Positions 1 to 64,000 of a stretch of 64,000 bases of DNA are shown piece by piece (the stretch's first letter is position 1; each line of letters begins with the position of its first letter). The notes under the pieces are model-generated. The model saw only the letters and a list, made by a program, of their open reading frames with translations, made no database searches and had not been told where the DNA came from. Location: contig NZ_CP102826.1 of the NCBI RefSeq assembly GCF_025643595.1, positions 930,001 to 994,000 of the forward strand, read 5' to 3'. Source of the DNA: Saccharopolyspora rosea. GTDB lineage: Bacteria > Actinomycetota > Actinomycetes > Mycobacteriales > Pseudonocardiaceae. Position numbers and translations under genes: made by a program.

Positions 1-1171
1 TCAGGTTGCGGCGCCGCACCTCGGCGGGGTCGGCACCGATCTCGGCGGCGAACAGGTCCACGGCGCGTTCGATCGCCGCGGTGGCCTCCGGCCGTCCGGC
101 GCCCCGGTAGGCGGCGACCGGCGTGGTGTTGGTGACCACGCACTGCGCGGTCGACTCGACCCGCGGGATGTCGTAGACGCCGCTGACCATCAGCCTCGTG
201 AACACCGGCAGGAAGGCGCCCATCCGGGGATAGGCGCCGACGTCCTGCACCAGCTCCAGCCGGTAGGCGCGGATCCGGCCGTCGCGGTCGCCGCCGATGG
301 TGACCCGCTGCCGCTGGGCGCGGCCGTGGGTCATCGCGACGAGGTTCTCGCCGCGGCTCTCCACCCAGCGCACCGGGCGGCCCACCCGCCGGGACAGCCA
401 CGCCAGCAGCGCGGCCTCCTGGTCGATGCCGATCTTGGCGCCGAACCCGCCGCCGACGTCCGGCGTGATGACCCGGACCTGTTCGGCGGGCAGCCCCAGG
501 TCTGCCATGAGCGCGTCCCGGCAGGACTGCGCGTTCTGGTTCGACAACCACACCGTCACCTTGTCGCCGTCCCACGCGCAGGCGGCGGAGCGCACCTCCA
601 GCGGCGCGGGGGCGAGCCGCTGGTTCTCGACGCGCCGGGTGACGACGACCTCGCAGTCGTCGAACAGCGTCTCGTCGACGGTCCCGGCCGAGCCGGTCAG
701 GTTGGTGCCCACCTCCGGGAACAGCAGCACCTCGTCGCGCAGCGCGTCGTCGACGTCCACCACGGCGTCCAGCGGGTCGTAGTCGACCGACACCAGTTCG
801 GCGGCGTCCTCGCCCGCGGCGCGGGTCTCGGTGAGCACGACGGCGACGGGCTCGCCGACGTAGCGAACGACGTCCCGCGCCAGGTGGGGCCGCGACATGG
901 CGTCGGGCGGCGGACCGCTCAGGCCGCCGTCCGGCGGCAGCGGCGGCAGGTCGACGTCCGAGCCGGTGAACACGGCGACCACGCCGTCCAGGGCGCGGGC
1001 CTCGTCGGCGTCGATCTCGGTGATGCGGGCGTGCGCCATGGGGCTGCGCACGTAGGTGACGTGCAGGGCGCCGTGCAGCGCCGGTTCGCGCAGGTCGTCG
1101 ACGTAAGTGCCGCCGACGGTGAGGAGACGCGGGTCCTCGCGGCGTTCGACCCGCGTACCAAGGATGCTCAA
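1..1171 (-). CDS. Xanthine dehydrogenase/aldehyde oxidase-type molybdopterin-binding large subunit (form II CoxL-like), 5' part
   Basis: This is the N-terminal 390 residues of a large molybdenum hydroxylase subunit; the gene continues beyond base 1. The TTG start at 1171 has GAGG about 7 bases upstream and gives SILGTRVERREDPRLLTVGG, the usual family opening. The reading frame shows TYVDDL, YVRSPMAHARI, YVGEPVAVV and GGGFGAK, all conserved in the family. The active-site loop reads AYRGAGRPE. True aerobic CO dehydrogenases (form I) have AYxCSFR there, while AYxGAGR is the form II signature. So this is more likely an aldehyde, xanthine or related dehydrogenase than a CO dehydrogenase. Its FAD and 2Fe-2S partners, if adjacent, lie outside the window. 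Confidence 0.88.
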   Translation of the reverse strand, partial: MSILGTRVERREDPRLLTVGGTYVDDLREPALHGALHVTYVRSPMAHARITEIDADEARALDGVVAVFTGSDVDLPPLPPDGGLSGPPPDAMSRPHLARDVVRYVGEPVAVVLTETRAAGEDAAELVSVDYDPLDAVVDVDDALRDEVLLFPEVGTNLTGSAGTVDETLFDDCEVVVTRRVENQRLAPAPLEVRSAACAWDGDKVTVWLSNQNAQSCRDALMADLGLPAEQVRVITPDVGGGFGAKIGIDQEAALLAWLSRRVGRPVRWVESRGENLVAMTHGRAQRQRVTIGGDRDGRIRAYRLELVQDVGAYPRMGAFLPVFTRLMVSGVYDIPRVESTAQCVVTNTTPVAAYRGAGRPEATAAIERAVDLFAAEIGADPAEVRRRNL

Positions 1172-1863
1172 TGCTGCCTCGCAGTGGATGACGGAACCAG
1201 GCGAGTCCGCCGACTCGCACCTCGCGCGTGGTGGTTCGTGCTCGGGGCACCTCCGGTCGTTCTCCCAGTCGCCGAGCCCGGCGAAGCCCGGTTTCCCGCC
1301 AGCGTTGCACGGCGGCGGCGCCGCCACAATGGAGTCCCACGAGGACTTCCAACGTCCACAATGGACTGTGCGGCACCGTTCTCCGGGTTTCACCAGGCCG
1401 CCGGGCCGCCGGTCCGCATCCCGGACGACGTCCGGGGTTTCGGCCACCGCGTCGGCGACGGCACTCCGGCTCGGGCGCTGCGCCCCGGCCTCGTTCCGCC
1501 GGTTCGGCCGGGCGCTGCTCGGAGTGGACCAATGCCGGCGCCCTTCCGGCGCAGCGACGTCCGGTTGCGCCGTCGGCGACGAGGTGGCGCGCCGCCGCTC
1601 GGCCCCGCCCCACTCCCGTCCACAGAGGACTCATCGCCGATCGGCGACCGGAGTCCGTCCGATGCGCACCCGCCGTCGGCATCGCGCGGGAACCGGCCCG
1701 CTCCGGAGGCGGCGGATTTGGCTAGACCTTTGGCGCAAACCCAGCCGCGGCACCCCGCTCGGGCGAATTGCCGGAGATCGGATGTGTGGCACTTGTCACA
1801 TTACGCCGTTGGGGGCAGAGTCAGATCCGAAGGCAGCCACCTTGAGCGGAAGAGGTGTTCGGC
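1172..1863. other. Intergenic region, no gene recognised
   Basis: About 690 bases between divergently transcribed genes. Open frames here have no plausible Shine-Dalgarno sequence or recognisable protein. The sequence CCACAATGG occurs twice, at about 1324 and 1356, the second inside the near-palindrome GTCCACAATGGAC (1354-1366). A TTGTCA at 1793-1798 could be a -35 box for the plus-strand genes, but no convincing -10 follows. Confidence 0.5.
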
Positions 1864-2157
1864 ATGTCCCCGATGACGACCGAGCTGACCGAGCTCCAGC
1901 GGGTGCTGGGCCAGCTGCGCAGCAGCGTCGGCGCGCTGCGCGCCCGCTACGGCGACGCCCCGGCCGTCCGGCGGATCCGCAACGACGTGGAACGGCTCGA
2001 CATCGACGTCGCCGAGCTGTCCGGCGCGCTGCCCGACCAGCGGCGCGGCGCGAGGACCGCCGGCGAGGACGTCGTCATCGTGCCCGACACCCCGTACGAC
2101 CCCTCGCTGTGGCGCGACGCCGACGACGAGGGGGTGGGCGGCCAGGCCCCGCAGTGA
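1864..2157 (+). CDS. Small hypothetical protein, 97 aa
   Basis: A short acidic, soluble protein with no family I recognise. The ATG at 1864 is preceded by GGAAGAGG with 8 bases spacing, so I prefer it to the upstream GTG at 1855. Residues 1-60 are helix-forming with heptad-like leucines (TELQRVLGQLRSSVGALRA, then a segment with DVERLDIDVAELSGAL), suggesting a short coiled coil. The tail contains VVIVPDTPYDPSLW, a segment of the kind often seen conserved in small actinobacterial orphans. It lies 113 bases upstream of the succinate dehydrogenase operon on the same strand; co-transcription is possible but nothing shows a functional link. Confidence 0.6.
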   Translation: MSPMTTELTELQRVLGQLRSSVGALRARYGDAPAVRRIRNDVERLDIDVAELSGALPDQRRGARTAGEDVVIVPDTPYDPSLWRDADDEGVGGQAPQ

Positions 2158-2270
2158 CGTCCGATCGGGTTGCGCTCGCCCGCGACCCGTGCCCGGGCGC
2201 GCCGCACTGATCCACAATGATCCTTTCGAGGTGAGCACTGTCGGACACCCCACGACGACGAGGTCTGCGC

Positions 2271-3071
2271 ATGTCCGCTCCCACGACCGCCACCGGCCGG
2301 GCACGGCTGTCCGTGCGAACGCTGCGCACCGACCGGTGGTGGCTGCCGCCCCTGGTCACCTTCCTGGCGCTGCTGGCCTTCGTGATCTACGGCGTGATCC
2401 GCGCCTTCATGAACCGCTGGTACTGGGTGCCCGAGTACCACTACCTGGCGCCCTTCTACTCGCCGTGCCTGAGCGACTCCTGCGTGCCCGGGTCCAGCCA
2501 CTGGGGCCGCTGGCTGCCCGACCTGGCGCCCTGGATCCCGCCGCCGATCTACGTGCTGCCGTTCGTGCTCGGCTTCCGGCTGACCTGCTACTACTACCGG
2601 AAGGCGTACTACCGGTCGTTCTGGGCGTCGCCCCCGGCGTGCGCGGTCACCGAACCGCACCGCCGCTACACCGGCGAGACCCGGTTCCCGCTGATCATGC
2701 AGAACGTGCACCGCTACTTCTTCTACGCGGCGCTGATCGTGGCCGCGGTGCTGACCTACGACACGGTGATCGCCTTCCACGGGGCCCGCGGCGGGGTCGG
2801 CGTCGGCCTCGGCACCGTGCTCATGGTCGTCAACGTGGTGCTGCTGTGGTCGTACACGCTGTCCTGCCACTCGTGCCGGCACCTGGTCGGCGGGCGCATC
2901 AACCACTTCTCGAAGCACCCCGTGCGCTACTGGCTGTGGACCAAGGCCACCTGGCTCAACGCCCGCCACATGCTGCTGGCGTGGTCGTCGCTGGTGTCGG
3001 TGGCGGTGGTCGACCTCTACGTGATGTTGGTGGCCAGCGGCGCCTTCCCGGACCCGAGACTGATCAACTAA
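2271..3071 (+). CDS. sdhC: Succinate dehydrogenase membrane anchor subunit, mycobacterial Sdh1 type
   Basis: A 266-residue integral membrane protein with about five hydrophobic segments (residues 24-46, 90-110, 143-165, 178-196 and 232-252). It is encoded directly before the flavoprotein and iron-sulfur subunits, in the same order and nearly the same length as M. tuberculosis Rv0249c. Residues 199-204 read CHSCRH. The mycobacterial Sdh1 anchor is known to carry a membrane-embedded Rieske-type 2Fe-2S centre instead of haem, so these Cys and His residues are candidate ligands; that assignment is inferred. The ATG at 2271 has GAGG 9 bases upstream. The stop is 9 bases before sdhA, so the genes form one operon. 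Confidence 0.88.
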   Translation: MSAPTTATGRARLSVRTLRTDRWWLPPLVTFLALLAFVIYGVIRAFMNRWYWVPEYHYLAPFYSPCLSDSCVPGSSHWGRWLPDLAPWIPPPIYVLPFVLGFRLTCYYYRKAYYRSFWASPPACAVTEPHRRYTGETRFPLIMQNVHRYFFYAALIVAAVLTYDTVIAFHGARGGVGVGLGTVLMVVNVVLLWSYTLSCHSCRHLVGGRINHFSKHPVRYWLWTKATWLNARHMLLAWSSLVSVAVVDLYVMLVASGAFPDPRLIN

Positions 3072-3080
3072 AAGGACGCG

Positions 3081-4973
3081 ATGGTGGAGATCGAGCGGCA
3101 CGACTACGACGTGGTGGTGATCGGCGCCGGTGGTGCCGGGCTGCGCGCCGCGATCGAGACGCGCTCCCGGGGGCTGCGCACCGCGGTGGTGTGCAAGTCG
3201 CTGTTCGGCAAGGCGCACACCGTGATGGCCGAGGGCGGCATCGCGGCCTCGATGGGCAACGTCAACTCCCGCGACAACTGGCAGGTGCACTTCCGCGACA
3301 CCATGCGCGGCGGGAAGTTCCTGAACAACTGGCGCATGGCGGAGCTGCACGCGAAGGAGGCCCCGGACCGGGTCTGGGAACTGGAGACCTACGGCGCGCT
3401 GTTCGACCGCACCGCCGACGGCCGGATCAGCCAGCGCAACTTCGGCGGCCACGAGTACCCCCGCCTGGCGCACGTCGGCGACCGGACCGGCCTGGAGCTG
3501 ATCCGCACCCTCCAGCAGAAGGTGGTTTCGCTCCAGCAGGAGGACCACGCCGCCTCCGGCGACTACGAGGCGCGGATCAAGGTGTTCCAGGAGTGCACGG
3601 TCACCGAGCTGCTGCGCGACGGCGACCGGATCGCCGGCGCGTTCGCCTACTGGCGCGAGACGGGCCGGTTCGTGCTGTTCCGGGCCCCGGCGGTCATCCT
3701 GGCCACCGGCGGGATCGGCAAGTCCTTCAAGGTCACCTCGAACTCCTGGGAGTACACCGGCGACGGGCACGCGCTGGCGCTGCGCGCCGGGGCGTCGCTG
3801 ATCAACATGGAGTTCGTCCAGTTCCACCCGACGGGCATGGTCTGGCCGCCGAGCGTGAAGGGCATCCTGGTCACCGAGTCGGTGCGCGGTGACGGCGGGG
3901 TGCTGCGCAATTCCGCCGGCGACCGGTTCATGTTCGACTACATCCCCGAGGTGTTCAAGGACAACTACGCCGACAACGAGGCCGAGGCCGACCGCTGGTA
4001 CACCGACCCGGACAACAACCGGCGCCCGCCCGAGCTGCTGCCGCGCGACGAGGTCGCCCGCGCCATCAACAACGAGGTCAAGGAGGGCCGCGGCTCCGAG
4101 CACGGCGGCGTCTTCCTGGACGTGGCGACCCGGCTGTCCACCGAGGAGATCACCCGGCGCCTCCCGTCGATGCACCACCAGTTCAAGGAACTGGCCGATG
4201 TGGACATCACCGCCGAGTCCATGGAGGTCGGACCCACCTGCCACTACGTGATGGGCGGGGTGGAGGTCGAGCCGGACACCGCGGCGTCGCGGGTGCCCGG
4301 CCTGTTCGCCGCCGGGGAGGTCGCGGGCGGGATGCACGGCTCCAACCGGCTCGGCGGGAACTCGCTGTCGGACCTGCTGGTGTTCGGCCGCCGCGCCGGG
4401 ATCGGCGCGGCCGACTACGTCGGCGGGCTCGCCGCCCGCCCGGAGATCGGCGAGTCCGATGTGGACCACGCCGCGCGCGGCGCGCAGGAACCGTTCGACG
4501 CCGACACGGGTTCGGCGGGCGAGAACCCGTACGGCCTGCACGCCGAACTGCAGCAGGTGATGAACGACCTCGTCGGCATCATCCGCCGCGGCGAGGAGAT
4601 GCGGCAGGCGCTGGAACGGCTCCACGAGCTCAAGGCCCGCTCCGCCCGCCTGGCCGTGGAGGGCAACCGGCAGTTCAACCCGGGCTGGCACCTGGCGCTG
4701 GACCTGCGGAACATGCTGCTGGTCAGCGAATGCGTCGCCCGCGCCGCGCTGCTGCGAACCGAAAGCCGCGGCGGGCACACCCGCGACGACCACCCGTCCA
4801 TGGAGTCGCAGTGGCGGCGCCGCCTGCTGGCCTGCTCCGTGATCGGCGACCGCGTCGAGGTGGTCGAGGAGGAACAGCCCCCGATGCGCGAGGACCTGCT
4901 GTCGCTGTTCAAGCTGGAGGAGCTGCGCAAGTACTACACCGAAGAGGAGCTGACCGAGGTTCCGGCGAGCTGA
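3081..4973 (+). CDS. sdhA: Succinate dehydrogenase flavoprotein subunit (Sdh1 type)
   Basis: Oxidises succinate to fumarate and passes electrons through SdhB to menaquinone; part of the TCA cycle and respiratory chain on the inner face of the membrane. The 630-residue protein has an N-terminal dinucleotide-binding motif (VVVIGAGGAGLRAAI), the covalent FAD histidine region KAHTVMAEGGIAAS, and the substrate site QFHPTGM followed later by GGNSLSDLL. Length and order match M. tuberculosis Rv0248c. The ATG at 3081 follows AAAGGA. The gene lies between the anchor and iron-sulfur genes, 21 bases before sdhB. Confidence 0.96.
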   Translation: MVEIERHDYDVVVIGAGGAGLRAAIETRSRGLRTAVVCKSLFGKAHTVMAEGGIAASMGNVNSRDNWQVHFRDTMRGGKFLNNWRMAELHAKEAPDRVWELETYGALFDRTADGRISQRNFGGHEYPRLAHVGDRTGLELIRTLQQKVVSLQQEDHAASGDYEARIKVFQECTVTELLRDGDRIAGAFAYWRETGRFVLFRAPAVILATGGIGKSFKVTSNSWEYTGDGHALALRAGASLINMEFVQFHPTGMVWPPSVKGILVTESVRGDGGVLRNSAGDRFMFDYIPEVFKDNYADNEAEADRWYTDPDNNRRPPELLPRDEVARAINNEVKEGRGSEHGGVFLDVATRLSTEEITRRLPSMHHQFKELADVDITAESMEVGPTCHYVMGGVEVEPDTAASRVPGLFAAGEVAGGMHGSNRLGGNSLSDLLVFGRRAGIGAADYVGGLAARPEIGESDVDHAARGAQEPFDADTGSAGENPYGLHAELQQVMNDLVGIIRRGEEMRQALERLHELKARSARLAVEGNRQFNPGWHLALDLRNMLLVSECVARAALLRTESRGGHTRDDHPSMESQWRRRLLACSVIGDRVEVVEEEQPPMREDLLSLFKLEELRKYYTEEELTEVPAS

Positions 4974-4994
4974 CCGCCGCGAGGGAGGACTCTC

Positions 4995-5741
4995 ATGGGA
5001 TACCAGGCGCACTTCCGGGTGTGGCGCGGCGCGGCCGACGGCGGCGAGCTCCGCGACTACACCGTCGAGGTCAACGAGGGCGAGGTCGTGCTCGACATCA
5101 TCCACCGGCTGCAGGCCACGCAGTGCCCGGACATGGCGGTGCGGTGGAACTGCAAGGCCGGCAAGTGCGGTTCGTGCTCGGCGGAGATCAACGGCCGTCC
5201 GCGGCTGATGTGCATGACGCGGATGTCCACTTTCGACCGGGACGAGACGATCACGGTCACGCCGATGCGGACCTTCCCGGTGATCAAGGACCTCGTCTGC
5301 GACGTCTCCTACAACTACGTCAAGGCACGGGAGGTCCCCGCGTTCCGGCCGCCGGAGGACCTGGAACCGGGCGACTACCGGATGCGGCAGGTCGACGTGC
5401 AGCGCTCGCAGGAGTTCCGCAAGTGCATCGAGTGCTTCCTGTGCCAGAACACCTGCCACGTGATCCGCGACCACGACGAGAACAAGCAGGCGTTCTCCGG
5501 TCCGCGTTTCCTGATGCGCGTCGCGGAACTGGAGATGCACCCGCTCGACACCGCCGAGAACCGGCCCGAGGAGTCGCGCGGCGACCACGGCCTGGGCTTG
5601 TGCAACATCACCAAGTGCTGCACGGACGTCTGCCCGGAGAACATCAGCATCACCGACAACGCGCTGATCCCGCTCAAGGAGCGCGTCGCCGACCGCCGCT
5701 ACGACCCGATCCTGCGCCTCTTCCGGCGGAAGAAGGACTGA
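4995..5741 (+). CDS. sdhB: Succinate dehydrogenase iron-sulfur subunit
   Basis: A 248-residue electron-transfer subunit linking the flavoprotein to the membrane anchor. The plant-type 2Fe-2S ligands appear as CKAGKCGSC with a later C in RLMCM. The 4Fe-4S and 3Fe-4S clusters use the Cys of CIECFLCQNTC and CNITKCCTDVCP. The ATG at 4995 has GAGGGAGGA upstream. The last 43 bases (5699-5741) overlap, on the opposite strand, the 3' end of the DUF2063-like gene, so the two operons converge without any terminator between them. Confidence 0.96.
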   Translation: MGYQAHFRVWRGAADGGELRDYTVEVNEGEVVLDIIHRLQATQCPDMAVRWNCKAGKCGSCSAEINGRPRLMCMTRMSTFDRDETITVTPMRTFPVIKDLVCDVSYNYVKAREVPAFRPPEDLEPGDYRMRQVDVQRSQEFRKCIECFLCQNTCHVIRDHDENKQAFSGPRFLMRVAELEMHPLDTAENRPEESRGDHGLGLCNITKCCTDVCPENISITDNALIPLKERVADRRYDPILRLFRRKKD

Positions 5742-6046
5742 CGTCGGCGCGCGGGCACCAACCCGCGCCCGGCGAGCCAGTCGTGGAACGCCTCCGCGTC
5801 GCCGCGGTCGGCGGCCGTGCGGCGCGGGTTGTCCCGGCAGTACTCCTCGGCCAGGGCGGCGAACTCCTCGCCCAGCCGGTCCACCAGTTCCGGGCACCGC
5901 TTCGCGAGCACGCCGCGCCGCTTGGCGACCAGCATGCGCGCCTGCAGGTCCAACCGGTCGGCGTCGAATCCGGGCGGTGCCTGCCCGCCCGCGAGCAGGG
6001 CGTCGAGCAGCGCGGCCTGCCGCGCCGCGAGGTCGTCCCGGCTCAC
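5699..6046 (-). CDS. Small partner protein of the DUF692 enzyme, DUF2063/BufC-like
   Basis: A 115-residue, helix-rich, Arg-rich protein. The pattern [13 protein letters not shown], then [17 protein letters not shown] and AFHDWL, resembles the N-terminal half of DUF2063 proteins (HvfC/BufC), the usual partners of DUF692 iron enzymes; the resemblance is by eye. The GTG start at 6046 overlaps the stop of the DUF692 gene in GTGA, indicating translational coupling. In characterised systems this kind of partner delivers the peptide substrate to the oxidase. The basic tail ([13 protein letters not shown]) is unusual and could bind acidic lipids or nucleic acid. The 3' end overlaps sdhB by 43 bases. 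Confidence 0.75.
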
Positions 6047-6840
6047 CGCCGCACCACCCGGCGGATCGCCGCCAGCTCCGCGGCGAGTTCGTCGTCCGAC
6101 GGGTAGCGGTCGTCGCGCTCCAGCAGGACGCCCGGCGGGCGGACGCGCTCGCACAGCTCCCCGAGCAGGTCCAGGACCTCGGGCAGGACCGGGTGCGCGT
6201 GGGTGTCGTGGTAGACGCCGTCGCGCCACACCCCGCCCGCGATGTGCACGTACGCCACGTGGTCGAGCGGCACCCCGGCGAGGAACGCGGTCGGATCGGT
6301 ACCGATGTTGTGCGCGTTCGCGTACAGGTTCGCGACATCGACGATCAGGCGGCAGCCGGTGCGTTCCACGAGTTCGGCGAGGAAGCGCTCCTCGGTCAGC
6401 TCCGCGTCGGGCCAGTCGACGAGCGCCGCGATGTTCTCCAGCGCCAGCGGCACCGGGAGTTCCGCCTGGGCGGCCCGGACGTTGGCGACCAGCACGTCGA
6501 GCGCCTCCCGGGTGCGCGGCACCGGCATGAGGTGCCCGGCTTCCAGCCCACCGGCGCGCACGAACGCCACGTGGTCCGACACCAGCGGCGCCGCCAACGC
6601 CTCCGCCACCCGGGCGAGGTGCCGCACCGGAGCTGGGTCGAACGGCTCGGCGCCGCCCAGCGACAGCGTCACCGCGTGCGGCAGCACCGGGGTACCGCGC
6701 TCGCGCAGCAGGCGGAGCGACTCGGGCAGCCGGTCCGGGCGGACGGCTTCGGCGACCACCTCGACGAAGTCGGCGCCGAGCCGCTCCACGGTCAGGTCGA
6801 TCTCGCTGCGCCAGCCGATGCCGACGCTCGTGGGACGCAT
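6043..6840 (-). CDS. DUF692 family multinuclear non-haem iron oxidative enzyme (MbnB/TglH/BufB-like)
   Basis: A 265-residue TIM-barrel-type enzyme of the DUF692 family (MNIO). Characterised members oxidatively modify cysteines in peptides: MbnB makes oxazolone-thioamides, TglH excises a carbon, and HvfB/BufB builds copper-binding heterocycles. Family landmarks are present: [10 protein letters not shown] (H55), VSDHVAF (H90), LENIAALV (E135), [12 protein letters not shown] (D168, N171), HIAGG (H199), DTHAHPV (D212, H214) and the C-terminal [11 protein letters not shown]. The ATG at 6840 overlaps the stop of the upstream TIGR04222 gene by one base (TGATG). The middle position in a three-gene coupled operon suggests that the Cys-containing tail of the upstream protein is its substrate; that is inference. 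Confidence 0.92.
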
Positions 6841-7643
6841 CACGGGCCACCACCCCCGCAGCCGCCGCCTCCGCAGCCGCCACCACCGTCGCCAGCGGGC
6901 CCACCGCCGCCGGCGCCGGAGCCGACGAGGGACGGGCCGAGCAGCGCAGCGATCTGCCGATCCGGGTACGCCCGAAGTCCGCGGAGCGCCACCCGGTGCG
7001 CGGCGGACTGCCCGGTGGACGGCCCCGCGGCGCGCTGGCCGGCCGTCGTGCGCCGCAGTCCCCGGGCCAGCCCGCGCAGCACGACCCACACCATCGCGGT
7101 GACGATCAGCTCCATCACGAGGAAACCCACCGGGTACCGGTGCGTGGCACCGTTGATCGCCCGCACGACACCGACGACGCCGAGCAGCGGCACCAGCCAC
7201 GCCGACGCCACCACCACCGATCTCCGCTTCGCGGTCACGAGCAGTCCCCGCGCCACCAGCTCGTCCTCGATCGGGTCGGTGAGCCCCCGGGCCCGGAAGT
7301 GGTCGCGCAGGATCGCCATCGTCGTCCCGACACCGCTGTTGGCCAGCACCTCGTGCTCGAACGCATCGCGCGGCCGCGCGGCGGCGGTCGCGTGCAGCAG
7401 GCGGGACCGGTCCACTCGCAGCGCCCCGGATTCCACCAGCCCCGCGACCACCGCGTCGACGACCCGGTTCGCACCGCCGCGCAGGTACGCGAGTTCGTGG
7501 AGGCCGAGATCACGGCCGTCGACGGGTGCGGGAGGACGCCGCGCCCACGCGCGGACGGCGGCGAAGGCAAAACAGGCGCACACCAACAAAACCGCGTAGA
7601 GCAGGAGGAATTGCGGTCCGCTCAGACCCCACGGTCGTCCCAC
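6840..7643 (-). CDS. TIGR04222-type membrane protein with Gly/Cys-rich C-terminal tail
   Basis: A 267-residue membrane protein. A first membrane helix spans residues 10-32, followed by a soluble helical domain with [19 protein letters not shown] (typical of TIGR04222), then two more helices at about 138-158 and 168-188. The tail (residues 241-267) is almost pure glycine and ends [15 protein letters not shown], with cysteines at 257 and 262. TIGR04222 proteins commonly have such near-simple Cys/Gly tails and sit beside DUF692 genes. The start is GTG at 7643 with GGGGGCGAG upstream. The last base overlaps the DUF692 start. The arrangement suggests a membrane-anchored, post-translationally modified, possibly metal-binding protein; no member is known to me to be characterised. 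Confidence 0.85.
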
Positions 7644-8111
7644 GTTTCTCGCCCCCGAATCATGCGTGCCGCGGGCATGCTAGCGATCGGGTGCCTGTGC
7701 CGGACCGGAAAGCCGAAATCGGCCGGGCACCACCGCGGACCGCCAGTGGCGTTCGCGTTCGGCTTCAACGTCGGGTCTGCTCGCGGCCGGAGGTGACCTC
7801 CCCGGCCCTCGAACTGCTTCGCCCGGTCGGGATGGGAACCACGGCCGGTCGAACCGGTCGAGCTCGGCCGAAACCCTGCGCCCGACCAGCTCGTCAAGAC
7901 CTCCGCGGCCTCCGGAGTGGAACCTTTAGCGGTTCGTTGCGCTGCCGTGATGACAATGCGGCACGCGAGTGAATGACGGGATGGCGGTCGTGCCCTGTAG
8001 AGTGACCACGCTCATAGTGCGAGTAGGTCTGACTTGCTGTGATCACTCCTGGTGATCGTAGAGGATGGGCCGGTAAATAGCTCGTGGTACGCCCAGAGGG
8101 GGAGCGTAGAC
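7644..8111. promoter_or_regulatory. Divergent promoter region between the TIGR04222 operon and the ESX module
   Basis: About 470 bases with no convincing gene. It must hold promoters for both flanking operons. The inverted repeat GATCAC-TCCTG-GTGATC at 8041-8057, 54 bases before the ESX module start, is a possible operator. Base composition drops towards 8000, in keeping with the lower GC of the following genes. Confidence 0.4.
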
Positions 8112-8438
8112 ATGACAGGGTTCGGTGTCGATCCGGACGCGCTTCGTGGTGCGGTCAACAAGCTGAAGGGCATCAGGCAGCAAGCTATGGACCTGCGTAG
8201 GGGTGCGAGCCGTGTCCAACCGGGCGAGTTGACGGCGGACGACCCCTACACCGCCGAGGCGCGACGCAAAATCCAAGAGCGCGCGACCGGGGAGAACGGG
8301 TCGTTGACGATGGTTGCCAAGGCTTTGGCCGACAAGCTCACCGAGAAGATCGACGCTTACGAGGCGACTCTCAGGGAGTACGGGGCGGCTGACGATCACG
8401 CCACTGTGGGCCACCGCAACGTCGACCGTCAGGCATGA
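8112..8438 (+). CDS. Small ESX (type VII) secretion-associated protein, PE-like
   Basis: A 108-residue, mostly helical protein without signal peptide. It begins MTGFGVDPDALRGAVNKL and ends in a flexible tail. The C-terminal region holds YGAAD, which fits the YxxxD/E type VII export signal placed after a helix-turn-helix. The ATG at 8112 has GAGGGGGAG upstream. It is the first gene of a four-gene set ending in an EspG chaperone, the context in which PE/EsxB-like partners occur. The sequence is not a clear PE or WXG100 match, so the exact family is unsure. GC content is visibly lower than that of flanking housekeeping genes. Confidence 0.7.
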   Translation: MTGFGVDPDALRGAVNKLKGIRQQAMDLRRGASRVQPGELTADDPYTAEARRKIQERATGENGSLTMVAKALADKLTEKIDAYEATLREYGAADDHATVGHRNVDRQA

Positions 8439-9040
8439 TTCAGACCGTGGCTATGAAGAAAATCATGTTCAAGTACAGTGCAACTTTCGGTGCGGCGCTC
8501 GCGTTGGTGGGTGGCTTGGCTGCCTGTGGCACCAACGGTGGCGGCGCTGGAGAAGCCCAGCCGCCACAACCGCAACCCAGTGCCGCGCCGAAAATCCCCG
8601 ACCCCAAAGACGCCTCCGCGGTGCCTCGATGTGGTCTGCTTTCTCCTGAAGCTGCTTCGTCGCTCGGGCTAGCGGTACCAGGCGAAGAACGTCCTGATCC
8701 AGTGGATCCGAAAGCGCCCTCCCCGTGCAATTGGAAGACCAAGGACGACGGCGGGGAAGTGGCGCTCACTCCGATCGACAACCGGTCGCTCCAGGAGTAC
8801 CACGACAACAGGTCTAAGTACGCCGACTTCAAGGATTTGAGCGTGGCTGGCCACCCTGCGGTGGAAGCCAACCAGGGGGATCCGGTGCAGGTGGGTTCCT
8901 GCGACATCTTCCTCGCGACGAAGGACGGCCAGGTGTTGTCGTCTCAGGTGGACCTTTACAACAACCAAGGGAAGAATCCCTGCGAGTTGGCACAAAAGGC
9001 GCTTGAAGCAGCAGTTCCTGCTTTGCCTGCGGCCAAATGA
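8435..9040 (+). CDS. DUF3558 family lipoprotein
   Basis: A 201-residue secreted lipoprotein. The leader contains a hydrophobic stretch ending in the lipobox LAAC, followed by a Gly/Pro/Gln-rich linker. The mature part has the DUF3558 features VPRCGLLSPEAASSLG, PSPCNW and VGSCDIFLAT, whose cysteines probably pair. The ATG at 8435 overlaps the preceding stop in ATGA; an in-frame ATG at 8453 (MKKIMFKYSATF) would give a more typical short leader and could be the true start. DUF3558 lipoproteins often occur in ESX-type substrate modules of Pseudonocardiaceae, as here. Its role is unknown. Confidence 0.85.
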   Translation: MIQTVAMKKIMFKYSATFGAALALVGGLAACGTNGGGAGEAQPPQPQPSAAPKIPDPKDASAVPRCGLLSPEAASSLGLAVPGEERPDPVDPKAPSPCNWKTKDDGGEVALTPIDNRSLQEYHDNRSKYADFKDLSVAGHPAVEANQGDPVQVGSCDIFLATKDGQVLSSQVDLYNNQGKNPCELAQKALEAAVPALPAAK

Positions 9041-9059
9041 GTAGCTTGGGGGCTGTCGT

Positions 9060-10337
9060 ATGACGATGATGTGTTACGTGGGCAGAGCCAAGGACTACCG
9101 GAACCAAATGGCCGGTTCGCCCGAAGCCACCCATCTGAAGAAGCCGACGGACACCGGTGTCGACAAGTGGAACGGTGTTTCGAACTCCTTCAGCCGAATG
9201 GTCGACGACATCAAGGATGCGATCAACGCTGCCGAAGGGGCGCACAGCGGGCGTGCCGCGGAAGCGGCAAGGGCATCAATCGATGAGATCACGCCGCACG
9301 CGCGTGCTGCGTCGGAGACCGCCAAGGGCGTGGGGAAAGCCCTGACGGACCAGATCAACAACCAGAACCAGGCATTCGAAGCTCTTCCCCGGCAAGGCGA
9401 GAAGCTTCCGGACGGGAAGGACGTGCAGCTGGATCCGCCGCAGAAGGGGTGGGTCGAGGACTGGGGGCTGGACAAGTTCGGGCCGACCAGTTGGATGAGC
9501 GACTACGAGGACAAGCAGCAGGCTTTCCAGGCGACGAACGACCACGCCGAAGCCGTGATGCAGCGGTACCAGGCGCAGACGAACTCCGTCATCGGGCAGG
9601 TGCCGGAGTTCAAGCCGGTTGACCAGCCCGCGCCGCCGCAGCAGCCGCCGCCGGGGTCGGGGATGCCGGATGCTTCCAGCCACATGGCCGGGAGCCACAT
9701 GAGCACTCCGTCCGTGTCCGGCTCGCCGGCCGGGACCTCGTCCGCGTGGGCGTCCGGAGCCGGTGGCGGGGGTGGGGCCGGGGCCGTGCACCTGCCTTCC
9801 GGTGGTTCTTCGGGTGTGCCCGCGGGGACGCAGTCGGCTTGGGCTTCGACGCCCTCGGCGCCTCCCGGCGTCGTGCAGGGTCCGGACGGGACGATGTACC
9901 GGCAGAACCCGCAGACCGGGGAGTGGGAGCGGCAGAACCCCTACAACGGGCGCTGGGCGCCGTCGCCGAACGGCGGGCCGGGCGGTTCCGGTCGTGCCGG
10001 GGGTGCGGGCGGCGCCGGCGGTGCTCGCGGCGCCGGCGGGTTCGGGCGCGGTGGTGCCGGAGCGCGCGGCGGCGGGCAGATCGGTGCCGGGGGTCGTGCC
10101 GGGGCCGGTGGTGTCGGCCAGGGCTCGGCAGGTTCGGGCAGCGGGTCGTCGGCGTCCGGCGGGCGCGGCAGCGGGCCGATGGGCGGTGCCGGTGCCGGCC
10201 GCGGTGGCCAGAAGGGCGAGGACGACCAGGAGCACAGCCGTCCCAGTTGGCTCACCGAGGAGGAGGACGTGTTCACCAACGACATGCAGCGCGTCGCTCC
10301 GCCGGTCTTCGGTGACTGGTCCAACGGGGGGCGCTGA
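9060..10337 (+). CDS. PPE-like/WXG-type ESX substrate with long Pro/Gly-rich tail
   Basis: A 425-residue protein with a helical N-terminal domain (about residues 1-180) carrying a WNG turn (KWNGVSNSF) between two helices, as in WXG100 and PPE proteins. The rest is low complexity: a Pro-rich hinge, two copies of an AGT-S/Q-SAWAS repeat, the block MYRQNPQTGEWERQNPYNGRW, then a long Gly/Ala/Arg-rich stretch, ending in an acidic segment (EEDVFTNDMQRVAPPVFGDW). It has no signal peptide. It lies directly before the espG-like gene, which suggests that the chaperone binds this product for export. An EspB-like secreted structural role is possible; function is not known. Confidence 0.75.
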   Translation: MTMMCYVGRAKDYRNQMAGSPEATHLKKPTDTGVDKWNGVSNSFSRMVDDIKDAINAAEGAHSGRAAEAARASIDEITPHARAASETAKGVGKALTDQINNQNQAFEALPRQGEKLPDGKDVQLDPPQKGWVEDWGLDKFGPTSWMSDYEDKQQAFQATNDHAEAVMQRYQAQTNSVIGQVPEFKPVDQPAPPQQPPPGSGMPDASSHMAGSHMSTPSVSGSPAGTSSAWASGAGGGGGAGAVHLPSGGSSGVPAGTQSAWASTPSAPPGVVQGPDGTMYRQNPQTGEWERQNPYNGRWAPSPNGGPGGSGRAGGAGGAGGARGAGGFGRGGAGARGGGQIGAGGRAGAGGVGQGSAGSGSGSSASGGRGSGPMGGAGAGRGGQKGEDDQEHSRPSWLTEEEDVFTNDMQRVAPPVFGDWSNGGR

Positions 10338-10339
10338 GC

Positions 10340-11161
10340 GTGTCCCGTCGTGAGATCAGCCTGCCGCCCGAGGCGGCGAGCTACCTGTGCAAGCGCTTCG
10401 ACCTGCAGCTGCACCCGCTGCTGCGGGTCGGGTGGTTGCCGGTCGACGCGACGGAGGAGGACCACCGCCGGGCCACTGACCTCGCGCGGGAACAGCTGAC
10501 CCGGCAGGGCCTGTTGGAGCTCGACGATCTGCACCCGTTCCTGGAGGACGCCGTGCAGCTGATCGCCCGCCCGCCGTTGGCGGTCGGCGTCGCCGTGCTG
10601 AAGCGGGACGGCGAGAGCTTCAACGCCGTGCTCGTCGAGCAGGGCCGCAGCACCATCCAGGCGTACCAGCCGGACGGCGAGTCCGCCGAGGAGCTGCGGG
10701 AGATCCGCCTCTGCCGCCACGAGTACGGCGGGCCGGTGGGCAACGCGGTCAACCTGCTCGGGCGGCTCCCGGCCGCGCACGGCGCTTCGGTGTCCGTGCA
10801 GGCCGACCAGCTCGACGCGGTGAGCAAGCGGATGGCCGCGGGCGAGAGCAGCGTGCTGTCCGCTCTCGCCGGCTGCGGCATCCGCGGGTCGGACGCGCAG
10901 GTGCTCGCGAAGGCGTTCAGCGCCAAGCGGGTGATGGACGGCGTGCTGACCGTGCGGGCGTACGACCAGAAGGTGCGGCGCATGCACACGCTGCCGTACA
11001 ACCTCCAGTTCTTCGTCACCGAGGAAGGCTGCTTCATGATGCAGCGGCGGTCGGACCGCGAGGGGCGCGAGTGGTTCACGCTCGCACCCGCCGACAGCCG
11101 CAAGCTGATCGCCAAGGTCGACGAGATGGTGAAGGCGTTGACCGCACCCGCCCGGGTCTGA
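10340..11161 (+). CDS. espG: ESX secretion-associated protein EspG family
   Basis: A 273-residue cytosolic protein of the EspG family, the dedicated chaperones that bind PE-PPE type substrates and keep them soluble for type VII secretion. It shows the family pattern of an N-terminal segment (LPPEAASYLCKRFDLQLHP), a central sheet with FNAVLVEQGRSTIQAYQ, and a C-terminal region ending in ADSRKLIAKVDEMVKAL. The GTG start at 10340 is 2 bases after the preceding stop. A perfect intrinsic terminator follows 17 bases after the stop, closing the four-gene module. No ESX core component (EccC, EccB, MycP) is in the window. Confidence 0.85.
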   Translation: MSRREISLPPEAASYLCKRFDLQLHPLLRVGWLPVDATEEDHRRATDLAREQLTRQGLLELDDLHPFLEDAVQLIARPPLAVGVAVLKRDGESFNAVLVEQGRSTIQAYQPDGESAEELREIRLCRHEYGGPVGNAVNLLGRLPAAHGASVSVQADQLDAVSKRMAAGESSVLSALAGCGIRGSDAQVLAKAFSAKRVMDGVLTVRAYDQKVRRMHTLPYNLQFFVTEEGCFMMQRRSDREGREWFTLAPADSRKLIAKVDEMVKALTAPARV

Positions 11162-11178
11162 ACCCGGCCTCCTCCGCG

Positions 11179-11217
11179 AGCCCCCGTCCACAGTGGACGG
11201 GGGCTTTCGCTTTTTTC
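11179..11217 (+). terminator. Rho-independent terminator of the ESX module
   Basis: Perfect 13-base stem AGCCCCCGTCCAC (11179-11191) and GTGGACGGGGGCT (11193-11205), then TTCGCTTTTTT. It lies 17 bases after the espG-like stop. The core of the stem is the palindrome GTCCACAGTGGAC. Confidence 0.9.
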
Positions 11218-11505
11218 GCTTCCTTCCCGGGTTACCCGTTGTTCACGATCGTGGGCCCCATCCGGCGGGATGTGGGAATTGTGGTAATTACTCGCCCTGC
11301 TCGGTGAACCCCTCCGTTGTGCGCGCTCCGAAATCCCAGCTGAGGGCGCATTCACGATGTTGATCACTCCTCTGTGGACAGAGATCTGGGAACTGGCGGG
11401 TTCTTGCCAGTGCTGGGACCGTTCGTGGCGCGGCCGTTATGTTCGGGCCGCAACCGAGTTGAGCCCGGATCTTTATCCAACCTGTTGGCGTGACGGAGGT
11501 GACCC

Positions 11506-11727
11506 ATGCGGAAACCGTTCGGCGGTACCGGCCCGTACCGGTCCGCCGACCGCGCGCCGCTGCTGGTGGCGGTTCCGGTCGGCGGTTGCACGCCGCGCGT
11601 CGATATCACCGGGAGAGGTGACCTCCGCGCGTGGTCGCACCGGGTGAATCCCGACGTCGCCGCCCGAGCGGCGATGCACCCGGCCGCCGGTGGGACCGTC
11701 CCGGACCTGCCGCGTCCCGGCCCCTGA
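11506..11727 (+). CDS. Possible small ORF, 73 aa, with near-perfect ribosome binding site
   Basis: The ATG at 11506 is preceded by ACGGAGGTGACCC, an almost perfect complement to the 16S rRNA end at good spacing, in a region otherwise without a gene. The product would be small, basic and Pro/Gly/Arg-rich (begins MRKPFGGTGPYRSADRAPLL) with no family I recognise. The stop is about 200 bases before the VanZ gene. It could be a real small protein, a leader peptide or a chance ORF. The preceding 11218-11505 stretch holds no other gene. Confidence 0.4.
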   Translation: MRKPFGGTGPYRSADRAPLLVAVPVGGCTPRVDITGRGDLRAWSHRVNPDVAARAAMHPAAGGTVPDLPRPGP

Positions 11728-11930
11728 TCGGCGGGACGCGGCGGGCTCGGCCGGGGCCCGGGCCCCGTCTGCCCCGAGGCGGTGCCCGGGCCCCGCCAAA
11801 CCGCTGATCCGGCAGGTCAACGCCGACCGCTGTGGACGACGACTTCGGACCGTTTTCCCGGATCCGCGTTCCACTGTGGACGCGGCCCCGGCTGGTGCTG
11901 GCGCTGACGGCCAGAGGAAGTGCGGCGAAG

Positions 11931-12644
11931 GTGCTTCAGATTCTGCAGACGTTCGACGGGCTGGTGCCTGCGGTCGTCGTGACGCCCCTGGTGGCGGTCG
12001 TGGTGTGGCTGGTGTCGGTGCTCGTGCGCGGTCGGCGGAACGCGCGGGGTCCGCTGGTGGATGCCGCGCTCGCGGCGGCCGTGCTGGGCGTGGGGATCCT
12101 CGTGCTCACCCCGCAGCACACCGTGGCGGAGCGGGTCCAGCTCGACATCGGCGAGGACGTCACCGCCGCCCTGGTCGCCGCGCCCGGCGACTCGCTGCCC
12201 TGGTTCCAGCTGGCGGGGAACCTGGTGCTGCTCATGCCGCTGGGGGCGCTCGCGCCGCTGCGCGTCGGGTGGCTCGACAACATCGGCCGGATCGCGTTGG
12301 CCGCGCTGGCGCTGTCGACCTCGATCGAGCTGACCCAGTTCTTCTTCGTCGCGGGCCGGGTGGCCTCCACCGACGACATCGTGCTCAACACGATCGGCGG
12401 CACGATCGGTGGATTGCTGGTCCGCCCGCCGTGGGGGCGCCCGGCGACCGCGGGGTCGCGGCCTGCGGCTCCGGAGCCGGTGCAGCGGCCCGCCACGAGC
12501 GCCGGACGACCGCAGCACGGCATCACCGGTGACAACGACCAGACCGTGTGGTCGTTGATCGCCCGCCTCGAACAGGAGCGGCGCCGGGAGTTCGCCCGAC
12601 CGCGGGAACGGGATCCGGTGCTCAGCGAGTCGCGAACTCCCTGA
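11931..12644 (+). CDS. VanZ family membrane protein
   Basis: A 237-residue protein with four hydrophobic segments and the VanZ landmarks: NLVLLMPLGALAPL, STSIELTQFFF and TDDIVLNTIGGTIGGLL. VanZ-like proteins give low-level teicoplanin resistance in enterococci, but most actinobacterial members are uncharacterised. The C-terminal 65 residues are a soluble Pro/Arg-rich extension ending in an arginine-rich helix. The start is uncertain: an in-frame GTG at 11832 would add 33 residues, but that stretch has no ribosome site and includes the palindrome TCCACTGTGGA, so I chose GTG 11931, which opens LQILQTFDGLVPA as in relatives. Confidence 0.8.
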   Translation: MLQILQTFDGLVPAVVVTPLVAVVVWLVSVLVRGRRNARGPLVDAALAAAVLGVGILVLTPQHTVAERVQLDIGEDVTAALVAAPGDSLPWFQLAGNLVLLMPLGALAPLRVGWLDNIGRIALAALALSTSIELTQFFFVAGRVASTDDIVLNTIGGTIGGLLVRPPWGRPATAGSRPAAPEPVQRPATSAGRPQHGITGDNDQTVWSLIARLEQERRREFARPRERDPVLSESRTP

Positions 12645-12656
12645 CCGCCGAAGGGC

Positions 12657-12705
12657 GAGGACGGCGGGCGGAAGTCCACATCGGACTTGCCGCTCCGCCG
12701 TCCTC
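12657..12705. terminator. Bidirectional terminator-like hairpin
   Basis: GAGGACGGCGG-GCGG-AAGTCC pairs with GGACTTGCCGCTCCGCCGTCCTC with small bulges. It lies between the convergent VanZ and guanine deaminase genes. There is no strong T-run. Confidence 0.6.
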
Positions 12706-12753
12706 CATTGTTGATCCACTGTGGAAGGTTGAGAGGGGACCGCCGCCAGTGGA

Positions 12754-14235
12754 TCAGGACGGCAGTTGGACGCCCGCCGGGCGGTCGTACTTGCGCTGGC
12801 CCAGCACGTAGGTCGCGCGGACGGCGCGTTCATCGCCGAGGGTCATGAGGGCGAACAGCCGTTCCTGGAAGTCCTTGGCGACGTCCATGCGGCGCTTGAG
12901 CACCGGAGTAGCCGCCCAGTCCAGGACGGTGAAGTCCGCCTCCTTGCCCACCTGGAAGTTCCCGATCCGGTCGGAGACGTAGAGCGCTTCCGCACCGCCG
13001 AGGGTGGCCAGGTAGAAACCGCGCATCGCCGGGAGCTTCTGCTGCTGCAGCGCGAGCACCTTGTACGCCTCGTTCAGCGTCGCCAGCAGCGAGTAGGAGG
13101 TGCCCGCGCCGATGTCGGTGCCCAGGCCGACGCGGACTCCGGCGCCGCGGGCCGCGTCCAGGTCGAACAGCCCGCTGCCGAGGAACAGGTTCGACGTCGG
13201 GCAGAACGCGATGCTCGAACCGGTTTGCGACAACCGCGTCCGGTCCTGGTCGTCGATGTAGATGCTGTGCGCGTACACCGAGCGGTTGCCCAGCATCTGG
13301 TACCGGTCGTAGACGTCGATGTAGGACCGGCCGCCGAACAGCTGGTGGACGGTGTCGACCTCCTCCTTGTTCTCCGCGGCGTGCGTCTGCAACCACAGGT
13401 CCGGGCGCTCGTGGTAGAGGCGGCCGACCATCTGCAGCAGCTGCTCGGTGGACGACGGCGCGAAGCGCGGTGTGATCGAGTACGTCAGGCGGTCCTTCTG
13501 GTGCCACCGGTCGATCAGCTCGCGGGTGTCGGCCTCGGCCTGTTGCACGCTGGCGTCCTTGAGGTCCGGCGGTGCGTACGGCTCGCGGTCCATGAGGACC
13601 TTGCCCGCGAGCATCCGCATGCCGCGCGCCTGCGCCTCCTGGAAGAAAGCGTCCACAGAGGTCTTGTGCACCGTGGGGTGCACGGTCGCGGTGGTCGTCC
13701 CCGCCGCGAGCAGCGTGTCGAGGAACAGGCCGGAGATCATCCGGGAGTGCTCGGCGGAGCTGAACGCCTTCTCCGCCGGGAACACGTACTTCTGCAACCA
13801 CTGGAGCAGTTGTTCGCCGTAGCTGGCGATGACGTCGACCTGGCTGGCGTGGATGTGGGCGTCGACGAACCCGGGCACGACCAGGTTGCCGCGGTGGTCG
13901 ATGGGGGTGGCCCCGTTGCCGAGTTCCGGCGGGACGTCCTGCTCCGCGCCGACCCACTCGACGTGCCCGTCGGCGCCGACCACCAGCGCGCCCGGGTCGA
14001 ACAGCTGCCACGCCTGCGGGTCCGGCTGCGTGCCCGGGTCGCGCAGGAAGTGCAGGACGGTGCCGTACACGATGGTGCGCGACTGCCGCGGTGCGCGGGG
14101 CGCCGCCTGCGCCCCGCCCGCGGTGAGCCCGCCCAGCGCCGTCGGGACCGCGACGGCGCTGATTCCGGCCAGGAATCCACGTCGGCCCAACCGGGGGAAC
14201 GGGAAATCGCGCGCGTCGTTTCCGCTCATCGTCAC
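12754..14235 (-). CDS. guaD: Guanine deaminase-like amidohydrolase with Tat signal peptide
   Basis: A 493-residue zinc amidohydrolase. The guanine deaminase signatures are clear: PGFVDAHIH (metal HxH), FCPTSNLFLGSG and GLGTDIGAGTSYS (metal Asp), with THAAENKEEV and YAHSIY between. Guanine deaminase converts guanine to xanthine plus ammonia and is normally cytosolic. Here a twin-arginine leader precedes it (LGRRGFLAGISAVAVP, then an AQA-type cleavage site near residue 45), so export appears likely. The GTG at 14235 has AAAGG upstream; TTG 14238 and ATG 14229 are alternatives. It is transcribed alone, away from any purine operon in the window. Confidence 0.88.
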   Translation of the reverse strand: MTMSGNDARDFPFPRLGRRGFLAGISAVAVPTALGGLTAGGAQAAPRAPRQSRTIVYGTVLHFLRDPGTQPDPQAWQLFDPGALVVGADGHVEWVGAEQDVPPELGNGATPIDHRGNLVVPGFVDAHIHASQVDVIASYGEQLLQWLQKYVFPAEKAFSSAEHSRMISGLFLDTLLAAGTTTATVHPTVHKTSVDAFFQEAQARGMRMLAGKVLMDREPYAPPDLKDASVQQAEADTRELIDRWHQKDRLTYSITPRFAPSSTEQLLQMVGRLYHERPDLWLQTHAAENKEEVDTVHQLFGGRSYIDVYDRYQMLGNRSVYAHSIYIDDQDRTRLSQTGSSIAFCPTSNLFLGSGLFDLDAARGAGVRVGLGTDIGAGTSYSLLATLNEAYKVLALQQQKLPAMRGFYLATLGGAEALYVSDRIGNFQVGKEADFTVLDWAATPVLKRRMDVAKDFQERLFALMTLGDERAVRATYVLGQRKYDRPAGVQLPS

Positions 14236-14647
14236 CAAATGCCTTTCACTCGGCTGCCGAGCGCGGTGGGAACACCGCGCCGTACACGCGCCGGCGCCAT
14301 TCGAAGCACCGGCGGACCCGACCGCCGGGAAATCGGGTGAAAATGCGCCCGCAGGGGCGAAGGGAAATGCTCGAAGTGCCCGCCGGTGCTCCCTCCGGTT
14401 CGGTGTGCGCTGCTCATGTCAGCTGTTGAGGGTCGTGCGCCGCCGGGTGCCGCACTCCGTCGAGCGGTGCGCGATCGCGGTCGCGCACCGGTCTCGATCA
14501 GGTGCGCAGAAAACTAGTGGGCGCGCATGAAGGGCGTCAACGCGGTTCGCCGGAATTGGGCTGGACGGAGAACGGGGGTGCCAGTGAAACGCCGCATTCC
14601 GGAGTGGTCTCGCGGAATGCGGCGTCCCTGGGCCGTAAGGAGCATTC
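14236..14647. other. Intergenic region upstream of guanine deaminase
   Basis: About 410 bases between two minus-strand genes. It contains the terminator of the SDR gene near 14590-14625 and should contain the guanine deaminase promoter. No gene is seen. Confidence 0.5.
14588..14626 (-). terminator. Hairpin downstream of the SDR gene
   Basis: Inverted repeat with ACGCCGCATTCCG in one arm and CGGAATGCGGCGT in the other, about 11 bases between them, 22 bases beyond the SDR stop. It lacks a clear U-run. Confidence 0.7.
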
Positions 14648-15526
14648 TCAGTCGCGGGACTGCAGTTCCTGGTTGCGTTGGCTGAACGAGCGGCCGAGTG
14701 CTGCGACCTCCGCTTCCATCCGCGGGACCAGCCGGCGCGTCGTCGGCAGCATCAGCCGCTCCACGAGGCGGGAGGCGGGCAGGTTGCGCAGCCAGTGCAT
14801 CAGCATGATCGTCCGCGGCACGTAGACGCGGCGGGCGCGGCGCTCGACGCCCTCGGCGAACAGCCGGGCGCACTCCTCGACGCTGGTGGTCGCGCGCATC
14901 GGCCAGGGCAGGCGCTTGCGCAGCTCGCCGAAGGTGCCGAGATCGCCCGCGGCGTCGCGGACCAGATCGGTGTCGATCCACGACGGGTGCGCGCTGCCGA
15001 CCGACACGCCCAGGTGCATGACCTCCGAGTGCAGCGCGCTGGCCAACGCCTCCGCGCCCGCCTTGCTCGCGGTGTAGGCGGCCATGCCGCCGACCGGGGT
15101 GAACGCGGACAGCGACGAGACCACCAGCACGTAGCCGCGCCGCTCGATCAGGTGCGGCAGGGCGGCGCGCACCGTGTGGAAGACGCCGTTGAGGTTGACG
15201 TCGACGGTCCGCACGAAGGCCGCCGGGTCGGTGCCGCGCACGGTGCCGAACGGGGCGATGCCGGCGTTGGCGATCACCACGTCGAGATGCCCGAACCGCT
15301 CGACGGTCCGGTCCACGGCGGCGCGCACCGACCCGGGGTCGGTGACGTCCGCCTCGGTCCAGAAGTGCTCGTCGCCGAGCTCGGCGGCCACCGCCGCGAG
15401 CTCGTCGGGTTCCAGTCCGGCCAGCGCGAGGCGGGCGCCCCGCCGGGCGAGTTCGCGGGCGGTCTGCGCGCCGATTCCCCGGGCGGCACCGGTGATCAGG
15501 ACGACCTTGCCGGACAGCTTCGGCAT
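14648..15526 (-). CDS. Short-chain dehydrogenase/reductase (SDR)
   Basis: A 292-residue NAD(P)-dependent oxidoreductase. The Rossmann motif is TGAARGIG at the N terminus, followed by NAGI, and the catalytic Ser-Tyr-Lys set is visible as SSLSAF...AAYTASKAG. The tail has an amphipathic segment (TIMLMHWLRNLPASRLVERL) of the kind seen in SDRs that act on lipids or attach to membranes. The ATG at 15526 has GAGGGAG at 6 bases. Two palindromes directly upstream (15543-15570) suggest a repressor, but no regulator gene adjoins. The substrate cannot be told from sequence. Confidence 0.9.
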   Translation of the reverse strand: MPKLSGKVVLITGAARGIGAQTARELARRGARLALAGLEPDELAAVAAELGDEHFWTEADVTDPGSVRAAVDRTVERFGHLDVVIANAGIAPFGTVRGTDPAAFVRTVDVNLNGVFHTVRAALPHLIERRGYVLVVSSLSAFTPVGGMAAYTASKAGAEALASALHSEVMHLGVSVGSAHPSWIDTDLVRDAAGDLGTFGELRKRLPWPMRATTSVEECARLFAEGVERRARRVYVPRTIMLMHWLRNLPASRLVERLMLPTTRRLVPRMEAEVAALGRSFSQRNQELQSRD

Positions 15527-15542
15527 GAGCACTCCCTCGTGT

Positions 15543-15570
15543 CTACTGGCCAGTAGGCTACTGATAGTAG
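15543..15570. promoter_or_regulatory. Tandem palindromic operators upstream of the SDR gene
   Basis: CTACTGGCCAGTAG (15543-15556), a perfect 14-base palindrome, is followed after one base by CTACT-GAT-AGTAG (15558-15570). The shared half-site CTACT/AGTAG points to two dimers of one regulator, probably TetR-like. The sites are 17-44 bases before the SDR start. Confidence 0.65.
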
Positions 15571-15614
15571 GTTCTTCCGGAGGGATCGCCAAGGGGCCGC
15601 TGACCAGGTCCGGG

Positions 15615-15697
15615 CAACAAAAAACCCGCGCGATCGTTCGCGCGGGTTCCGCCTGCCACGTGCGCCTTCCCGGAGGCCGCCCGGGAAGGCGCACGTG
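15615..15697 (-). terminator. Two tandem hairpins, the second a Rho-independent terminator
   Basis: Beyond the lipoprotein stop, transcription meets first a perfect 17-base inverted repeat (arms 15657-15673 and 15681-15697, CACGTGCGCCTTCCCGG), then an AACCCGCGCGA/TCGCGCGGGTT-type stem at 15623-15648 followed on the minus strand by a T-run (AAAAAA on the plus strand). Confidence 0.85.
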
Positions 15698-15701
15698 CGC
15701 G

Positions 15702-16322
15702 TCAGCTCAGGGCGTTGAGGTCGTTCAGCGCCTGCTGCTGGTCGGAGACGACCTGCTCGGCGAGATCGCGGAGCTGCTTGGCCGAGCCCTCCTCCAGCTC
15801 GGTCTGGGCCAGCTGCACCGCGTTCTGCTGCAACGACACCATGGCCTGCTGCCACTGCGCGTCGAAGGCGGCGCCGCGCAGCTGCGCGAGCTGCTGGAGC
15901 TGCTGCTGGGTCTGCAGGCCGCGGCCGTCGGTCTGGTCGGCGTCGTCCTCCGGCGCGCTGCCGGACTGCTGGCCGGCCGCCGAGCCCAGCCACGAGGTGA
16001 CCGCGTCCAGCTGCGACTTGGCCTGCTGCTGAAGCTGTGCGGCGAGCGCCTTGACATTCGGCTTCTCCGCGTTCTGGCTCGCCATCGAGGCCAGCTGCAG
16101 CACCTGCTGGTGGTTGTTCAGCAGCTGCTGCGCGAACTCGCGGTCGGTCGCGGTGTGATCGCCGTCGGAGCCCTGCGCGTCCGCGCCCGCGTTCTGCTGC
16201 GCGGTCGCCGGTGGCGGCGTGCCGGGTGCCGGGGGCTGGTCGCTCGGTCCCTCATTCGGCGTGCAGCCCGCGAGTGCGAGACCGCCGGCCAGCACGGCGC
16301 CGATGATCGTGCTCCTCCGCAC
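15702..16322 (-). CDS. DUF305-like lipoprotein
   Basis: A 206-residue secreted lipoprotein: a signal peptide ending in the lipobox LALAGC, a Pro-rich linker, then two four-helix-like halves rich in Gln. The spacing of DREFAQQLLNNHQQVLQLA, LAAQLQQQAKSQLD and AQWQQAMVSLQQNAVQLAQTELEEGS matches DUF305, a ferritin-like family. DUF305 normally has paired His in each half (HH); here they read NH and LQ, so a metal site is probably lost. The GTG at 16322 has GGAGGGGAAG upstream. Tandem hairpins follow the stop. It is divergent from ctaD. Confidence 0.8.
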   Translation of the reverse strand: MRRSTIIGAVLAGGLALAGCTPNEGPSDQPPAPGTPPPATAQQNAGADAQGSDGDHTATDREFAQQLLNNHQQVLQLASMASQNAEKPNVKALAAQLQQQAKSQLDAVTSWLGSAAGQQSGSAPEDDADQTDGRGLQTQQQLQQLAQLRGAAFDAQWQQAMVSLQQNAVQLAQTELEEGSAKQLRDLAEQVVSDQQQALNDLNALS

Positions 16323-16732
16323 GTGCTTCCCCTCCACGGTGTGGTGGTCGTCGTCCCAGGGCGGCCCCGCGATCGATGGAAGCTGATCTGAAGAAGGGCT
16401 GCCGGACCTCTCGCTCCGTAGGCTAACCGGCGTGTCCCCGGGTGTTGCGAGCGACATCGGGCATTCGGCGCGCCCGCTCGGGCAAACACCCAGCATGCGC
16501 GGCCTGTCGCGTGGATCTCACTGCGCGTGACGCCGACATCGCCGATGACTAGGGTGGCTACGGCCCGGCCGAACTCCCGCAGCGAGGTCGGACTAGTATC
16601 CGCAGGCGGCAGTGCATGGCTCGGTCTGCAGCGTCCTGCAGGGAGTCGCACCCTGCCGAACCGGCCCACCCGGGTCGGGGCGGGTCCGAACGGACCCGGC
16701 TACGCATTCGAGGGATCTGTGCAGGAGGCACC
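16323..16732. promoter_or_regulatory. Divergent promoter region, lipoprotein/ctaD
   Basis: About 410 bases without a convincing gene, carrying the promoters of both flanking genes. TAGTAT at 16594-16599 is a candidate -10 box for ctaD, without a clear -35. Confidence 0.4.
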
Positions 16733-18484
16733 GTGACGGCCGTCGCGCCACAGCCGATCGCCACGCGCCCCTATCCGGTGCGCAAAACGGTCAAAGGGTC
16801 ATTCCTGGCGCGGATGTTCCGCACCACGGACCACAAGCAAATCGGCATCCTCTACCTGGTCACGTCGATCGCCTTCTTCCTGGTCGGCGGCCTGATGGCG
16901 ATGCTGATCCGCGCCGAGCTGGCACAGCCTGGTCTGCAGTTCCTGTCCCAGGAGCAGTACAACCAGCTGTTCACCATGCACGGCACGATCATGCTGCTGC
17001 TGTACGCGACCCCGATCCTGTTCGGGTTCGCCAACTACATCCTTCCGCTGCAGATCGGCTCGCCGGACGTGGCGTTCCCGCGGTTGAACGCCTTCGGCTA
17101 CTGGCTGTACCTGTTCGGCGGTCTGATGGTCGTCAGCGGCTTCCTGCTGCCGGGCGGCGCGGCCGACTTCGGCTGGTTCGCCTACACCCCGCTGTCGGAC
17201 GCCCTGCACTCGCCGGGCCACGGCGCGGACATGTGGATCGCCGGTCTGGCGGTGTCCGGTCTGGGCACCATCCTCGGCGCGGTCAACATGCTCACCACCG
17301 TGATCTGCCTGCGCGCGCCGGGCATGACGATGTTCCGGATGCCGATCTTCACCTGGAACATCATGGTCACCAGCGTGCTGATCCTGATGGCCTTCCCGAT
17401 CCTGACCGCGGCGCTGTTCGGGCTGATGGCCGACCGGCACCTCGGTGCGCACGTGTTCGACCCCGCCAACGGCGGCGTCATCCTGTGGCAGCACCTGTTC
17501 TGGTTCTTCGGCCACCCCGAGGTCTACATCGTCGCGCTGCCGTTCTTCGGCATCGTGTCCGAGATCTTCCCGGTGTTCAGCCGCAAGCCGCTGTTCGGCT
17601 ACTCCGGCCTGGTGTACGCGACGCTGGGCATCGCGGCCCTGTCGGTCGTGGTCTGGGCGCACCACATGTACGCCACCGGCGCGGTGCTGCTGCCGTTCTT
17701 CGCGTTCACCACGTTCCTGATCGCGGTCCCGACCGGTGTGAAGTTCTTCAACTGGATCGGCACCATGTGGAAGGGGCAGCTGACCTTCGAGACGCCGATG
17801 ATCTTCAGCGTCGGCTTCCTGGTCACCTTCCTCTTCGGCGGTCTCACCGGCGTCCTGCTGGCCATGCCGCCGGTCGACTTCCACGTGTCGGACACCTACT
17901 TCGTGGTCGCGCACTTCCACTACGTGCTCTACGGCACGATCGTGTTCGCCACCTTCGCCGGGATCTACTTCTGGTTCCCGAAGATCACCGGCCGGATGAT
18001 GGACGAGCGGCTCGGCAAGCTGCACTTCTGGTTGACCTTCATCGGCTTCCACGGCACGTTCCTGGTGCAGCACTGGCTGGGCAACGAGGGCATGCCGCGG
18101 CGGTACGCCGACTACCTGGCCTCCGACGGGTTCACCACGCTGAACACGATCTCCACGATCGGCGCGTTCATCCTGGGCGCCTCGATGCTCCCGTTCATCT
18201 ACAACGTGTTCAAGAGCTACCGGTACGGCGAGGTCGTGACCGTGGACGACCCGTGGGGCTACGGGAACTCCCTGGAGTGGGCCACCTCCTGCCCGCCGCC
18301 GCGGCACAACTTCACCGAGCTGCCGCGGATCCGGTCCGAGCGCCCGGCGTTCGAGCTGCACTACCCGCACATCGCCGAGCGGATGCGGCTGGAGTCGCAC
18401 CTGAGCCTGACCGGCAAGACCCTCGCGCACAAGCACGAGGCGCCGTCCGTCGGTGCGACCACCGAGGACGACGGCGAGAAGTGA
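16733..18484 (+). CDS. ctaD: Cytochrome c oxidase subunit I (aa3 type)
   Basis: The 583-residue catalytic subunit of the terminal oxidase, with twelve membrane helices. It carries haem a, haem a3 and CuB and reduces oxygen to water while pumping protons. Visible landmarks: FTMHGTIM (haem a His), [13 protein letters not shown] (CuB His and the cross-linked Tyr), WAHHMYATG (CuB pair), and VVAHFHYVL (haem ligands). The GTG at 16733 has AGGAGG 5 bases upstream, so the longer in-frame extension to 16616 is rejected. CtaC and CtaE are not adjacent. The ctaD-serB neighbourhood also occurs in mycobacteria. Confidence 0.97.
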
Positions 18485-18531
18485 CCTGGGCGCTAGCCCC
18501 GCACCGCGCGGCTGTGCAAGGGTGGGGCTAG

Positions 18532-19848
<1,317 letters not shown>

Positions 19849-19850
19849 AG

Positions 19851-20645
19851 ATGCCCGCCATGACCGCTGCTCGCGTGCTCGACCCGCTGATCAGCCGCTA
19901 CGCCTCGTGGCTGGCGATGCCCGAGGAGGCCACTGCGGACACCTCGGACGAGGACGACCCCGGCGAGGTCGTGCTGATGCCGATGGTGCTGCGCATCGAG
20001 CGGCGGGAGCCGCCGGACCGCACCGCGCTGCTGGAAGCCGCGGCCGCCGCCGCGCTCGCGGTGTGCCTCGACGAGCGCTGCAAGCCGGGCGGCGAGTGGC
20101 ACGAGGCGATGATCACGTGGACGCGCGGCCGGATCCGCAAGGTGTCCCGCCGGGCGCGCGGCGCGCACTGGACGGCGGTGCAGTCGCTGCCCGGGCGGAC
20201 GGTCCGGGTCGGTGACGCCGAGGTCCGCGCGTTCCTGCCGATGCGGGTCGCGGAGATGCCCAAGGAGCTCAGCCGCCTGCAGATCTCCGGCAGCGAGCTG
20301 GAGCCCGACGAGCCCGGGCCGCCGCAAGCCGGTGTCCCGGCGCTGTGGCTCAACCCCGAGGTGCCGATGAGCGCGGGGAAGTCCGCCGCGCAGGTGGGGC
20401 ACGCCACGATGATCCTCGCCGCACTGCTGCGCGGCGACGGGCTCGACGCGGAGCTGGAGCGGTGGGCGGCGAACGAGTTCCGCTGCTCGGTGCGCACGGC
20501 CGACGCCGGGACCTGGCGCCGCCTGCACCCGGGCGACGATCCCGAGGCGGCGTGGCGGCGGCACCGGGTGGCGGTGGTGCGGGATGCCGGGTTCACCGAG
20601 GTCGACCCCGGCACGGTGACCGTCCTGGCGCAGTGGCCGGGCTGA
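19851..20645 (+). CDS. Peptidyl-tRNA hydrolase, PTH2 family-like
   Basis: A 264-residue protein. The C-terminal half shows the PTH2 pattern: LNPEVPMSAGKSAAQVGHATMIL, with the conserved Lys and His, and a later VVRDAGFTEVDPGTVTVLAQWP. PTH2 enzymes, best known from archaea and eukaryotes, release peptides or amino acids from stalled tRNA; some actinobacteria carry a diverged copy beside the usual bacterial Pth. The N-terminal half has no domain I recognise. Two in-frame ATGs (19851 and 19860) are possible; I chose the first, 3 bases after the serB stop, which suggests co-transcription. Confidence 0.78.
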   Translation: MPAMTAARVLDPLISRYASWLAMPEEATADTSDEDDPGEVVLMPMVLRIERREPPDRTALLEAAAAAALAVCLDERCKPGGEWHEAMITWTRGRIRKVSRRARGAHWTAVQSLPGRTVRVGDAEVRAFLPMRVAEMPKELSRLQISGSELEPDEPGPPQAGVPALWLNPEVPMSAGKSAAQVGHATMILAALLRGDGLDAELERWAANEFRCSVRTADAGTWRRLHPGDDPEAAWRRHRVAVVRDAGFTEVDPGTVTVLAQWPG

Positions 20646-20829
20646 ACCGGCCCCGGACACGGACCAAGCCCGGAAGCGTTTTGCGATCTTTCGATCGCTA
20701 GGTCTTGTGGCGGCCCTATCGGTCGTCGAAGGCCACTGCGCTTCCGGGCTGGCCGACCGGGTTTCCCCGGTATCCACCAGGATCGGACGTCGAGGCCGAC
20801 CCGCGACAGGGTCAAAAGTCCCGGTTTCG
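20646..20829. other. Convergent intergenic region with small hairpin
   Basis: Between converging genes. GCGATC-TTTC-GATCGC at 20683-20698 could act as a weak terminator. Nothing else is seen. Confidence 0.4.
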
Positions 20830-21435
20830 TCAGTCGTCCCCGACGCCGCGGGCGGCCAGCGCCTCGGCCAGCTCGTCGCTGTGCCGCAGGGTGCGGACCA
20901 GGAACGGGACGGCGAAGGCGGTGGCGGAGCGGTCGGCGCCGCGGGCGCGCTGCGCCTCGCGCACCTGGACCGCGATCGTCGACAGCGCCGCGACCGCCTG
21001 CAACGTGAGGCCGACGAGCAGCCCCACGCGCTCCGGCCGGACGCCGAAGCGCCGCGCCGGGCGGAGCCCGCGCTCCACCGCGCCGACCAGGTCGTCGACG
21101 CGCGTGGTGAGGGTGAACAGGTTCGCCGCACCGAGCGCCGCCAGCAGCCGCAGGCCGACCACCTCGGCGGTGCCCAGGCCGAGCATCCACCACTGGAGCA
21201 GGAAGACGACCACCACCAGCGGCACCAGCACCCGGGCGATCTGCCGGCAGCGCCGGGCCGGGATCCGCGCGACGGGGTAGGCGAGCACGACCGCGAGCAC
21301 GCAGCAGCCCAGGGCGAGCGGCGAACCGAGGACGACGGTCAGCGCCGCCAGCGCGAGCAGGCCGGCGAACTTCCACCCCGCGGCGAGCCGGTGCAGCGGA
21401 CTGCTGCCCGGTTCGTACAGGCCGAGCGGGTTCAT
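20830..21435 (-). CDS. bioN: ECF transporter transmembrane subunit (BioN/EcfT)
   Basis: A 201-residue membrane protein with about five helices, the scaffold of an energy-coupling factor importer. It starts MNPLGLYEPGSSPLHRL, a common EcfT opening, and carries the cytoplasmic coupling region with ARG motifs near the C terminus (QRARGADR, LAARGVGDD) that grip the ATPases. The ATG at 21435 overlaps the ATPase gene stop (ATGA). It is last in an operon with bioY and an ATPase, so it very likely serves biotin uptake. Confidence 0.88.
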   Translation of the reverse strand: MNPLGLYEPGSSPLHRLAAGWKFAGLLALAALTVVLGSPLALGCCVLAVVLAYPVARIPARRCRQIARVLVPLVVVVFLLQWWMLGLGTAEVVGLRLLAALGAANLFTLTTRVDDLVGAVERGLRPARRFGVRPERVGLLVGLTLQAVAALSTIAVQVREAQRARGADRSATAFAVPFLVRTLRHSDELAEALAARGVGDD

Positions 21436-22106
21436 CCGACCAGCGCCCGGTAGTGGGCGAGCGCGGCGGACGGCGCGTCGTCGGCGACGACCCGGCCGCC
21501 GTCCAGCACGACGACGCGGTCGAAGTCCGCCAGCAGCTCCAAGTCGTGGGTGACCATCACGACCTGCTGCGGCAGGCCCGACAGCACCTCGGCGAAGTGC
21601 CGCTTGTTCCGCAGGTCCAGCAGCGTCGTCGGCTCGTCGCACACCAGCACGTCCGGTTCGAGCACGAGCATCGAGCACAGCGCGAGCAGCTGCTTCTGCC
21701 CGCCGGAGAGCTGGTGCGCGGGGTGCTCGGCGTACCCGGCGAGCCCGTGCTCGGCCAGGACCTCGGCGGCCCGGCGCTGCCGCTCCGCCTTCGGCACGCC
21801 CTGCCTGCGCAGCGAGAACGCGACGTCCTCGCCCGCCGTGGGCATGACGATCTGGCTGTCCGGGTGGGTGAACACGAACCCGACCCGGCGCCGGACCGCC
21901 CGCCCGTCCCGCGCCGGGTCCACGCCGTCCACCAGCACCCGGCCCCGGGTCGGGTGCACCAGTCCGTTGATCATCCGGGCGAGCGTGGACTTGCCGGAAC
22001 CGTTGGCGCCGACGAACGCCACGCGCCGCTCGTCGAGCCGCAGGTCCACGCCGTCCAGCACGGCGCGCCCGTCGTAGCTGTGCCCCACGTCCTCGAACTC
22101 GATCAA
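21432..22106 (-). CDS. bioM: ECF transporter ATP-binding protein (BioM-like)
   Basis: A 224-residue ABC ATPase that powers biotin uptake with BioN and BioY. It shows Walker A (GANGSGKST), the Q-loop (HPDSQIVMP), the ABC signature LSGGQKQLLAL, Walker B (VLVCDEPTTLLD) and the switch His (VMVTHDLE). The start is probably TTG at 22106, which overlaps the thiolase stop as TTGA with GGAG upstream; a GTG a few codons earlier is an alternative. Confidence 0.9.
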   Translation of the reverse strand: MIEFEDVGHSYDGRAVLDGVDLRLDERRVAFVGANGSGKSTLARMINGLVHPTRGRVLVDGVDPARDGRAVRRRVGFVFTHPDSQIVMPTAGEDVAFSLRRQGVPKAERQRRAAEVLAEHGLAGYAEHPAHQLSGGQKQLLALCSMLVLEPDVLVCDEPTTLLDLRNKRHFAEVLSGLPQQVVMVTHDLELLADFDRVVVLDGGRVVADDAPSAALAHYRALVG

Positions 22107-23221
22107 CCCACTCGCTCCCACATCGCGGCCACGCCCAGGCCGCCTCCGGACGACAGCGCCGTGAGACCGACCCGGGGCCCGTCCGCTCGGACCATCCGGC
22201 TGAACAACCGCACCACCAGCACCGCGCCCGAGGCGCCCCACGGGTGGCCGAGCGCGATGGCGCCGCCGTCCGGGCTCACCAGGCGCTCGTCGATCCCGGC
22301 GGCGTCCAGGCAGGCCAACGCCTGCCCGGCGAACGCCTCGTTGAACTCGACCACCTCGGGCGCGTGCTCGGCCACCAGCTCCCGCATCGCGGGCACCGCT
22401 CCGAGGCCGAGCCGGTTCGGGTCGACGCCGCTGGTCCGGGACGCCACCAACCGCAGCCCGGGCACGCCCAGCCGGCGCCGCTGCTGCTCGGTGGTCACCA
22501 GGACGACGGCGGCGCCGTCGTTGACCCCGCAGGAGTTCGCGGCGGTGGCAGTGCCGCCCGGGGTGAACGCGGGGCGGAACCGGGCCAGCCGCTGCGGGGT
22601 GAACCCGCGCCGCGGCCGCTCGTCGGCCCTCACCCCGCCCACCGGCACCAGTTCGGCGGCGAAGCGCCCGGCGTCCTGGGCGGCCACGGCGCGTTCGTGA
22701 CTGCGGGCGGCGAAGGCGTCCTGGCGTTCCCGGGAGATCCCGGCTTCGGCCGCGACCAGGTCGGCGGCCGGGCCCATGTCCGGATCGCCGATCTCGGCCG
22801 GGGCGAACGGGGCGCGGTCGTAGAAGCGCGGCGGCTCGGTCGCCGACCTGGGACGCCACGCCCGCCACGGCGCGGTCGACGGGCTCTCCACACCCCCGGC
22901 CGCGTACCACTCGCCGGCTCCGGCGCGGACCATCGCGGCGGCGGTGGTGATCGCGGTCAGCCCGCTGGCGCACTGCCGGTCGACGGTCAACCCCGGCACC
23001 TGCTCGCCGAGACCCGCGCGCAGCGCGGCCACGCGCGCCGGGTTCCCGCCCGGCCCCAGGACGTTGCCGAGCAGCACGTCGTCCACAGCGGACACGTCGA
23101 CGTCGTCGAGGACGGCGCGCAGCGCCGCCGCGCCCAACCGGTCGACCGGCACGGCGCGCAGCGCACCACCCGCTTCGCCGATCGGCGTGCGGCGCGCCGC
23201 GATGACGACTGGTTCGGTCAC
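22103..23221 (-). CDS. Thiolase family acyltransferase
   Basis: A 372-residue thiolase. It has the nucleophilic cysteine (VDRQCASGLTAI), the His region VEFNEAFAGQALACLD, and GGAIALGHPWGASGA. The second Cys motif, normally CxGGGxG near the C terminus, reads SSGGGLG, so the usual proton-transfer cysteine is replaced by serine. Activity as a typical acetoacetyl-CoA thiolase is therefore in doubt; condensation or another acyl transfer is possible. The GTG at 23221 overlaps the ligase stop (GTGA) and its own stop overlaps the ATPase start. It lies inside a biotin transporter operon, which suggests a role with pimeloyl-type precursors; that is inference. Confidence 0.88.
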   Translation of the reverse strand: MTEPVVIAARRTPIGEAGGALRAVPVDRLGAAALRAVLDDVDVSAVDDVLLGNVLGPGGNPARVAALRAGLGEQVPGLTVDRQCASGLTAITTAAAMVRAGAGEWYAAGGVESPSTAPWRAWRPRSATEPPRFYDRAPFAPAEIGDPDMGPAADLVAAEAGISRERQDAFAARSHERAVAAQDAGRFAAELVPVGGVRADERPRRGFTPQRLARFRPAFTPGGTATAANSCGVNDGAAVVLVTTEQQRRRLGVPGLRLVASRTSGVDPNRLGLGAVPAMRELVAEHAPEVVEFNEAFAGQALACLDAAGIDERLVSPDGGAIALGHPWGASGAVLVVRLFSRMVRADGPRVGLTALSSGGGLGVAAMWERVG

Positions 23222-24555
23222 GACATCTCCACGGCGTCCAGCGTCCCCTCGCGGAGGTGTTCGGCGACCAGGGCGCGCGCCGGTTTGCCGGACGCGGTGC
23301 GCGGCAGCCGCTCCGTGACCAGCCAGCGGTGCGGCCGCTTGCCCGGTTCGAGCGCCTCCCGGGCCCGGGCGCGCAGCGCGGCCAGCGCGGGCGGTTCGCC
23401 GGGGAGGGCCTCGACCAGCGCGGTCACCAGCGCGCCGAACCGGGGGTGCGGGGTGGCGGAGACGAGCACGTCGAGCACGCCGTCGACACCGCGCAGCGCG
23501 GCTTCGACCTCCTCCGCGCCGACGATCTTGGCGCCGCTGTCGATCGCCGAGGCCGGGCGGCCGAGCACCTCCAGCGTCCCGTCCGGGTGGAGCACGCCGC
23601 GGTCGCCGACCGTCGTCCAGCCGTCGCGCTCCTCGGGCGGGACGACCCGGCCGTCCACCAGGTGGCCGTCCACGCCGAGGTCGGAGCGCGCCCACAGCGT
23701 CCCGGTGTCGTCGATCCGCACCTCGACCACCGGGCGCAGCGCGCCGCCGGTGCGCACGGCGACCAACGACTGCTCGGCCGAGCCGTAGTACTCGACGAGC
23801 GCGCAACCCGGCAGCAGCGATGCGAGCCGTTCCGCCAGCGCCGGATCCACCCGGGAACCGGCGCAGACCACCGTGCGCAACCGGCACGCGGCGCGCAGCG
23901 CCGGATCTCGTTCCACAGCGGACAGGAGTGCGGACAGCATGGCGGGCACGAGGTGCACGACGGTAGCGGTGCGGCAGGCCCGCGCGGCCTCCGCCGCCGA
24001 CCAGCGGTCCAGCAGCTGCACCTCGGCACCCGCGTGCAGCGCGTGCAGCGCGCCGAACAGGAACAACGACGACGTCAGCGGACCGGGGACCAGCACCCGG
24101 TCGTCCGCGCGCAGCCCCAGGTCGAGCAGCGCGAAGCTGCGCAGCCAGGAACCCCGGGAGCGGATCAGCACCCGGGGGCGACCGCTGCTGCCCGACGTCG
24201 TCGGCAGGTAGAAGGGGGTGGACTCGTCACCGACCGGCTCGACCGGCCGCGCGCTGCCCGCGAGCCGCCGGACCTCGACGCTCGCGTCCGGCCGCGCGTC
24301 CGCCAGCACGGCCCGGCGTTCGCGGTCCGCCCACGACGGCTCGACCAGCAGCGCCGCTGACCCGGCGAGGTCCGCGCCCAGGAACCAGCACAGCCGGGCC
24401 AGGGCGTCGTCGCCGGTCAACGCGATGCGGGAACCGCGCGGCAGCAACCGGGCGGCGTGCCAAGCCTCGGCCGCCAGCTCGTCACCGGTCAGCACCCGCT
24501 CGCCGTGGAAGACCCGCGAGACGGGTGGTCCGCCCAGGATCGGGAGCACGCTCAC
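23218..24555 (-). CDS. AMP-forming acyl-CoA synthetase-like protein
   Basis: A 445-residue ANL-superfamily enzyme, shorter than usual fatty acyl-CoA ligases. Motifs: the P-loop YLPTTSGSSGRPR, the adenine-binding VEYYGSAEQSLVAV, TVGDRG, and the C-terminal catalytic lysine region LPRTASGKPARAL. It would activate a carboxylic acid as an adenylate and transfer it to CoA. It sits between bioY and a thiolase with GTGA overlaps on both sides, so it could activate a pimelate-like or biotin-related acid. The substrate cannot be read from sequence. The GTG at 24555 is the start. Confidence 0.88.
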   Translation of the reverse strand: MSVLPILGGPPVSRVFHGERVLTGDELAAEAWHAARLLPRGSRIALTGDDALARLCWFLGADLAGSAALLVEPSWADRERRAVLADARPDASVEVRRLAGSARPVEPVGDESTPFYLPTTSGSSGRPRVLIRSRGSWLRSFALLDLGLRADDRVLVPGPLTSSLFLFGALHALHAGAEVQLLDRWSAAEAARACRTATVVHLVPAMLSALLSAVERDPALRAACRLRTVVCAGSRVDPALAERLASLLPGCALVEYYGSAEQSLVAVRTGGALRPVVEVRIDDTGTLWARSDLGVDGHLVDGRVVPPEERDGWTTVGDRGVLHPDGTLEVLGRPASAIDSGAKIVGAEEVEAALRGVDGVLDVLVSATPHPRFGALVTALVEALPGEPPALAALRARAREALEPGKRPHRWLVTERLPRTASGKPARALVAEHLREGTLDAVEMS

Positions 24556-25109
24556 GCCCGCCCGGTCAGCGCCGCCGGAGCGGCCCGGTGGACCGCGGCG
24601 GCCACCAGGGACACCACCACGAGCTTCACCGCGTCACCCGGCACGAACACCAGGGACTGGACCGCGGCGGTGCCCAGGTCACCGGTCACCAAACCCCAGA
24701 ACGGGATGCCGACCAGGTAGTCCGCCGCGACCCCGGCGGCGTTGGCGACCAGCAGCACGACCAGCCCCGGCCGCGGCGTGGCCCGCTGCACGACGAGACC
24801 GACGACGACCGCGGACACCAGCCAGCCGAGCAGGAATCCGCCGCTGGGGCCGAAGAACGGCGCCACCCCGCCGCGCCCGCCGGACAGCAGCGGCAGCCCG
24901 AGCGCGGTCAGCGCGAGGAACAGCAGCACCGCGGCACCGGCCCGGCGCGCGCCGAGGATGCTGCCCGCCAGCAGCGGCCCCATGTTCTGCAACACCACCG
25001 GCACCGCGGCACCGCCCAGGTAGAAACCGGGGAAGATGCCGAGGACCGCGATGAACGCGGCGAACACGACGGTTCTGGCCAGGTTCGCGGCCGGGCGGGC
25101 TTCGGACAC
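24552..25109 (-). CDS. bioY: Biotin ECF transporter substrate-binding subunit BioY
   Basis: A 185-residue membrane protein with six helices, the S component that binds biotin. Family features are FYLGGAAVPVVLQNMGPLLAG, the glycine-rich FFGPSGGFLLGWL, and FVPGDAVKLVVVS. The GTG at 25109 has GGGGG upstream and is chosen over longer in-frame starts, whose extra residues look non-coding. It is first of a five-gene minus-strand operon. A biotin repressor such as BirA or BioQ is not adjacent and no clear operator was seen. Confidence 0.92.
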   Translation of the reverse strand: MSEARPAANLARTVVFAAFIAVLGIFPGFYLGGAAVPVVLQNMGPLLAGSILGARRAGAAVLLFLALTALGLPLLSGGRGGVAPFFGPSGGFLLGWLVSAVVVGLVVQRATPRPGLVVLLVANAAGVAADYLVGIPFWGLVTGDLGTAAVQSLVFVPGDAVKLVVVSLVAAAVHRAAPAALTGRA

Positions 25110-25242
25110 GGCGTACCCCCTCGGAATGCGGTTCGCGGAACGGCCGCGTTGTCCCCCGAACGGGCGATGGTCGGGCGCGGCGAGCACAACGTACCCGGCT
25201 CCGGCGCCGGAACGAAAAAGATCGGCAGCCGTTGTGGGCGGT

Positions 25243-27375
25243 CTACAACGCGGCCGCGGCGTCCAGCCGGCGCAGCGCGCCGCGCACCACCTCGGGGTCG
25301 TGCGTGGTCCAGAACGGCGGCAGCGACGCCCGCAGGAAACCGCCGTACCGGGCGGTCGCCAGCCGCGGGTCCAGCACCGCGATCACACCCCGGTCGGTCG
25401 GGGACCGCAGCAGCCGCCCGGCGCCCTGCGCGAGCAGCAGCGCGGCGTGCGTGCCCGCGACCGCGAGGAACCCGTTGCCGCCGTGCTCGGACACCGCCTT
25501 CTGCCGCGCCGAGGCCAGCGGGTCGTCCGGGCGCGGGAACGGGATCCGGTCCATCACCACCAGCTGCAACGACTCGCCGGGCACGTCCACGCCCTGCCAC
25601 AGCGACAGGGTGCCGAACAGCGACGTCGCCGGATCCTCGGCGAACCTGCCGACCAGCAGCGCCGTCGAGTCGTCGCCCTGGCACAGCACCGGCGTGCCCA
25701 GCCGGTCGCGCAACTCGTCGGCGGCCTGCCGGGCCGCGCGCATCGAGGAGAACAGCCCGAGCGTCCGGCCGCCCGCGGCCCGCACCAGCTCGGTGAGCTC
25801 GTCGAGGTACTGCGGCGGAAGCCCGTCGCGGCCGGGAGGTGGCAGGTGCCGGGCGATGTAGAGGATGCCGCTGCGCTGGTGCTCGAACGGTGATCCGACG
25901 TCCAACCCGGTCCAGGTGAGGCCACCGGTGTCCGACGGGGCCTCCTTCGCGGTCGCCATCCCCGGCGCGGGCGTGGCGCGCCGCTGCGGCGGCAGCCCCC
26001 ACTGGCGGGCGAGCGTGTCGAACGAGCCGCCCAGCGCCAGCGTCGCCGAGGTGAGCACCGTGGTGCGCCGACCGAACAGCCGCTCCCGCAGCAGGCCGCC
26101 GACGCCCAGCGGGGCCACCCGCACGGCCGGGGGCCGGTTCGGCTCCGCCGCGACCCACACCACGTCGCGCCGTTCGCCCTCGGGTTCGTCGAACGCCTCC
26201 AGCAGCCGGACCGCGGTGTCGTGCACCTCCTCGGTCAGCGCGAGGGCGAGCTTGCGCGCGGTGCTGCCCTCCACGTCCTCGGTGCGCTCCGGGCCCAGCG
26301 CGGTGACGCACGTCCACGCGGCGTCGCGGGTCACCCGCAGCGCACCGGAAAGGTCCTCGGGCAGCGCGTCGAGCCGCCCCGGCGCGGCCTCGCGGAGCAC
26401 GATCTCCAGACCCTCGCCGGCCTCGGCGAGGCGGTCCGCGGTCTCCTCGTCGACCGCCCGGCCGCAGCGGCGGGCGGCCAGCCGCACCGAGTTCGCGGTG
26501 AGTTCGCCGGTGGCCGCCGAGGTCACCCGGTCGACGAGGTCGTGGGCCTCGTCGACCAGCACCACGTCGTGCTCGGGCAGCACCGGCCGGTCGTCCAGGG
26601 CGTCGATGGCCAGCAGCGCGTGGTTGGTCACCACGACGTCGGCGCGACCCGCGGCGGCCCGCGCCCGCTCGGCGAAGCAGTCGATGCCGACCGGGCAGCG
26701 GTGCACCCCCAGGCACTCCTTCGCGGTCACCGACAGCTGCCGCCACGCCTGGTCGGTCACGCCGGGCACCAGCTCGTCGCGGTCCCCGGTCTCGGTGTCG
26801 GCCGCCCACTCCCGCAACCGTTTGACCTGGCGTTCCAGCGCGGACGCGGCGAAGGCGTCGAACAGCGCGGAGTCGTCGGGCTCCTCCGGGGCGTTGCCGT
26901 GCACCCGGTTCAGGCACAGGTAGTTGCGGCGTCCTTTGAGGATCGCGAACGTCGGCCTGCGGCCCAGCGCTGCGGCCAACGCCGTCGACAGCCGGGGGAG
27001 GTCCCGGTCGACGAGCTGGCGTTGCAGCGCGATCGTCGCCGTGGACACCACGACGGTGGTCCCGCGCGTCATCGCGTGCCGGATCGCCGGGACCAGGTAC
27101 GCCAGCGACTTGCCGGTCCCCGTGCCCGCCTGCACGGCGAGGTGCTCCCCGGACTCGATCGAGTGCGCCACCGACTCGGCCATCTGCGCCTGGCCCGCGC
27201 GCTCGACGCCGCCCACCGCCTCGACGGCGATCCGCATCAGCTCCGCGACGCCGGGCACGTCATGCGCGGCGCGGCCGTCCGACGGCAGCTCGGCGGCGAT
27301 CTCCGGCGGCAGCTCGTCGTCCGCGCCGGGCTCGAAGACAGCGGGATCCGACCATCGCGGAACAGAGGTGGGCAC
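25243..27375 (-). CDS. dinG: ATP-dependent DNA helicase, DinG/XPD family
   Basis: A 710-residue superfamily 2 helicase. It contains Walker A (QAGTGTGKSLAYLVP), a DEAH box (VVLVDEAHDLVDR), the iron-sulfur region cysteines (CLNRVH, CLGVHRCPVGIDCFAER) and C-terminal helicase motifs (GTLSLWQGVDVPG, QGAGRLLRS). DinG-type helicases unwind forked DNA and R-loops during repair. The GTG start at 27375 gives a tail typical for actinobacterial DinG. It follows pncA by 56 bases on the same strand; dinG-pncB proximity is also seen in M. tuberculosis (Rv1329c-Rv1330c). Confidence 0.95.
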   Translation of the reverse strand: MPTSVPRWSDPAVFEPGADDELPPEIAAELPSDGRAAHDVPGVAELMRIAVEAVGGVERAGQAQMAESVAHSIESGEHLAVQAGTGTGKSLAYLVPAIRHAMTRGTTVVVSTATIALQRQLVDRDLPRLSTALAAALGRRPTFAILKGRRNYLCLNRVHGNAPEEPDDSALFDAFAASALERQVKRLREWAADTETGDRDELVPGVTDQAWRQLSVTAKECLGVHRCPVGIDCFAERARAAAGRADVVVTNHALLAIDALDDRPVLPEHDVVLVDEAHDLVDRVTSAATGELTANSVRLAARRCGRAVDEETADRLAEAGEGLEIVLREAAPGRLDALPEDLSGALRVTRDAAWTCVTALGPERTEDVEGSTARKLALALTEEVHDTAVRLLEAFDEPEGERRDVVWVAAEPNRPPAVRVAPLGVGGLLRERLFGRRTTVLTSATLALGGSFDTLARQWGLPPQRRATPAPGMATAKEAPSDTGGLTWTGLDVGSPFEHQRSGILYIARHLPPPGRDGLPPQYLDELTELVRAAGGRTLGLFSSMRAARQAADELRDRLGTPVLCQGDDSTALLVGRFAEDPATSLFGTLSLWQGVDVPGESLQLVVMDRIPFPRPDDPLASARQKAVSEHGGNGFLAVAGTHAALLLAQGAGRLLRSPTDRGVIAVLDPRLATARYGGFLRASLPPFWTTHDPEVVRGALRRLDAAAAL

Positions 27376-27431
27376 GCCAGCAGACGGTACCGCGCACCCC
27401 CGTCACCCCGACCGACGAGTCGCCCGACCGG

Positions 27432-28004
27432 TCAAGGCGCGACCACCGGTTCGCCGACGAGGTCGACGCCCGCCGCGCGCAGGTCCTGCAGGGCGGCGTC
27501 GACGGTGGGGCGGGAGACCCCCGCCGTCAGCTCCAGCAGGACGGTCGTGTCCAGGCCCGCGCGGGCCGCGTCGAGGGCGGTGGCGCGCACGCAGTGGTCG
27601 GTGGCGATGCCGACGATGTCGACGCGGTCGACGCCGTGGTCGGCCAGGAAGTCCCGCAGCGGCCGGTCGCGGGAGTCGATGCCCTCGAACCCGGAGTACC
27701 CGTCGCTGTACTGGCCCTTGGAGAAGACCGCCTCGATCGGGCCGACGTCCAGTTCGGGGTGGAACGACGCGCCCGCCGTGCCCGCGACGCAGTGCCGCGG
27801 CCAGGAGCGCACGAAGTCGGGTTCGGCGCTGAAGTGCGCACCCGGGTCGATGTGGTAGTCGCGGGTGGCCACCACGTGGTCGTGGTCGAACCCGGCGAGG
27901 TAGCGGGAGATCGCCGTGGCGACACCGGCGCCGCCGGTGACCGCGAGCGCACCGCCTTCGCAGAAGTCGTTCTGCACGTCCACGATGATCAGCGCCTTGG
28001 CCAT
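27432..28004 (-). CDS. pncA: Nicotinamidase
   Basis: A 190-residue isochorismatase-fold enzyme that hydrolyses nicotinamide to nicotinate in NAD salvage; mycobacterial PncA also activates pyrazinamide. The catalytic triad is visible: Asp in IIVDVQNDF, Lys in FSKGQ, and Cys in GIATDHCVRATA. Metal ligands are DYHIDPGAHF. The ATG at 28004 has GAGGAG 6 bases upstream. It lies 63 bases after pncB, which uses its product, so the pair forms a two-step nicotinate salvage unit. Confidence 0.95.
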   Translation of the reverse strand: MAKALIIVDVQNDFCEGGALAVTGGAGVATAISRYLAGFDHDHVVATRDYHIDPGAHFSAEPDFVRSWPRHCVAGTAGASFHPELDVGPIEAVFSKGQYSDGYSGFEGIDSRDRPLRDFLADHGVDRVDIVGIATDHCVRATALDAARAGLDTTVLLELTAGVSRPTVDAALQDLRAAGVDLVGEPVVAP

Positions 28005-28067
28005 CCCCACTCCTCGGTGCTCGCCCGTGACGGGCGCCCTCCCCGCACCGGCCATTCTGATGCGGGA

Positions 28068-29375
28068 TCAGGCTGTGTGAAAGACCGTCGGGATCGCCGG
28101 TTCACCGTCGGAGAGCTTGAGGCCCTCCCACGGCACGGTCACCAGCGCGTGCCGCAGCCGCTGGCGGCTGTCCTCCAACGTCGGCAGGTCGTCCACGCGC
28201 TTGCCGTCGCGCAGCAACGGGATCTGCACGAACCGGTCGTGCGGCCCGAGCACCGGCTCGGCCGCACCCGGCGCGACGTGGTAGACGACCTCCTCGACGG
28301 CGGTACCGGTCTCCTTGTGCCGCCGGATCGCCGCCTTGCGCCCGCCGCGGGACTCCTTGTGCGAACTGCGCTTGGCGACCGGCCGACCGTCGACCTCGAC
28401 GAGCTTGTACACCATCTCCGCTGTCGGCGCCCCGGAGCCGGTGACCAGCGCGGTCCCCACGCCGTAACCGTCGACCGGTTCGGCCCGCAGCGCGGCGATG
28501 GCGTACTCGTCGAGGTCTCCGGAGACCACGATGCGGGTGCGGGTGGCGCCCAGCGAGTCGAGCTGTTCGCGGGCCTGCCGCGCGAGCACCCCGACGTCGC
28601 CGGAGTCGATGCGCACCGCGCCGAGATCGGTGCCCGCCACGTCCACGGCCAGTTCGATGCCGCGCGTGATGTCGTAGGTGTCCACCAGCAGCGTCGTCCC
28701 GGTGCCCAGCGAGGCGACCTGCGCCTCGAACGCCTCGCGCTCGCTGTCGTGCAGCAGCGTGAACGCGTGCGCCGCGGTCCCGGCGGTCGGGATGCCGTAG
28801 CGGCGGCCCGCCTCCAGGTTCGAGGTGGCGGTGAAACCCGCCAGGTAGGCGGCGCGCGCCGCGGCCACCGCGGACTCCTCGTGGGTGCGCCGCGACCCCA
28901 TCTCGATGATCCGCCGGCCGTTGGCCGCCGAGACCATCCGGGCCGCCGCGCCGGCGATGGCGCTGTCGTGGTTCATGATCGACAGCACCAGCGTCTCCAG
29001 CACCACCGCCTCGGCGAACGTGCCGCGCACCGTGAGCAGCGGTGATCCCGGGAAGAACAGCTCGCCCTCCGGGTAGCCGTCGATCTGGCCCTGGAAGCGG
29101 AAGTCGCGCAACCACTCCAGGGTCGCCTCGTCCACCACCCCGTCGGCCGCGAGCTTGTCCAGCTCCGCCGCGCCGAACCGGAAGTTCTCGATCGCGTCGA
29201 GCACGCGACCGGTCCCGCCGACGACGCCGTACCGCCGCCCGTACGGCAGGCGCCGGGTGAACACCTCGAAGGTGCACTCCCGGTGCGCGGTGCCGTCGCG
29301 CAGGGCGCCGGCGAGCATGGTCAGCTCGTACTGGTCGGTGAGCAGCGCGGTGCTGGGGGTGCTGGCGACCGTCAT
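28068..29375 (-). CDS. pncB: Nicotinate phosphoribosyltransferase
   Basis: A 435-residue enzyme that joins nicotinate to PRPP to form nicotinate mononucleotide in the Preiss-Handler pathway. Family features: LLTDQYELTM at the N terminus, FPGSPLLTV, the substrate loop GSRRTHEESAVAAARAA, and VRIDSGDVGVLARQAREQLD. The ATG at 29375 gives the usual beginning. It is divergent from clpS, with about 110 bases between the starts. Confidence 0.96.
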   Translation of the reverse strand: MTVASTPSTALLTDQYELTMLAGALRDGTAHRECTFEVFTRRLPYGRRYGVVGGTGRVLDAIENFRFGAAELDKLAADGVVDEATLEWLRDFRFQGQIDGYPEGELFFPGSPLLTVRGTFAEAVVLETLVLSIMNHDSAIAGAAARMVSAANGRRIIEMGSRRTHEESAVAAARAAYLAGFTATSNLEAGRRYGIPTAGTAAHAFTLLHDSEREAFEAQVASLGTGTTLLVDTYDITRGIELAVDVAGTDLGAVRIDSGDVGVLARQAREQLDSLGATRTRIVVSGDLDEYAIAALRAEPVDGYGVGTALVTGSGAPTAEMVYKLVEVDGRPVAKRSSHKESRGGRKAAIRRHKETGTAVEEVVYHVAPGAAEPVLGPHDRFVQIPLLRDGKRVDDLPTLEDSRQRLRHALVTVPWEGLKLSDGEPAIPTVFHTA

Positions 29376-29488
29376 GACGCAGAGATTACGTGGTCCGGCA
29401 GGACGCGTTCCGGGTGGCGAACCCGATCGTCGCGGGGGATTGTCCGCGGGTCGACACGGCCGTGACGGGCGCGTGCGAACATGGGGCC

Positions 29489-29782
29489 ATGACCTCGCCC
29501 GCTGAACTTGAGCGCGCGCAACTCGAACCGGAGGAACTCGGTGCCGAGGACAAGCCGTGGGTCACCGTGGTGTGGAACGACCCGGTCAACCTCATGTCTT
29601 ACGTGACGTACGTCTTCCAGAAGATCTTCGGTTACAGCCGGGACCACGCGACGAAGTTGATGCTGGACGTGCACCACAAGGGGCGAGCGGTGGTGTCTTC
29701 GGGCTCCAAGGAGAAGGTCGAGGGCGACGTGGCGAAACTGCACGCCGCCGGCCTCTGGGCCACGATGCAGAAGGACTCCTGA
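29489..29782 (+). CDS. clpS: ATP-dependent Clp protease adaptor ClpS
   Basis: A 97-residue adaptor that hands N-degron substrates to ClpA/ClpC. The core is [20 protein letters not shown], with the conserved NDPVN loop, then [22 protein letters not shown] and a C-terminal strand. The ATG at 29489 is the expected family start; a longer frame back to 29390 is unlikely. It is followed 4 bases later by the DUF2017 gene, as in mycobacteria (Rv1331-Rv1332). Confidence 0.95.
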
Positions 29783-29786
29783 TCAC

Positions 29787-30350
29787 GTGCAAGGCTGGAC
29801 CCGCAAGAACGGCCACGTGGTGGCCGAACTGTCGCAGCAGGAAGCCGCCGTCATCCGCGGCCTGGTCGGGCAGATCAAGGACATGCTCACCGCCCGCGCC
29901 GCCGAGGCCCCGCAGGACGAGCTGGCCGAGCTGACCGGCATCCGCACCGGCCCGACGGCCCCGCCCGAGGACCGCGTGCTGGCGCGACTGCTGCCCGACT
30001 TCTACCGGCACGACCCCACCACCGGCGAGACCGACGAGGAGCAGGCCGGAGCCGCCGGCGCGATGCGCTCGCTGCACGAGCCCGGACTGCTGGAGGCCAA
30101 GACCGGCGTCGCCGAGCTGGTGCTTGAGACGTGCCCGCCCGCCGGCGGTCGGGTCCGGCTCACCGGCGACCAGGCGGACAGCTGGCTGGCGGCGCTCAAC
30201 GACGTCCGGCTGGCCCTGGGCACCGCCCTCGACGTCGAGGAGGACATGCCCGAGGACCTGCCCGAGGACGATCTGCGCCGCGAGCACCTCGGCGTCTACC
30301 AGTGGCTGACCTGGGTCCAGGACAGCCTCGTCAACGCCCTTATCGGGTAG
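29787..30350 (+). CDS. DUF2017 family protein
   Basis: A 187-residue acidic protein of the DUF2017 family, unknown function, which in actinobacteria almost always follows clpS. Typical features are WTRKNGHVVAELSQQEAAVI, RLLPDFYRHD, LTGDQADSWLAALNDVRLALG and the C-terminal YQWLTWVQDSLV. The GTG at 29787 is 4 bases past the clpS stop. Conserved linkage suggests a role related to ClpS or Clp proteolysis, but nothing in the sequence defines it. Confidence 0.9.
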   Translation: MQGWTRKNGHVVAELSQQEAAVIRGLVGQIKDMLTARAAEAPQDELAELTGIRTGPTAPPEDRVLARLLPDFYRHDPTTGETDEEQAGAAGAMRSLHEPGLLEAKTGVAELVLETCPPAGGRVRLTGDQADSWLAALNDVRLALGTALDVEEDMPEDLPEDDLRREHLGVYQWLTWVQDSLVNALIG

Positions 30351-30364
30351 TCGGGCTGGTCCGC

Positions 30365-30442
30365 TTGGCGGTGCCGGAACCTCAGTGCCTGTCTTTGAAC
30401 TCTTTTTGGGTGGCGGTGCCGGTGGCGGAACCTCAGCGGCCG
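30365..30442. repeat. Two imperfect direct repeats between DUF2017 and the P1 peptidase
   Basis: GGCGGTGCCGGAACCTCAG (from about 30367) recurs as GGCGGTGCCGG-TGGCGG-AACCTCAG (from about 30413). The units lie in a 142-base intergenic gap. This may be a copy of a dispersed intergenic element. Confidence 0.45.
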
Positions 30443-30492
30443 TCTCGACTCGCGGCCGGCGCGTCTCGGGAAGAAGCGGTTGGGAGGCATCG

Positions 30493-31520
30493 ATGCGAGC
30501 TGGCTCGCTTGATTCGATCGTCGACGTCGGTGGGGTGCGGGTCGGTCATCACGAGCGGTTCGACGCGCGGTGGGCGACCGGGTCGACGGTCGTGCTGGTG
30601 CCCGAGGGCGCCAGGCCGCCGTCGACGTCCGGGGCGGTGCGCCGGGGACCCGGGAGACCGACGTCCTCGAACCGAGCCACCTCGTGCAGCAGGCGCACGC
30701 CGTGCTGCTCACCGGCGGCAGCGCCTACGGCCTCGCCGCCGCCGACGGGGTGATGCGCTGGCTGGGCGAACGCGGCCACGGTGTCGGAGTGGGCACCGAT
30801 CCGGCGCACGTGGTCCCCGTCGTGCCCGCGGCGGCCATCTTCGACCTGCCGATGGGCGACTGGGGCCACCGGCCGGACGCCGAGTTCGGGTACCTGGCCT
30901 GCGAGAACGCCTCGACGACCGAGACCCGCCAGGGCAACGTCGGCGCCGGGACCGGCGCGGTCGTCGGCGCCGTCAAGGGCGGCGTCGGCACCGCGAGCAC
31001 CGAGCTGGCCGACGGGACCCGGGTCGGTGCGCTGGTCGCGGTCAACGCGGCCGGATCCGCGGTCGACCTGGACACCGGCCTGCCGTGGATCCCGGTGCCG
31101 GGACTGCGCCCGCCCGATCCGGCCGAGGTGGAGCGCGGGCGGCGGGTCGCGGGCTCGCGTCCCGGCAGGCACGGGCCGATCGGCCGACCGCTGAACACCA
31201 CGCTCGGCGTGGTCGCCACCGACCTGCGGTTGTCCAAGGCCGAATGCCGTCGGCTGACCATCGCCGCCCAGGACGGCCTGGCCCGCGCGGTCCGCCCGGC
31301 GCACGCGCTCGTCGACGGCGACACCATGTTCGCCCTGGCCACCGGCACCGGCGGGGAGCTGCCCCGGCCCGGTGAACCGGACTGGTCGCGGCGACTGGAC
31401 GAGGTGTGCGCGGCGGCGGCCGACGTGGTGGCGCGCGCCATCGTGCGCGGCGTGCTCGCCGCCGAGCCCGTCGATGAGGTGATGTCCTACACGACCCTCT
31501 ACCCGTCGGCGTGGGAATGA
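30493..31520 (+). pseudogene. P1 family (DmpA/NylC-type) peptidase, frameshifted
   Basis: The ATG at 30493 has GGGAGG 6 bases upstream and opens the correct family sequence: SIVDVGGVRVGHHE, then TVVLVPEGA. In this frame the family match is lost after 30612 and a stop follows at 30751-30753. The match resumes one frame over as AAVDVRGGAPGTRETDVLEP and runs intact to the stop at 31520, including the autocleavage site LNTTLGVVATD. Restoring one G in the GG at 30614-30615 would give PEGARAAVDVRGG and a normal protein of about 342 residues. So either the gene has a recent single-base deletion or the assembly has a homopolymer error. The orthologue Rv1333 is at the same place in M. tuberculosis. 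Confidence 0.85.
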
Positions 31521-31618
31521 ACCATCGTGTGGCAGCGTTGCGCAACGACGAACAGCACCGGTGAACAGGGACTTCCACATGCTGGGAGGCCGGTGCCTCA
31601 CCCTCTAGGATGGTGTCT

Positions 31619-32074
31619 GTGCTGGTGATCCGACGCGACCTCGTCGACGCGATGGTCGCGCATGCCCGACGGGACCACCCGGATGAGGCGTGCGGTGTGA
31701 TCGCCGGTCCGGAAGGGTCGGACCGCCCGGAACGCCTGATCGAGATGACCAACGCCGAGCGCTCGCCCACCTTCTACCGCTTCGACTCGACCGAACAGCT
31801 CAAGGTGTGGCGGGAGATGGACTCGGCCGACGAGGAACCGGTGGTCATCTACCACTCGCACACCTCGACCGAGGCTTATCCGTCGCGCACCGACGTCTCC
31901 TACGCCTCGGAACCCAACGCGCACTACGTGCTCGTGTCCACCCGGGACCCGGAGATCCACGAGCTGCGCTCCTACCGGATTCTCGACGGCGAGGTGACCG
32001 AGGAGCCGGTGGAGGTCGTGGAGTCGTACATGTTCGCCCACACCGGCGCCGACGAGGTCCCGGACCGCGACTGA
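31619..32074 (+). CDS. mec: JAMM/MPN+ metalloprotease Mec-like (CysO-cysteine hydrolase)
   Basis: A 151-residue zinc protease. The JAMM motif is complete: an upstream Glu in DEACGVIAGP and HSHTSTEAYPSRTD (HxH...SxxD). In M. tuberculosis Mec+ (Rv1334) releases cysteine from the CysO-cysteine adduct. It is encoded directly before cysO and cysM, the same three-gene order. I chose GTG 31619 because AGGA lies 6-9 bases upstream; the ATG at 31610 is too close to that site. A trimming role on the CysO tail is possible (see cysO). Confidence 0.93.
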   Translation: MLVIRRDLVDAMVAHARRDHPDEACGVIAGPEGSDRPERLIEMTNAERSPTFYRFDSTEQLKVWREMDSADEEPVVIYHSHTSTEAYPSRTDVSYASEPNAHYVLVSTRDPEIHELRSYRILDGEVTEEPVEVVESYMFAHTGADEVPDRD

Positions 32075-32144
32075 TCGCGACGGCACCCGGCGCCGCTTCG
32101 CGGCCGGTTTTCTCCAGAGAACACGCGTGGACAGGAGGTTCCCC

Positions 32145-32423
32145 ATGGCAGTCAACGTTTCCATCCCGACGATCCTGCGCACCCACACCGACGGGCAGAA
32201 GTCGGTCGAGGCCGAGGGCAACACGCTGGGCGAGGTCATCAACGACCTGGACAGCAACTACAGCGGCCTCAAGGACCGCCTGATCAAGGAGGGCAGCCTG
32301 CACCGGTTCGTCAACGTCTACGTCAACGACGAGGACGTGCGGTTCGCCGGCGGACTGGAGGCGAAGGTCTCCGACGGTGACAACGTCACCATCCTGCCCG
32401 CGGTCGCCGGCGGCATGCGCTGA
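32145..32423 (+). CDS. cysO: Sulfur carrier protein CysO (ThiS/MoaD family)
   Basis: A 92-residue ubiquitin-like sulfur carrier. The protein receives sulfur as a C-terminal thiocarboxylate and delivers it to CysM for cysteine synthesis. The fold sequence includes VSIPTILRTHTDGQ, FVNVYVNDEDVRF and VTILPAVAGG. Two residues, Met-Arg, follow the diglycine, so the encoded form ends GGMR and would need cleavage before activation. The ATG at 32145 has AGGAGG at 6 bases. It lies between mec and cysM. Confidence 0.94.
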   Translation: MAVNVSIPTILRTHTDGQKSVEAEGNTLGEVINDLDSNYSGLKDRLIKEGSLHRFVNVYVNDEDVRFAGGLEAKVSDGDNVTILPAVAGGMR

Positions 32424-33401
<978 letters not shown>

Positions 33402-33416
33402 CCTCGGGCTCGTCGA

Positions 33417-33460
33417 CGTCACCCGGGGGCACCCGATCGCCGTGCCCCCCGGGTGACGTG
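33417..33460 (+). terminator. Hairpin downstream of cysM
   Basis: ACGTCACCCGGGGGCAC pairs with GTGCCCCCCGGGTGACGT across a short loop, 15 bases after the stop. It has no U-run. Confidence 0.7.
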
Positions 33461-33516
33461 CTTCCGGGGCGGGAACACCGAGACCGAATGGTCCCGTTCC
33501 GCGTAACCTCGACGGT

Positions 33517-34146
33517 GTGAACGGGGTTCCTGATCGTCGCCGGGCGCGTGTGCTGCCGCAGAACCCGCTGGGGGCGCTGGGCGGGATGCTCATGTTCCTG
33601 GCGGTGCTGTACGCCGTCGAGTTCGTCGACCAGACCGACCGGGCGCTGGACCTCGACCAGTACGGGATCCGCCCGCGCGACGTCGACGGTCTCGAAGGGG
33701 TCCTCTTCGCCCCGCTGCTGCACGCCGGTTGGCCGCACCTGATCTCCAACACCCTGCCGTTCCTGGTGCTCGGCTGGTTGGTGCTGGCGGGCGGGCTGCG
33801 CCAGTTCGTCGCCGTGACCGCGACGGTGTGGTTCGTCGGCGGCCTGGGGACCTGGCTGGTGGGCGCGCCCGGTGTGCACATCGGCGCGTCCGGGGTGATC
33901 TTCGGCTGGATGGTGTTCCTGCTGGTGCGCGGGTTCTTCCAGCGCAGCGCGGCGCAGGTCCTGGTCGCCCTGGTGCTGTTCTTCTACTGGGGCGGGATGC
34001 TCTGGGGCGTGCTGCCCGGTCAACCGGGGATCTCGTGGGAGGGCCACCTGTTCGGCGCCGCCGGTGGTCTGCTCGCCGCGTGGCTGGTGGCGCGCTCCGG
34101 GCGGCGCCGAGCCGTCACCGGCGGTCCTGGCACACTGGCCGGGTGA
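33517..34146 (+). CDS. Rhomboid family intramembrane serine protease
   Basis: A 209-residue membrane protein with six or more helices. The catalytic dyad is visible: Ser in [10 protein letters not shown] (GxSG) and His in [27 protein letters not shown] is the conserved loop before the second helix. Rhomboids cleave transmembrane helices; the substrates here are unknown. It corresponds in position to Rv1337. The GTG at 33517 is the start, and the stop overlaps murI (GTGA). Confidence 0.93.
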
Positions 34147-34958
34147 CCAACGCGCCGATCGGGATCTTCGACTCCGGGGTGGGCGGGCTGACCGTGGCCC
34201 GCGCGATCATGGACCAGCTGCCCGCCGAAACCCTGCACTACGTCGGCGACACCGCGAACGCCCCGTACGGCCCGATGCCGCTCGCCGAGATCCGCGAGCG
34301 CACGCTGGAGATCACCGACGCGCTCGTCGAGGAGGGCGTGAAGATGCTGGTGATCGCCTGCAACACGGCGTCCTCGGCGTGCCTGCGCGACGCGCGCGAG
34401 CGCTACGACATCCCGGTGGTCGAGGTCGTCATGCCCGCCACCCGGCGCGCCGTCGCCACCACCCGCAACCGCCGCGTCGGCGTCATCGGCACCCAGGCCA
34501 CCGTGCGCTCCCGCGCCTACGAGGACGCGTTCACCGCGGCCCCGGACATCGCGCTGACCACGGTCGCGTGCCCGCGCTTCGTCGACTTCGTGGAGCACGG
34601 GATCACCAGCGGGCGGCAGATCCTCGGCCTGGCGCAGAGCTACCTCGACCCGCTCCAGCAGGCCGACGTCGACACGCTCGTGCTCGGCTGCACCCACTAC
34701 CCGCTGCTCACCGGTGTGCTCCAGCTCGCGATGGGCGACCAGGTGACGCTCGTCTCCAGCGCCGAGGAAACGGCCAAGGACGTCCTCCGGCTGCTCACCG
34801 AGAACGACCTGCTCGCCGACCCGGAGACCACCCCGGAGCACGAGTTCCGCGCCACCGGAGCGCCCGAGCGCTTCGCCAGGTTGGCCGAGAGGTTCCTGAG
34901 ACCACAGGTCGCGGCCGGTGCGGTGCGCCCGCTCGCCGTGCCAAGCTCGACCGCGTGA
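34143..34958 (+). CDS. murI: Glutamate racemase
   Basis: A 271-residue cofactor-independent racemase that makes D-glutamate for peptidoglycan. The two catalytic cysteines appear in VIACNTASS and LGCTHYPLL; the substrate-binding loop is [12 protein letters not shown]. The GTG at 34143 overlaps the rhomboid stop, and the stop overlaps the next start, indicating a translationally coupled operon. Confidence 0.96.
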
Positions 34959-35725
34959 AGCTGACGATCCTCGGCTGCTCCGGCAGCATCCCCAGCCCGA
35001 CCTCGCCCGCGTCCGGGTACCTGGTGGAGTCCGGGAGCACCCGCATCGTGCTCGATCTCGGCAACGGCACGCTCGGCGCGATGCAGCGGTCCGTCGACCC
35101 GTTCGACGTCGACGCCCTGCTGCTCAGCCACCTGCACCCCGACCACTGCGCGGACTTCGGCGCGCTGACGGTGCTCCGCCGCTACCACCCGCGGCCGCCG
35201 TACGACCCGGTCACCCGGCCGTTGCCGGTGCACGCGCCGGCGGACGCGCCCGAACGGCTGGCCGCGCTGTACGCCACGAGCGCGGCGGAACGCGCGGACA
35301 CCGACCTGTCGGACGTGTTCGAGTTCTTCCCGCTGTCGGCGGAACCGGTGCGGATCGGCCCGTTCGAGGTCCGGGCCTTCCCGATGGCGCACGTCTGCCC
35401 GGCGTGGGGGTTCCGGGTCTCGGCAGGCGGGCGGGTGCTCGCCTACACCGGCGACACCGGGCCGTGCCCGCAGCTGGTGGACCTGGCGCGGAACGCGGAC
35501 GTGCTGCTGGCCGAGGCGTCCTGGCCGGACTTCCCGGACGCGCCGGACGGCCTGCACCTGTCCGGCAGGCAGGCCGCCGAGGTCGCGAAGACCGCCGGGG
35601 CGCGGCGCCTGCTGCTAACCCACCTCCAGCCGTGGTCGGACCGGGACGCGGTGCTCGGCGAGGCGTCGGCGACCTTCGACGGCCCGGCCGAACTCGTCGT
35701 CCCCGACGGCACGTACCAGGTGTGA
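34955..35725 (+). CDS. Metallo-beta-lactamase-fold hydrolase, Rv1339-like
   Basis: A 256-residue MBL-fold enzyme. Metal ligands are visible in [31 protein letters not shown] (Asp) and LLLTHLQPW. Its place between murI and rph matches M. tuberculosis Rv1339, which has been described as an atypical class II cyclic-AMP phosphodiesterase, so cAMP hydrolysis is a fair guess. RNase Z-like activity is the alternative for this fold. The GTG at 34955 overlaps the murI stop (GTGA). Confidence 0.88.
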
Positions 35726-35753
35726 CCGCCGGGCCCCGGCGGCCCGGGACCGG

Positions 35754-35820
35754 GCGGTCTCGGCACCGACTGCGAGACCGCTCACCGGAAGCGGAGGCGG
35801 CTGACGCCGCGTGCGGTGCC
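35754..35820. repeat. Hairpin plus copy A of a structured intergenic repeat
   Basis: GCGGTCTCG (35754-35762) pairs with CGAGACCGC (35773-35781). Overlapping it, 35777-35820 (ACCGCTCACCGGA..., then GCGGCTGACGCCGC) closely resembles 50762-50806, with the hairpin GCGGC-TGAC-GCCGC in both. Confidence 0.5.
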
Positions 35821-35863
35821 CCCTCGCGACCAGGGCCGGAGACGGGCACTTAGGGTGGATGTC

Positions 35864-36619
35864 GTGGCACGAGCTGACGGGCGGAGCGACGACGAGCTCC
35901 GAGAGGTGCGGATCACCCGGGGGTACCAGGACTGGCCGGCCGGGTCGGTGCTGGTCGAGTTCGGCCGGACGCGCGTGTTGTGCGCGGCCAGCGTCCAGGA
36001 GGGCGTGCCCCGCTGGCGGACCGGTTCCGGCCTGGGCTGGGTGACCGCCGAGTACGCCATGCTGCCGTCGGCGACCAACACCCGCAGCGCCCGCGAGTCG
36101 GTGAAGGGTCGCATCGGCGGCCGCACCCACGAGATCAGCAGGCTGGTCGGCCGTTCGCTGCGCGCCTGCATCGACATGTCCGCGCTCGGGGAGAACACCA
36201 TCACCCTCGACTGCGACGTGCTCCAGGCTGACGGCGGCACCCGCACGGCGGCGATCACGGGCGCGTACGTGGCGCTCGCCGACGCGGTGACCTGGCTGGG
36301 CGCCGCCAAGCGCCTGTCCGACCCCAAGCCGCTGTCCTGCTCGATCGCCGCGGTCAGCGTCGGCGTGGTCGACGGCCGGGTCCGCCTGGACCTGCCGTAC
36401 GAGGAGGACTCGCGCGCCGAGGTCGACATGAACGTGGTCGCCACCGACCACGGCACCCTGGTCGAGGTCCAGGGCACCGGCGAGGGCGCCACCTTCACCC
36501 GGTCCACGATGGACAAGATGATGGACTTCGCGCTGGCCGGGTGCGCCCGGCTGTCCGAGCTGCAGGCCGAGGCGCTCGCCGCGCCGTACCCGGGCACGCT
36601 GCCGGGGAGCGCGGCATGA
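35864..36619 (+). CDS. rph: Ribonuclease PH
   Basis: A 251-residue phosphorolytic exoribonuclease that trims tRNA 3' ends. Signatures: the N-terminal [56 protein letters not shown] and the catalytic stretch [18 protein letters not shown]. The GTG at 35864 has AGGG upstream. An in-frame GTG at 35855 would add three residues. The stop overlaps the rdgB start (ATGA). Confidence 0.96.
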
Positions 36620-37221
36620 CGCGACTGCTGCTGGCCACCCGGAACGAGAAGAAGCTGGTCGAACTCCGCCGGATCCTCGAAGCGGCGGACGTCACCGGCG
36701 TCGAGGTCATCGGTCTCGCCGACGTCCCCCCGTTCCCGGAGGCCCCGGAAACGGGTGCGACCTTCGAGGACAACGCGCTGGCCAAGGCCGTCGACGCCGC
36801 CCGCGCCACCGGACTTCCCGCGGTGGCCGACGATTCCGGCATCGCAGTCGACGCGTTGAACGGCATGCCCGGGGTGCTGTCCGCGCGCTGGTCCGGCAAG
36901 CACGGCGACGACCAGGCGAACCTGGACCTGCTGCTCGGCCAACTCGCCGACGTCCCCGACGAGCGCCGGGGCGGTGCCTTCGTCGCCGCGGCGGCGCTGG
37001 TCCTGCCGGACGGTTCGGAAACCGTGGTGCGCGGCGAATGGCGCGGCACGATCATCCGGGAAGCCCGGGGCCGCAACGGTTTCGGCTACGACCCGATCTT
37101 CGTCCCGGAAGGCGAGACCCGGACGAGCGCCGAACTGTCGGCGGAGGAGAAGGACGCCGACTCGCACCGGGGTCGCGCGCTGCGGAAGTTGTTGCCGGAG
37201 TTGCGGAAACTCGCTGGGTGA
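36616..37221 (+). CDS. rdgB: XTP/dITP pyrophosphatase RdgB
   Basis: A 201-residue HAM1-family enzyme that removes non-canonical purine triphosphates (dITP, XTP) from the nucleotide pool. It shows [40 protein letters not shown] (metal Asp) and [12 protein letters not shown]. The ATG at 36616 is coupled to rph. It is the last gene of the conserved block. Confidence 0.96.
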
Positions 37222-37234
37222 GGTCGTCACGGCA

Positions 37235-40200
37235 TCAGAGGCGCACCGGGTGGAGCTTGTCGAGTCCGGTGAGCCGGTCGCTTCTCCGCACCCGGACTTT
37301 GGCGTCCAGGTCCGCCAGCGGTGACACGTCCAGTCCCGGTGGCATGCGGGACAGCGAGACGATTTCGAGCTGGGTCAACTCGCGCAGCGCCTCGATCGAG
37401 GTGACCGAAGGGCACCCGAACAGCTGGAGGTACCTGAGGTTCGGCAGCCGGGCGAGGTGTTCCAAGCCCGTGACCCAGCAGTCATCGATCGCGAGAGTGT
37501 GCACGGTCGGGCTCAGGGTGGGAAGGTCGGCCAAGTCCACGGGGGAGCAGCGGGTGATCCGGAGGCTCTTCAGGCCGACGAGCGTTCCCAGATCCTTCAG
37601 GAAGTCGATGCGGCGGGCTGCACCCAGTTCGAGGTTCACCAGTGCGCCGCTGGTCGCAATGGGACTGAAATCGGCGATCTCGTCGAGGGCGTCGAGGGAC
37701 AGCGACCGCAGATCTGGTAGCTGACGCAGGAACTCCAAGTCCTGCAACGGCTCCCGCTGTCGCAGCAACAGGCGTTCCAGCGGCAGAGTCCCCAACGTGT
37801 CGAGCGAGAGCAGGGACCCCGGCCCGCGGACCTGCAGACTCGCGAGGGCGGTCCGCCCCTCCAGCGGCGCGAGCGAGACCGGTACCGCGTTGCGGACCCG
37901 GATGCTGCGGACTTCGACGTCTCGGGGGACGAACTCGAAGTCCGTGATCTCCTCGGTGAGGTTGATGGAGATGCTGCGGAGGTTCGTGAGTTCGCGCAGG
38001 TGCGAGAGGTGCTGCAGGCTCTCGACGCTGATGTGCCCGTTGTCCAGCGGAGCTTCGGCGAGGACTCGCGCGGCGAACGCTTCCGGGTCGAAATACCGCC
38101 ACACGCTCGCGATCTCGTCCTGGGTCGGCGACCGTTCATCGCTCGCGTAGTGGGCCAGCCGGGACATCGCTGCGGGGCCGTTGATGAATGCGGCCGTTCG
38201 GACGCAGGCAACCGCTTGCGTCGACGGCAGGGACGCCACGTCGTCCGGGAGGTAGTCGAGCAGCGGTTCCCCGACGGTGGCCAGCAGTTCCGCCTCCACT
38301 GGACTGTTCGGCGGAACCAGTGCCCGGATGGCGGTCTCCACCCGGGCCAGGACCTCGGCCGGGAGGTCCTCCACGGATTCCACGCATGTCGCGGCCAGCA
38401 GGTGCAGGCGGCGGCGCAGCTCGGGGTCGGCTTTCGCCGCGCGGTCCAGGAGTCCGCCGAGCAGCTCGGCGCGGCGGACGCGGCTGAGGAGTCCGGCCGC
38501 CATGACCACTGTTTCCCGCCACTGGTCGGAGTCGGCGTGCGCGATGAGCATCGGGACGTGCTCCTCGGCCGCGATTTCCCGCGCGGCGAGGTACTCCAGG
38601 AACGTGCGGTGCACGAAGTCGATGCGGTTCTCCGCCGGTTCGCGGATGACGCCGCTGCGTTCCACCAGGTGATCGAGGGAGCCCTCCGGAGTGGCGGTGG
38701 TGCCGCGCATGCTGGCGAACTTGCGGTCGAACCTGCGCAGCGCCATCGTGCGGTCCATCTCGCTGCGGCCGTTGAGGACGAGCCAGTAGGCGAGGTCCTG
38801 GAGCAGCGTGAGTTTGTGCCGGTAGTCCAGGACGACCTGGTGCCGGATCTCGCGTTCCGCCTCCCGTCGGACCAGCAGCATTTCCAGCGCCGCGTCGTAC
38901 AGGCTGTTGCGGTCGCGCGGCAGGTCGCCGCCGCGATCGAGGTTGAGCGCGCACAGCATCGCGCACAGCAGCGGGTTGCGCGCGAGGCCGCGCAGGTGCG
39001 GCCGGGCGTCGAGCTGCACCAGCAGGTCGCGGTGGCGGTTTTCCACCTCCGCGCGGTCGAAGGGCAGGGTGCGGGAGTCGGCCGCCAGCAGGGCGCGGTG
39101 CCAGCGGTCGAGGAAGTCGCGGACGTCCGAGGCGGTCATCGGTTCCAGGTCGACCGTGCGGAACCCTTCCGCGGCCAGCCACTTCGTGCTCGCCGCCGCC
39201 GGGCGGGAGGTGACGACGATGCGCGTGTCCGGGTAGTTGCGGAGAAGTTTGTCCAGCCAGTCGCGGACCTGCCGGCGCTTGGCCTCGGCGAGTTCGTCCA
39301 CGCCGTCGACCAGCAGCAGGACGCGTCCCGCCAGCAACTGCCGGTGCGTCCAGCCCTCGGGAACGGGGCCGAGGGTCGGTCCCTGCGGATCGGCGAGGAA
39401 GCCCTCGGGGTTCGGCAGCGGATCGTCGGCGTAGCTGCGGAGTTTGACCAGGATCGGGATGGTGCCGTTGAGGTCGGCCAGCTCACCGGTGAAGTTCTCG
39501 CGGGCGGCCTGCACCGCGATCCAGCGCAGCAGGGTGCTCTTGCCGGAACCGGCTTCGCCGCGCACCAGCGTGCGGTCGGAGCGGGCCAGCGCCGCCTCGG
39601 CCCGCATCGTCTCGGGTTCCGCGACGTCCCGGGGCACCGGTTCGGCCCGCCGGTCCCGGCCGCGGGCGGTGAGGCTCAGGTACGCCACCGACAGCTTCGT
39701 CCTCGGGCGGAAGTTGCGGACGCTGACGCCGATGAGTTCCAGGTCCTCGTGGTGCCGGGCCACCAGCTGCTGGTAGCGGCGGCGGAACGCCTCGTCGTGG
39801 TCGGTGCCGGCCGGGGCGTCGAGGGTGGAATCCGGGATCCGGTCCAGCACGCGGTCCACCCCGCGCAGCACTTCCGTCGCCCGGCGCAGGGATTCCTCGG
39901 CCAGGCGGGAGTCGTACTCCGGCAGTTCGCGGACCAGGTGGACGAGGTGGACGCAGGACTGGTCCAGCGCCCGGTCGAACAGCGCGCGACCGGCTTCGCC
40001 GAGTCCGGCGCGGTGCGGGGCGGTCGGGACCTGGCGCCGGACGTCCCTGGCCAGTTCCAGCGGGTCGAGGTCGGCGCGCAGCAGCGTCGCGTCGGAGAGG
40101 TCCGCCTCGTCCAGGGCGTCGGCCACGGCGTCGATGGTCGCGGCGCGTTCGTTGTCGGGCAGGTCGGCGAACTCGCGCTCGCAGAGGCGTTCCAGGTGTT

Positions 40201-40405
40201 CGGCGGCGAGTTCGGCGGCCTCGTCGAGCCTGCGGCGCAGGGCGCGGCGGTCGCGTTCGCGGAGTCCGCCGAAACGCAGCGCGATCAGCTCGGTGAGGTC
40301 CGCGCCGCGGCGGACCTCGGACTTCCGCCTGGCCAGCCAGGACGTGGCCAGGTGCTTGAGGACGGTGGAACCGGCGCGCAGCGCGGCGGATTCGAGCCCG
40401 GACAC
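37235..40405 (-). CDS. NACHT NTPase with N-terminal helical domain and C-terminal leucine-rich repeats (bNACHT-like)
   Basis: A 1056-residue STAND NTPase. Residues 1-220 form an all-helical region resembling the NNH domains of bacterial NACHT proteins (TVLKHLATSWLARRK at the start). The NACHT core has Walker A GEAGSGKST (283-291), Walker B VLLLVDGVDEL (about 362-372), VVTSRP, and the winged-helix LARNPLLCAMLC. The middle carries helical repeats. From about residue 790 there are leucine-rich repeats (LRELTNLRSISI, LPDLRSLSLDAL, LPNLRYLQLFGC). Bacterial NACHT proteins are established antiphage proteins related to animal NLRs. The GTG at 40405 has GAGGGGG upstream. It converges on rdgB with a 13-base gap. 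Confidence 0.9.
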   Translation of the reverse strand: MSGLESAALRAGSTVLKHLATSWLARRKSEVRRGADLTELIALRFGGLRERDRRALRRRLDEAAELAAEHLERLCEREFADLPDNERAATIDAVADALDEADLSDATLLRADLDPLELARDVRRQVPTAPHRAGLGEAGRALFDRALDQSCVHLVHLVRELPEYDSRLAEESLRRATEVLRGVDRVLDRIPDSTLDAPAGTDHDEAFRRRYQQLVARHHEDLELIGVSVRNFRPRTKLSVAYLSLTARGRDRRAEPVPRDVAEPETMRAEAALARSDRTLVRGEAGSGKSTLLRWIAVQAARENFTGELADLNGTIPILVKLRSYADDPLPNPEGFLADPQGPTLGPVPEGWTHRQLLAGRVLLLVDGVDELAEAKRRQVRDWLDKLLRNYPDTRIVVTSRPAAASTKWLAAEGFRTVDLEPMTASDVRDFLDRWHRALLAADSRTLPFDRAEVENRHRDLLVQLDARPHLRGLARNPLLCAMLCALNLDRGGDLPRDRNSLYDAALEMLLVRREAEREIRHQVVLDYRHKLTLLQDLAYWLVLNGRSEMDRTMALRRFDRKFASMRGTTATPEGSLDHLVERSGVIREPAENRIDFVHRTFLEYLAAREIAAEEHVPMLIAHADSDQWRETVVMAAGLLSRVRRAELLGGLLDRAAKADPELRRRLHLLAATCVESVEDLPAEVLARVETAIRALVPPNSPVEAELLATVGEPLLDYLPDDVASLPSTQAVACVRTAAFINGPAAMSRLAHYASDERSPTQDEIASVWRYFDPEAFAARVLAEAPLDNGHISVESLQHLSHLRELTNLRSISINLTEEITDFEFVPRDVEVRSIRVRNAVPVSLAPLEGRTALASLQVRGPGSLLSLDTLGTLPLERLLLRQREPLQDLEFLRQLPDLRSLSLDALDEIADFSPIATSGALVNLELGAARRIDFLKDLGTLVGLKSLRITRCSPVDLADLPTLSPTVHTLAIDDCWVTGLEHLARLPNLRYLQLFGCPSVTSIEALRELTQLEIVSLSRMPPGLDVSPLADLDAKVRVRRSDRLTGLDKLHPVRL

Positions 40406-40593
40406 GTGACCCCCTCGGTCAGACCCTGCCGTCGATCTTGTCGGGAACCGCCACGGCCGGGCAAGCGCCGAGCGGAAATCCGGCACCCGAGTTCCGCGAT
40501 CGCGGCCGAGACGGACCTTCCGGACGGACTTCGCTGTGACGCACATCGCCCCGCCGTCGGAACGGGCGGTCGGAGCGGATAACTTGCAGCCTC

Positions 40594-41352
40594 GTGTTCA
40601 CCGAATGGCTGCACCTGGCGCTGCTCGTCGTCGTCGGCTTCCTGTCCGGCGCGATCAACGCGGTGGCCGGAGGCGGGTCGCTGCTGGTCTTCCCGGCACT
40701 GCTGGCGACCGGTCTGCCGCCGCTGGTCGCCAACGTGACGAACTCCGTCGCGCAGGGGCCGGGCTTCGTCGGCGCGGCCTGGGGTCAGCGCGACGACCTG
40801 CGCGACCAGCCGCGCCGGGTGCTGCTGACGTCGATCGCCGCGGCGGTGGGATCGACGATCGGCTGCGTGCTGCTCATGGTGCTGCCGGGTTCGGTCTTCG
40901 ACGCGGTGGTACCCGCGCTGATCGCGCTGTCCGCGGTGCTCATGGCGTTCCAGAACACCATCCGCAGGTGGCTGGGAACGCCGGAGGAGGGCGCGCCGGA
41001 CCGGACGGCGGGGCTGACGATCGGGATCTTCGTCGCCTCCGTCTACGGCGGCTACTTCGGCGGGGCACGCAGCGTCATCCTGATCGCGATCCTGGTGCTG
41101 GCGGCCACCGACTCGATGCGGCGGCTCAACGCCCTCAAGAGCTGGCTCGGCATGATCGGCAGCGCCGTCACGCTCGTCGTCTACGCGCTGATCGCACCGG
41201 TGGACTGGGTGGCGGTGCTCGCGCTGATCCCCACCACGGTGCTCGGCGGATACGTGGGCGGCAAGGTCGCCCAACGGCTGCCGTCCACCCTGCTGCGCTA
41301 CGTCGTCGTGGTGATCGCGGCCGGAGTGGCGGTCTACATGGTGCTGAAGTGA
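40594..41352 (+). CDS. TauE/SafE family sulfite/anion exporter-type permease
   Basis: A 252-residue membrane protein with about eight helices. It begins with the TauE motif FLSGAINAVAGGGSLLVFPAL and repeats it as VASVYGGYFGGARSVIL. Members export sulfite, sulfoacetate or other small anions. No sulfonate pathway lies nearby, so the substrate is open. The GTG start at 40594 is 188 bases from the divergent NACHT gene start. Confidence 0.9.
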   Translation: MFTEWLHLALLVVVGFLSGAINAVAGGGSLLVFPALLATGLPPLVANVTNSVAQGPGFVGAAWGQRDDLRDQPRRVLLTSIAAAVGSTIGCVLLMVLPGSVFDAVVPALIALSAVLMAFQNTIRRWLGTPEEGAPDRTAGLTIGIFVASVYGGYFGGARSVILIAILVLAATDSMRRLNALKSWLGMIGSAVTLVVYALIAPVDWVAVLALIPTTVLGGYVGGKVAQRLPSTLLRYVVVVIAAGVAVYMVLK

Positions 41353-41377
41353 GGGGCACCGGCCGGGTCGGTGCCCT
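41353..41377. terminator. Hairpin between convergent genes
   Basis: GGGGCACCG and CGGTGCCC arms separated by about 6 bases, between the permease and bcp stops. Confidence 0.55.
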
Positions 41378-41383
41378 GGACCG

Positions 41384-41857
41384 TCAGACCCCGAGATCCT
41401 TGCGCAGCCGCTCGACGTGGCCGGTCGCCTTGACGTTGTACAGCGCCTTGGCGATCTTGCCGTCCTCGTCGACGACGAACGTCGACCGGATCACGCCCTG
41501 CACGGTCTTGCCGTAGTTCTGCTTCTCACCGAAAGCGCCCCACGCCGTCATCACCGACTTGTCGGCGTCGGACAGCAGCGGGAACGTCAGCCCCTCGGCG
41601 TCGCGGAACTTCGCCAGCTTCTCCGGCGAGTCGGGCGAGACGCCCAGCACGTCGAAACCGGCGTCGCCCAGCACCGCGAGGTTGTCCCGGAAGTCGCACG
41701 CCTCCTTGGTGCAGCCCGGGGTGCTGGCCGCCGGGTAGAAGTAGACGACCACCGAGCGGCCCCGGTAGTCCGCCAGCGACACGGTCTTGCCGTCGGCGTC
41801 CGGCAGGGAGAACTCGGGAGCCTGGTCGCCGACCTGGAGTCGTTGTTGTTCGCTCAT
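41384..41857 (-). CDS. bcp: Thioredoxin-dependent peroxiredoxin Bcp/PrxQ
   Basis: A 157-residue peroxidase that reduces peroxides with thioredoxin. The peroxidatic and resolving cysteines are five residues apart in TPGCTKEACDFRD, the Bcp pattern. Other landmarks are VGDQAPEFSLPD and GVIRSTFVVDEDGKI. The ATG at 41857 is the start. It is divergent from poxB with about 100 bases between. Confidence 0.95.
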   Translation of the reverse strand: MSEQQRLQVGDQAPEFSLPDADGKTVSLADYRGRSVVVYFYPAASTPGCTKEACDFRDNLAVLGDAGFDVLGVSPDSPEKLAKFRDAEGLTFPLLSDADKSVMTAWGAFGEKQNYGKTVQGVIRSTFVVDEDGKIAKALYNVKATGHVERLRKDLGV

Positions 41858-41959
41858 GGACCCGACGCTAGCCGATCCGCGTCCGCCGTCCGACTTGCGG
41901 GACGCTCCAGCGGCGCGTAGACGGGTGGTGGCCCTGCCCCCGAACGCCGGAGGACGATC

Positions 41960-43693
41960 ATGCCCACAGTCGCCGAGCAGTTCATCGAGGTCCTCGTCCA
42001 GGCTGGTGTGCGGCGGATCTACGGCATCGTCGGGGACAGCCTGAACCCGGTGGTCGACGCCGTGCGCCGCACCGACGGCATCGAGTGGGTGCACGTCCGC
42101 CACGAGGAGGCGGCGGCGTTCGCGGCGGGTGCCGAGGCGCAGCTGACCGGTCGGCTCGCGGTGTGCGCGGGCAGCTGCGGGCCGGGCAACCTGCACCTGA
42201 TCAACGGCCTGTTCGACGCGCACCGCAGCGGTGCGCCGGTGCTCGCGCTGGCCTCGCACATCCCGTCCGAGCAGATCGGGACCGGGTTCTTCCAGGAGAC
42301 CCACCCCGAGGAGCTGTTCAACGAGTGCAGCCACTTCTGCGAGCTGCTGTCCCAGCCCGAGCAGATGCCGCGGCTGCTGCGCAGCGCGATCCAGACGGCG
42401 GCGGGACGCCGCGGCGTCTCCGTGCTCGTGCTGCCCGGTGACGTCGCGCACAAACCGGCCGCGAAACCCACCGGGGAAGGCGTCGTGGAATGCGAACCGC
42501 CGACCGTGGTGCCGTCGTCGGCGCAGGTCGACGAGTTCGCGGAGGTGCTCAACTCGGCCGAGCGGGTGATGTTGTTCTGCGGCGCCGGGACGCGCGGCGC
42601 GCACCAGGAGGTCATGCAGCTGGCCGGACGGCTGAACGCACCGGTGGGGCACGCGCTGCGCGGCAAGGAGTGGATCCAGTACGACAACCCCTTCGACGTC
42701 GGGATGAGCGGTCTGCTGGGCTACGGCGCGTGCCACGAGGCGATGCACCGCGCCGACCTCGTCGTGTTGCTGGGTACCGACTTCCCCTACGACAACTTCC
42801 TGCCCCAGGCCAACACCGTGCAGGTCGACATCGAGCCGTCCCACCTCGGTCGTCGCACCGTGCTGGACCTCGCCGTGCACGGCGACGTCGGTGAGACGAT
42901 CCGGGCGGTCCTGCCGCAGGTGCGGCAGAAGACCGACCGGTCGTTCCTGGACCGGATGCTGGGCGAGCACGCCGACCAGCTGGAGCGGGTGGTCGACGCC
43001 TACACCCGCAACGTCGAGAACCAGGTGCCGATCCACCCCGAGTTCGTCGCCGATGTGCTCGACGACCTCGCCTCCGAGGACGCGGTGTTCACAGTGGACA
43101 CCGGGATGTGCAACGTGTGGGCGGCGCGCTACGTCACGCCCAACGGACGGCGGCGCGTGCTGGGCTCGTTCGTGCACGGCTCGATGGCGAACGCGCTGCC
43201 GCAGGCCATCGGCGCGCAGATCGCGGCCCCGGACCGGCAGGTCATCTCGATGTCCGGGGACGGCGGTCTGTCCATGTTGCTCGGTGATCTGTTGACGCTG
43301 CGCACCCACGGGTTGCCGGTCAAGACGGTGGTCTTCAACAACTCCTCGCTGGGCATGGTCAAGCTGGAGATGCTCGTGGACGGCCTGCCCGACTTCGGCA
43401 CCGACCACGACAGCGTCGACTTCGCCGCGATCGCCGCCGCGGCGGGGATCCACTCGGTGCGCGTGGAGAAACCCGGCGAAGTCCGCGACGCGCTCGCCGA
43501 CGCGCTCGGCAGGCCCGGGCCCGCGCTGGTGGACATCGTCACCGACCCCAACGCGCTGTCCATCCCACCGCGCATCACCGGAACCCAGGTCAAGGGATTC
43601 GCGCTCGCGGTCAGCCGGACCGTCCTTTCCGGCGGTGTCGGCAAAATGGTGCAGCTCGCGCGCAGCAACCTGCGCAACGTGCCGCGTCCATGA
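41960..43693 (+). CDS. poxB: Pyruvate dehydrogenase (quinone)/PoxB-like thiamine diphosphate enzyme
   Basis: A 577-residue ThDP- and FAD-dependent enzyme. Features: the N-terminal GVRRIYGIVGDSLNPVVDA, the catalytic Glu in VRHEEAAAFAAGAEA, and the ThDP/Mg motif SMSGDGGLSMLLGD...FNN. PoxB oxidises pyruvate to acetate and CO2 and passes electrons to menaquinone at the membrane, acting in stationary phase. The C-terminal stretch with SRTVLSGGVGKMVQLARSNL is amphipathic, as expected for lipid activation. The ATG at 41960 has GGAGGA upstream. Confidence 0.92.
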   Translation: MPTVAEQFIEVLVQAGVRRIYGIVGDSLNPVVDAVRRTDGIEWVHVRHEEAAAFAAGAEAQLTGRLAVCAGSCGPGNLHLINGLFDAHRSGAPVLALASHIPSEQIGTGFFQETHPEELFNECSHFCELLSQPEQMPRLLRSAIQTAAGRRGVSVLVLPGDVAHKPAAKPTGEGVVECEPPTVVPSSAQVDEFAEVLNSAERVMLFCGAGTRGAHQEVMQLAGRLNAPVGHALRGKEWIQYDNPFDVGMSGLLGYGACHEAMHRADLVVLLGTDFPYDNFLPQANTVQVDIEPSHLGRRTVLDLAVHGDVGETIRAVLPQVRQKTDRSFLDRMLGEHADQLERVVDAYTRNVENQVPIHPEFVADVLDDLASEDAVFTVDTGMCNVWAARYVTPNGRRRVLGSFVHGSMANALPQAIGAQIAAPDRQVISMSGDGGLSMLLGDLLTLRTHGLPVKTVVFNNSSLGMVKLEMLVDGLPDFGTDHDSVDFAAIAAAAGIHSVRVEKPGEVRDALADALGRPGPALVDIVTDPNALSIPPRITGTQVKGFALAVSRTVLSGGVGKMVQLARSNLRNVPRP

Positions 43694-43762
43694 GCATTCG
43701 CCCACATGTCCCACGTGTGATGGGGTGATGACGCACGGTGGGCGGACGTGGAAACTGGGATC

Positions 43763-44611
43763 ATGACAGTGAGTCCCACCGTGCGTCGGCGACGTCTCGC
43801 AGCGGAACTGCGCCGGCTGCGCGCCAAGGCGGAGGTCACCCAACAGCAGGCAGCGGCGCACCTCGGCTGCACGCAGGCCAAGATCGGTCGGTTCGAGACC
43901 GCCAAGCGGTCCCCTTCGGTCGGTGACGTCTCGGGGTTGCTGGACTTCTACGCGGTCGAGGGTGCGGAGCGGGAGCAGCTGATCAACCTCGCCCGAGACG
44001 CCCGCAAACGGGGCTGGTGGCATTCCTACAGCGACGTTCTTCCCGAGTGGTACGAGACCTATGTGGGGTTGGAAGCCGAAGCGTCTTCGATTCACACCTA
44101 CGAGTCGGAGGCGATTCCGGGTTTGTTGCAAACACGCGAGTATGCGCATGCGCTCACGAAAGCGACGCTCATTCGGGCGGACGATTCAGAAATAGCCCGA
44201 AGAGTTGATCTTCGGATACAACGGCAGCAGCGCGTCACCGGTCCCAACCCGTTGGAGCTGTGGGCGGTGGTCGGCGAACCCGCGCTGCGGCGTCGGGTCG
44301 GCGGCTCCGATGTGCTGCGGCGCCAGTTGGAGCACGTGCTGAAACTGGTCGAACTGCCGCACGTGACGCTGCAGGTGATGCCGCTGGACGCCGGAGCCCA
44401 CCCCGCCCAGGCCGGCCCGTTCGTCATCCTGCGCTACTCGAATCACATCGACCCGGATGTGGTTTATTTGGAAACCCATGTGGGCGGTCTCTACCTCGAA
44501 AGGGAGATAGAGCTGTCGAACTACGTGACGATGATGGACCATTTACGTGCGCATGCGCTAAACCCTGAAAGGTCCGTCCAACTCCTCAACGAGCGCATTG
44601 GAGAGCTGTAA
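43763..44611 (+). CDS. XRE-family regulator with DUF5753 domain
   Basis: A 282-residue protein with an N-terminal helix-turn-helix (LRAKAEVTQQQAAAHLGCTQAKIGRFE) and a C-terminal DUF5753 domain with ESEAIPGLLQTREYAHAL and LPHVTLQVMPLDAG. Such regulators pair with a small DUF397 protein in actinomycetes and several affect development and antibiotic production. The ATG at 43763 is preferred over GTG 43748. The 44050-44250 stretch is less GC-rich than its neighbours. The DUF397 gene begins immediately after the stop. Confidence 0.92.
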   Translation: MTVSPTVRRRRLAAELRRLRAKAEVTQQQAAAHLGCTQAKIGRFETAKRSPSVGDVSGLLDFYAVEGAEREQLINLARDARKRGWWHSYSDVLPEWYETYVGLEAEASSIHTYESEAIPGLLQTREYAHALTKATLIRADDSEIARRVDLRIQRQQRVTGPNPLELWAVVGEPALRRRVGGSDVLRRQLEHVLKLVELPHVTLQVMPLDAGAHPAQAGPFVILRYSNHIDPDVVYLETHVGGLYLEREIELSNYVTMMDHLRAHALNPERSVQLLNERIGEL

Positions 44612-44803
44612 ATGGCACACATCACCGGCTGGCGCACGAGCACCCGCACGCAGGGGCAGGGCCAGTGCGTCGAAGTCGGCTTCGGTGTCGACTGCGTCGG
44701 CGTCCGCGACACCAAGAACCGCACCGCCGGGCACCTGACCGTCGCGCCGCGACGGTGGCAGGAGTTCGTCCTCGGCATCAAGCGCGGCATGTTCGACTTC
44801 TGA
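44612..44803 (+). CDS. DUF397 domain protein
   Basis: A 63-residue protein. WRTSTRTQGQGQCVEVGF, VGVRDTKNR and WQEFVLGIKRGMFDF are the DUF397 hallmarks. It starts directly after the XRE regulator stop, the standard regulator-DUF397 pair, in which the small protein may modulate or be sensed by the regulator. Confidence 0.9.
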   Translation: MAHITGWRTSTRTQGQGQCVEVGFGVDCVGVRDTKNRTAGHLTVAPRRWQEFVLGIKRGMFDF

Positions 44804-44812
44804 AGCCGCATT

Positions 44813-44840
44813 GTGGCTCCGCTCCGCCGAGCGGAGCCAC
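44813..44840 (+). terminator. Perfect hairpin after the DUF397 gene
   Basis: GTGGCTCCGCTC (44813-44824), loop CGCC, GAGCGGAGCCAC (44829-44840). There is no U-run. It lies 31 bases before the methyltransferase start. Confidence 0.65.
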
Positions 44841-44871
44841 CTCCACTGCGATCCGACGGGAAGGGAAGCCG

Positions 44872-45720
44872 GTGACCGACTTCGACGCGGCCACTCGATC
44901 GATGATCCGCGCGAACCAGGCGAACTGGGACGAGCGCACCCCGGTGCATGTCGCGAGCGAGTTCTACGGGCTGGACGGCAGTCGTGCCGCATCCGACTGG
45001 TTCGCCCCGTTCGAATGGGACGATCTCGGCGACCTGACCGGATTCGACGTGCTCCACCCGCAGTGCCACCTCGGAACCGAGACCCGGGCGTTCGCCGAGC
45101 GCGGCGCGCGCAGCACCGTCGGACTCGACTTCTCCGCCGAGGCGATCCGACAGGCCCGGCGGATCGCCGCTGACGGCGGGCTGGACATCGAGTACGTGCA
45201 CGCCGACGTCCACGCCGCCGGTGACGCGCTGTCCGGCCGTCGGTTCGACCTGATCTACACCGGCAAGGGTTCGTTGTGCTACCTGCCCGATTTGCCGCGC
45301 TGGGCGGACGTCCTCAGCGGACTGCTGCGGCCGGGCGGGGTGCTGTACGTGGTGGAATTCCACCCCCTGCTCAACTCGCTGGGCCCGGTCCCGCGTCCCG
45401 GCGAGGGCGACGAACTGCTGCTGCGCAACGACTACCTGTCCGGTCGCGGCGCGGTGGAACGCGACGCGCGGCGGACCTACACCGACGGCCCGGAGTTGCG
45501 GGAGGCGACGGTCAGCTACGAGTGGCGGCACGGCCTCGGCGAGGTCGTCAACGCCGTGATCGGGGCGGGGCTGTCGGTGACGAAGGTGCGGGAGACCGAG
45601 CTGCTGCCGTGGCCGCGTTGGGGGTCGATGGTCCGCGCGGACAACGGGTGGTGGCGCCTGCCCGAGAGCGCTCCGCGCATTCCGCTGCTCTACGCGCTGC
45701 GCGCGGTCAAACCGAGCTGA
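44872..45720 (+). CDS. SAM-dependent class I methyltransferase
   Basis: A 282-residue methyltransferase. The SAM-binding region is FDVLHPQCHLGTETRAFAERG followed by VGLDFSAEAIRQARR, then RFDLIYTGKGSLCYLPDL. The glycine-rich loop is replaced by PQCHLGTE, as in a common actinobacterial subgroup. A Trp-rich N terminus (WFAPFEWDDLGDL) is conserved in that group. The target is unknown. The GTG at 44872 has AAGGGAAG upstream. It follows the regulator pair, but a hairpin separates them. Confidence 0.9.
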   Translation: MTDFDAATRSMIRANQANWDERTPVHVASEFYGLDGSRAASDWFAPFEWDDLGDLTGFDVLHPQCHLGTETRAFAERGARSTVGLDFSAEAIRQARRIAADGGLDIEYVHADVHAAGDALSGRRFDLIYTGKGSLCYLPDLPRWADVLSGLLRPGGVLYVVEFHPLLNSLGPVPRPGEGDELLLRNDYLSGRGAVERDARRTYTDGPELREATVSYEWRHGLGEVVNAVIGAGLSVTKVRETELLPWPRWGSMVRADNGWWRLPESAPRIPLLYALRAVKPS

Positions 45721-45914
45721 ACCGCGAAGGTCCACGGTGGGCGCCCGGAGCGCAGGCGTGTGGCCGTGTGGTGCGCCGGGGCTGCTGTGCTGCATTTCCG
45801 GGTCTCCCTTCCACTCGCGGCTTTCGCCGGGTCGTTGTGCTCGGGGACGTGACGCGTACGGCTCGTCGCTGGTCCCCGCGAAGCCGGTTCGTCGCAGCGG
45901 ATGTCGGTCGGTGG

Positions 45915-47393
45915 TCAGGTGAGGGACTGCACTCGCGGCCAGATCTGGTCCCAGGAAGCCGTTCTGCCGCTCAGCAGCCACAACGACAGTTCCCCGCTTT
46001 CGAGTTGGCGCACCGTGGTGAAGTGGTGTTCCAGCGGCGAGTGGGCGGGGCCCGCGTAGAGCACCGAGTCGATGCGGTCCGCCGGTGGACCGAAGTACCC
46101 GTAGCCGCGGTGCGGACTGCGGACCTCCGGGAGGCCGTACTCGGCGGCGCCGACCTCCAGTGCCGCCGCGACGTAGTAGGGCTCGCCGACGACCGCGGTG
46201 TGGGCGCGCTGCGCGGGCGGCAGCGCTGCGTACGCCGCCGCGACGCGGCGGGGCAGCTCGTCACCGGTCGGCAAGCCGAAGGTCCGGGCCAGGGACGTCG
46301 ACGCCAGGAGCATGAAGACCGCGGCGGCCGCGGACGCGGTGTAGAAAAGCCAGGCCGTCCAGCGCCATCGGCTCCGGCCTGACTCGCGGCGGCGTTGCAG
46401 TCCCACCGCTCCGGCGGCGACGGCCACCCCGTAGAGGCCCACGATGTAGTACGGACGGCCCGCGGTGGCGATGAAGAACCCGTACAGCAGCAGGATCGTG
46501 ACGGCGAAGAAGCGGTAGGAGCGCAGTTCGGCGGAGAACAGCAGCCGGTACACGCCGATGAGGACCAGCGCGCATCCGGCGACTCCGGCGTAGAGCACCA
46601 GCGTGACGGCCGTGCCGCCGCGGCCACCGGAGAGCAGCGCGGACTCGTCTGCCACCACGGCGCCCATCCGCAGCTGCGGCCACCCGTGCTGCGCCTGCCA
46701 GATGAGCGTCGGGAGCGCCAGCGCGGCGGCGATCCCCGCACCGCCCCACAACCCCGGTCGCCGCAGGACGTCTCGCGGACCGACCGCGAGGACCGCGACC
46801 AGCAGCGTGCCGCAGAGCAGGGCGACCTGGACCTTGGTCTCCATCGTCACGCCGGCGAGCGCGCCGAACGCGAGGAGCAGCCGGTCGTCGGCGCGGCCTT
46901 CGTCGCGCAACCGCACCCAGCGCACGAGCGACCAGGTCAGCAGCAACCACAGCAGCGGTTCGAAGGTGTAGGGCGTCACCCAGTGGCCGATGAGCGAGGT
47001 CCACAGACCGGTCGCCGCGGCTCCGGCGGACAGGACCTGCGCGCGGCGGTCGGCGCCGAACTCGCGGGCGATCAGCGCGGTCACCACCACGGCACCTGCG
47101 GTGGCGAGGACCGCCGGGAGCCGGAGCACGGGCAGCGCTCCCGGTGCGATCCGGTCCATCGCGGCGGCCAGCAGCGGTACCAGCGGCGGTTGGTCGGCAT
47201 AACCCCAGTCGAGGTGGAACTTCCCGGCCGCGAGCATGTAGACCTCGTCGATCCAGAAGCCGTCCCGCAGGCTGAACGCCAGCTGGACGACCGCGACGAG
47301 CGCGGCGATCGAGAACACCGGCCACCTGGCCAGGCGCGGTGGGCCGGGCCGCGGTGCGGCGGGGACTCTCGCTGACAGCAGCGCCTCGGACAT
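45915..47393 (-). CDS. ArnT/PMT-like membrane glycosyltransferase (GT39/83 superfamily)
   Basis: A 492-residue integral membrane protein with about ten helices. The first periplasmic loop carries the catalytic acid pair in DGFWIDEVYMLAAG followed by the conserved WGYADQPPLVPLLA. Such enzymes move sugars from polyprenyl-phosphate carriers to proteins, lipids or polysaccharides outside the membrane. The C-terminal soluble region (about 390-492) is variable. The ATG at 47393 is the start. It stands alone and divergent from a two-component system; the acceptor is unknown. Confidence 0.88.
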   Translation of the reverse strand: MSEALLSARVPAAPRPGPPRLARWPVFSIAALVAVVQLAFSLRDGFWIDEVYMLAAGKFHLDWGYADQPPLVPLLAAAMDRIAPGALPVLRLPAVLATAGAVVVTALIAREFGADRRAQVLSAGAAATGLWTSLIGHWVTPYTFEPLLWLLLTWSLVRWVRLRDEGRADDRLLLAFGALAGVTMETKVQVALLCGTLLVAVLAVGPRDVLRRPGLWGGAGIAAALALPTLIWQAQHGWPQLRMGAVVADESALLSGGRGGTAVTLVLYAGVAGCALVLIGVYRLLFSAELRSYRFFAVTILLLYGFFIATAGRPYYIVGLYGVAVAAGAVGLQRRRESGRSRWRWTAWLFYTASAAAAVFMLLASTSLARTFGLPTGDELPRRVAAAYAALPPAQRAHTAVVGEPYYVAAALEVGAAEYGLPEVRSPHRGYGYFGPPADRIDSVLYAGPAHSPLEHHFTTVRQLESGELSLWLLSGRTASWDQIWPRVQSLT

Positions 47394-47589
47394 CTTTCCC
47401 CCAGTGGATTCGTCGGAACGTCACCGATTCAAGCGCGCGGAGCGGGCCGCCGGGTACCGCGATCAGTAGGGGACCGACTGGCCGGACGTTGTGATCTCGC
47501 CGAACGGCCGCAACTTTCGTTGACTCCTCGACCGACGTTGGTTGGTGTTTCCGGCGTACCGGGTGCGGACGGTGGCTAACGTGGTTCGC

Positions 47590-48855
47590 GTGAAACGTCC
47601 GCTGTGGCGGCTGTTGTGGCGGAACTGGCGGGAGGCCGCCTTCGACGTGGCCCTCGTGCTCGGGCTCCAGCTCCTCGGCCGCATCCTCGTCGCCCTCTTC
47701 CCGAGGCAGAGCCCGCCGGAGGCTTATGCCTGGATCGGTGGCGAGTGGGCCAGCGACGTCCTCATGATGCTGCTCTGCCTCGGTCTGCTGGTGCGGCGGC
47801 GTTTCCCGCTGACGCTGATGGTCCTCACCGCACTGATCTCCGCGGCGCAGGTCCTGCTGATCGAGTTCGGCCCCGGGCCGCTGCTGGTGATCAACCAGCT
47901 GTCGGACCCGTGGCCACCCGGGTTGTCGGCGTTCGCGATCTACGCCGCCGTGGTCTACACCCGGGGCCGCAGGCGGTGGTTGTTCGCCCTGAACCTGGTG
48001 AGCATCGTGACGCTGCTGTCCGCGCGCCCGTGGGAGAGGCCGGAGGGGGACACGCTCGTCACCAGCGTCGTGCTGACGATCTTCCCGCTGCTGCTCGGCC
48101 TGTACGTGCGGGCCCGCCGACGGCTGGTGGACGCGTTGCGCGGGCGCGCGGAACGGGCCGAGCGGGAACGGGAGCTGCTGGCCGAGCAGGCGCGCGCCGA
48201 GGAACGCGCCCGACTCGCCGCGGAGATGCACGACGTGGTGACGCACCGGGTGAGCCTGATGGTGCTCCAGGCCGGCGCGCTGGAGGTCGCGGCCGCGGAC
48301 CCGGAAACCCGCCGCGCCGCGGGGGAACTGCGCGCCGGCGGGTGCGAGGCGCTGGGCGAGTTGCGCGACCTGGTCGGCGTGCTGCGGTCGGGCCGCGAGG
48401 GCCCCGCCGAGGAGCCGCCGATCCCGACGGTCGCCGTGCCGGACCTGTCCGAACTCCTCCAGCAGTCCGAGGCTGTGGGCGTCCCGGTCGATTTCGCGGT
48501 GGAAGGAGATCCCGCGTTGGTGACGGGGGCGGTCGCGCGCACCGCCTACCGGGTCGTGCAGGAAGCGCTGACCAACGTGCACAAGCACGCCTACGGCGCG
48601 GACGTCGCGGTCCGGATCGTCTACGGCGGCGACCGCGTGCGGTTGTCCGTGCGCAACTCCGCGCCGGCCCGGCTGAGCGAGGCCGCGGCGGAGCTGGCGG
48701 CCAGCGGATCGGGCGCGGGCTTGCTCGGGCTCCAGCAGCGGGTCGAGCTGGTCGGTGGTGAGTTCCACGCGGGACCCGTCGCCACCGGCGGTTTCGAGGT
48801 CGACGCGGTGCTTCCGGCGTACGTGCCGACGGGGGAGGTGACCGCCGGTGGTTGA
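47590..48855 (+). CDS. Sensor histidine kinase, NarL/DesK type
   Basis: A 421-residue kinase with about four to five N-terminal membrane helices, a short coiled coil (ERAERERELLAEQARAEERARLA) and the HisKA_3 phosphoacceptor EMHDVVTHRVSLMV. The ATPase domain has NVHKHAYGA and GSGAGLLGLQQRVEL. The start is uncertain between GTG 47590 and GTG 47581. The response regulator overlaps its end by 8 bases. No obvious sensor domain exists beyond the membrane part, so an envelope signal is likely. Confidence 0.92.
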   Translation: MKRPLWRLLWRNWREAAFDVALVLGLQLLGRILVALFPRQSPPEAYAWIGGEWASDVLMMLLCLGLLVRRRFPLTLMVLTALISAAQVLLIEFGPGPLLVINQLSDPWPPGLSAFAIYAAVVYTRGRRRWLFALNLVSIVTLLSARPWERPEGDTLVTSVVLTIFPLLLGLYVRARRRLVDALRGRAERAERERELLAEQARAEERARLAAEMHDVVTHRVSLMVLQAGALEVAAADPETRRAAGELRAGGCEALGELRDLVGVLRSGREGPAEEPPIPTVAVPDLSELLQQSEAVGVPVDFAVEGDPALVTGAVARTAYRVVQEALTNVHKHAYGADVAVRIVYGGDRVRLSVRNSAPARLSEAAAELAASGSGAGLLGLQQRVELVGGEFHAGPVATGGFEVDAVLPAYVPTGEVTAGG

Positions 48856-49507
48856 GCCGATCCGGGTGCTCGTCGTCGACGACGAACCGATGGTCTGCGC
48901 TCACCTGCGCACGATCCTCGGTTCGGCGGACGACATCGAGGTCGTGGACACCGCGCAGGACGGTGCGGCGGCGGTGGAGAGCGTGATCCGGCACCGGCCC
49001 CGGGTGGTGCTGATGGACCTGCGGATGCCCGGGGTGGACGGGCTCACCGCGACCGAGCGGATCTGCGCGATGCCCGACGCTCCCGCGGTGGTCGCGCTGA
49101 CCACGTTCGACGCGGACAAGTACGTGCTGCGCGCGCTGCGGGCCGGGGCGGCCGGGTTCCTGGTCAAGTCGACACCGCCCGAGGACCTCATCGGGCTTGT
49201 GCGCGTCGCGGCGGACGGGCACACGGTGCTCTCCCAGGAGGCGAAGCGGCGGCTCGTCGCCGCTTCCGGGGACGAGCGCGCCGCTCGGCAGCACGCCGTC
49301 CGGTTGGTTCGCGACCTCACCGAACGTGAGGTGGACGTGCTGGCCTGTCTGGGGCAGGGCTTGTCGAACGCGCAGATCGGGCAGCGGCTGCACCTGTCCG
49401 AGGCGACCGTGAAGAGCTACGTGTCGCGGATGTTGGACAAGCTGTCCTGCGCGAACCGGCTTCAGGCGGCGCTGTTGGCCTACGACGCCGGGCTGGTGCC
49501 CAGGTAG
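48848..49507 (+). CDS. NarL/LuxR family response regulator
   Basis: A 219-residue regulator: a receiver domain (VLVVDDEPMV; phosphoacceptor Asp in VVLMDLRMPG; Lys in FLVKSTPPEDL) and a LuxR-type helix-turn-helix (LTEREVDVLACLGQGLSNAQ, then HLSEATVKSYVSRMLDKL). It pairs with the overlapping kinase. The GTG at 48848 is the start. The target genes are not evident. Confidence 0.95.
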   Translation: MVEPIRVLVVDDEPMVCAHLRTILGSADDIEVVDTAQDGAAAVESVIRHRPRVVLMDLRMPGVDGLTATERICAMPDAPAVVALTTFDADKYVLRALRAGAAGFLVKSTPPEDLIGLVRVAADGHTVLSQEAKRRLVAASGDERAARQHAVRLVRDLTEREVDVLACLGQGLSNAQIGQRLHLSEATVKSYVSRMLDKLSCANRLQAALLAYDAGLVPR

Positions 49508-49905
49508 GGCGGCCGGGTACTAGGCCAACCAGTTGAATCTTCACGCACTTCCGCTGCGCCGAACGGGTCTGGAATATTCCAACCGATATTCGGTAGACCA
49601 GAGGGTGACACGTCCGCTACAGGTGGCGGTCGGGGCCACGGACGTGTCTGCGATCACCGGGACGGGGCCCGGTGGTCAACGCTGGTCGGAGGGGTCCGGC
49701 CGCGGTCGGGGTGCCGCCCGGTGCGTTCGGGGTGCGCCGGGGGGCACCCTCCCGTCCGGTGCGGAGATTTGCCCTGCGGTGTCTGGGAAAACGGCAAATT
49801 TCCGTTCTTTGTGGGGTTCTCGGGCGTCGATATCGTGCGATCAGTTCGCAGCCGTGCGTAACCGACTCGCGAGTTGCGCATCCCGACTCCACGAGGAGAA
49901 GCACG
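49508..49905. promoter_or_regulatory. Intergenic region upstream of the secreted protease with two palindromes
   Basis: About 400 bases without a gene. It contains the perfect palindromes TGGAATATTCCA (49570-49581) and ACTCGCGAGT (49865-49874), the second 32 bases before the protease start. Both could be operators. Confidence 0.45.
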
Positions 49906-50712
49906 ATGGTCGATGCCGCACGCCGTCTGACCCGGTTGGCCGGAATCGCCGCGGCCGCCGCCGCGACGATCGCGCCGCTGGCCGCCGCACCCGCCACCGC
50001 CGCGCCGCGGGACGTCTCGCCCTACATCGTGGGCGGGCAGGACACCGACATCTCCCAGCACCCGTTCACCGTCGCCCTGGTGACCCCGCAGGGGCAGCAG
50101 TTCTGCGGCGGTTCCCTGGTCGCGCCGAACAAGGTGCTCACCGCGGCGCACTGCACGTCCGACCAGCAGGCGGGCGACATCAACGTGGTCAGCGGTCGGA
50201 CCACGATGAGCTCGCAGGACGGCACCGTGTCGAAGGTGACCAACATCTGGGTGCACCCGAAGTACCAGGACGCCAGCAAGGGTTTCGACGTCTCGGTCCT
50301 CACCCTCGACGCGCCGGTCAAGGAAGCGCCGATCCAGCTGGCCAAGGCCGATGACGCCGGGTACAAACCGGACAGCCAGGCCACCATCCTCGGGTGGGGC
50401 AACACCAGCGAGGGCGGTCAGCAGTCCGACCACCTCAAGCAGGCGACCGTGCCGGTGAACGCCGACGCCACCTGCAAGGCGGCGTACCAGGAGTACACCC
50501 CGGACGCGATGGTGTGCGCGGGCCTGCCGGAAGGCGGTGTGGACACCTGCCAGGGCGACTCCGGCGGTCCGCTGGTCGTGGGCGACCGGTTGATCGGCGT
50601 GACCTCGTTCGGCAACGGCTGCGCCCGGCCCAAGCAGCCCGGCGTCTACGCCCGCGTCGGCGCCTACTACGACGACCTGATGCAGCAGATCGGCTCGGGC
50701 TCGCAGCGCTAG
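49906..50712 (+). CDS. Secreted trypsin-like serine protease
   Basis: A 268-residue S1 family protease. An Ala-rich signal peptide (about residues 1-33) precedes a short propeptide and the mature N terminus IVGGQDTD. The catalytic triad is His in LTAAHC, Asp in FDVSVL and Ser in CQGDSGGPL. The S1-pocket Asp (VDTCQGDSGG context) predicts cleavage after Arg or Lys. The ATG at 49906 has GAGGAGA upstream. It is transcribed alone. Confidence 0.93.
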   Translation: MVDAARRLTRLAGIAAAAAATIAPLAAAPATAAPRDVSPYIVGGQDTDISQHPFTVALVTPQGQQFCGGSLVAPNKVLTAAHCTSDQQAGDINVVSGRTTMSSQDGTVSKVTNIWVHPKYQDASKGFDVSVLTLDAPVKEAPIQLAKADDAGYKPDSQATILGWGNTSEGGQQSDHLKQATVPVNADATCKAAYQEYTPDAMVCAGLPEGGVDTCQGDSGGPLVVGDRLIGVTSFGNGCARPKQPGVYARVGAYYDDLMQQIGSGSQR

Positions 50713-50761
50713 TTTCCCGGTCGTCACGGTGTCGTGGTGTGCGGCGGGGCGAGTTGCCGGA

Positions 50762-50806
50762 ACCGCTCACCGGAGGAGGAAGCGGCTGCTGCCGCCTGCC
50801 GTGGCC
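50762..50806. repeat. Copy B of a structured intergenic repeat
   Basis: ACCGCTCACCGGA..., followed by GCGGC-TGCT-GCCGC, closely matches 35777-35820. It lies between converging protease and ileS genes and may also serve as a terminator. Confidence 0.5.
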
Positions 50807-50893
50807 CTTCGGACCAGGTCGCAGCCAGGCACCGAGCACCCGTCGGCCCGTTCGTCCTGTCGAGGGCGGACGGGCCGTGCGCGTTGAGCGGGT

Positions 50894-53800
50894 TCACCCG
50901 ATCTTGCGCAGCTGGGCGGTGAACCCGAGTTCGGGGGCGTGGTGCTCGGCGGACGCGTCGGCGGTTTCGGCGAATTCGGTGGCCAGGACGGCGCGGGCGA
51001 TGTCGTCGGCGTGCTCCAGGACCGCGTCGCGGACCTCGCCGGACGCCCGCCAGCGCACCGCGATGCGGTCGGCTACGTGCAGGCCGTCGCGCCTGCGGCA
51101 GTCCTGGAGGAAGCGGACGACCTCCCGGGCCAGGCCCGCGCGCCGCAGCTCCGGGGTGATCCCGGTGTCCAGGGCGATGGTCACGTCGTGCTGCGACTCG
51201 ACGACCCAACCGCTGCGGGGGACCTCGCTGACGTGCACGTCGTCGGTGGTGATCGGCACTCGTTCGCCGTCGACCTCGACCAGTGCGCGGCCGGTGGCGC
51301 GCAGCCGCTCGGCGAGTCGGTCCGGGTCGGCGGCCGTGATCGCGGCGGCCACCTCCTGGGTGCAGCGCCCGAACCTGCGGCCCAGCGAGCGGAAGTCCGG
51401 CCGCACCGAGACGTCCAAGACCTCGCCCGCCGCGGACAGCGGCTCCAGCCGCCGGACGTTGAGCTCGTCGGCGAGGTCGTCGAGCAGTTCCGCGGGCAGG
51501 GCGATGCCGGACGGGATCCCGAACAGCGCTCGCCCCAGCGGTTGGCGGACCTTCACCCCGCCGTCGCGGCGCGCCGCGCGGCCGGCCTCCGCCAACCGGC
51601 GGACGACGTCCACTCTGGACAGCAGCGCGGTGTCGACCAGGGCGGTCTCGGCTCGCGGCCACCGGGCCAGGTGCACCGACTCGGCGGCGTCCGGCGCGCC
51701 CGGGCGGACGACGTCCTGCCAGACCTGTTCGGTGAGGAACGGGATGAACGGGGCGAGCAGCCGGGTCAGCACGTCGAGGCAGGTGTGCAGCGTCGCCAGC
51801 GCGTTCACCTCGCCGTCCCAGAACCGCCGCCGCGAGCGGCGGACGTACCAGTTGGACAGGTCGTCGACGAACGTCGCCAGCGCGCGACCGCACCCCGCCG
51901 TGTCGTAGTCCTCCAACCCCGCGTCCACGCGCTGGACGAGGCGGTGCAGTTCGGCCAGCACCCAGCGGTCCAGGAAGTGGCGGTGCGCGGGCGGATCCGC
52001 GTCGGCCGGGACCCAGTCGGACAGGCTCGCGTAGCGGGTGAAGAACGAGGCGGTGTTCCAGTAGGTCATCAGGACGCCGCGGACGATCTCCCGCAGCGGG
52101 CCGTGCCCGACCCGCCGCGCCGACCACGGCGAACCAGAGCAGAGCATGAACCACCGCAGGGCGTCCGCGCCGTGCTCGTCCATCAGCGGCAGCGGTTCGA
52201 GCACGTTGCCGAGGTGCTTGCTCATCTTGCGGCCGTCCTCGGCCACGATGTGCCCGAGGCACAGCACGTCGTCGTAGGCGGACCGGTCGAACAGCAGCGT
52301 GCCGACCGCCATCAGGGTGTAGAACCAGCCGCGGGTCTGGTCGATCGCTTCGCAGATGAACCGCGCCGGGTAGTTGTTCGCGAACGCGGCGACACTGCCC
52401 GCGGCGTGCGGGAAACCCAGCTGCGCGAACGGCATCGACCCGGAGTCGAACCAGGCGTCGACGACCTCGGGCACGCGGGTGGTCGGGTCGCCGCATTCCG
52501 GGCAGGGGAACCGGATTTCGTCCACGTGCGGGCGGTGCGGGTCGAGTGCGGACAGGTCGCGCCCGGCGAGGTCGCCGAGTTCGGCGCGGGAGCCGACGGC
52601 CGTGGTGTGCCCGCCCGAGCACCGCCACAGCGGCAGCGGCGTGCCCCAGTAGCGGGACCGCGACAGGGCCCAGTCCACGTTGTTGTCCAGCCAGTCGCCG
52701 TAGCGGCCGTGCTTGACGTGGTCCGGGTACCAGGTGGTCCGCTCGTTCTCCCGGTGCAACGCGTCGCGGATCGCCGTGGTGCGGATGTACCAGGACAGCT
52801 GCGCGTAGTACATCAGCGGCGTGTGGCAGCGCCAGCAGTGCGGGTACGGGTGCTCGAAGGTGGTGTAGCGCAGCAGCAGGCCGCGGTGCCGGAGGTCGTC
52901 GGCGAGCACCGGATCGGCGTCCTTGAAGAACAGCCCGCCGACCAGCGGGACGTCCGCGGCGAACCGGCCGTCGCCGTCCACCGGGTTGACCACCGGCAGG
53001 CCGTTCTCCCGGCAGACGGCCAGATCGTCGACGCCGAACGCGGGGGCCTGGTGCACCAGGCCGGTGCCGTCGGTGGTGGAGACGTAGTCGGCGAGCACCA
53101 CGCGGTGCGCGTCCGGGACGTCGACCAGCTCGAACGGCGGCTCGTACGGCACGCCTTCCAGCTCCCGGCCGGACAGCTCGGCCAGCACCTCGACGTCCTC
53201 CCCGAGGACCGTCGAGACCAGCGGTTTCGCCACCACGAACGTGCCCTGGACGGTGCGCACCACCTGGTAGCGGACCTCGGGGTGGGCGGCCACGGCGGTG
53301 TTGGACACCAGCGTCCACGGCGTCGTCGTCCACACCAGCAGGTCCACGTCGCGGTGCCCGGCCAGCGCGCCGCGCACCGGGAACCGCACGTAGGCCGACG
53401 GGTCCTGCACGTTCTCGTAGCCCTGGGCGACCTCGTGATCGGACAGCGTGGTGCCGCAGCGCGGGCAGTACGGCGCGACCCGGAAGTCTTCGACGAGCAG
53501 ACCGGTGCGGAAGATCCGCCGCAGCGCCCACCACACGCTGTCCACGTACTCCGGCGACATCGTCCAGTAGGCCGCCGACAGGTCGACCCAGTAGCCCATC
53601 CGCTCGGTGACGGCCTCGAACTCGCCCACGTGGCGCTGCACCGACTCCCGGCAGCGGGCGTTGAACGCGGCGATGCCGATCCGCTCGATGTCCGGCTTGC
53701 CGTTGATGCCGAGTTCCTGCTCGACCGCGAGTTCCACGGGCAGCCCGTGGCAGTCCCAGCCGGCCCGGCGGGGCACCGAGCAGCCCTTCATGGTCTTGAA

Positions 53801-54025
53801 GCGCGGCAGCACGTCCTTGAACACGCGCGCTTCGACGTGGTGGGTGCCCGGGGTGCCGTTGGCCGTGGGCGGGCCCTCGTAGCACACCCACCGCGGCCCA
53901 CCCGCGGTCTGCTCCAGGCTGCGTTCGAACACCCGGCGCTCGCGCCACCAGTCGATGGTGCGCCGCTCCATGTCCGGCAGGTCGATCGACGGGGGCAGCG
54001 GGCGGAACGCCAGACGTCCCTCCAT
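50894..54025 (-). CDS. ileS: Isoleucyl-tRNA synthetase, IleRS2 type with GXHH signature
   Basis: A 1043-residue class I synthetase that charges tRNA-Ile, with an editing domain. The signature normally written HXGH is G60-T61-H62-H63 here (NGTPGTHHVEARVFKD), the swapped GXHH form. The second signature is GRKMSKHLGN. GWDCHGLPVE, LLVWTTTPWTL (editing domain) and WYVRRSRRRFWDG confirm the family. GXHH enzymes in the IleRS2 clade have been reported to be hyper-resistant to mupirocin. The ATG at 54025 is the start. It is divergent from an IclR gene. Confidence 0.95.
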   Translation of the reverse strand: MEGRLAFRPLPPSIDLPDMERRTIDWWRERRVFERSLEQTAGGPRWVCYEGPPTANGTPGTHHVEARVFKDVLPRFKTMKGCSVPRRAGWDCHGLPVELAVEQELGINGKPDIERIGIAAFNARCRESVQRHVGEFEAVTERMGYWVDLSAAYWTMSPEYVDSVWWALRRIFRTGLLVEDFRVAPYCPRCGTTLSDHEVAQGYENVQDPSAYVRFPVRGALAGHRDVDLLVWTTTPWTLVSNTAVAAHPEVRYQVVRTVQGTFVVAKPLVSTVLGEDVEVLAELSGRELEGVPYEPPFELVDVPDAHRVVLADYVSTTDGTGLVHQAPAFGVDDLAVCRENGLPVVNPVDGDGRFAADVPLVGGLFFKDADPVLADDLRHRGLLLRYTTFEHPYPHCWRCHTPLMYYAQLSWYIRTTAIRDALHRENERTTWYPDHVKHGRYGDWLDNNVDWALSRSRYWGTPLPLWRCSGGHTTAVGSRAELGDLAGRDLSALDPHRPHVDEIRFPCPECGDPTTRVPEVVDAWFDSGSMPFAQLGFPHAAGSVAAFANNYPARFICEAIDQTRGWFYTLMAVGTLLFDRSAYDDVLCLGHIVAEDGRKMSKHLGNVLEPLPLMDEHGADALRWFMLCSGSPWSARRVGHGPLREIVRGVLMTYWNTASFFTRYASLSDWVPADADPPAHRHFLDRWVLAELHRLVQRVDAGLEDYDTAGCGRALATFVDDLSNWYVRRSRRRFWDGEVNALATLHTCLDVLTRLLAPFIPFLTEQVWQDVVRPGAPDAAESVHLARWPRAETALVDTALLSRVDVVRRLAEAGRAARRDGGVKVRQPLGRALFGIPSGIALPAELLDDLADELNVRRLEPLSAAGEVLDVSVRPDFRSLGRRFGRCTQEVAAAITAADPDRLAERLRATGRALVEVDGERVPITTDDVHVSEVPRSGWVVESQHDVTIALDTGITPELRRAGLAREVVRFLQDCRRRDGLHVADRIAVRWRASGEVRDAVLEHADDIARAVLATEFAETADASAEHHAPELGFTAQLRKIG

Positions 54026-54168
54026 GGCCCCATGCTCACACCTCGCGGCCCGGCCGACCGGGTGGGACGTCCTGCCCGGTGCGCGGCCACGTCTCGCTGT
54101 ACTGTTCGGTAGGGCGCGTCTGCGCAGGTCGGACGGCCTTTCGGCAGCGGAGCAGGAGGAAGTGCGGC

Positions 54169-54957
54169 GTGCGGGCGGAATCGGCCACCGCCGAGTCGGC
54201 GGGCAGCGGGCAGAACGTGGTGAAGTCCGCCGACCGGGCACTGGTGATCCTGGAGCTGCTGTCCCGCGGCCGGCACCGGCTCAGCGACATCGCGGAGACC
54301 CTGCGGCTGCCGCTGTCCAGCGCGCACGGCCTGCTCGGCACGCTGGTGCACCGGGGTTTCGCCGAGTTCGACCCGGCCTCCCGCACCTACGGGCTCGGGC
54401 TCAAGGCGTGGACGGTCGGCCAGGGCTACGCCGGCCACCGCGACCTCGTCGGCCTGGCATCGCCGCTGATGGACGGGCTCGCGCAGGACACCGGGGAGAC
54501 CGTGCAGCTGTCCCGGCTGGACGGCACCGAGAACGTCTCCATCGCGATCGCCGAGTCGCCGCAGCCGATGAAGCTGGTCTCGGCGGTCGGCATGCGGCTG
54601 CCCGCGCACGCGGTCGCGCTGGGCAAGGCGCTGTTGGCGGGACTGCCGCCGGACGAGCTGCGGCGCCGCTACCGGGGAGCGGAGCTCCAGCGCTGCACCG
54701 CGAACACGGTCCGCGATCCGGAGGAGCTGTTCACCGAGGTCGAACTGACCAAGCAGCGCGGGTACGCGGTGGACGACGAGGAGTACATCATCGGGTGCCG
54801 CTGCGTGGCCATGCCGATCCGCGACCACTCCGGCGAGGTCGTCGCGGCCCTGTCGGTCGCGGCACCGACACCGCGCTGCGGACCGGACTGGACGGACCTG
54901 ACCCGGGTTCCGCTCGCCGCCGCGGTGGACGCCCTTCAGCGGCAACTTCGCCGCTGA
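54169..54957 (+). CDS. IclR family transcriptional regulator
   Basis: A 262-residue regulator with an N-terminal winged helix (KSADRALVILELLSRGRHRL, SSAHGLLGTLVHRGFAEFD) and a C-terminal effector-binding domain (LPAHAVALGKALLAGL, GYAVDDEEYIIGCRCVAMPI). IclR proteins commonly control adjacent catabolic genes; the next gene encodes a fumarylacetoacetase-family enzyme 172 bases away. The GTG at 54169 has AGGAGGAA upstream. A TGTACTGTTCGGTA-like stretch near 54100 may be part of its own operator. Confidence 0.92.
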   Translation: MRAESATAESAGSGQNVVKSADRALVILELLSRGRHRLSDIAETLRLPLSSAHGLLGTLVHRGFAEFDPASRTYGLGLKAWTVGQGYAGHRDLVGLASPLMDGLAQDTGETVQLSRLDGTENVSIAIAESPQPMKLVSAVGMRLPAHAVALGKALLAGLPPDELRRRYRGAELQRCTANTVRDPEELFTEVELTKQRGYAVDDEEYIIGCRCVAMPIRDHSGEVVAALSVAAPTPRCGPDWTDLTRVPLAAAVDALQRQLRR

Positions 54958-55129
54958 CCGGGCTTTTCCGGTACGACCGGCGTTCGGCTCTTGCCCGCGG
55001 GGTGGTCCGGCGTCCAAGCTCGGAGAGCTGCCGAACCCCTTGGTTTCGGAGTGCGACTCGACGAGGAGCGCGCTCACCCGGCCGTACCAGCACAGACACG
55101 GGCAGCGCCATCGCGAGTGAAGGAGCACG

Positions 55130-55993
55130 ATGAAGTTTCTGAGGTTGGGGACCGTCGGGTCGGAGCGTCCGCACGTGCGGGACGACGAAGGTCGTCTGTT
55201 CGACCTGAGCCCGATCACCGCCGACATCGACGGCACGTTCCTGGCCGGGGGTGGCGTGCGGCGCACCGCCGAGGCGCTGGCGGCGGGTGCGCTGTCGCGG
55301 GTGGAGGATCCCGGCGACGGCACCGGTCTGCGGGTCGGCGCGCCGATCGCACGTCCCGGCGCGGTGCTGTGCATCGGGCAGAACTACTCGGCGCACGCCG
55401 CCGAATCGGGATCGGCTCCACCGGAGGTGCCGATCCTGTTCTTCAAGCATCCCAACACCGTCGTCGGCCCGTACGACGAGGTGCTGATCCCGCGCGGGGC
55501 CGAGAAGGTCGACTGGGAGGTCGAACTGGGCGTGGTGCTCGGGCGGCGGGCCCGGTACCTGGACAGCGCGCAGGAGGCGTTGGACTGCATCGCCGGGTTC
55601 GTGGTGTCCAACGACGTCACGGAGCGGGCGTTCCAGAACGAGCACTCCGGCGGGCAGTGGTCCAAGGGCAAGTGCTGCGAGACGTTCAACCCGGTGGGGC
55701 CCTGGTTCGTCCCCGCGTCGGAGGTGGCCGATCCGCAGGCGCTGCGGTTGCGTTCGTGGGTCAACGGCGAGGCGCGGCAGGACTCCACGACCGCCGACAT
55801 GATCTTCGGCGTGGCCGAGCTGGTCCGGAACCTGTCGCAGTACCTGGTGCTGGAGCCGGGCGATCTGCTCAACACCGGGACGCCGCAGGGCGTGGCGTTG
55901 TCCGGCCGGTTCCCGTTCCTGGCGGCCGGCGACGTGGTGGAGATGGAGATCGAGGGCCTCGGGCGGCAGCGCCAGCAGCTGAAGTCGGCGTGA
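55130..55993 (+). CDS. Fumarylacetoacetate hydrolase family protein
   Basis: A 287-residue metal-dependent hydrolase or isomerase. The family motif CIGQNYSAHAAESG is present, followed by LFFKHPNTVVGPYD, the metal ligands in VDWEVELGVVLG and VVSNDVTER, and NTGTPQGVALSG. Members act in catabolism of aromatic acids or sugars (2-keto-3-deoxy acids, acylpyruvates). The substrate is not clear. The ATG at 55130 has AAGGAG 6 bases upstream. An IclR regulator precedes it. Confidence 0.92.
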   Translation: MKFLRLGTVGSERPHVRDDEGRLFDLSPITADIDGTFLAGGGVRRTAEALAAGALSRVEDPGDGTGLRVGAPIARPGAVLCIGQNYSAHAAESGSAPPEVPILFFKHPNTVVGPYDEVLIPRGAEKVDWEVELGVVLGRRARYLDSAQEALDCIAGFVVSNDVTERAFQNEHSGGQWSKGKCCETFNPVGPWFVPASEVADPQALRLRSWVNGEARQDSTTADMIFGVAELVRNLSQYLVLEPGDLLNTGTPQGVALSGRFPFLAAGDVVEMEIEGLGRQRQQLKSA

Positions 55994-55997
55994 TCGA

Positions 55998-56024
55998 GGG
56001 GGCCCGGCGCACTGCCGGGCCCCC
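55998..56024 (+). terminator. Hairpin after the fumarylacetoacetase-family gene
   Basis: GGGGGCCCGGC and GCCGGGCCCCC with a 5-base loop, 5 bases past the stop; no long U-run. Confidence 0.75.
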
Positions 56025-56133
56025 GCCTCTGTGCCAGGTTGAGCCGTTCGGTGCAATCCGAACGTGAATCCCTTTCGTTTTCGATGGTGGGGCGTCTAGC
56101 GTTCCCGCTTGTCGATCAACGAGAGGACCTGGC

Positions 56134-58956
56134 ATGTCACGTCGTCAGCGCGCGGCCGCCGTGCTCAGCGCGGCGGCGGTCGTCGGCTCGCTGCTCATCG
56201 CACCGGCCGCGACCGCGGAACCGGATCCGGACTACTGCCGCGGGCAGTGCGACGAGATCCTCCCGCCGGGGCAGAACGGCAACGCCACCTTCGCCGACCT
56301 CGTCTCGCACATGCTGCTCGGCACCAGGCCGAAGCACTCCGACGACCAGATCGACAAGTACGACCGGCTCGCCGGCGGCTACAAGCGGCTGACGACCGAC
56401 AACATCCGGGACTTCTTCAACGACAACTCCTTCGGCGTGCGGCCCGACGACGTCGAACGCAGCTACCAGCCGCGCCGCGACGTGACGATCGTGCGGGACA
56501 AGACCGCCGGCATCCCGCACATCCACGGCAGCACGCGCTCCGGCACCGAGTTCGGCGCCGGGTACGCCACCGCCGAGGACAAGCTGTTCCTGATGGACGT
56601 CCTGCGCCACGCCGGACGCGGTGAGGTCAGCTCGTTCGCCGGTGGCGCGCCCGCCAACCGCGAGCTGGAACAGCGCTTCTTCGCCACCTCCCCGTACACC
56701 GAGCAGGAGCTCCAGCAGCAGATCGACAGCGTCGCGAAGCAGGGGCCGCGCGGCAGGCAGGCGCTCGCCGACGCGCAGTCCTACGTGGACGGGATCAACA
56801 CCTACATCGACAAGTCGCACCAGGGCCGGTACTTCCCCGGGGAGTACGTGGCCACCGGGCACGTCGACCCGATCACGAACGAGGGGCGGATCGAGCACTT
56901 CAAGCTCACCGACCTGGTGGTGCTCGCCTCGCTCGTCGGCGCCCAGTTCGGCGGTGGTGGTGGCGGCGAGGTGCAGAACGCCATCGCCCGGATGGCCCTC
57001 GACGAACGGTTCGGGCCCGAACGCGGCGAGCAGATCTGGCGCACCTTCCGGGCGGAGAACGACCCCGAAGCCGTCTCCACGGTCCACGATGGACAGTCGT
57101 TCCCGTACGGCGGGACACCGGCCCACCCCACGGGTGTGGCGATGCCCGACCCCGGCTCGGTGACCGAGCAGCAGCTGGTGTTCGACCCCACCGGTTCGGC
57201 CGCGAAACCGGACAGCACCACCTCGCGTCCCGAGTCGGCAACGCCGCGCCCCCGTTCCGACGATCCGGTCGAGAGCCTGCGCGGCATCTTCGACGACGGC
57301 GTCGTGCCGCGCGGCATGGGACAACCGCACGGGATGTCCAACGCACTGGTCGTCTCCGGTTCGCACACCGCCAGCGGCCACCCGGTGGCCGTCTTCGGGC
57401 CGCAGACCGGGTACTTCGCGCCGCAGCTGCTCACCCTCCAGGAGCTGCAGGGGCCGGGCATCTCGTCGAAGGGCGCGTCGTTCGCGGGCCTGAGCTTCTA
57501 CACCCTGCTCGGTCGCGGCCAGGACTACGCGTGGAGCGCGACCACCGCGGCGCAGGACATCATCGACACCTACGCGGTCCCGCTCTGCGAACCCGACGGC
57601 CGCCCGGCGACCAAGGACTCCGACCACTACCTGTTCCACGGCCAGTGCCTGCCGTTCAAGGTCGTCGAACGCGATGACGCGTGGAAGCCCAACCTCGGGG
57701 ACAGCACCCCGGCCGGGTCCTACCGGCTGGTGTCGCTGCGCACCGAGTACGGCCCGGTGACCCATCGCGCCACCGTCGGCGGCAAGCCGGTCGCCTACAC
57801 CACGGCGCGCAGCACCTTCCTGCACGAGGTCGACTCGATCATCGGGTTCCAGAAGTTCAACGACCCGGGCGCGATCACCTCGGCGCAGGCGTTCCAGCGC
57901 GCGGCCCACGACATCAACTACACGTTCAACTGGTTCTACGCCGACTCGCGCGACACCGCCTACTTCAACTCCGGCGCCAACGTCGCGCGCAAACCCGACG
58001 TCGACCCGAGCATGCCGATCGTCTCCGACCCCGCCCACGAGTGGCAGGGCTGGAACCCGGCCGACAACACCGCCGCGTACGCGCCCTTCCAGCAGCACCC
58101 CCACTCGATCAACCAGGACTACTACATCAGCTGGAACAACAAGCAGGCGCCCGGCACCAGCGGAGCCGGACTGGAGAAGAGCGCCGTGCAGCGCGGTGAT
58201 CTGCTCGACCGGCGGGTGTCCGCGCTCGCCGCCGGGGGCGAGGTCGACCGGGCGAACCTCACCCGGGCGATGGCCGACGCCGGCGTGGCCGACCTGCGCG
58301 CCGAGCGGATCCTGCCCGACCTGCTGCGCGTCATCGACAGCGCTCCCGTCTCCGACCCCGCCGACGCCGCGCGGGTGAAGGAGCTGCGCGACTGGCTGGC
58401 CGACGGCGGCAAGCGCGTGGAGACCTCGCCCGGCAGCCACCACTACGCGCACGAGTCGGCGATCCGCCTGATGGACGCCTGGTGGCCGCTGCTGGTGCGC
58501 GGCGAGTTCGAACCGGCGCTGGGTTCCGACGCCTACCAGGCGCTCACGCACGCCATGCAGATCAACGAGTCGCCGTCCGGCTGGCAGAACGGGGAACCCG
58601 GGCTGCACGTCGGCCAGGGGCACCAGGGTTCGGCGTTCCAGTACGGCTGGTTCGGCCAGGTGTCCAAGGACATCCGCGGCGTGCTCGGCGAACCCGTGCC
58701 CGGCGGCTTCGGCGCACCGCTGTGCGGCGGGGGAGACCCGTCGGCCTGCCGCCAGGTGCTGCTGGACACGTTGGAGCAGGCGGAGCGGACACCGGCGGAC
58801 CAGACCTACCCCGGCGACGCGGACTGCCAGGCCGGGGACCAGTGGTGCGCCGACTCGATCGTGCACTCCAAGCTCGGCGGCATCAGCCAGCGCAAGATCA
58901 GCTGGCAGAACCGGCCCACCTACCAGCAGGTGGTCGAGTTCCCGGCCCACCGCTGA
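56134..58956 (+). CDS. Secreted penicillin acylase family enzyme
   Basis: A 940-residue Ntn-hydrolase precursor. An N-terminal signal peptide ends near ATAEP (residue 29). The alpha part contains VTIVRDKTAGIPHIHGSTRS and GYATAEDKLFLMDVLRHAGRG. The beta subunit would begin at Ser402 in HGMSNALVVSG; the residue before the cut is Met instead of the usual Gly. Later landmarks are YAWSATTAAQD and FNWFYADSRDTAYFNSG. Such enzymes hydrolyse amides: penicillins, acyl-homoserine lactones (PvdQ type) or lipopeptide tails such as aculeacin. The substrate is open. A strong hairpin follows. Confidence 0.92.
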   Translation: MSRRQRAAAVLSAAAVVGSLLIAPAATAEPDPDYCRGQCDEILPPGQNGNATFADLVSHMLLGTRPKHSDDQIDKYDRLAGGYKRLTTDNIRDFFNDNSFGVRPDDVERSYQPRRDVTIVRDKTAGIPHIHGSTRSGTEFGAGYATAEDKLFLMDVLRHAGRGEVSSFAGGAPANRELEQRFFATSPYTEQELQQQIDSVAKQGPRGRQALADAQSYVDGINTYIDKSHQGRYFPGEYVATGHVDPITNEGRIEHFKLTDLVVLASLVGAQFGGGGGGEVQNAIARMALDERFGPERGEQIWRTFRAENDPEAVSTVHDGQSFPYGGTPAHPTGVAMPDPGSVTEQQLVFDPTGSAAKPDSTTSRPESATPRPRSDDPVESLRGIFDDGVVPRGMGQPHGMSNALVVSGSHTASGHPVAVFGPQTGYFAPQLLTLQELQGPGISSKGASFAGLSFYTLLGRGQDYAWSATTAAQDIIDTYAVPLCEPDGRPATKDSDHYLFHGQCLPFKVVERDDAWKPNLGDSTPAGSYRLVSLRTEYGPVTHRATVGGKPVAYTTARSTFLHEVDSIIGFQKFNDPGAITSAQAFQRAAHDINYTFNWFYADSRDTAYFNSGANVARKPDVDPSMPIVSDPAHEWQGWNPADNTAAYAPFQQHPHSINQDYYISWNNKQAPGTSGAGLEKSAVQRGDLLDRRVSALAAGGEVDRANLTRAMADAGVADLRAERILPDLLRVIDSAPVSDPADAARVKELRDWLADGGKRVETSPGSHHYAHESAIRLMDAWWPLLVRGEFEPALGSDAYQALTHAMQINESPSGWQNGEPGLHVGQGHQGSAFQYGWFGQVSKDIRGVLGEPVPGGFGAPLCGGGDPSACRQVLLDTLEQAERTPADQTYPGDADCQAGDQWCADSIVHSKLGGISQRKISWQNRPTYQQVVEFPAHR

Positions 58957-59123
58957 CCCGCCGCGCGGTCGCGGCAGGACACCGGAGCGCCCCCGTCCCG
59001 CGGGGCGCTCCGGTGTCCACTTCGGACACCTCGGTCGTCGCGGCGGACCCGCCGGACCACCGCGGCGGTGAGGGCGAACGCCACCGCGGCCTCGATCAGC
59101 AACACCGTCCACACCTCGGTCAT
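58920..59123 (-). CDS. Possible small membrane protein, 67 aa
   Basis: The ATG at 59123 has AGGAG 7 bases upstream and opens MTEVWTVLLIEAAVAFALTA, a single membrane helix, followed by VVRRVRRDD. The helix with a basic stop-transfer looks like a real coding sequence. The frame then runs through the terminator hairpin and overlaps the penicillin acylase 3' end, so the C-terminal half is doubtful, perhaps after a lost stop codon. Confidence 0.45.
   Translation of the reverse strand: MTEVWTVLLIEAAVAFALTAAVVRRVRRDDRGVRSGHRSAPRDGGAPVSCRDRAAGQRWAGNSTTCW
58978..59017 (+). terminator. Strong hairpin after the penicillin acylase gene
   Basis: GACACCGGAGCGCCCC (58978-58993) pairs perfectly with GGGGCGCTCCGGTGTC (59002-59017). 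Confidence 0.8.
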
Positions 59124-59294
59124 CGCGCACTCCTGTCCAGGACTTCCCGTCACGGCAACGGCTTCCGGACGCCCAGCGCCAGCGCGGTGGCGGCCACCCG
59201 CCAGGCGCGGTGCAGCAGGGTCATGCCGACATCGTCGGGCGCCGCCGGGACGCGAACGAGTGGCCTGATGGCCAACATGTGCAAGAATCGGGCC

Positions 59295-60278
59295 ATGGCC
59301 GTGTTCCGACACCCCGATCGGCACCGGATCGCGGTCCTGGTCCGGCCGGGACTCCTGCCGATGGAACTGGGGATCGTGCACCAGCTGTTCTCGCAGGCCG
59401 CGGGGCCGGACGGGCAGCCGCTGTACGAGGTCGTGACCTGCGCCGCCACCCCCGGCCAGGTGCGCACCACCGCCGACTTCCCGGTCGGCGTGGCCCACGG
59501 GCCGGAGGCCCTGGCCGAGGCCGACACCGTGTTCGTCCCGGCGAGCGACGAGGACTACGCGCCCCCGGCCGACGGGCGCCTGACCCCGGAACTCGCCGAC
59601 GCCCTCGGCCGCATCCGGCCGCACGCCCGGATCGCGTCGATCTGCACCGGAGCGTTCGTGCTCGCGGGCGCGGGACTGCTCGACGGCCGCCGGGCCACCA
59701 CGCACTGGAACGCCGTGGACCGGTTCCGCAGCCGGTACCCGGACGTCGACCTCGACCCCGACGTGCTCTACGTCGACGAGGGCACCGTGCTGACCTCGGC
59801 GGGCGAGGCGTCCGGGATCGACCTGTGCCTGCACATGATCCGGCAGGACCACGGCAGCGCGGTCGCCAACGAGGTGGCCCGCTCGACGGTCGTGCCCGCA
59901 CACCGGGACGGCGGCCAGGCGCAGTTCATCCGCCGGGCCGTCCCCGAACCGGGGCAGTCGTCCACCGGCCGGGCGCGCGAGTGGGCGCTGCGCAACCTCG
60001 GCGACGTCCTGACGCTGCGCGAACTCGCGTCCCGGGAGTCGATGAGCGTGCGCACGTTCACCAGGCGGTTCCGGGACGAGACGGGCATGTCGCCGTTGCA
60101 GTGGCTGACGCGGCAGCGCGTCGAACGCGCCCGGCAGCTGCTGGAGGAGACGGACCTGCCGGTCGACCGGATCGCCCGGGACGCCGGGTTCGGCACCGCG
60201 GCGTCGCTGCGGCAGCACCTGCGAGCCCAGCTCGGCACCTCGCCGAGCGCCTACCGCAGCACGTTCCACGGCGCCTGA
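59295..60278 (+). CDS. GlxA family AraC-type transcriptional regulator
   Basis: A 327-residue protein with an N-terminal DJ-1/PfpI (class I glutaminase-like) domain, about residues 8-175, with SICTGAFVLAGAGLLDGRRATTHW, and a C-terminal AraC helix-turn-helix pair (LTLRELASRESMSVRTFTRR, DRIARDAGFGTAASLRQHL). Such regulators often sense small amides or nitrogen compounds. The ATG at 59295 is used; ATG 59268 is in frame upstream. It lies between an acylase and an M20 hydrolase and might control either. Confidence 0.92.
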   Translation: MAVFRHPDRHRIAVLVRPGLLPMELGIVHQLFSQAAGPDGQPLYEVVTCAATPGQVRTTADFPVGVAHGPEALAEADTVFVPASDEDYAPPADGRLTPELADALGRIRPHARIASICTGAFVLAGAGLLDGRRATTHWNAVDRFRSRYPDVDLDPDVLYVDEGTVLTSAGEASGIDLCLHMIRQDHGSAVANEVARSTVVPAHRDGGQAQFIRRAVPEPGQSSTGRAREWALRNLGDVLTLRELASRESMSVRTFTRRFRDETGMSPLQWLTRQRVERARQLLEETDLPVDRIARDAGFGTAASLRQHLRAQLGTSPSAYRSTFHGA

Positions 60279-60438
60279 GAGCCTGCTTCCGAACTCGTTG
60301 TGCGCGGCGGCGCTGGTTGCCGTGCCACGCGCGAAGACCGGTCCTGAATCGGCCGTCGGATTGGCCGATTCCCGCGTTCCGTTCCATGCTCGCGCGTGGC
60401 AGCGTGGTGGCGCATGTGAGTGAGGATCGGAGGTGCAC

Positions 60439-61692
60439 ATGGTCGACGTGAGCGCCGTGTTGGGGCGACTTCCGGACATCCGCGGCGATCTGACCGAGCT
60501 GTACGAGGACCTGCACGCCAACCCGGAGCTGTCGTTCGCCGAGCACCGCACCGCCGCGGAGGTGGCGCGCCGGCTGGAGGCGCTGGGGCTGGAGGTGGCC
60601 ACGGGCGTCGGCCGCACCGGAGTCGTCGGCGTGCTCCGCAACGGCGACGGCCCCACCGCGCTGCTGCGCGCCGACTTCGACGCGCTGCCGGTGCTGGAGC
60701 AGACCGGTCTCGACTACGCCAGCACCAAGCGGGGCACCGACCCGGACGGCAACGACGTCCCGGTGATGCACGCGTGCGGGCACGACATGCACGTCACCTG
60801 CCTGATCGGCGCGCTCGACCTGCTCGTCCACGCGCGGGAGAGCTGGTCGGGCACCGTGCTGGCGGTGTTCCAGCCGGCCGAGGAGATCGGCGCGGGCGCC
60901 CGGGCGATGGTCGAGGACGGGCTGTTCGAGCGGTTCGGCACCCCGGACGTGTGCCTCGGCCAGCACGTCTTCCCGTTCCCGGCGGGCACGGTCGGCTGGC
61001 TCAGCGGCCCGAGCATGTCGGCCGCCGACGGGTTGCGCGTCACCCTGTTCGGCCGCGGCGCGCACGGTTCCCAGCCGGAGAACTCCGTCGACCCGGTGGT
61101 GCTGGCCGCGGCGACCGTGATGCGGTTGCAGACCGTGGTGTCCCGCGAGATCGCCGCCGCGGACCGCGCGGTGGTGACCGTCGGCGCGATCCGCGCGGGC
61201 ACGAAGGACAACATCATCCCGGACCAGGCGGAACTGCGGATCAACGTGCGCAGCTTCGCCGAACCGGTCCGGGAACGGGCCATCGCCGCGATCAAGCGCA
61301 TCGTCCGCGCCGAAGCGGCCGCCTCCGGAGCCGAGCGCGAACCCGAATTCGAACCGATCCACGACTTCCCGGTCCTGGTCAACGACCCGGACGCCACCGA
61401 GCGCACGGCGGCGGCCCTGCGCAAGCAGCTCGGCGACGGCAACGTCAACCGGCTCGACCCGGTCACCGGCAGCGAGGACGTCGGCATCTTCGGCACCGCC
61501 GCCGGCGCTCCGACCTGCTACTGGATGTTCGGCGGCGTCGACCCGGACGCCTTCGCCGCGGCCGAGCGGGCGGGCACCCGCGCCCGCGACATCCCCTCCA
61601 ACCACTCGCCGTTCTTCGCGCCGGTCGTCGAACCCACGCTCACCACGGGCGTCACGGCCATGACCACGGCCGCCCTGGAATGGTTGGGGTGA
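60439..61692 (+). CDS. M20 family amidohydrolase/peptidase
   Basis: A 417-residue zinc hydrolase of the IAA-amino acid/hippurate hydrolase group. Metal-binding motifs: VMHACGHDMHVT, QPAEEIGAGA and the dimer-domain FGRGAHGSQPENSVDP. Members split N-acyl or aminobenzoyl amino acids. The ATG at 60439 follows GGAGGTG. A strong hairpin comes after it. Confidence 0.92.
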   Translation: MVDVSAVLGRLPDIRGDLTELYEDLHANPELSFAEHRTAAEVARRLEALGLEVATGVGRTGVVGVLRNGDGPTALLRADFDALPVLEQTGLDYASTKRGTDPDGNDVPVMHACGHDMHVTCLIGALDLLVHARESWSGTVLAVFQPAEEIGAGARAMVEDGLFERFGTPDVCLGQHVFPFPAGTVGWLSGPSMSAADGLRVTLFGRGAHGSQPENSVDPVVLAAATVMRLQTVVSREIAAADRAVVTVGAIRAGTKDNIIPDQAELRINVRSFAEPVRERAIAAIKRIVRAEAAASGAEREPEFEPIHDFPVLVNDPDATERTAAALRKQLGDGNVNRLDPVTGSEDVGIFGTAAGAPTCYWMFGGVDPDAFAAAERAGTRARDIPSNHSPFFAPVVEPTLTTGVTAMTTAALEWLG

Positions 61693-61733
61693 CAGCGCAG
61701 GTCCGGTGCGGACGGGCAGGCCCCCGGAGATGA

Positions 61734-61778
61734 CGAACGGCCCCCTGGTGTCCGGTTCGGACGTCAGGGGGCCGTTCG
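61734..61778. terminator. Hairpin between convergent genes
   Basis: CGAACGGCCCCCTG (61734-61747) pairs with CAGGGGGCCGTTCG (61765-61778), between the M20 hydrolase and the OFA transporter, serving both strands. Confidence 0.8.
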
Positions 61779-61787
61779 GTTGCGGGG

Positions 61788-63281
61788 TCAGTGCTGGGGG
61801 GAGTCGGTCTTCGCCTTCTCCTCGGCGGCGTCGGCCTCCGCCGGTTCCGCCGCCGCTGCCTCCGGCTCGACCTCAGCGGCAGCCGACTCAGCCTCAGCAG
61901 CCGGCTCCGCCTCGGCGGCCTCGGCCGGTTCCGCCGTCTCGGCCTGCGGCCCGGTTCCGGCGGCCGGGGCCGGTTCGTGGAAGCGGGCGTCGACCGGGCG
62001 GATGAGCTCGTTGGCGACGAAGCCGACGACCAGCAGCGCGATCATGATGTAGAAGGACACCGAGTACAGGTCGGAGCCCGACTTGCCCGCGCTCTTCCCG
62101 GCGTCGGCGAGGGCGTCCACGATCAGCGGCCCGAGGACGCCCGCCACCGACCAGGCGGTGAGCAGGCGACCGTGGATGGCGCCGACCTCGTAGGTGCCGA
62201 ACAGGTCCTTGAGGTAGGCGGGCATGGTGGAGAACCCGCCGCCGTAGAAGGACAGGATCAGCATGCCGCAGGCGATGAACAGCGGGACGCTGGAGGTGCC
62301 CAGCAGCATCAGGCCCACGTAGAGCAGCGCGCCGCCACCGAGGTAGAGGCGGTAGATGTTCTTGCGCCCCACCGCGTCGGAGGCCGAGGACCAGACGAAG
62401 CGGCCCAGCATGTTGGTCAGCGACAGCATGGACACGAAGGCCGCGGCCAACCCCGCCGACACCGGCGTCGAGGTGCCGGAGAAGAAGTCCTTGATCATCG
62501 GCGCGGCCTTCTCCAGGATGCCGATGCCCGCCGTGACGTTGAGGCACAGCGCCGCCCACAGCAGCCAGAACTGCGGGGTGCGCAGGGCGTTGCGGGCCGA
62601 GACGCGCGGTCCGGCCGCCTTCGCGGTCTGCTCGGGCGGGTTCCAGCCCTTCGGGCGCCAGCCCTCCGGGGGCACCCGGACCAGGAACACGCCGATGCTC
62701 ATGACCACGGCGTAGACGATGCCGTGCACCAGGAACGTGGCGGCGATCCCACCGGAGGTCTTGCCGAACCCGTTGAGCATCGCGGTCGACCACGGGGAGG
62801 CGATGAGCGCGCCGCCGCCGAAGCCCATGATCGCGATGCCGGTCGCCATCCCGGGGCGGTCGGGGAACCACTTCATCAGCGTCGACACCGGCGAGATGTA
62901 GCCGATGCCGAGACCGATCCCGCCGATGACGCCGTAACCCAGCACCACCAGCCAGTACTGGGACGCCGCCATCCCCGCCGCGGAGACGAGGAAGCCCGCG
63001 GCGAAGCAGATCGTGGACACCAGCATCGCCCAGCGCGGTCCGCGCCGTTCCACCAGCGTGCCGCCGAACGCGGCGGACAGCCCGAGCACCAGGATCCCGA
63101 TCTGGAACGGCAGAGCGCTGCCCGACCCGCTGATGCCCAGGCTGTTCTCCAGCGGGGTTTTGAAGACGCTCCACGCGTACACCTGCCCGATCGACAGGTG
63201 AACGGCCAATGCCGCGGGGGGAACGAGCCAACGATTCCAGCTCGGCGGTGCGACAATTGGGTAGCGGTCGAGTAACTTCAA
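61788..63281 (-). CDS. OFA family MFS transporter (oxalate/formate antiporter-like)
   Basis: A 497-residue major facilitator protein with twelve membrane helices. The OFA opening is visible as HLSIGQVYAWSVFKTPLE, with GIGLGIGYISPVSTLMKWFPDRPGMATGIA (conserved loop, split here as GIGLGIGYISPV and KWFPDRPGMA) and GRFVWSSASDAVGRKN. Substrates of actinobacterial members are carboxylates but mostly undefined. The last 60 residues are an Ala/Glu-rich cytosolic tail, longer than usual. The TTG at 63281 has AGGAGG upstream. It is divergent from a DUF485 gene, which usually pairs with an acetate permease. Confidence 0.9.
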   Translation of the reverse strand: MKLLDRYPIVAPPSWNRWLVPPAALAVHLSIGQVYAWSVFKTPLENSLGISGSGSALPFQIGILVLGLSAAFGGTLVERRGPRWAMLVSTICFAAGFLVSAAGMAASQYWLVVLGYGVIGGIGLGIGYISPVSTLMKWFPDRPGMATGIAIMGFGGGALIASPWSTAMLNGFGKTSGGIAATFLVHGIVYAVVMSIGVFLVRVPPEGWRPKGWNPPEQTAKAAGPRVSARNALRTPQFWLLWAALCLNVTAGIGILEKAAPMIKDFFSGTSTPVSAGLAAAFVSMLSLTNMLGRFVWSSASDAVGRKNIYRLYLGGGALLYVGLMLLGTSSVPLFIACGMLILSFYGGGFSTMPAYLKDLFGTYEVGAIHGRLLTAWSVAGVLGPLIVDALADAGKSAGKSGSDLYSVSFYIMIALLVVGFVANELIRPVDARFHEPAPAAGTGPQAETAEPAEAAEAEPAAEAESAAAEVEPEAAAAEPAEADAAEEKAKTDSPQH

Positions 63282-63652
63282 CGACTCCGACCTCCTGCTC
63301 TGCGGATTGTGGCGGCGCTGATTGCCTGGGAAATCCGGGGGGATCTTACAACCGGCGATGCCGCTGTCCAGACCTCGAACGCGACGGCCGGTGTAACGCC
63401 GGTCGACGGAAGCGCGACATCTCCAATAACGGAGGACAATGGGCGTCGATCACCCATGCAGCCGAGTCGATTTGCCCGAATTTACTCGGCGGTCGCAGAA
63501 TGGTGACATCGCAGTGACGTGGATTACTCCGTTCGGTTCAACGCGCTGCTGCGCGCGATCCAACGACCGTACCCCCTGTACGTCCGCAATTTGGGCGGAT
63601 TAGCCTGCGCCATCAGGGGATTCCTCGGCACAGTTGGCCCAGGGAGGCTGCT
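63282..63652. promoter_or_regulatory. Divergent promoter region, OFA transporter/DUF485
   Basis: About 370 bases without a convincing gene. GGCCGGTGTAACGCCGGTC near 63390 and GTACCCCCTGTAC near 63570 are inverted repeats that could be regulatory. Confidence 0.4.
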
Positions 63653-64000
63653 ATGAGCACAACCACCTCGTCGAGCGTGCATCGTCGTAGGTGGGAACAC
63701 GAACCCGCGGGCGGCGTCGCGCAATTCGGCAACGCCGGCCAGCGGGCTCTGCGGAGGACGGCCGAGCGGCCTGATTTCGACGCCATTCGGCGCAGTGCCG
63801 ACTTCGCCGACCTGCGACGGCGGGTGCGGCTGTTCATCTTCCCGGCGGGGGCACTCTTCTTGTTCTGGTACGTCGGCTATGTACTGCTCGCCGCATATGC
63901 CCCCGCATTCATGAGTCAGAAGTTGTGGGGAGCGGTCAACGTCGGACTGGTGCTCGGACTCCTCCAATTCGTTTCGACCGGCGCGCTGACGCTGCTTTAC
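63653..64000 (+). CDS. DUF485 family membrane protein, 5' part
   Basis: The first 116 residues are visible; the gene runs off the end. After a basic N-terminal region, the DUF485 core appears: DFADLRRRVRLFIFPAGALF, FLFWYVGYVLLAAYAPAFM, and GAVNVGLVLGLLQFVSTGAL, with two membrane helices. DUF485 (YjcH-like) genes normally precede actP, a sodium-solute symporter for acetate, so that gene probably follows. The ATG at 63653 has GGGAGG upstream. Confidence 0.9.
   Translation, partial: MSTTTSSSVHRRRWEHEPAGGVAQFGNAGQRALRRTAERPDFDAIRRSADFADLRRRVRLFIFPAGALFLFWYVGYVLLAAYAPAFMSQKLWGAVNVGLVLGLLQFVSTGALTLLY

Follow-up and report, generated by a model that had tools for sequence, protein, structure and literature searches.

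Known targets of MNIO (DUF692) enzymes are small, mostly secreted peptides, and the locus described here raises the question of whether an enzyme of this family acts instead on the tail of a membrane protein. The locus lies in a 64,000-nucleotide stretch of the Saccharopolyspora rosea genome (contig NZ_CP102826.1, positions 930,001 to 994,000; the whole stretch is called the window), and an earlier note on this DNA had taken the C-terminal Gly/Cys tail of a TIGR04222 protein to be the candidate substrate of the MNIO encoded next to it.

The central idea of that note is not new, since the proposal had already been published: in the passages dealing with TIGR04222, Antoine et al. 2025 (PMC12452194) gathered over 3,500 such proteins with Ser/Gly-rich tails containing Cys and frequent MNIO neighbours, proposed some of them as MNIO substrates, and called the modification uninvestigated. 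According to the same passages, over a quarter of the TIGR04222 proteins have no C-proximal Cys, and MNIO is absent in 490 of 1372 genomes with TIGR04222. In the literature that we searched, no biochemical evidence for a modification of the tail was found. Relative to these passages of PMC12452194, what our sequence comparisons add is a prediction of the reverse membrane topology and a likely origin of the tail, suggested by kinship with DUF2207 proteins.

Three overlapping genes and their products

The operon comprises three genes on the minus strand, which encode the TIGR04222 membrane protein (7643-6840), the MNIO/DUF692 enzyme (6840-6043) and a partner protein (6046-5699). The first two genes overlap by 1 base in the sequence TGATG at 6838-6842 and the last two by 4 bases in the sequence GTGA at 6043-6046, as the earlier note had described. 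Profile searches placed all three products above the cut-offs of the families named there (113.4 against 43 bits for NCBIfam TIGR04222, 267 against 25 bits for PF05114, and 30.2 against the gathering cut-off of 27.2 bits for PF09836, the DUF2063 signature of the small partner), and each of these profiles has one match in the whole 6.56-Mb genome. No cleavage protease was identified beside the three genes. The three genes are a real, conserved module belonging to an already published putative class; in the passages on TIGR04222-MNIO clusters in PMC12452194, the clusters have the same three parts, and the partner of the Saccharothrix example is likewise 115 amino acids long.

The TIGR04222 protein (267 amino acids, GTG start, 6840..7643; AlphaFold2 mean pLDDT 90.1) has three transmembrane helices predicted from hydropathy, namely residues 12-30 (7554..7610), 142-160 (7164..7220) and 171-189 (7077..7133), and these are consistent with helices 9-34, 150-167 and 173-194 of the model. 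A domain (residues 43-141, 7221..7517) lies between helices 1 and 2, and a short fourth segment (residues 214-221, 6981..7004) follows helix 3; the latter was modelled as an 8-residue helix with a mean hydropathy of about 0 and charged residues, and it is not predicted to cross the membrane in this protein. The Gly/Cys tail (residues 241-267, 6843..6923) is predicted to be disordered, with a pLDDT of about 50. The protein has Cys at positions 22, 24, 257 and 262, and the last two stand in the tail ([15 protein letters not shown]) as a C-x4-C pair (6858..6875, Cys262 to Cys257), which we regard as the predicted modification sites.

The MNIO (265 amino acids, 6043..6840), whose start overlaps the stop of the membrane protein gene, covers positions 2-262 of the 263 in the PF05114 profile. 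H55, H90, E135, D168, N171, H199, D212, H214 and E241 are invariant in an alignment with 17 homologues, and the same positions, N171 aside, are mostly shared with solved DUF692 proteins. Helped by the alignment to the solved proteins, we take the invariant His, Glu and Asp positions to be the metal-site ligands; the metal-site motifs claimed in the earlier note would be these invariant positions. The named relatives listed as nearest belong to actinomycetes of the Pseudonocardiaceae type, Umezawaea, Saccharothrix and Saccharopolyspora among them.

The partner (115 amino acids, 5699..6046) was modelled as one domain of five helices with the last 15 residues unstructured, which leaves no room for the second, RRE-type domain that is a trait of PME-type 1. 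Its length, its position and its predicted fold are those of PME-type 2, a short DUF2063-like protein behind the MNIO gene. PF09836 matches only 9 of 60 relatives of the partner at an E value of 0.01. While the window partner passes the DUF2063 cut-off, no DUF2063 genes are reported for TIGR04222 clusters in the passages of PMC12452194 concerned.

Two features of the surroundings may be recorded here. The partner gene and the convergent sdhB share 43 bases at their ends (window 5699-5741). Further along, genes for a small protein, a DUF3558 lipoprotein, a Gly-rich protein and an EspG-family protein stand in a row at 8112-11161 and resemble an ESX-type cassette.

Gene order and Cys tails among relatives

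The C-x4-C DNA motif by itself is not above chance: it occurs 3 times in the genome, and the reversed control pattern 6 times. A neighbourhood survey, as the earlier note had suggested, was carried out on a sample of 249 genomes of the order. A TIGR04222 copy was called adjacent when it lay within 6 kb of an MNIO gene, a tail was called a Cys tail when 2 or more Cys stood among the final 60 residues, and partners were detected with a profile grown from the window partner. Two TIGR04222 entries, one at a contig end (G112) and one a fragment of 3 residues (G146), neither of them adjacent to MNIO, were dropped. TIGR04222 was matched in at least 107 genomes and MNIO in 86.

Among the 150 TIGR04222 matches listed, 107 were adjacent to MNIO, and all 107 stood upstream of it on the same strand, forming 80 clusters. 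Among these listed matches, 98 of the 107 adjacent copies had a Cys tail, at least one Cys-tailed copy was present in 79 of the 80 clusters, and the partner stood behind MNIO in 72 clusters, 64 of them with a 4-base overlap. The proportion of clusters with a partner may be compared with the short PME-type 2 partners noted, in the passages on such clusters in PMC12452194, for at least 10% of TIGR04222 clusters. The tails themselves are conserved: among the listed matches, the residue after a tail Cys is Gly in 361 and Ser in 82 of 451 cases, the commonest Cys spacings are 6, 5 and 7, and 75 of the 107 adjacent copies end in CGG. The window tail, with 2 Cys, is below the median of 4. Where the listed TIGR04222 copies do not adjoin MNIO, Cys tails were found in 9 of 28 copies from genomes with MNIO elsewhere and in 2 of 13 from genomes without any. 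In a phylum sample, MNIO was present in 13 of the 14 genomes with TIGR04222 above the cut-off, against 18 of 346 overall. The conservation of gene order and Cys tails in relatives is beyond chance, and it supports the view of the Cys tail as a candidate MNIO substrate; for this clade, the earlier note was also right to point to the tail of a membrane protein in place of a small secreted precursor.

A second set, 80 named loci fetched by MNIO similarity, contained the partner in 79 and a Cys-tailed TIGR04222 in 69; no Cys-tailed TIGR04222 was found in the other 11. In the named Streptomyces loci, the Cys-tailed TIGR04222 gene tends to stand behind the partner gene. As a separate observation, up to four TIGR04222 copies stand in tandem before one MNIO gene in L063, L066, L070, L072, L209, L220 and L222, and some of these copies have no Cys; they may form mixed complexes with the others.

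The single cluster without a Cys-tailed copy (G247, locus L141) has a tail with 1 Cys, its MNIO gene is broken up across three frames, and its genus mate G188 has four tail Cys; this one case is possibly decay following enzyme loss, or an assembly error. Among the matches listed, 15 MNIO loci of the order had no TIGR04222 within 6 kb, of which 3 had a small anchored tail, 3 were at contig ends and 9 showed no Cys tail on the MNIO strand by the criteria used. In two of these nine, L181 (G189) and L182 (G248), neither TIGR04222 nor a Cys tail was found nearby, and their PF05114 scores rank first and ninth in the sample. The association of Cys tail and MNIO gave P = 1e-8 by Fisher's test, which ignores relatedness. 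Only 3 changes of MNIO state were counted on the tree built from 148 TIGR04222 bodies, and a tree-aware test, which had just 2 supported independent pairs with differing MNIO states, was not significant (median P = 0.5); both pairs agree with the idea that Cys tail and MNIO go together. The association is largely inherited by the clade. The genes, their overlaps, their joint conservation and the Cys tail that accompanies this MNIO clade are observed directly in the sequences.

Six Cys tails, composed of Gly, Ser, His and Cys, occur beside MNIO genes on a different anchor with a single helix (G073, G238 with two, G191, G648 and Tsukamurella; loci L186, L187, L188, L300 and L329; for example, 4087-4579 on the MNIO strand of L186 and 3907-4176 of L329). 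The TIGR04222 profile found no match in the small anchors of G073, G238, G191 and G648, and those of G191, G238 and Tsukamurella possibly represent a single lineage. The Tsukamurella anchor is annotated as hypothetical; its gene has the DUF692 gene on one side and, on the other, a second hypothetical gene whose product by eye resembles the partner. That such a tail is found again on an unrelated anchor speaks for the tail being the substrate, and its presence on two unrelated anchors offers a simple handle for finding further such substrates. Also in Tsukamurella (L330:1034-2965), an annotated TIGR04222 protein of 643 amino acids seems to join two copies within one frame; the first has an Arg-rich end, as after a frameshift.

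Cys-rich Gly/Ser tails are able to bind metals unmodified, and the tail Cys might accordingly hold zinc or copper as free thiols while the MNIO and its partner act elsewhere. Two MNIO-free genomes (G182 and G225) that retain Gly-rich tails with 2 Cys fit this alternative. Against it stand the joint occurrence of Cys tail and MNIO in nearly all of the listed clusters and the same tail on an unrelated anchor beside MNIO genes. It would also need another target for the pair, and in a partial search of this genome for another precursor, an outcome that the earlier note had named as contrary to its idea, neither a DUF2282 bufferin precursor nor the EGKCG codon motif was found, and a precursor of the bufferin type was accordingly rejected. 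We consider the free-thiol alternative improbable.

Kinship with DUF2207 proteins and membrane topology

A profile-profile comparison aligned TIGR04222 with DUF2207_C over 169 columns, spanning the domain and helices 2-3 (probability 98.1%, E = 8.8e-14). The 20 weak TIGR04222 matches retrieved from the phylum sample are mostly DUF2207 proteins; of 10 that were scanned, all had DUF2207_C and 9 the N-terminal DUF2207 domain. The DUF2207 proteins resemble the window protein in the homologous C-terminal domain and in the Gly-rich tail, which most of the 20 weak matches have, and differ from it in their N-terminal DUF2207 domain, which the window protein does not have, and in the composition of the tail, since none of the 20 has 2 or more Cys among its final 60 residues. 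PF20990 had no match in the genome at an E value of 0.001; at 0.01, it matched 5 of 68 relatives and not the window protein. On the simplest reading of these comparisons, a Gly-rich tail existed early on and probably acquired its Cys together with MNIO, the direction of this change being the part that is deduced.

The same comparison bears on a neutral origin of the Cys tail. The Gly codon GGC and the Cys codon TGC are one base apart, and the tail could be the product of drift in a slippage-prone GGC/TGC repeat, with the MNIO acting on an unrecognised peptide; the frequency of the C-x4-C DNA motif, no rarer than that of its reversed control, is in line with this. The Gly-rich tails of the DUF2207 proteins, however, do not show such Cys, which led us to reject chance Cys in Gly codons, and the spacing of the Cys and the Gly or Ser that follows them are conserved in the relatives. 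Drift is therefore highly improbable.

The side of the membrane on which the tail lies was examined by the distribution of charges. The flanks are net positive after helix 1 in 88 of 95 proteins, before helix 2 in 80 and after helix 3 in 87, and in 77 of 78 Cys-tailed proteins with three clear helices, Lys and Arg near the ends of helices 1-3 were more frequent on the predicted inside (density 0.236 against 0.062). In many DUF2207 proteins, the N-terminal DUF2207 domain is preceded by a signal-like start, and by implication helix 1 leads on into the cytosol. Across the family, the fourth segment has a weak hydrophobicity, with a mean of 1.28 where the helices have 2.1-2.3. From the positive charges, the homology to DUF2207_C and the charged fourth segment of the window protein, the large domain and the tail are predicted to lie on the cytoplasmic side. 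The earlier note had placed the tail at the cell surface, and this part of its proposal is not supported by the charges and the homology.

The passages of Antoine et al. 2025 on TIGR04222 (PMC12452194) likewise predict that the tail and the large domain are extracytoplasmic, and they do so without mention of DUF2207. An MNIO-modified tail on the outer side, forming a copper site at the surface or in the periplasm, could arise where the fourth segment crosses the membrane, and in 25 of 91 Cys-tailed relatives, this segment is uncharged with a hydropathy of at least 1.6; in view of these relatives, the cytoplasmic placement stays a prediction. Such an arrangement is nevertheless unlikely in view of the positive flanks and the Lys and Arg bias described above, the charged and short fourth segment of the window protein, and the finding that 15 of 18 related DUF2207 proteins lack a hydrophobic fourth segment. 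The six small anchors also argue against it, having no Lys or Arg before the helix and 5-8 within the 20 residues after it, as does the MNIO, in which inspection of the sequence revealed no export signal. The matter is of consequence, since topology decides whether the putative metal site would buffer metal inside or outside the cell.

Candidate chemistry and known systems

The precursors with EGKCG repeats (oxazolin/HvfA and fontiphorin) offer an analogy for the chemistry. They share with the window system Cys-Gly at a five-residue spacing and an MNIO with a DUF2063-type partner, and in the portion of PMC13097082 that treats these substrates, every Lys-Cys loses 4 Da, forming a 5-thiooxazole. 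They differ in that they are small and secreted, carry Lys ahead of Cys and have a DUF2063-RRE partner; the window system has a membrane protein tail, Gly ahead of Cys and a short partner. Among the NCBIfam equivalogs, the window MNIO is closest in score to BufB (185.8 bits), and the bufferins (Buf1/Buf2) are alike in having Cys as the target and a partner of the DUF2063 kind; the score is nevertheless below the BufB cut-off of 310 bits, and the window system has no DUF2282 precursor and no signal peptide. The cut-offs for HvfB (153.3 against 360 bits), ApyH (105.2 against 400) and ChrH (56.4 against 600) were not reached, either. The methanobactin system MbnABC is more distant: the MNIO is far under the MbnB cut-off (46.1 against 325 bits), and MbnC (7dz9_C), the best solved match of the partner model, is a weak match for a helical protein (Foldseek E = 2.9, probability 0.30). 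Because the MNIO falls below the cut-off of every characterised MNIO equivalog, its chemistry cannot be read across from them.

We propose that, in the cytosol, the MNIO and its DUF2063-type partner would jointly take the C-terminal tail of the TIGR04222 protein, predicted to be disordered, as their substrate and oxidise Cys257 and Cys262; each of these precedes Gly, and their five-residue spacing matches that of the EGKCG repeats. By analogy with the EGKCG substrates (PMC13097082, the same portion), the likeliest product would be a 5-thiooxazole at each Cys, with a loss of about 4 Da each; the window Cys are preceded by Gly and not by Lys, so that another chemistry is possible. The TIGR04222 protein would stay in the membrane, and the product would be a fixed, cytosol-facing site for a soft metal, perhaps copper, with no released peptide. 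Copper is our best guess because of bufferins and methanobactins, and nothing in the cluster itself shows it. On the evidence of conserved gene order, tails and topology signals, we judge this oxidation of the two Cys, perhaps to 5-thiooxazoles, and the resulting metal site to be the probable function of the module, with the chemistry, the metal and the role all deduced.

A broader account may be offered more tentatively, as one that we hold possible rather than probable. Rather than producing a secreted peptide that binds metal, the MNIO would permanently equip the cytoplasmic face of the membrane; the Gly tail shared with DUF2207 proteins would have gained Cys together with MNIO, becoming a fixed thiooxazole metal site, and in other lineages such a tail would have been put on the unrelated one-helix anchor. 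The lack of an RRE in the short partner might be explained by a cytosolic docking domain that the substrate itself supplies. If true, the action of MNIO on the tails of resident membrane proteins would be a peptide-type chemistry that gives the membrane a built-in metal site.

Genes for MsrB (SelR) and a chlorite-dismutase-like protein were also recurrent in the flanks of the named MNIO loci (44 and 42 of 80, respectively; L196-L242).
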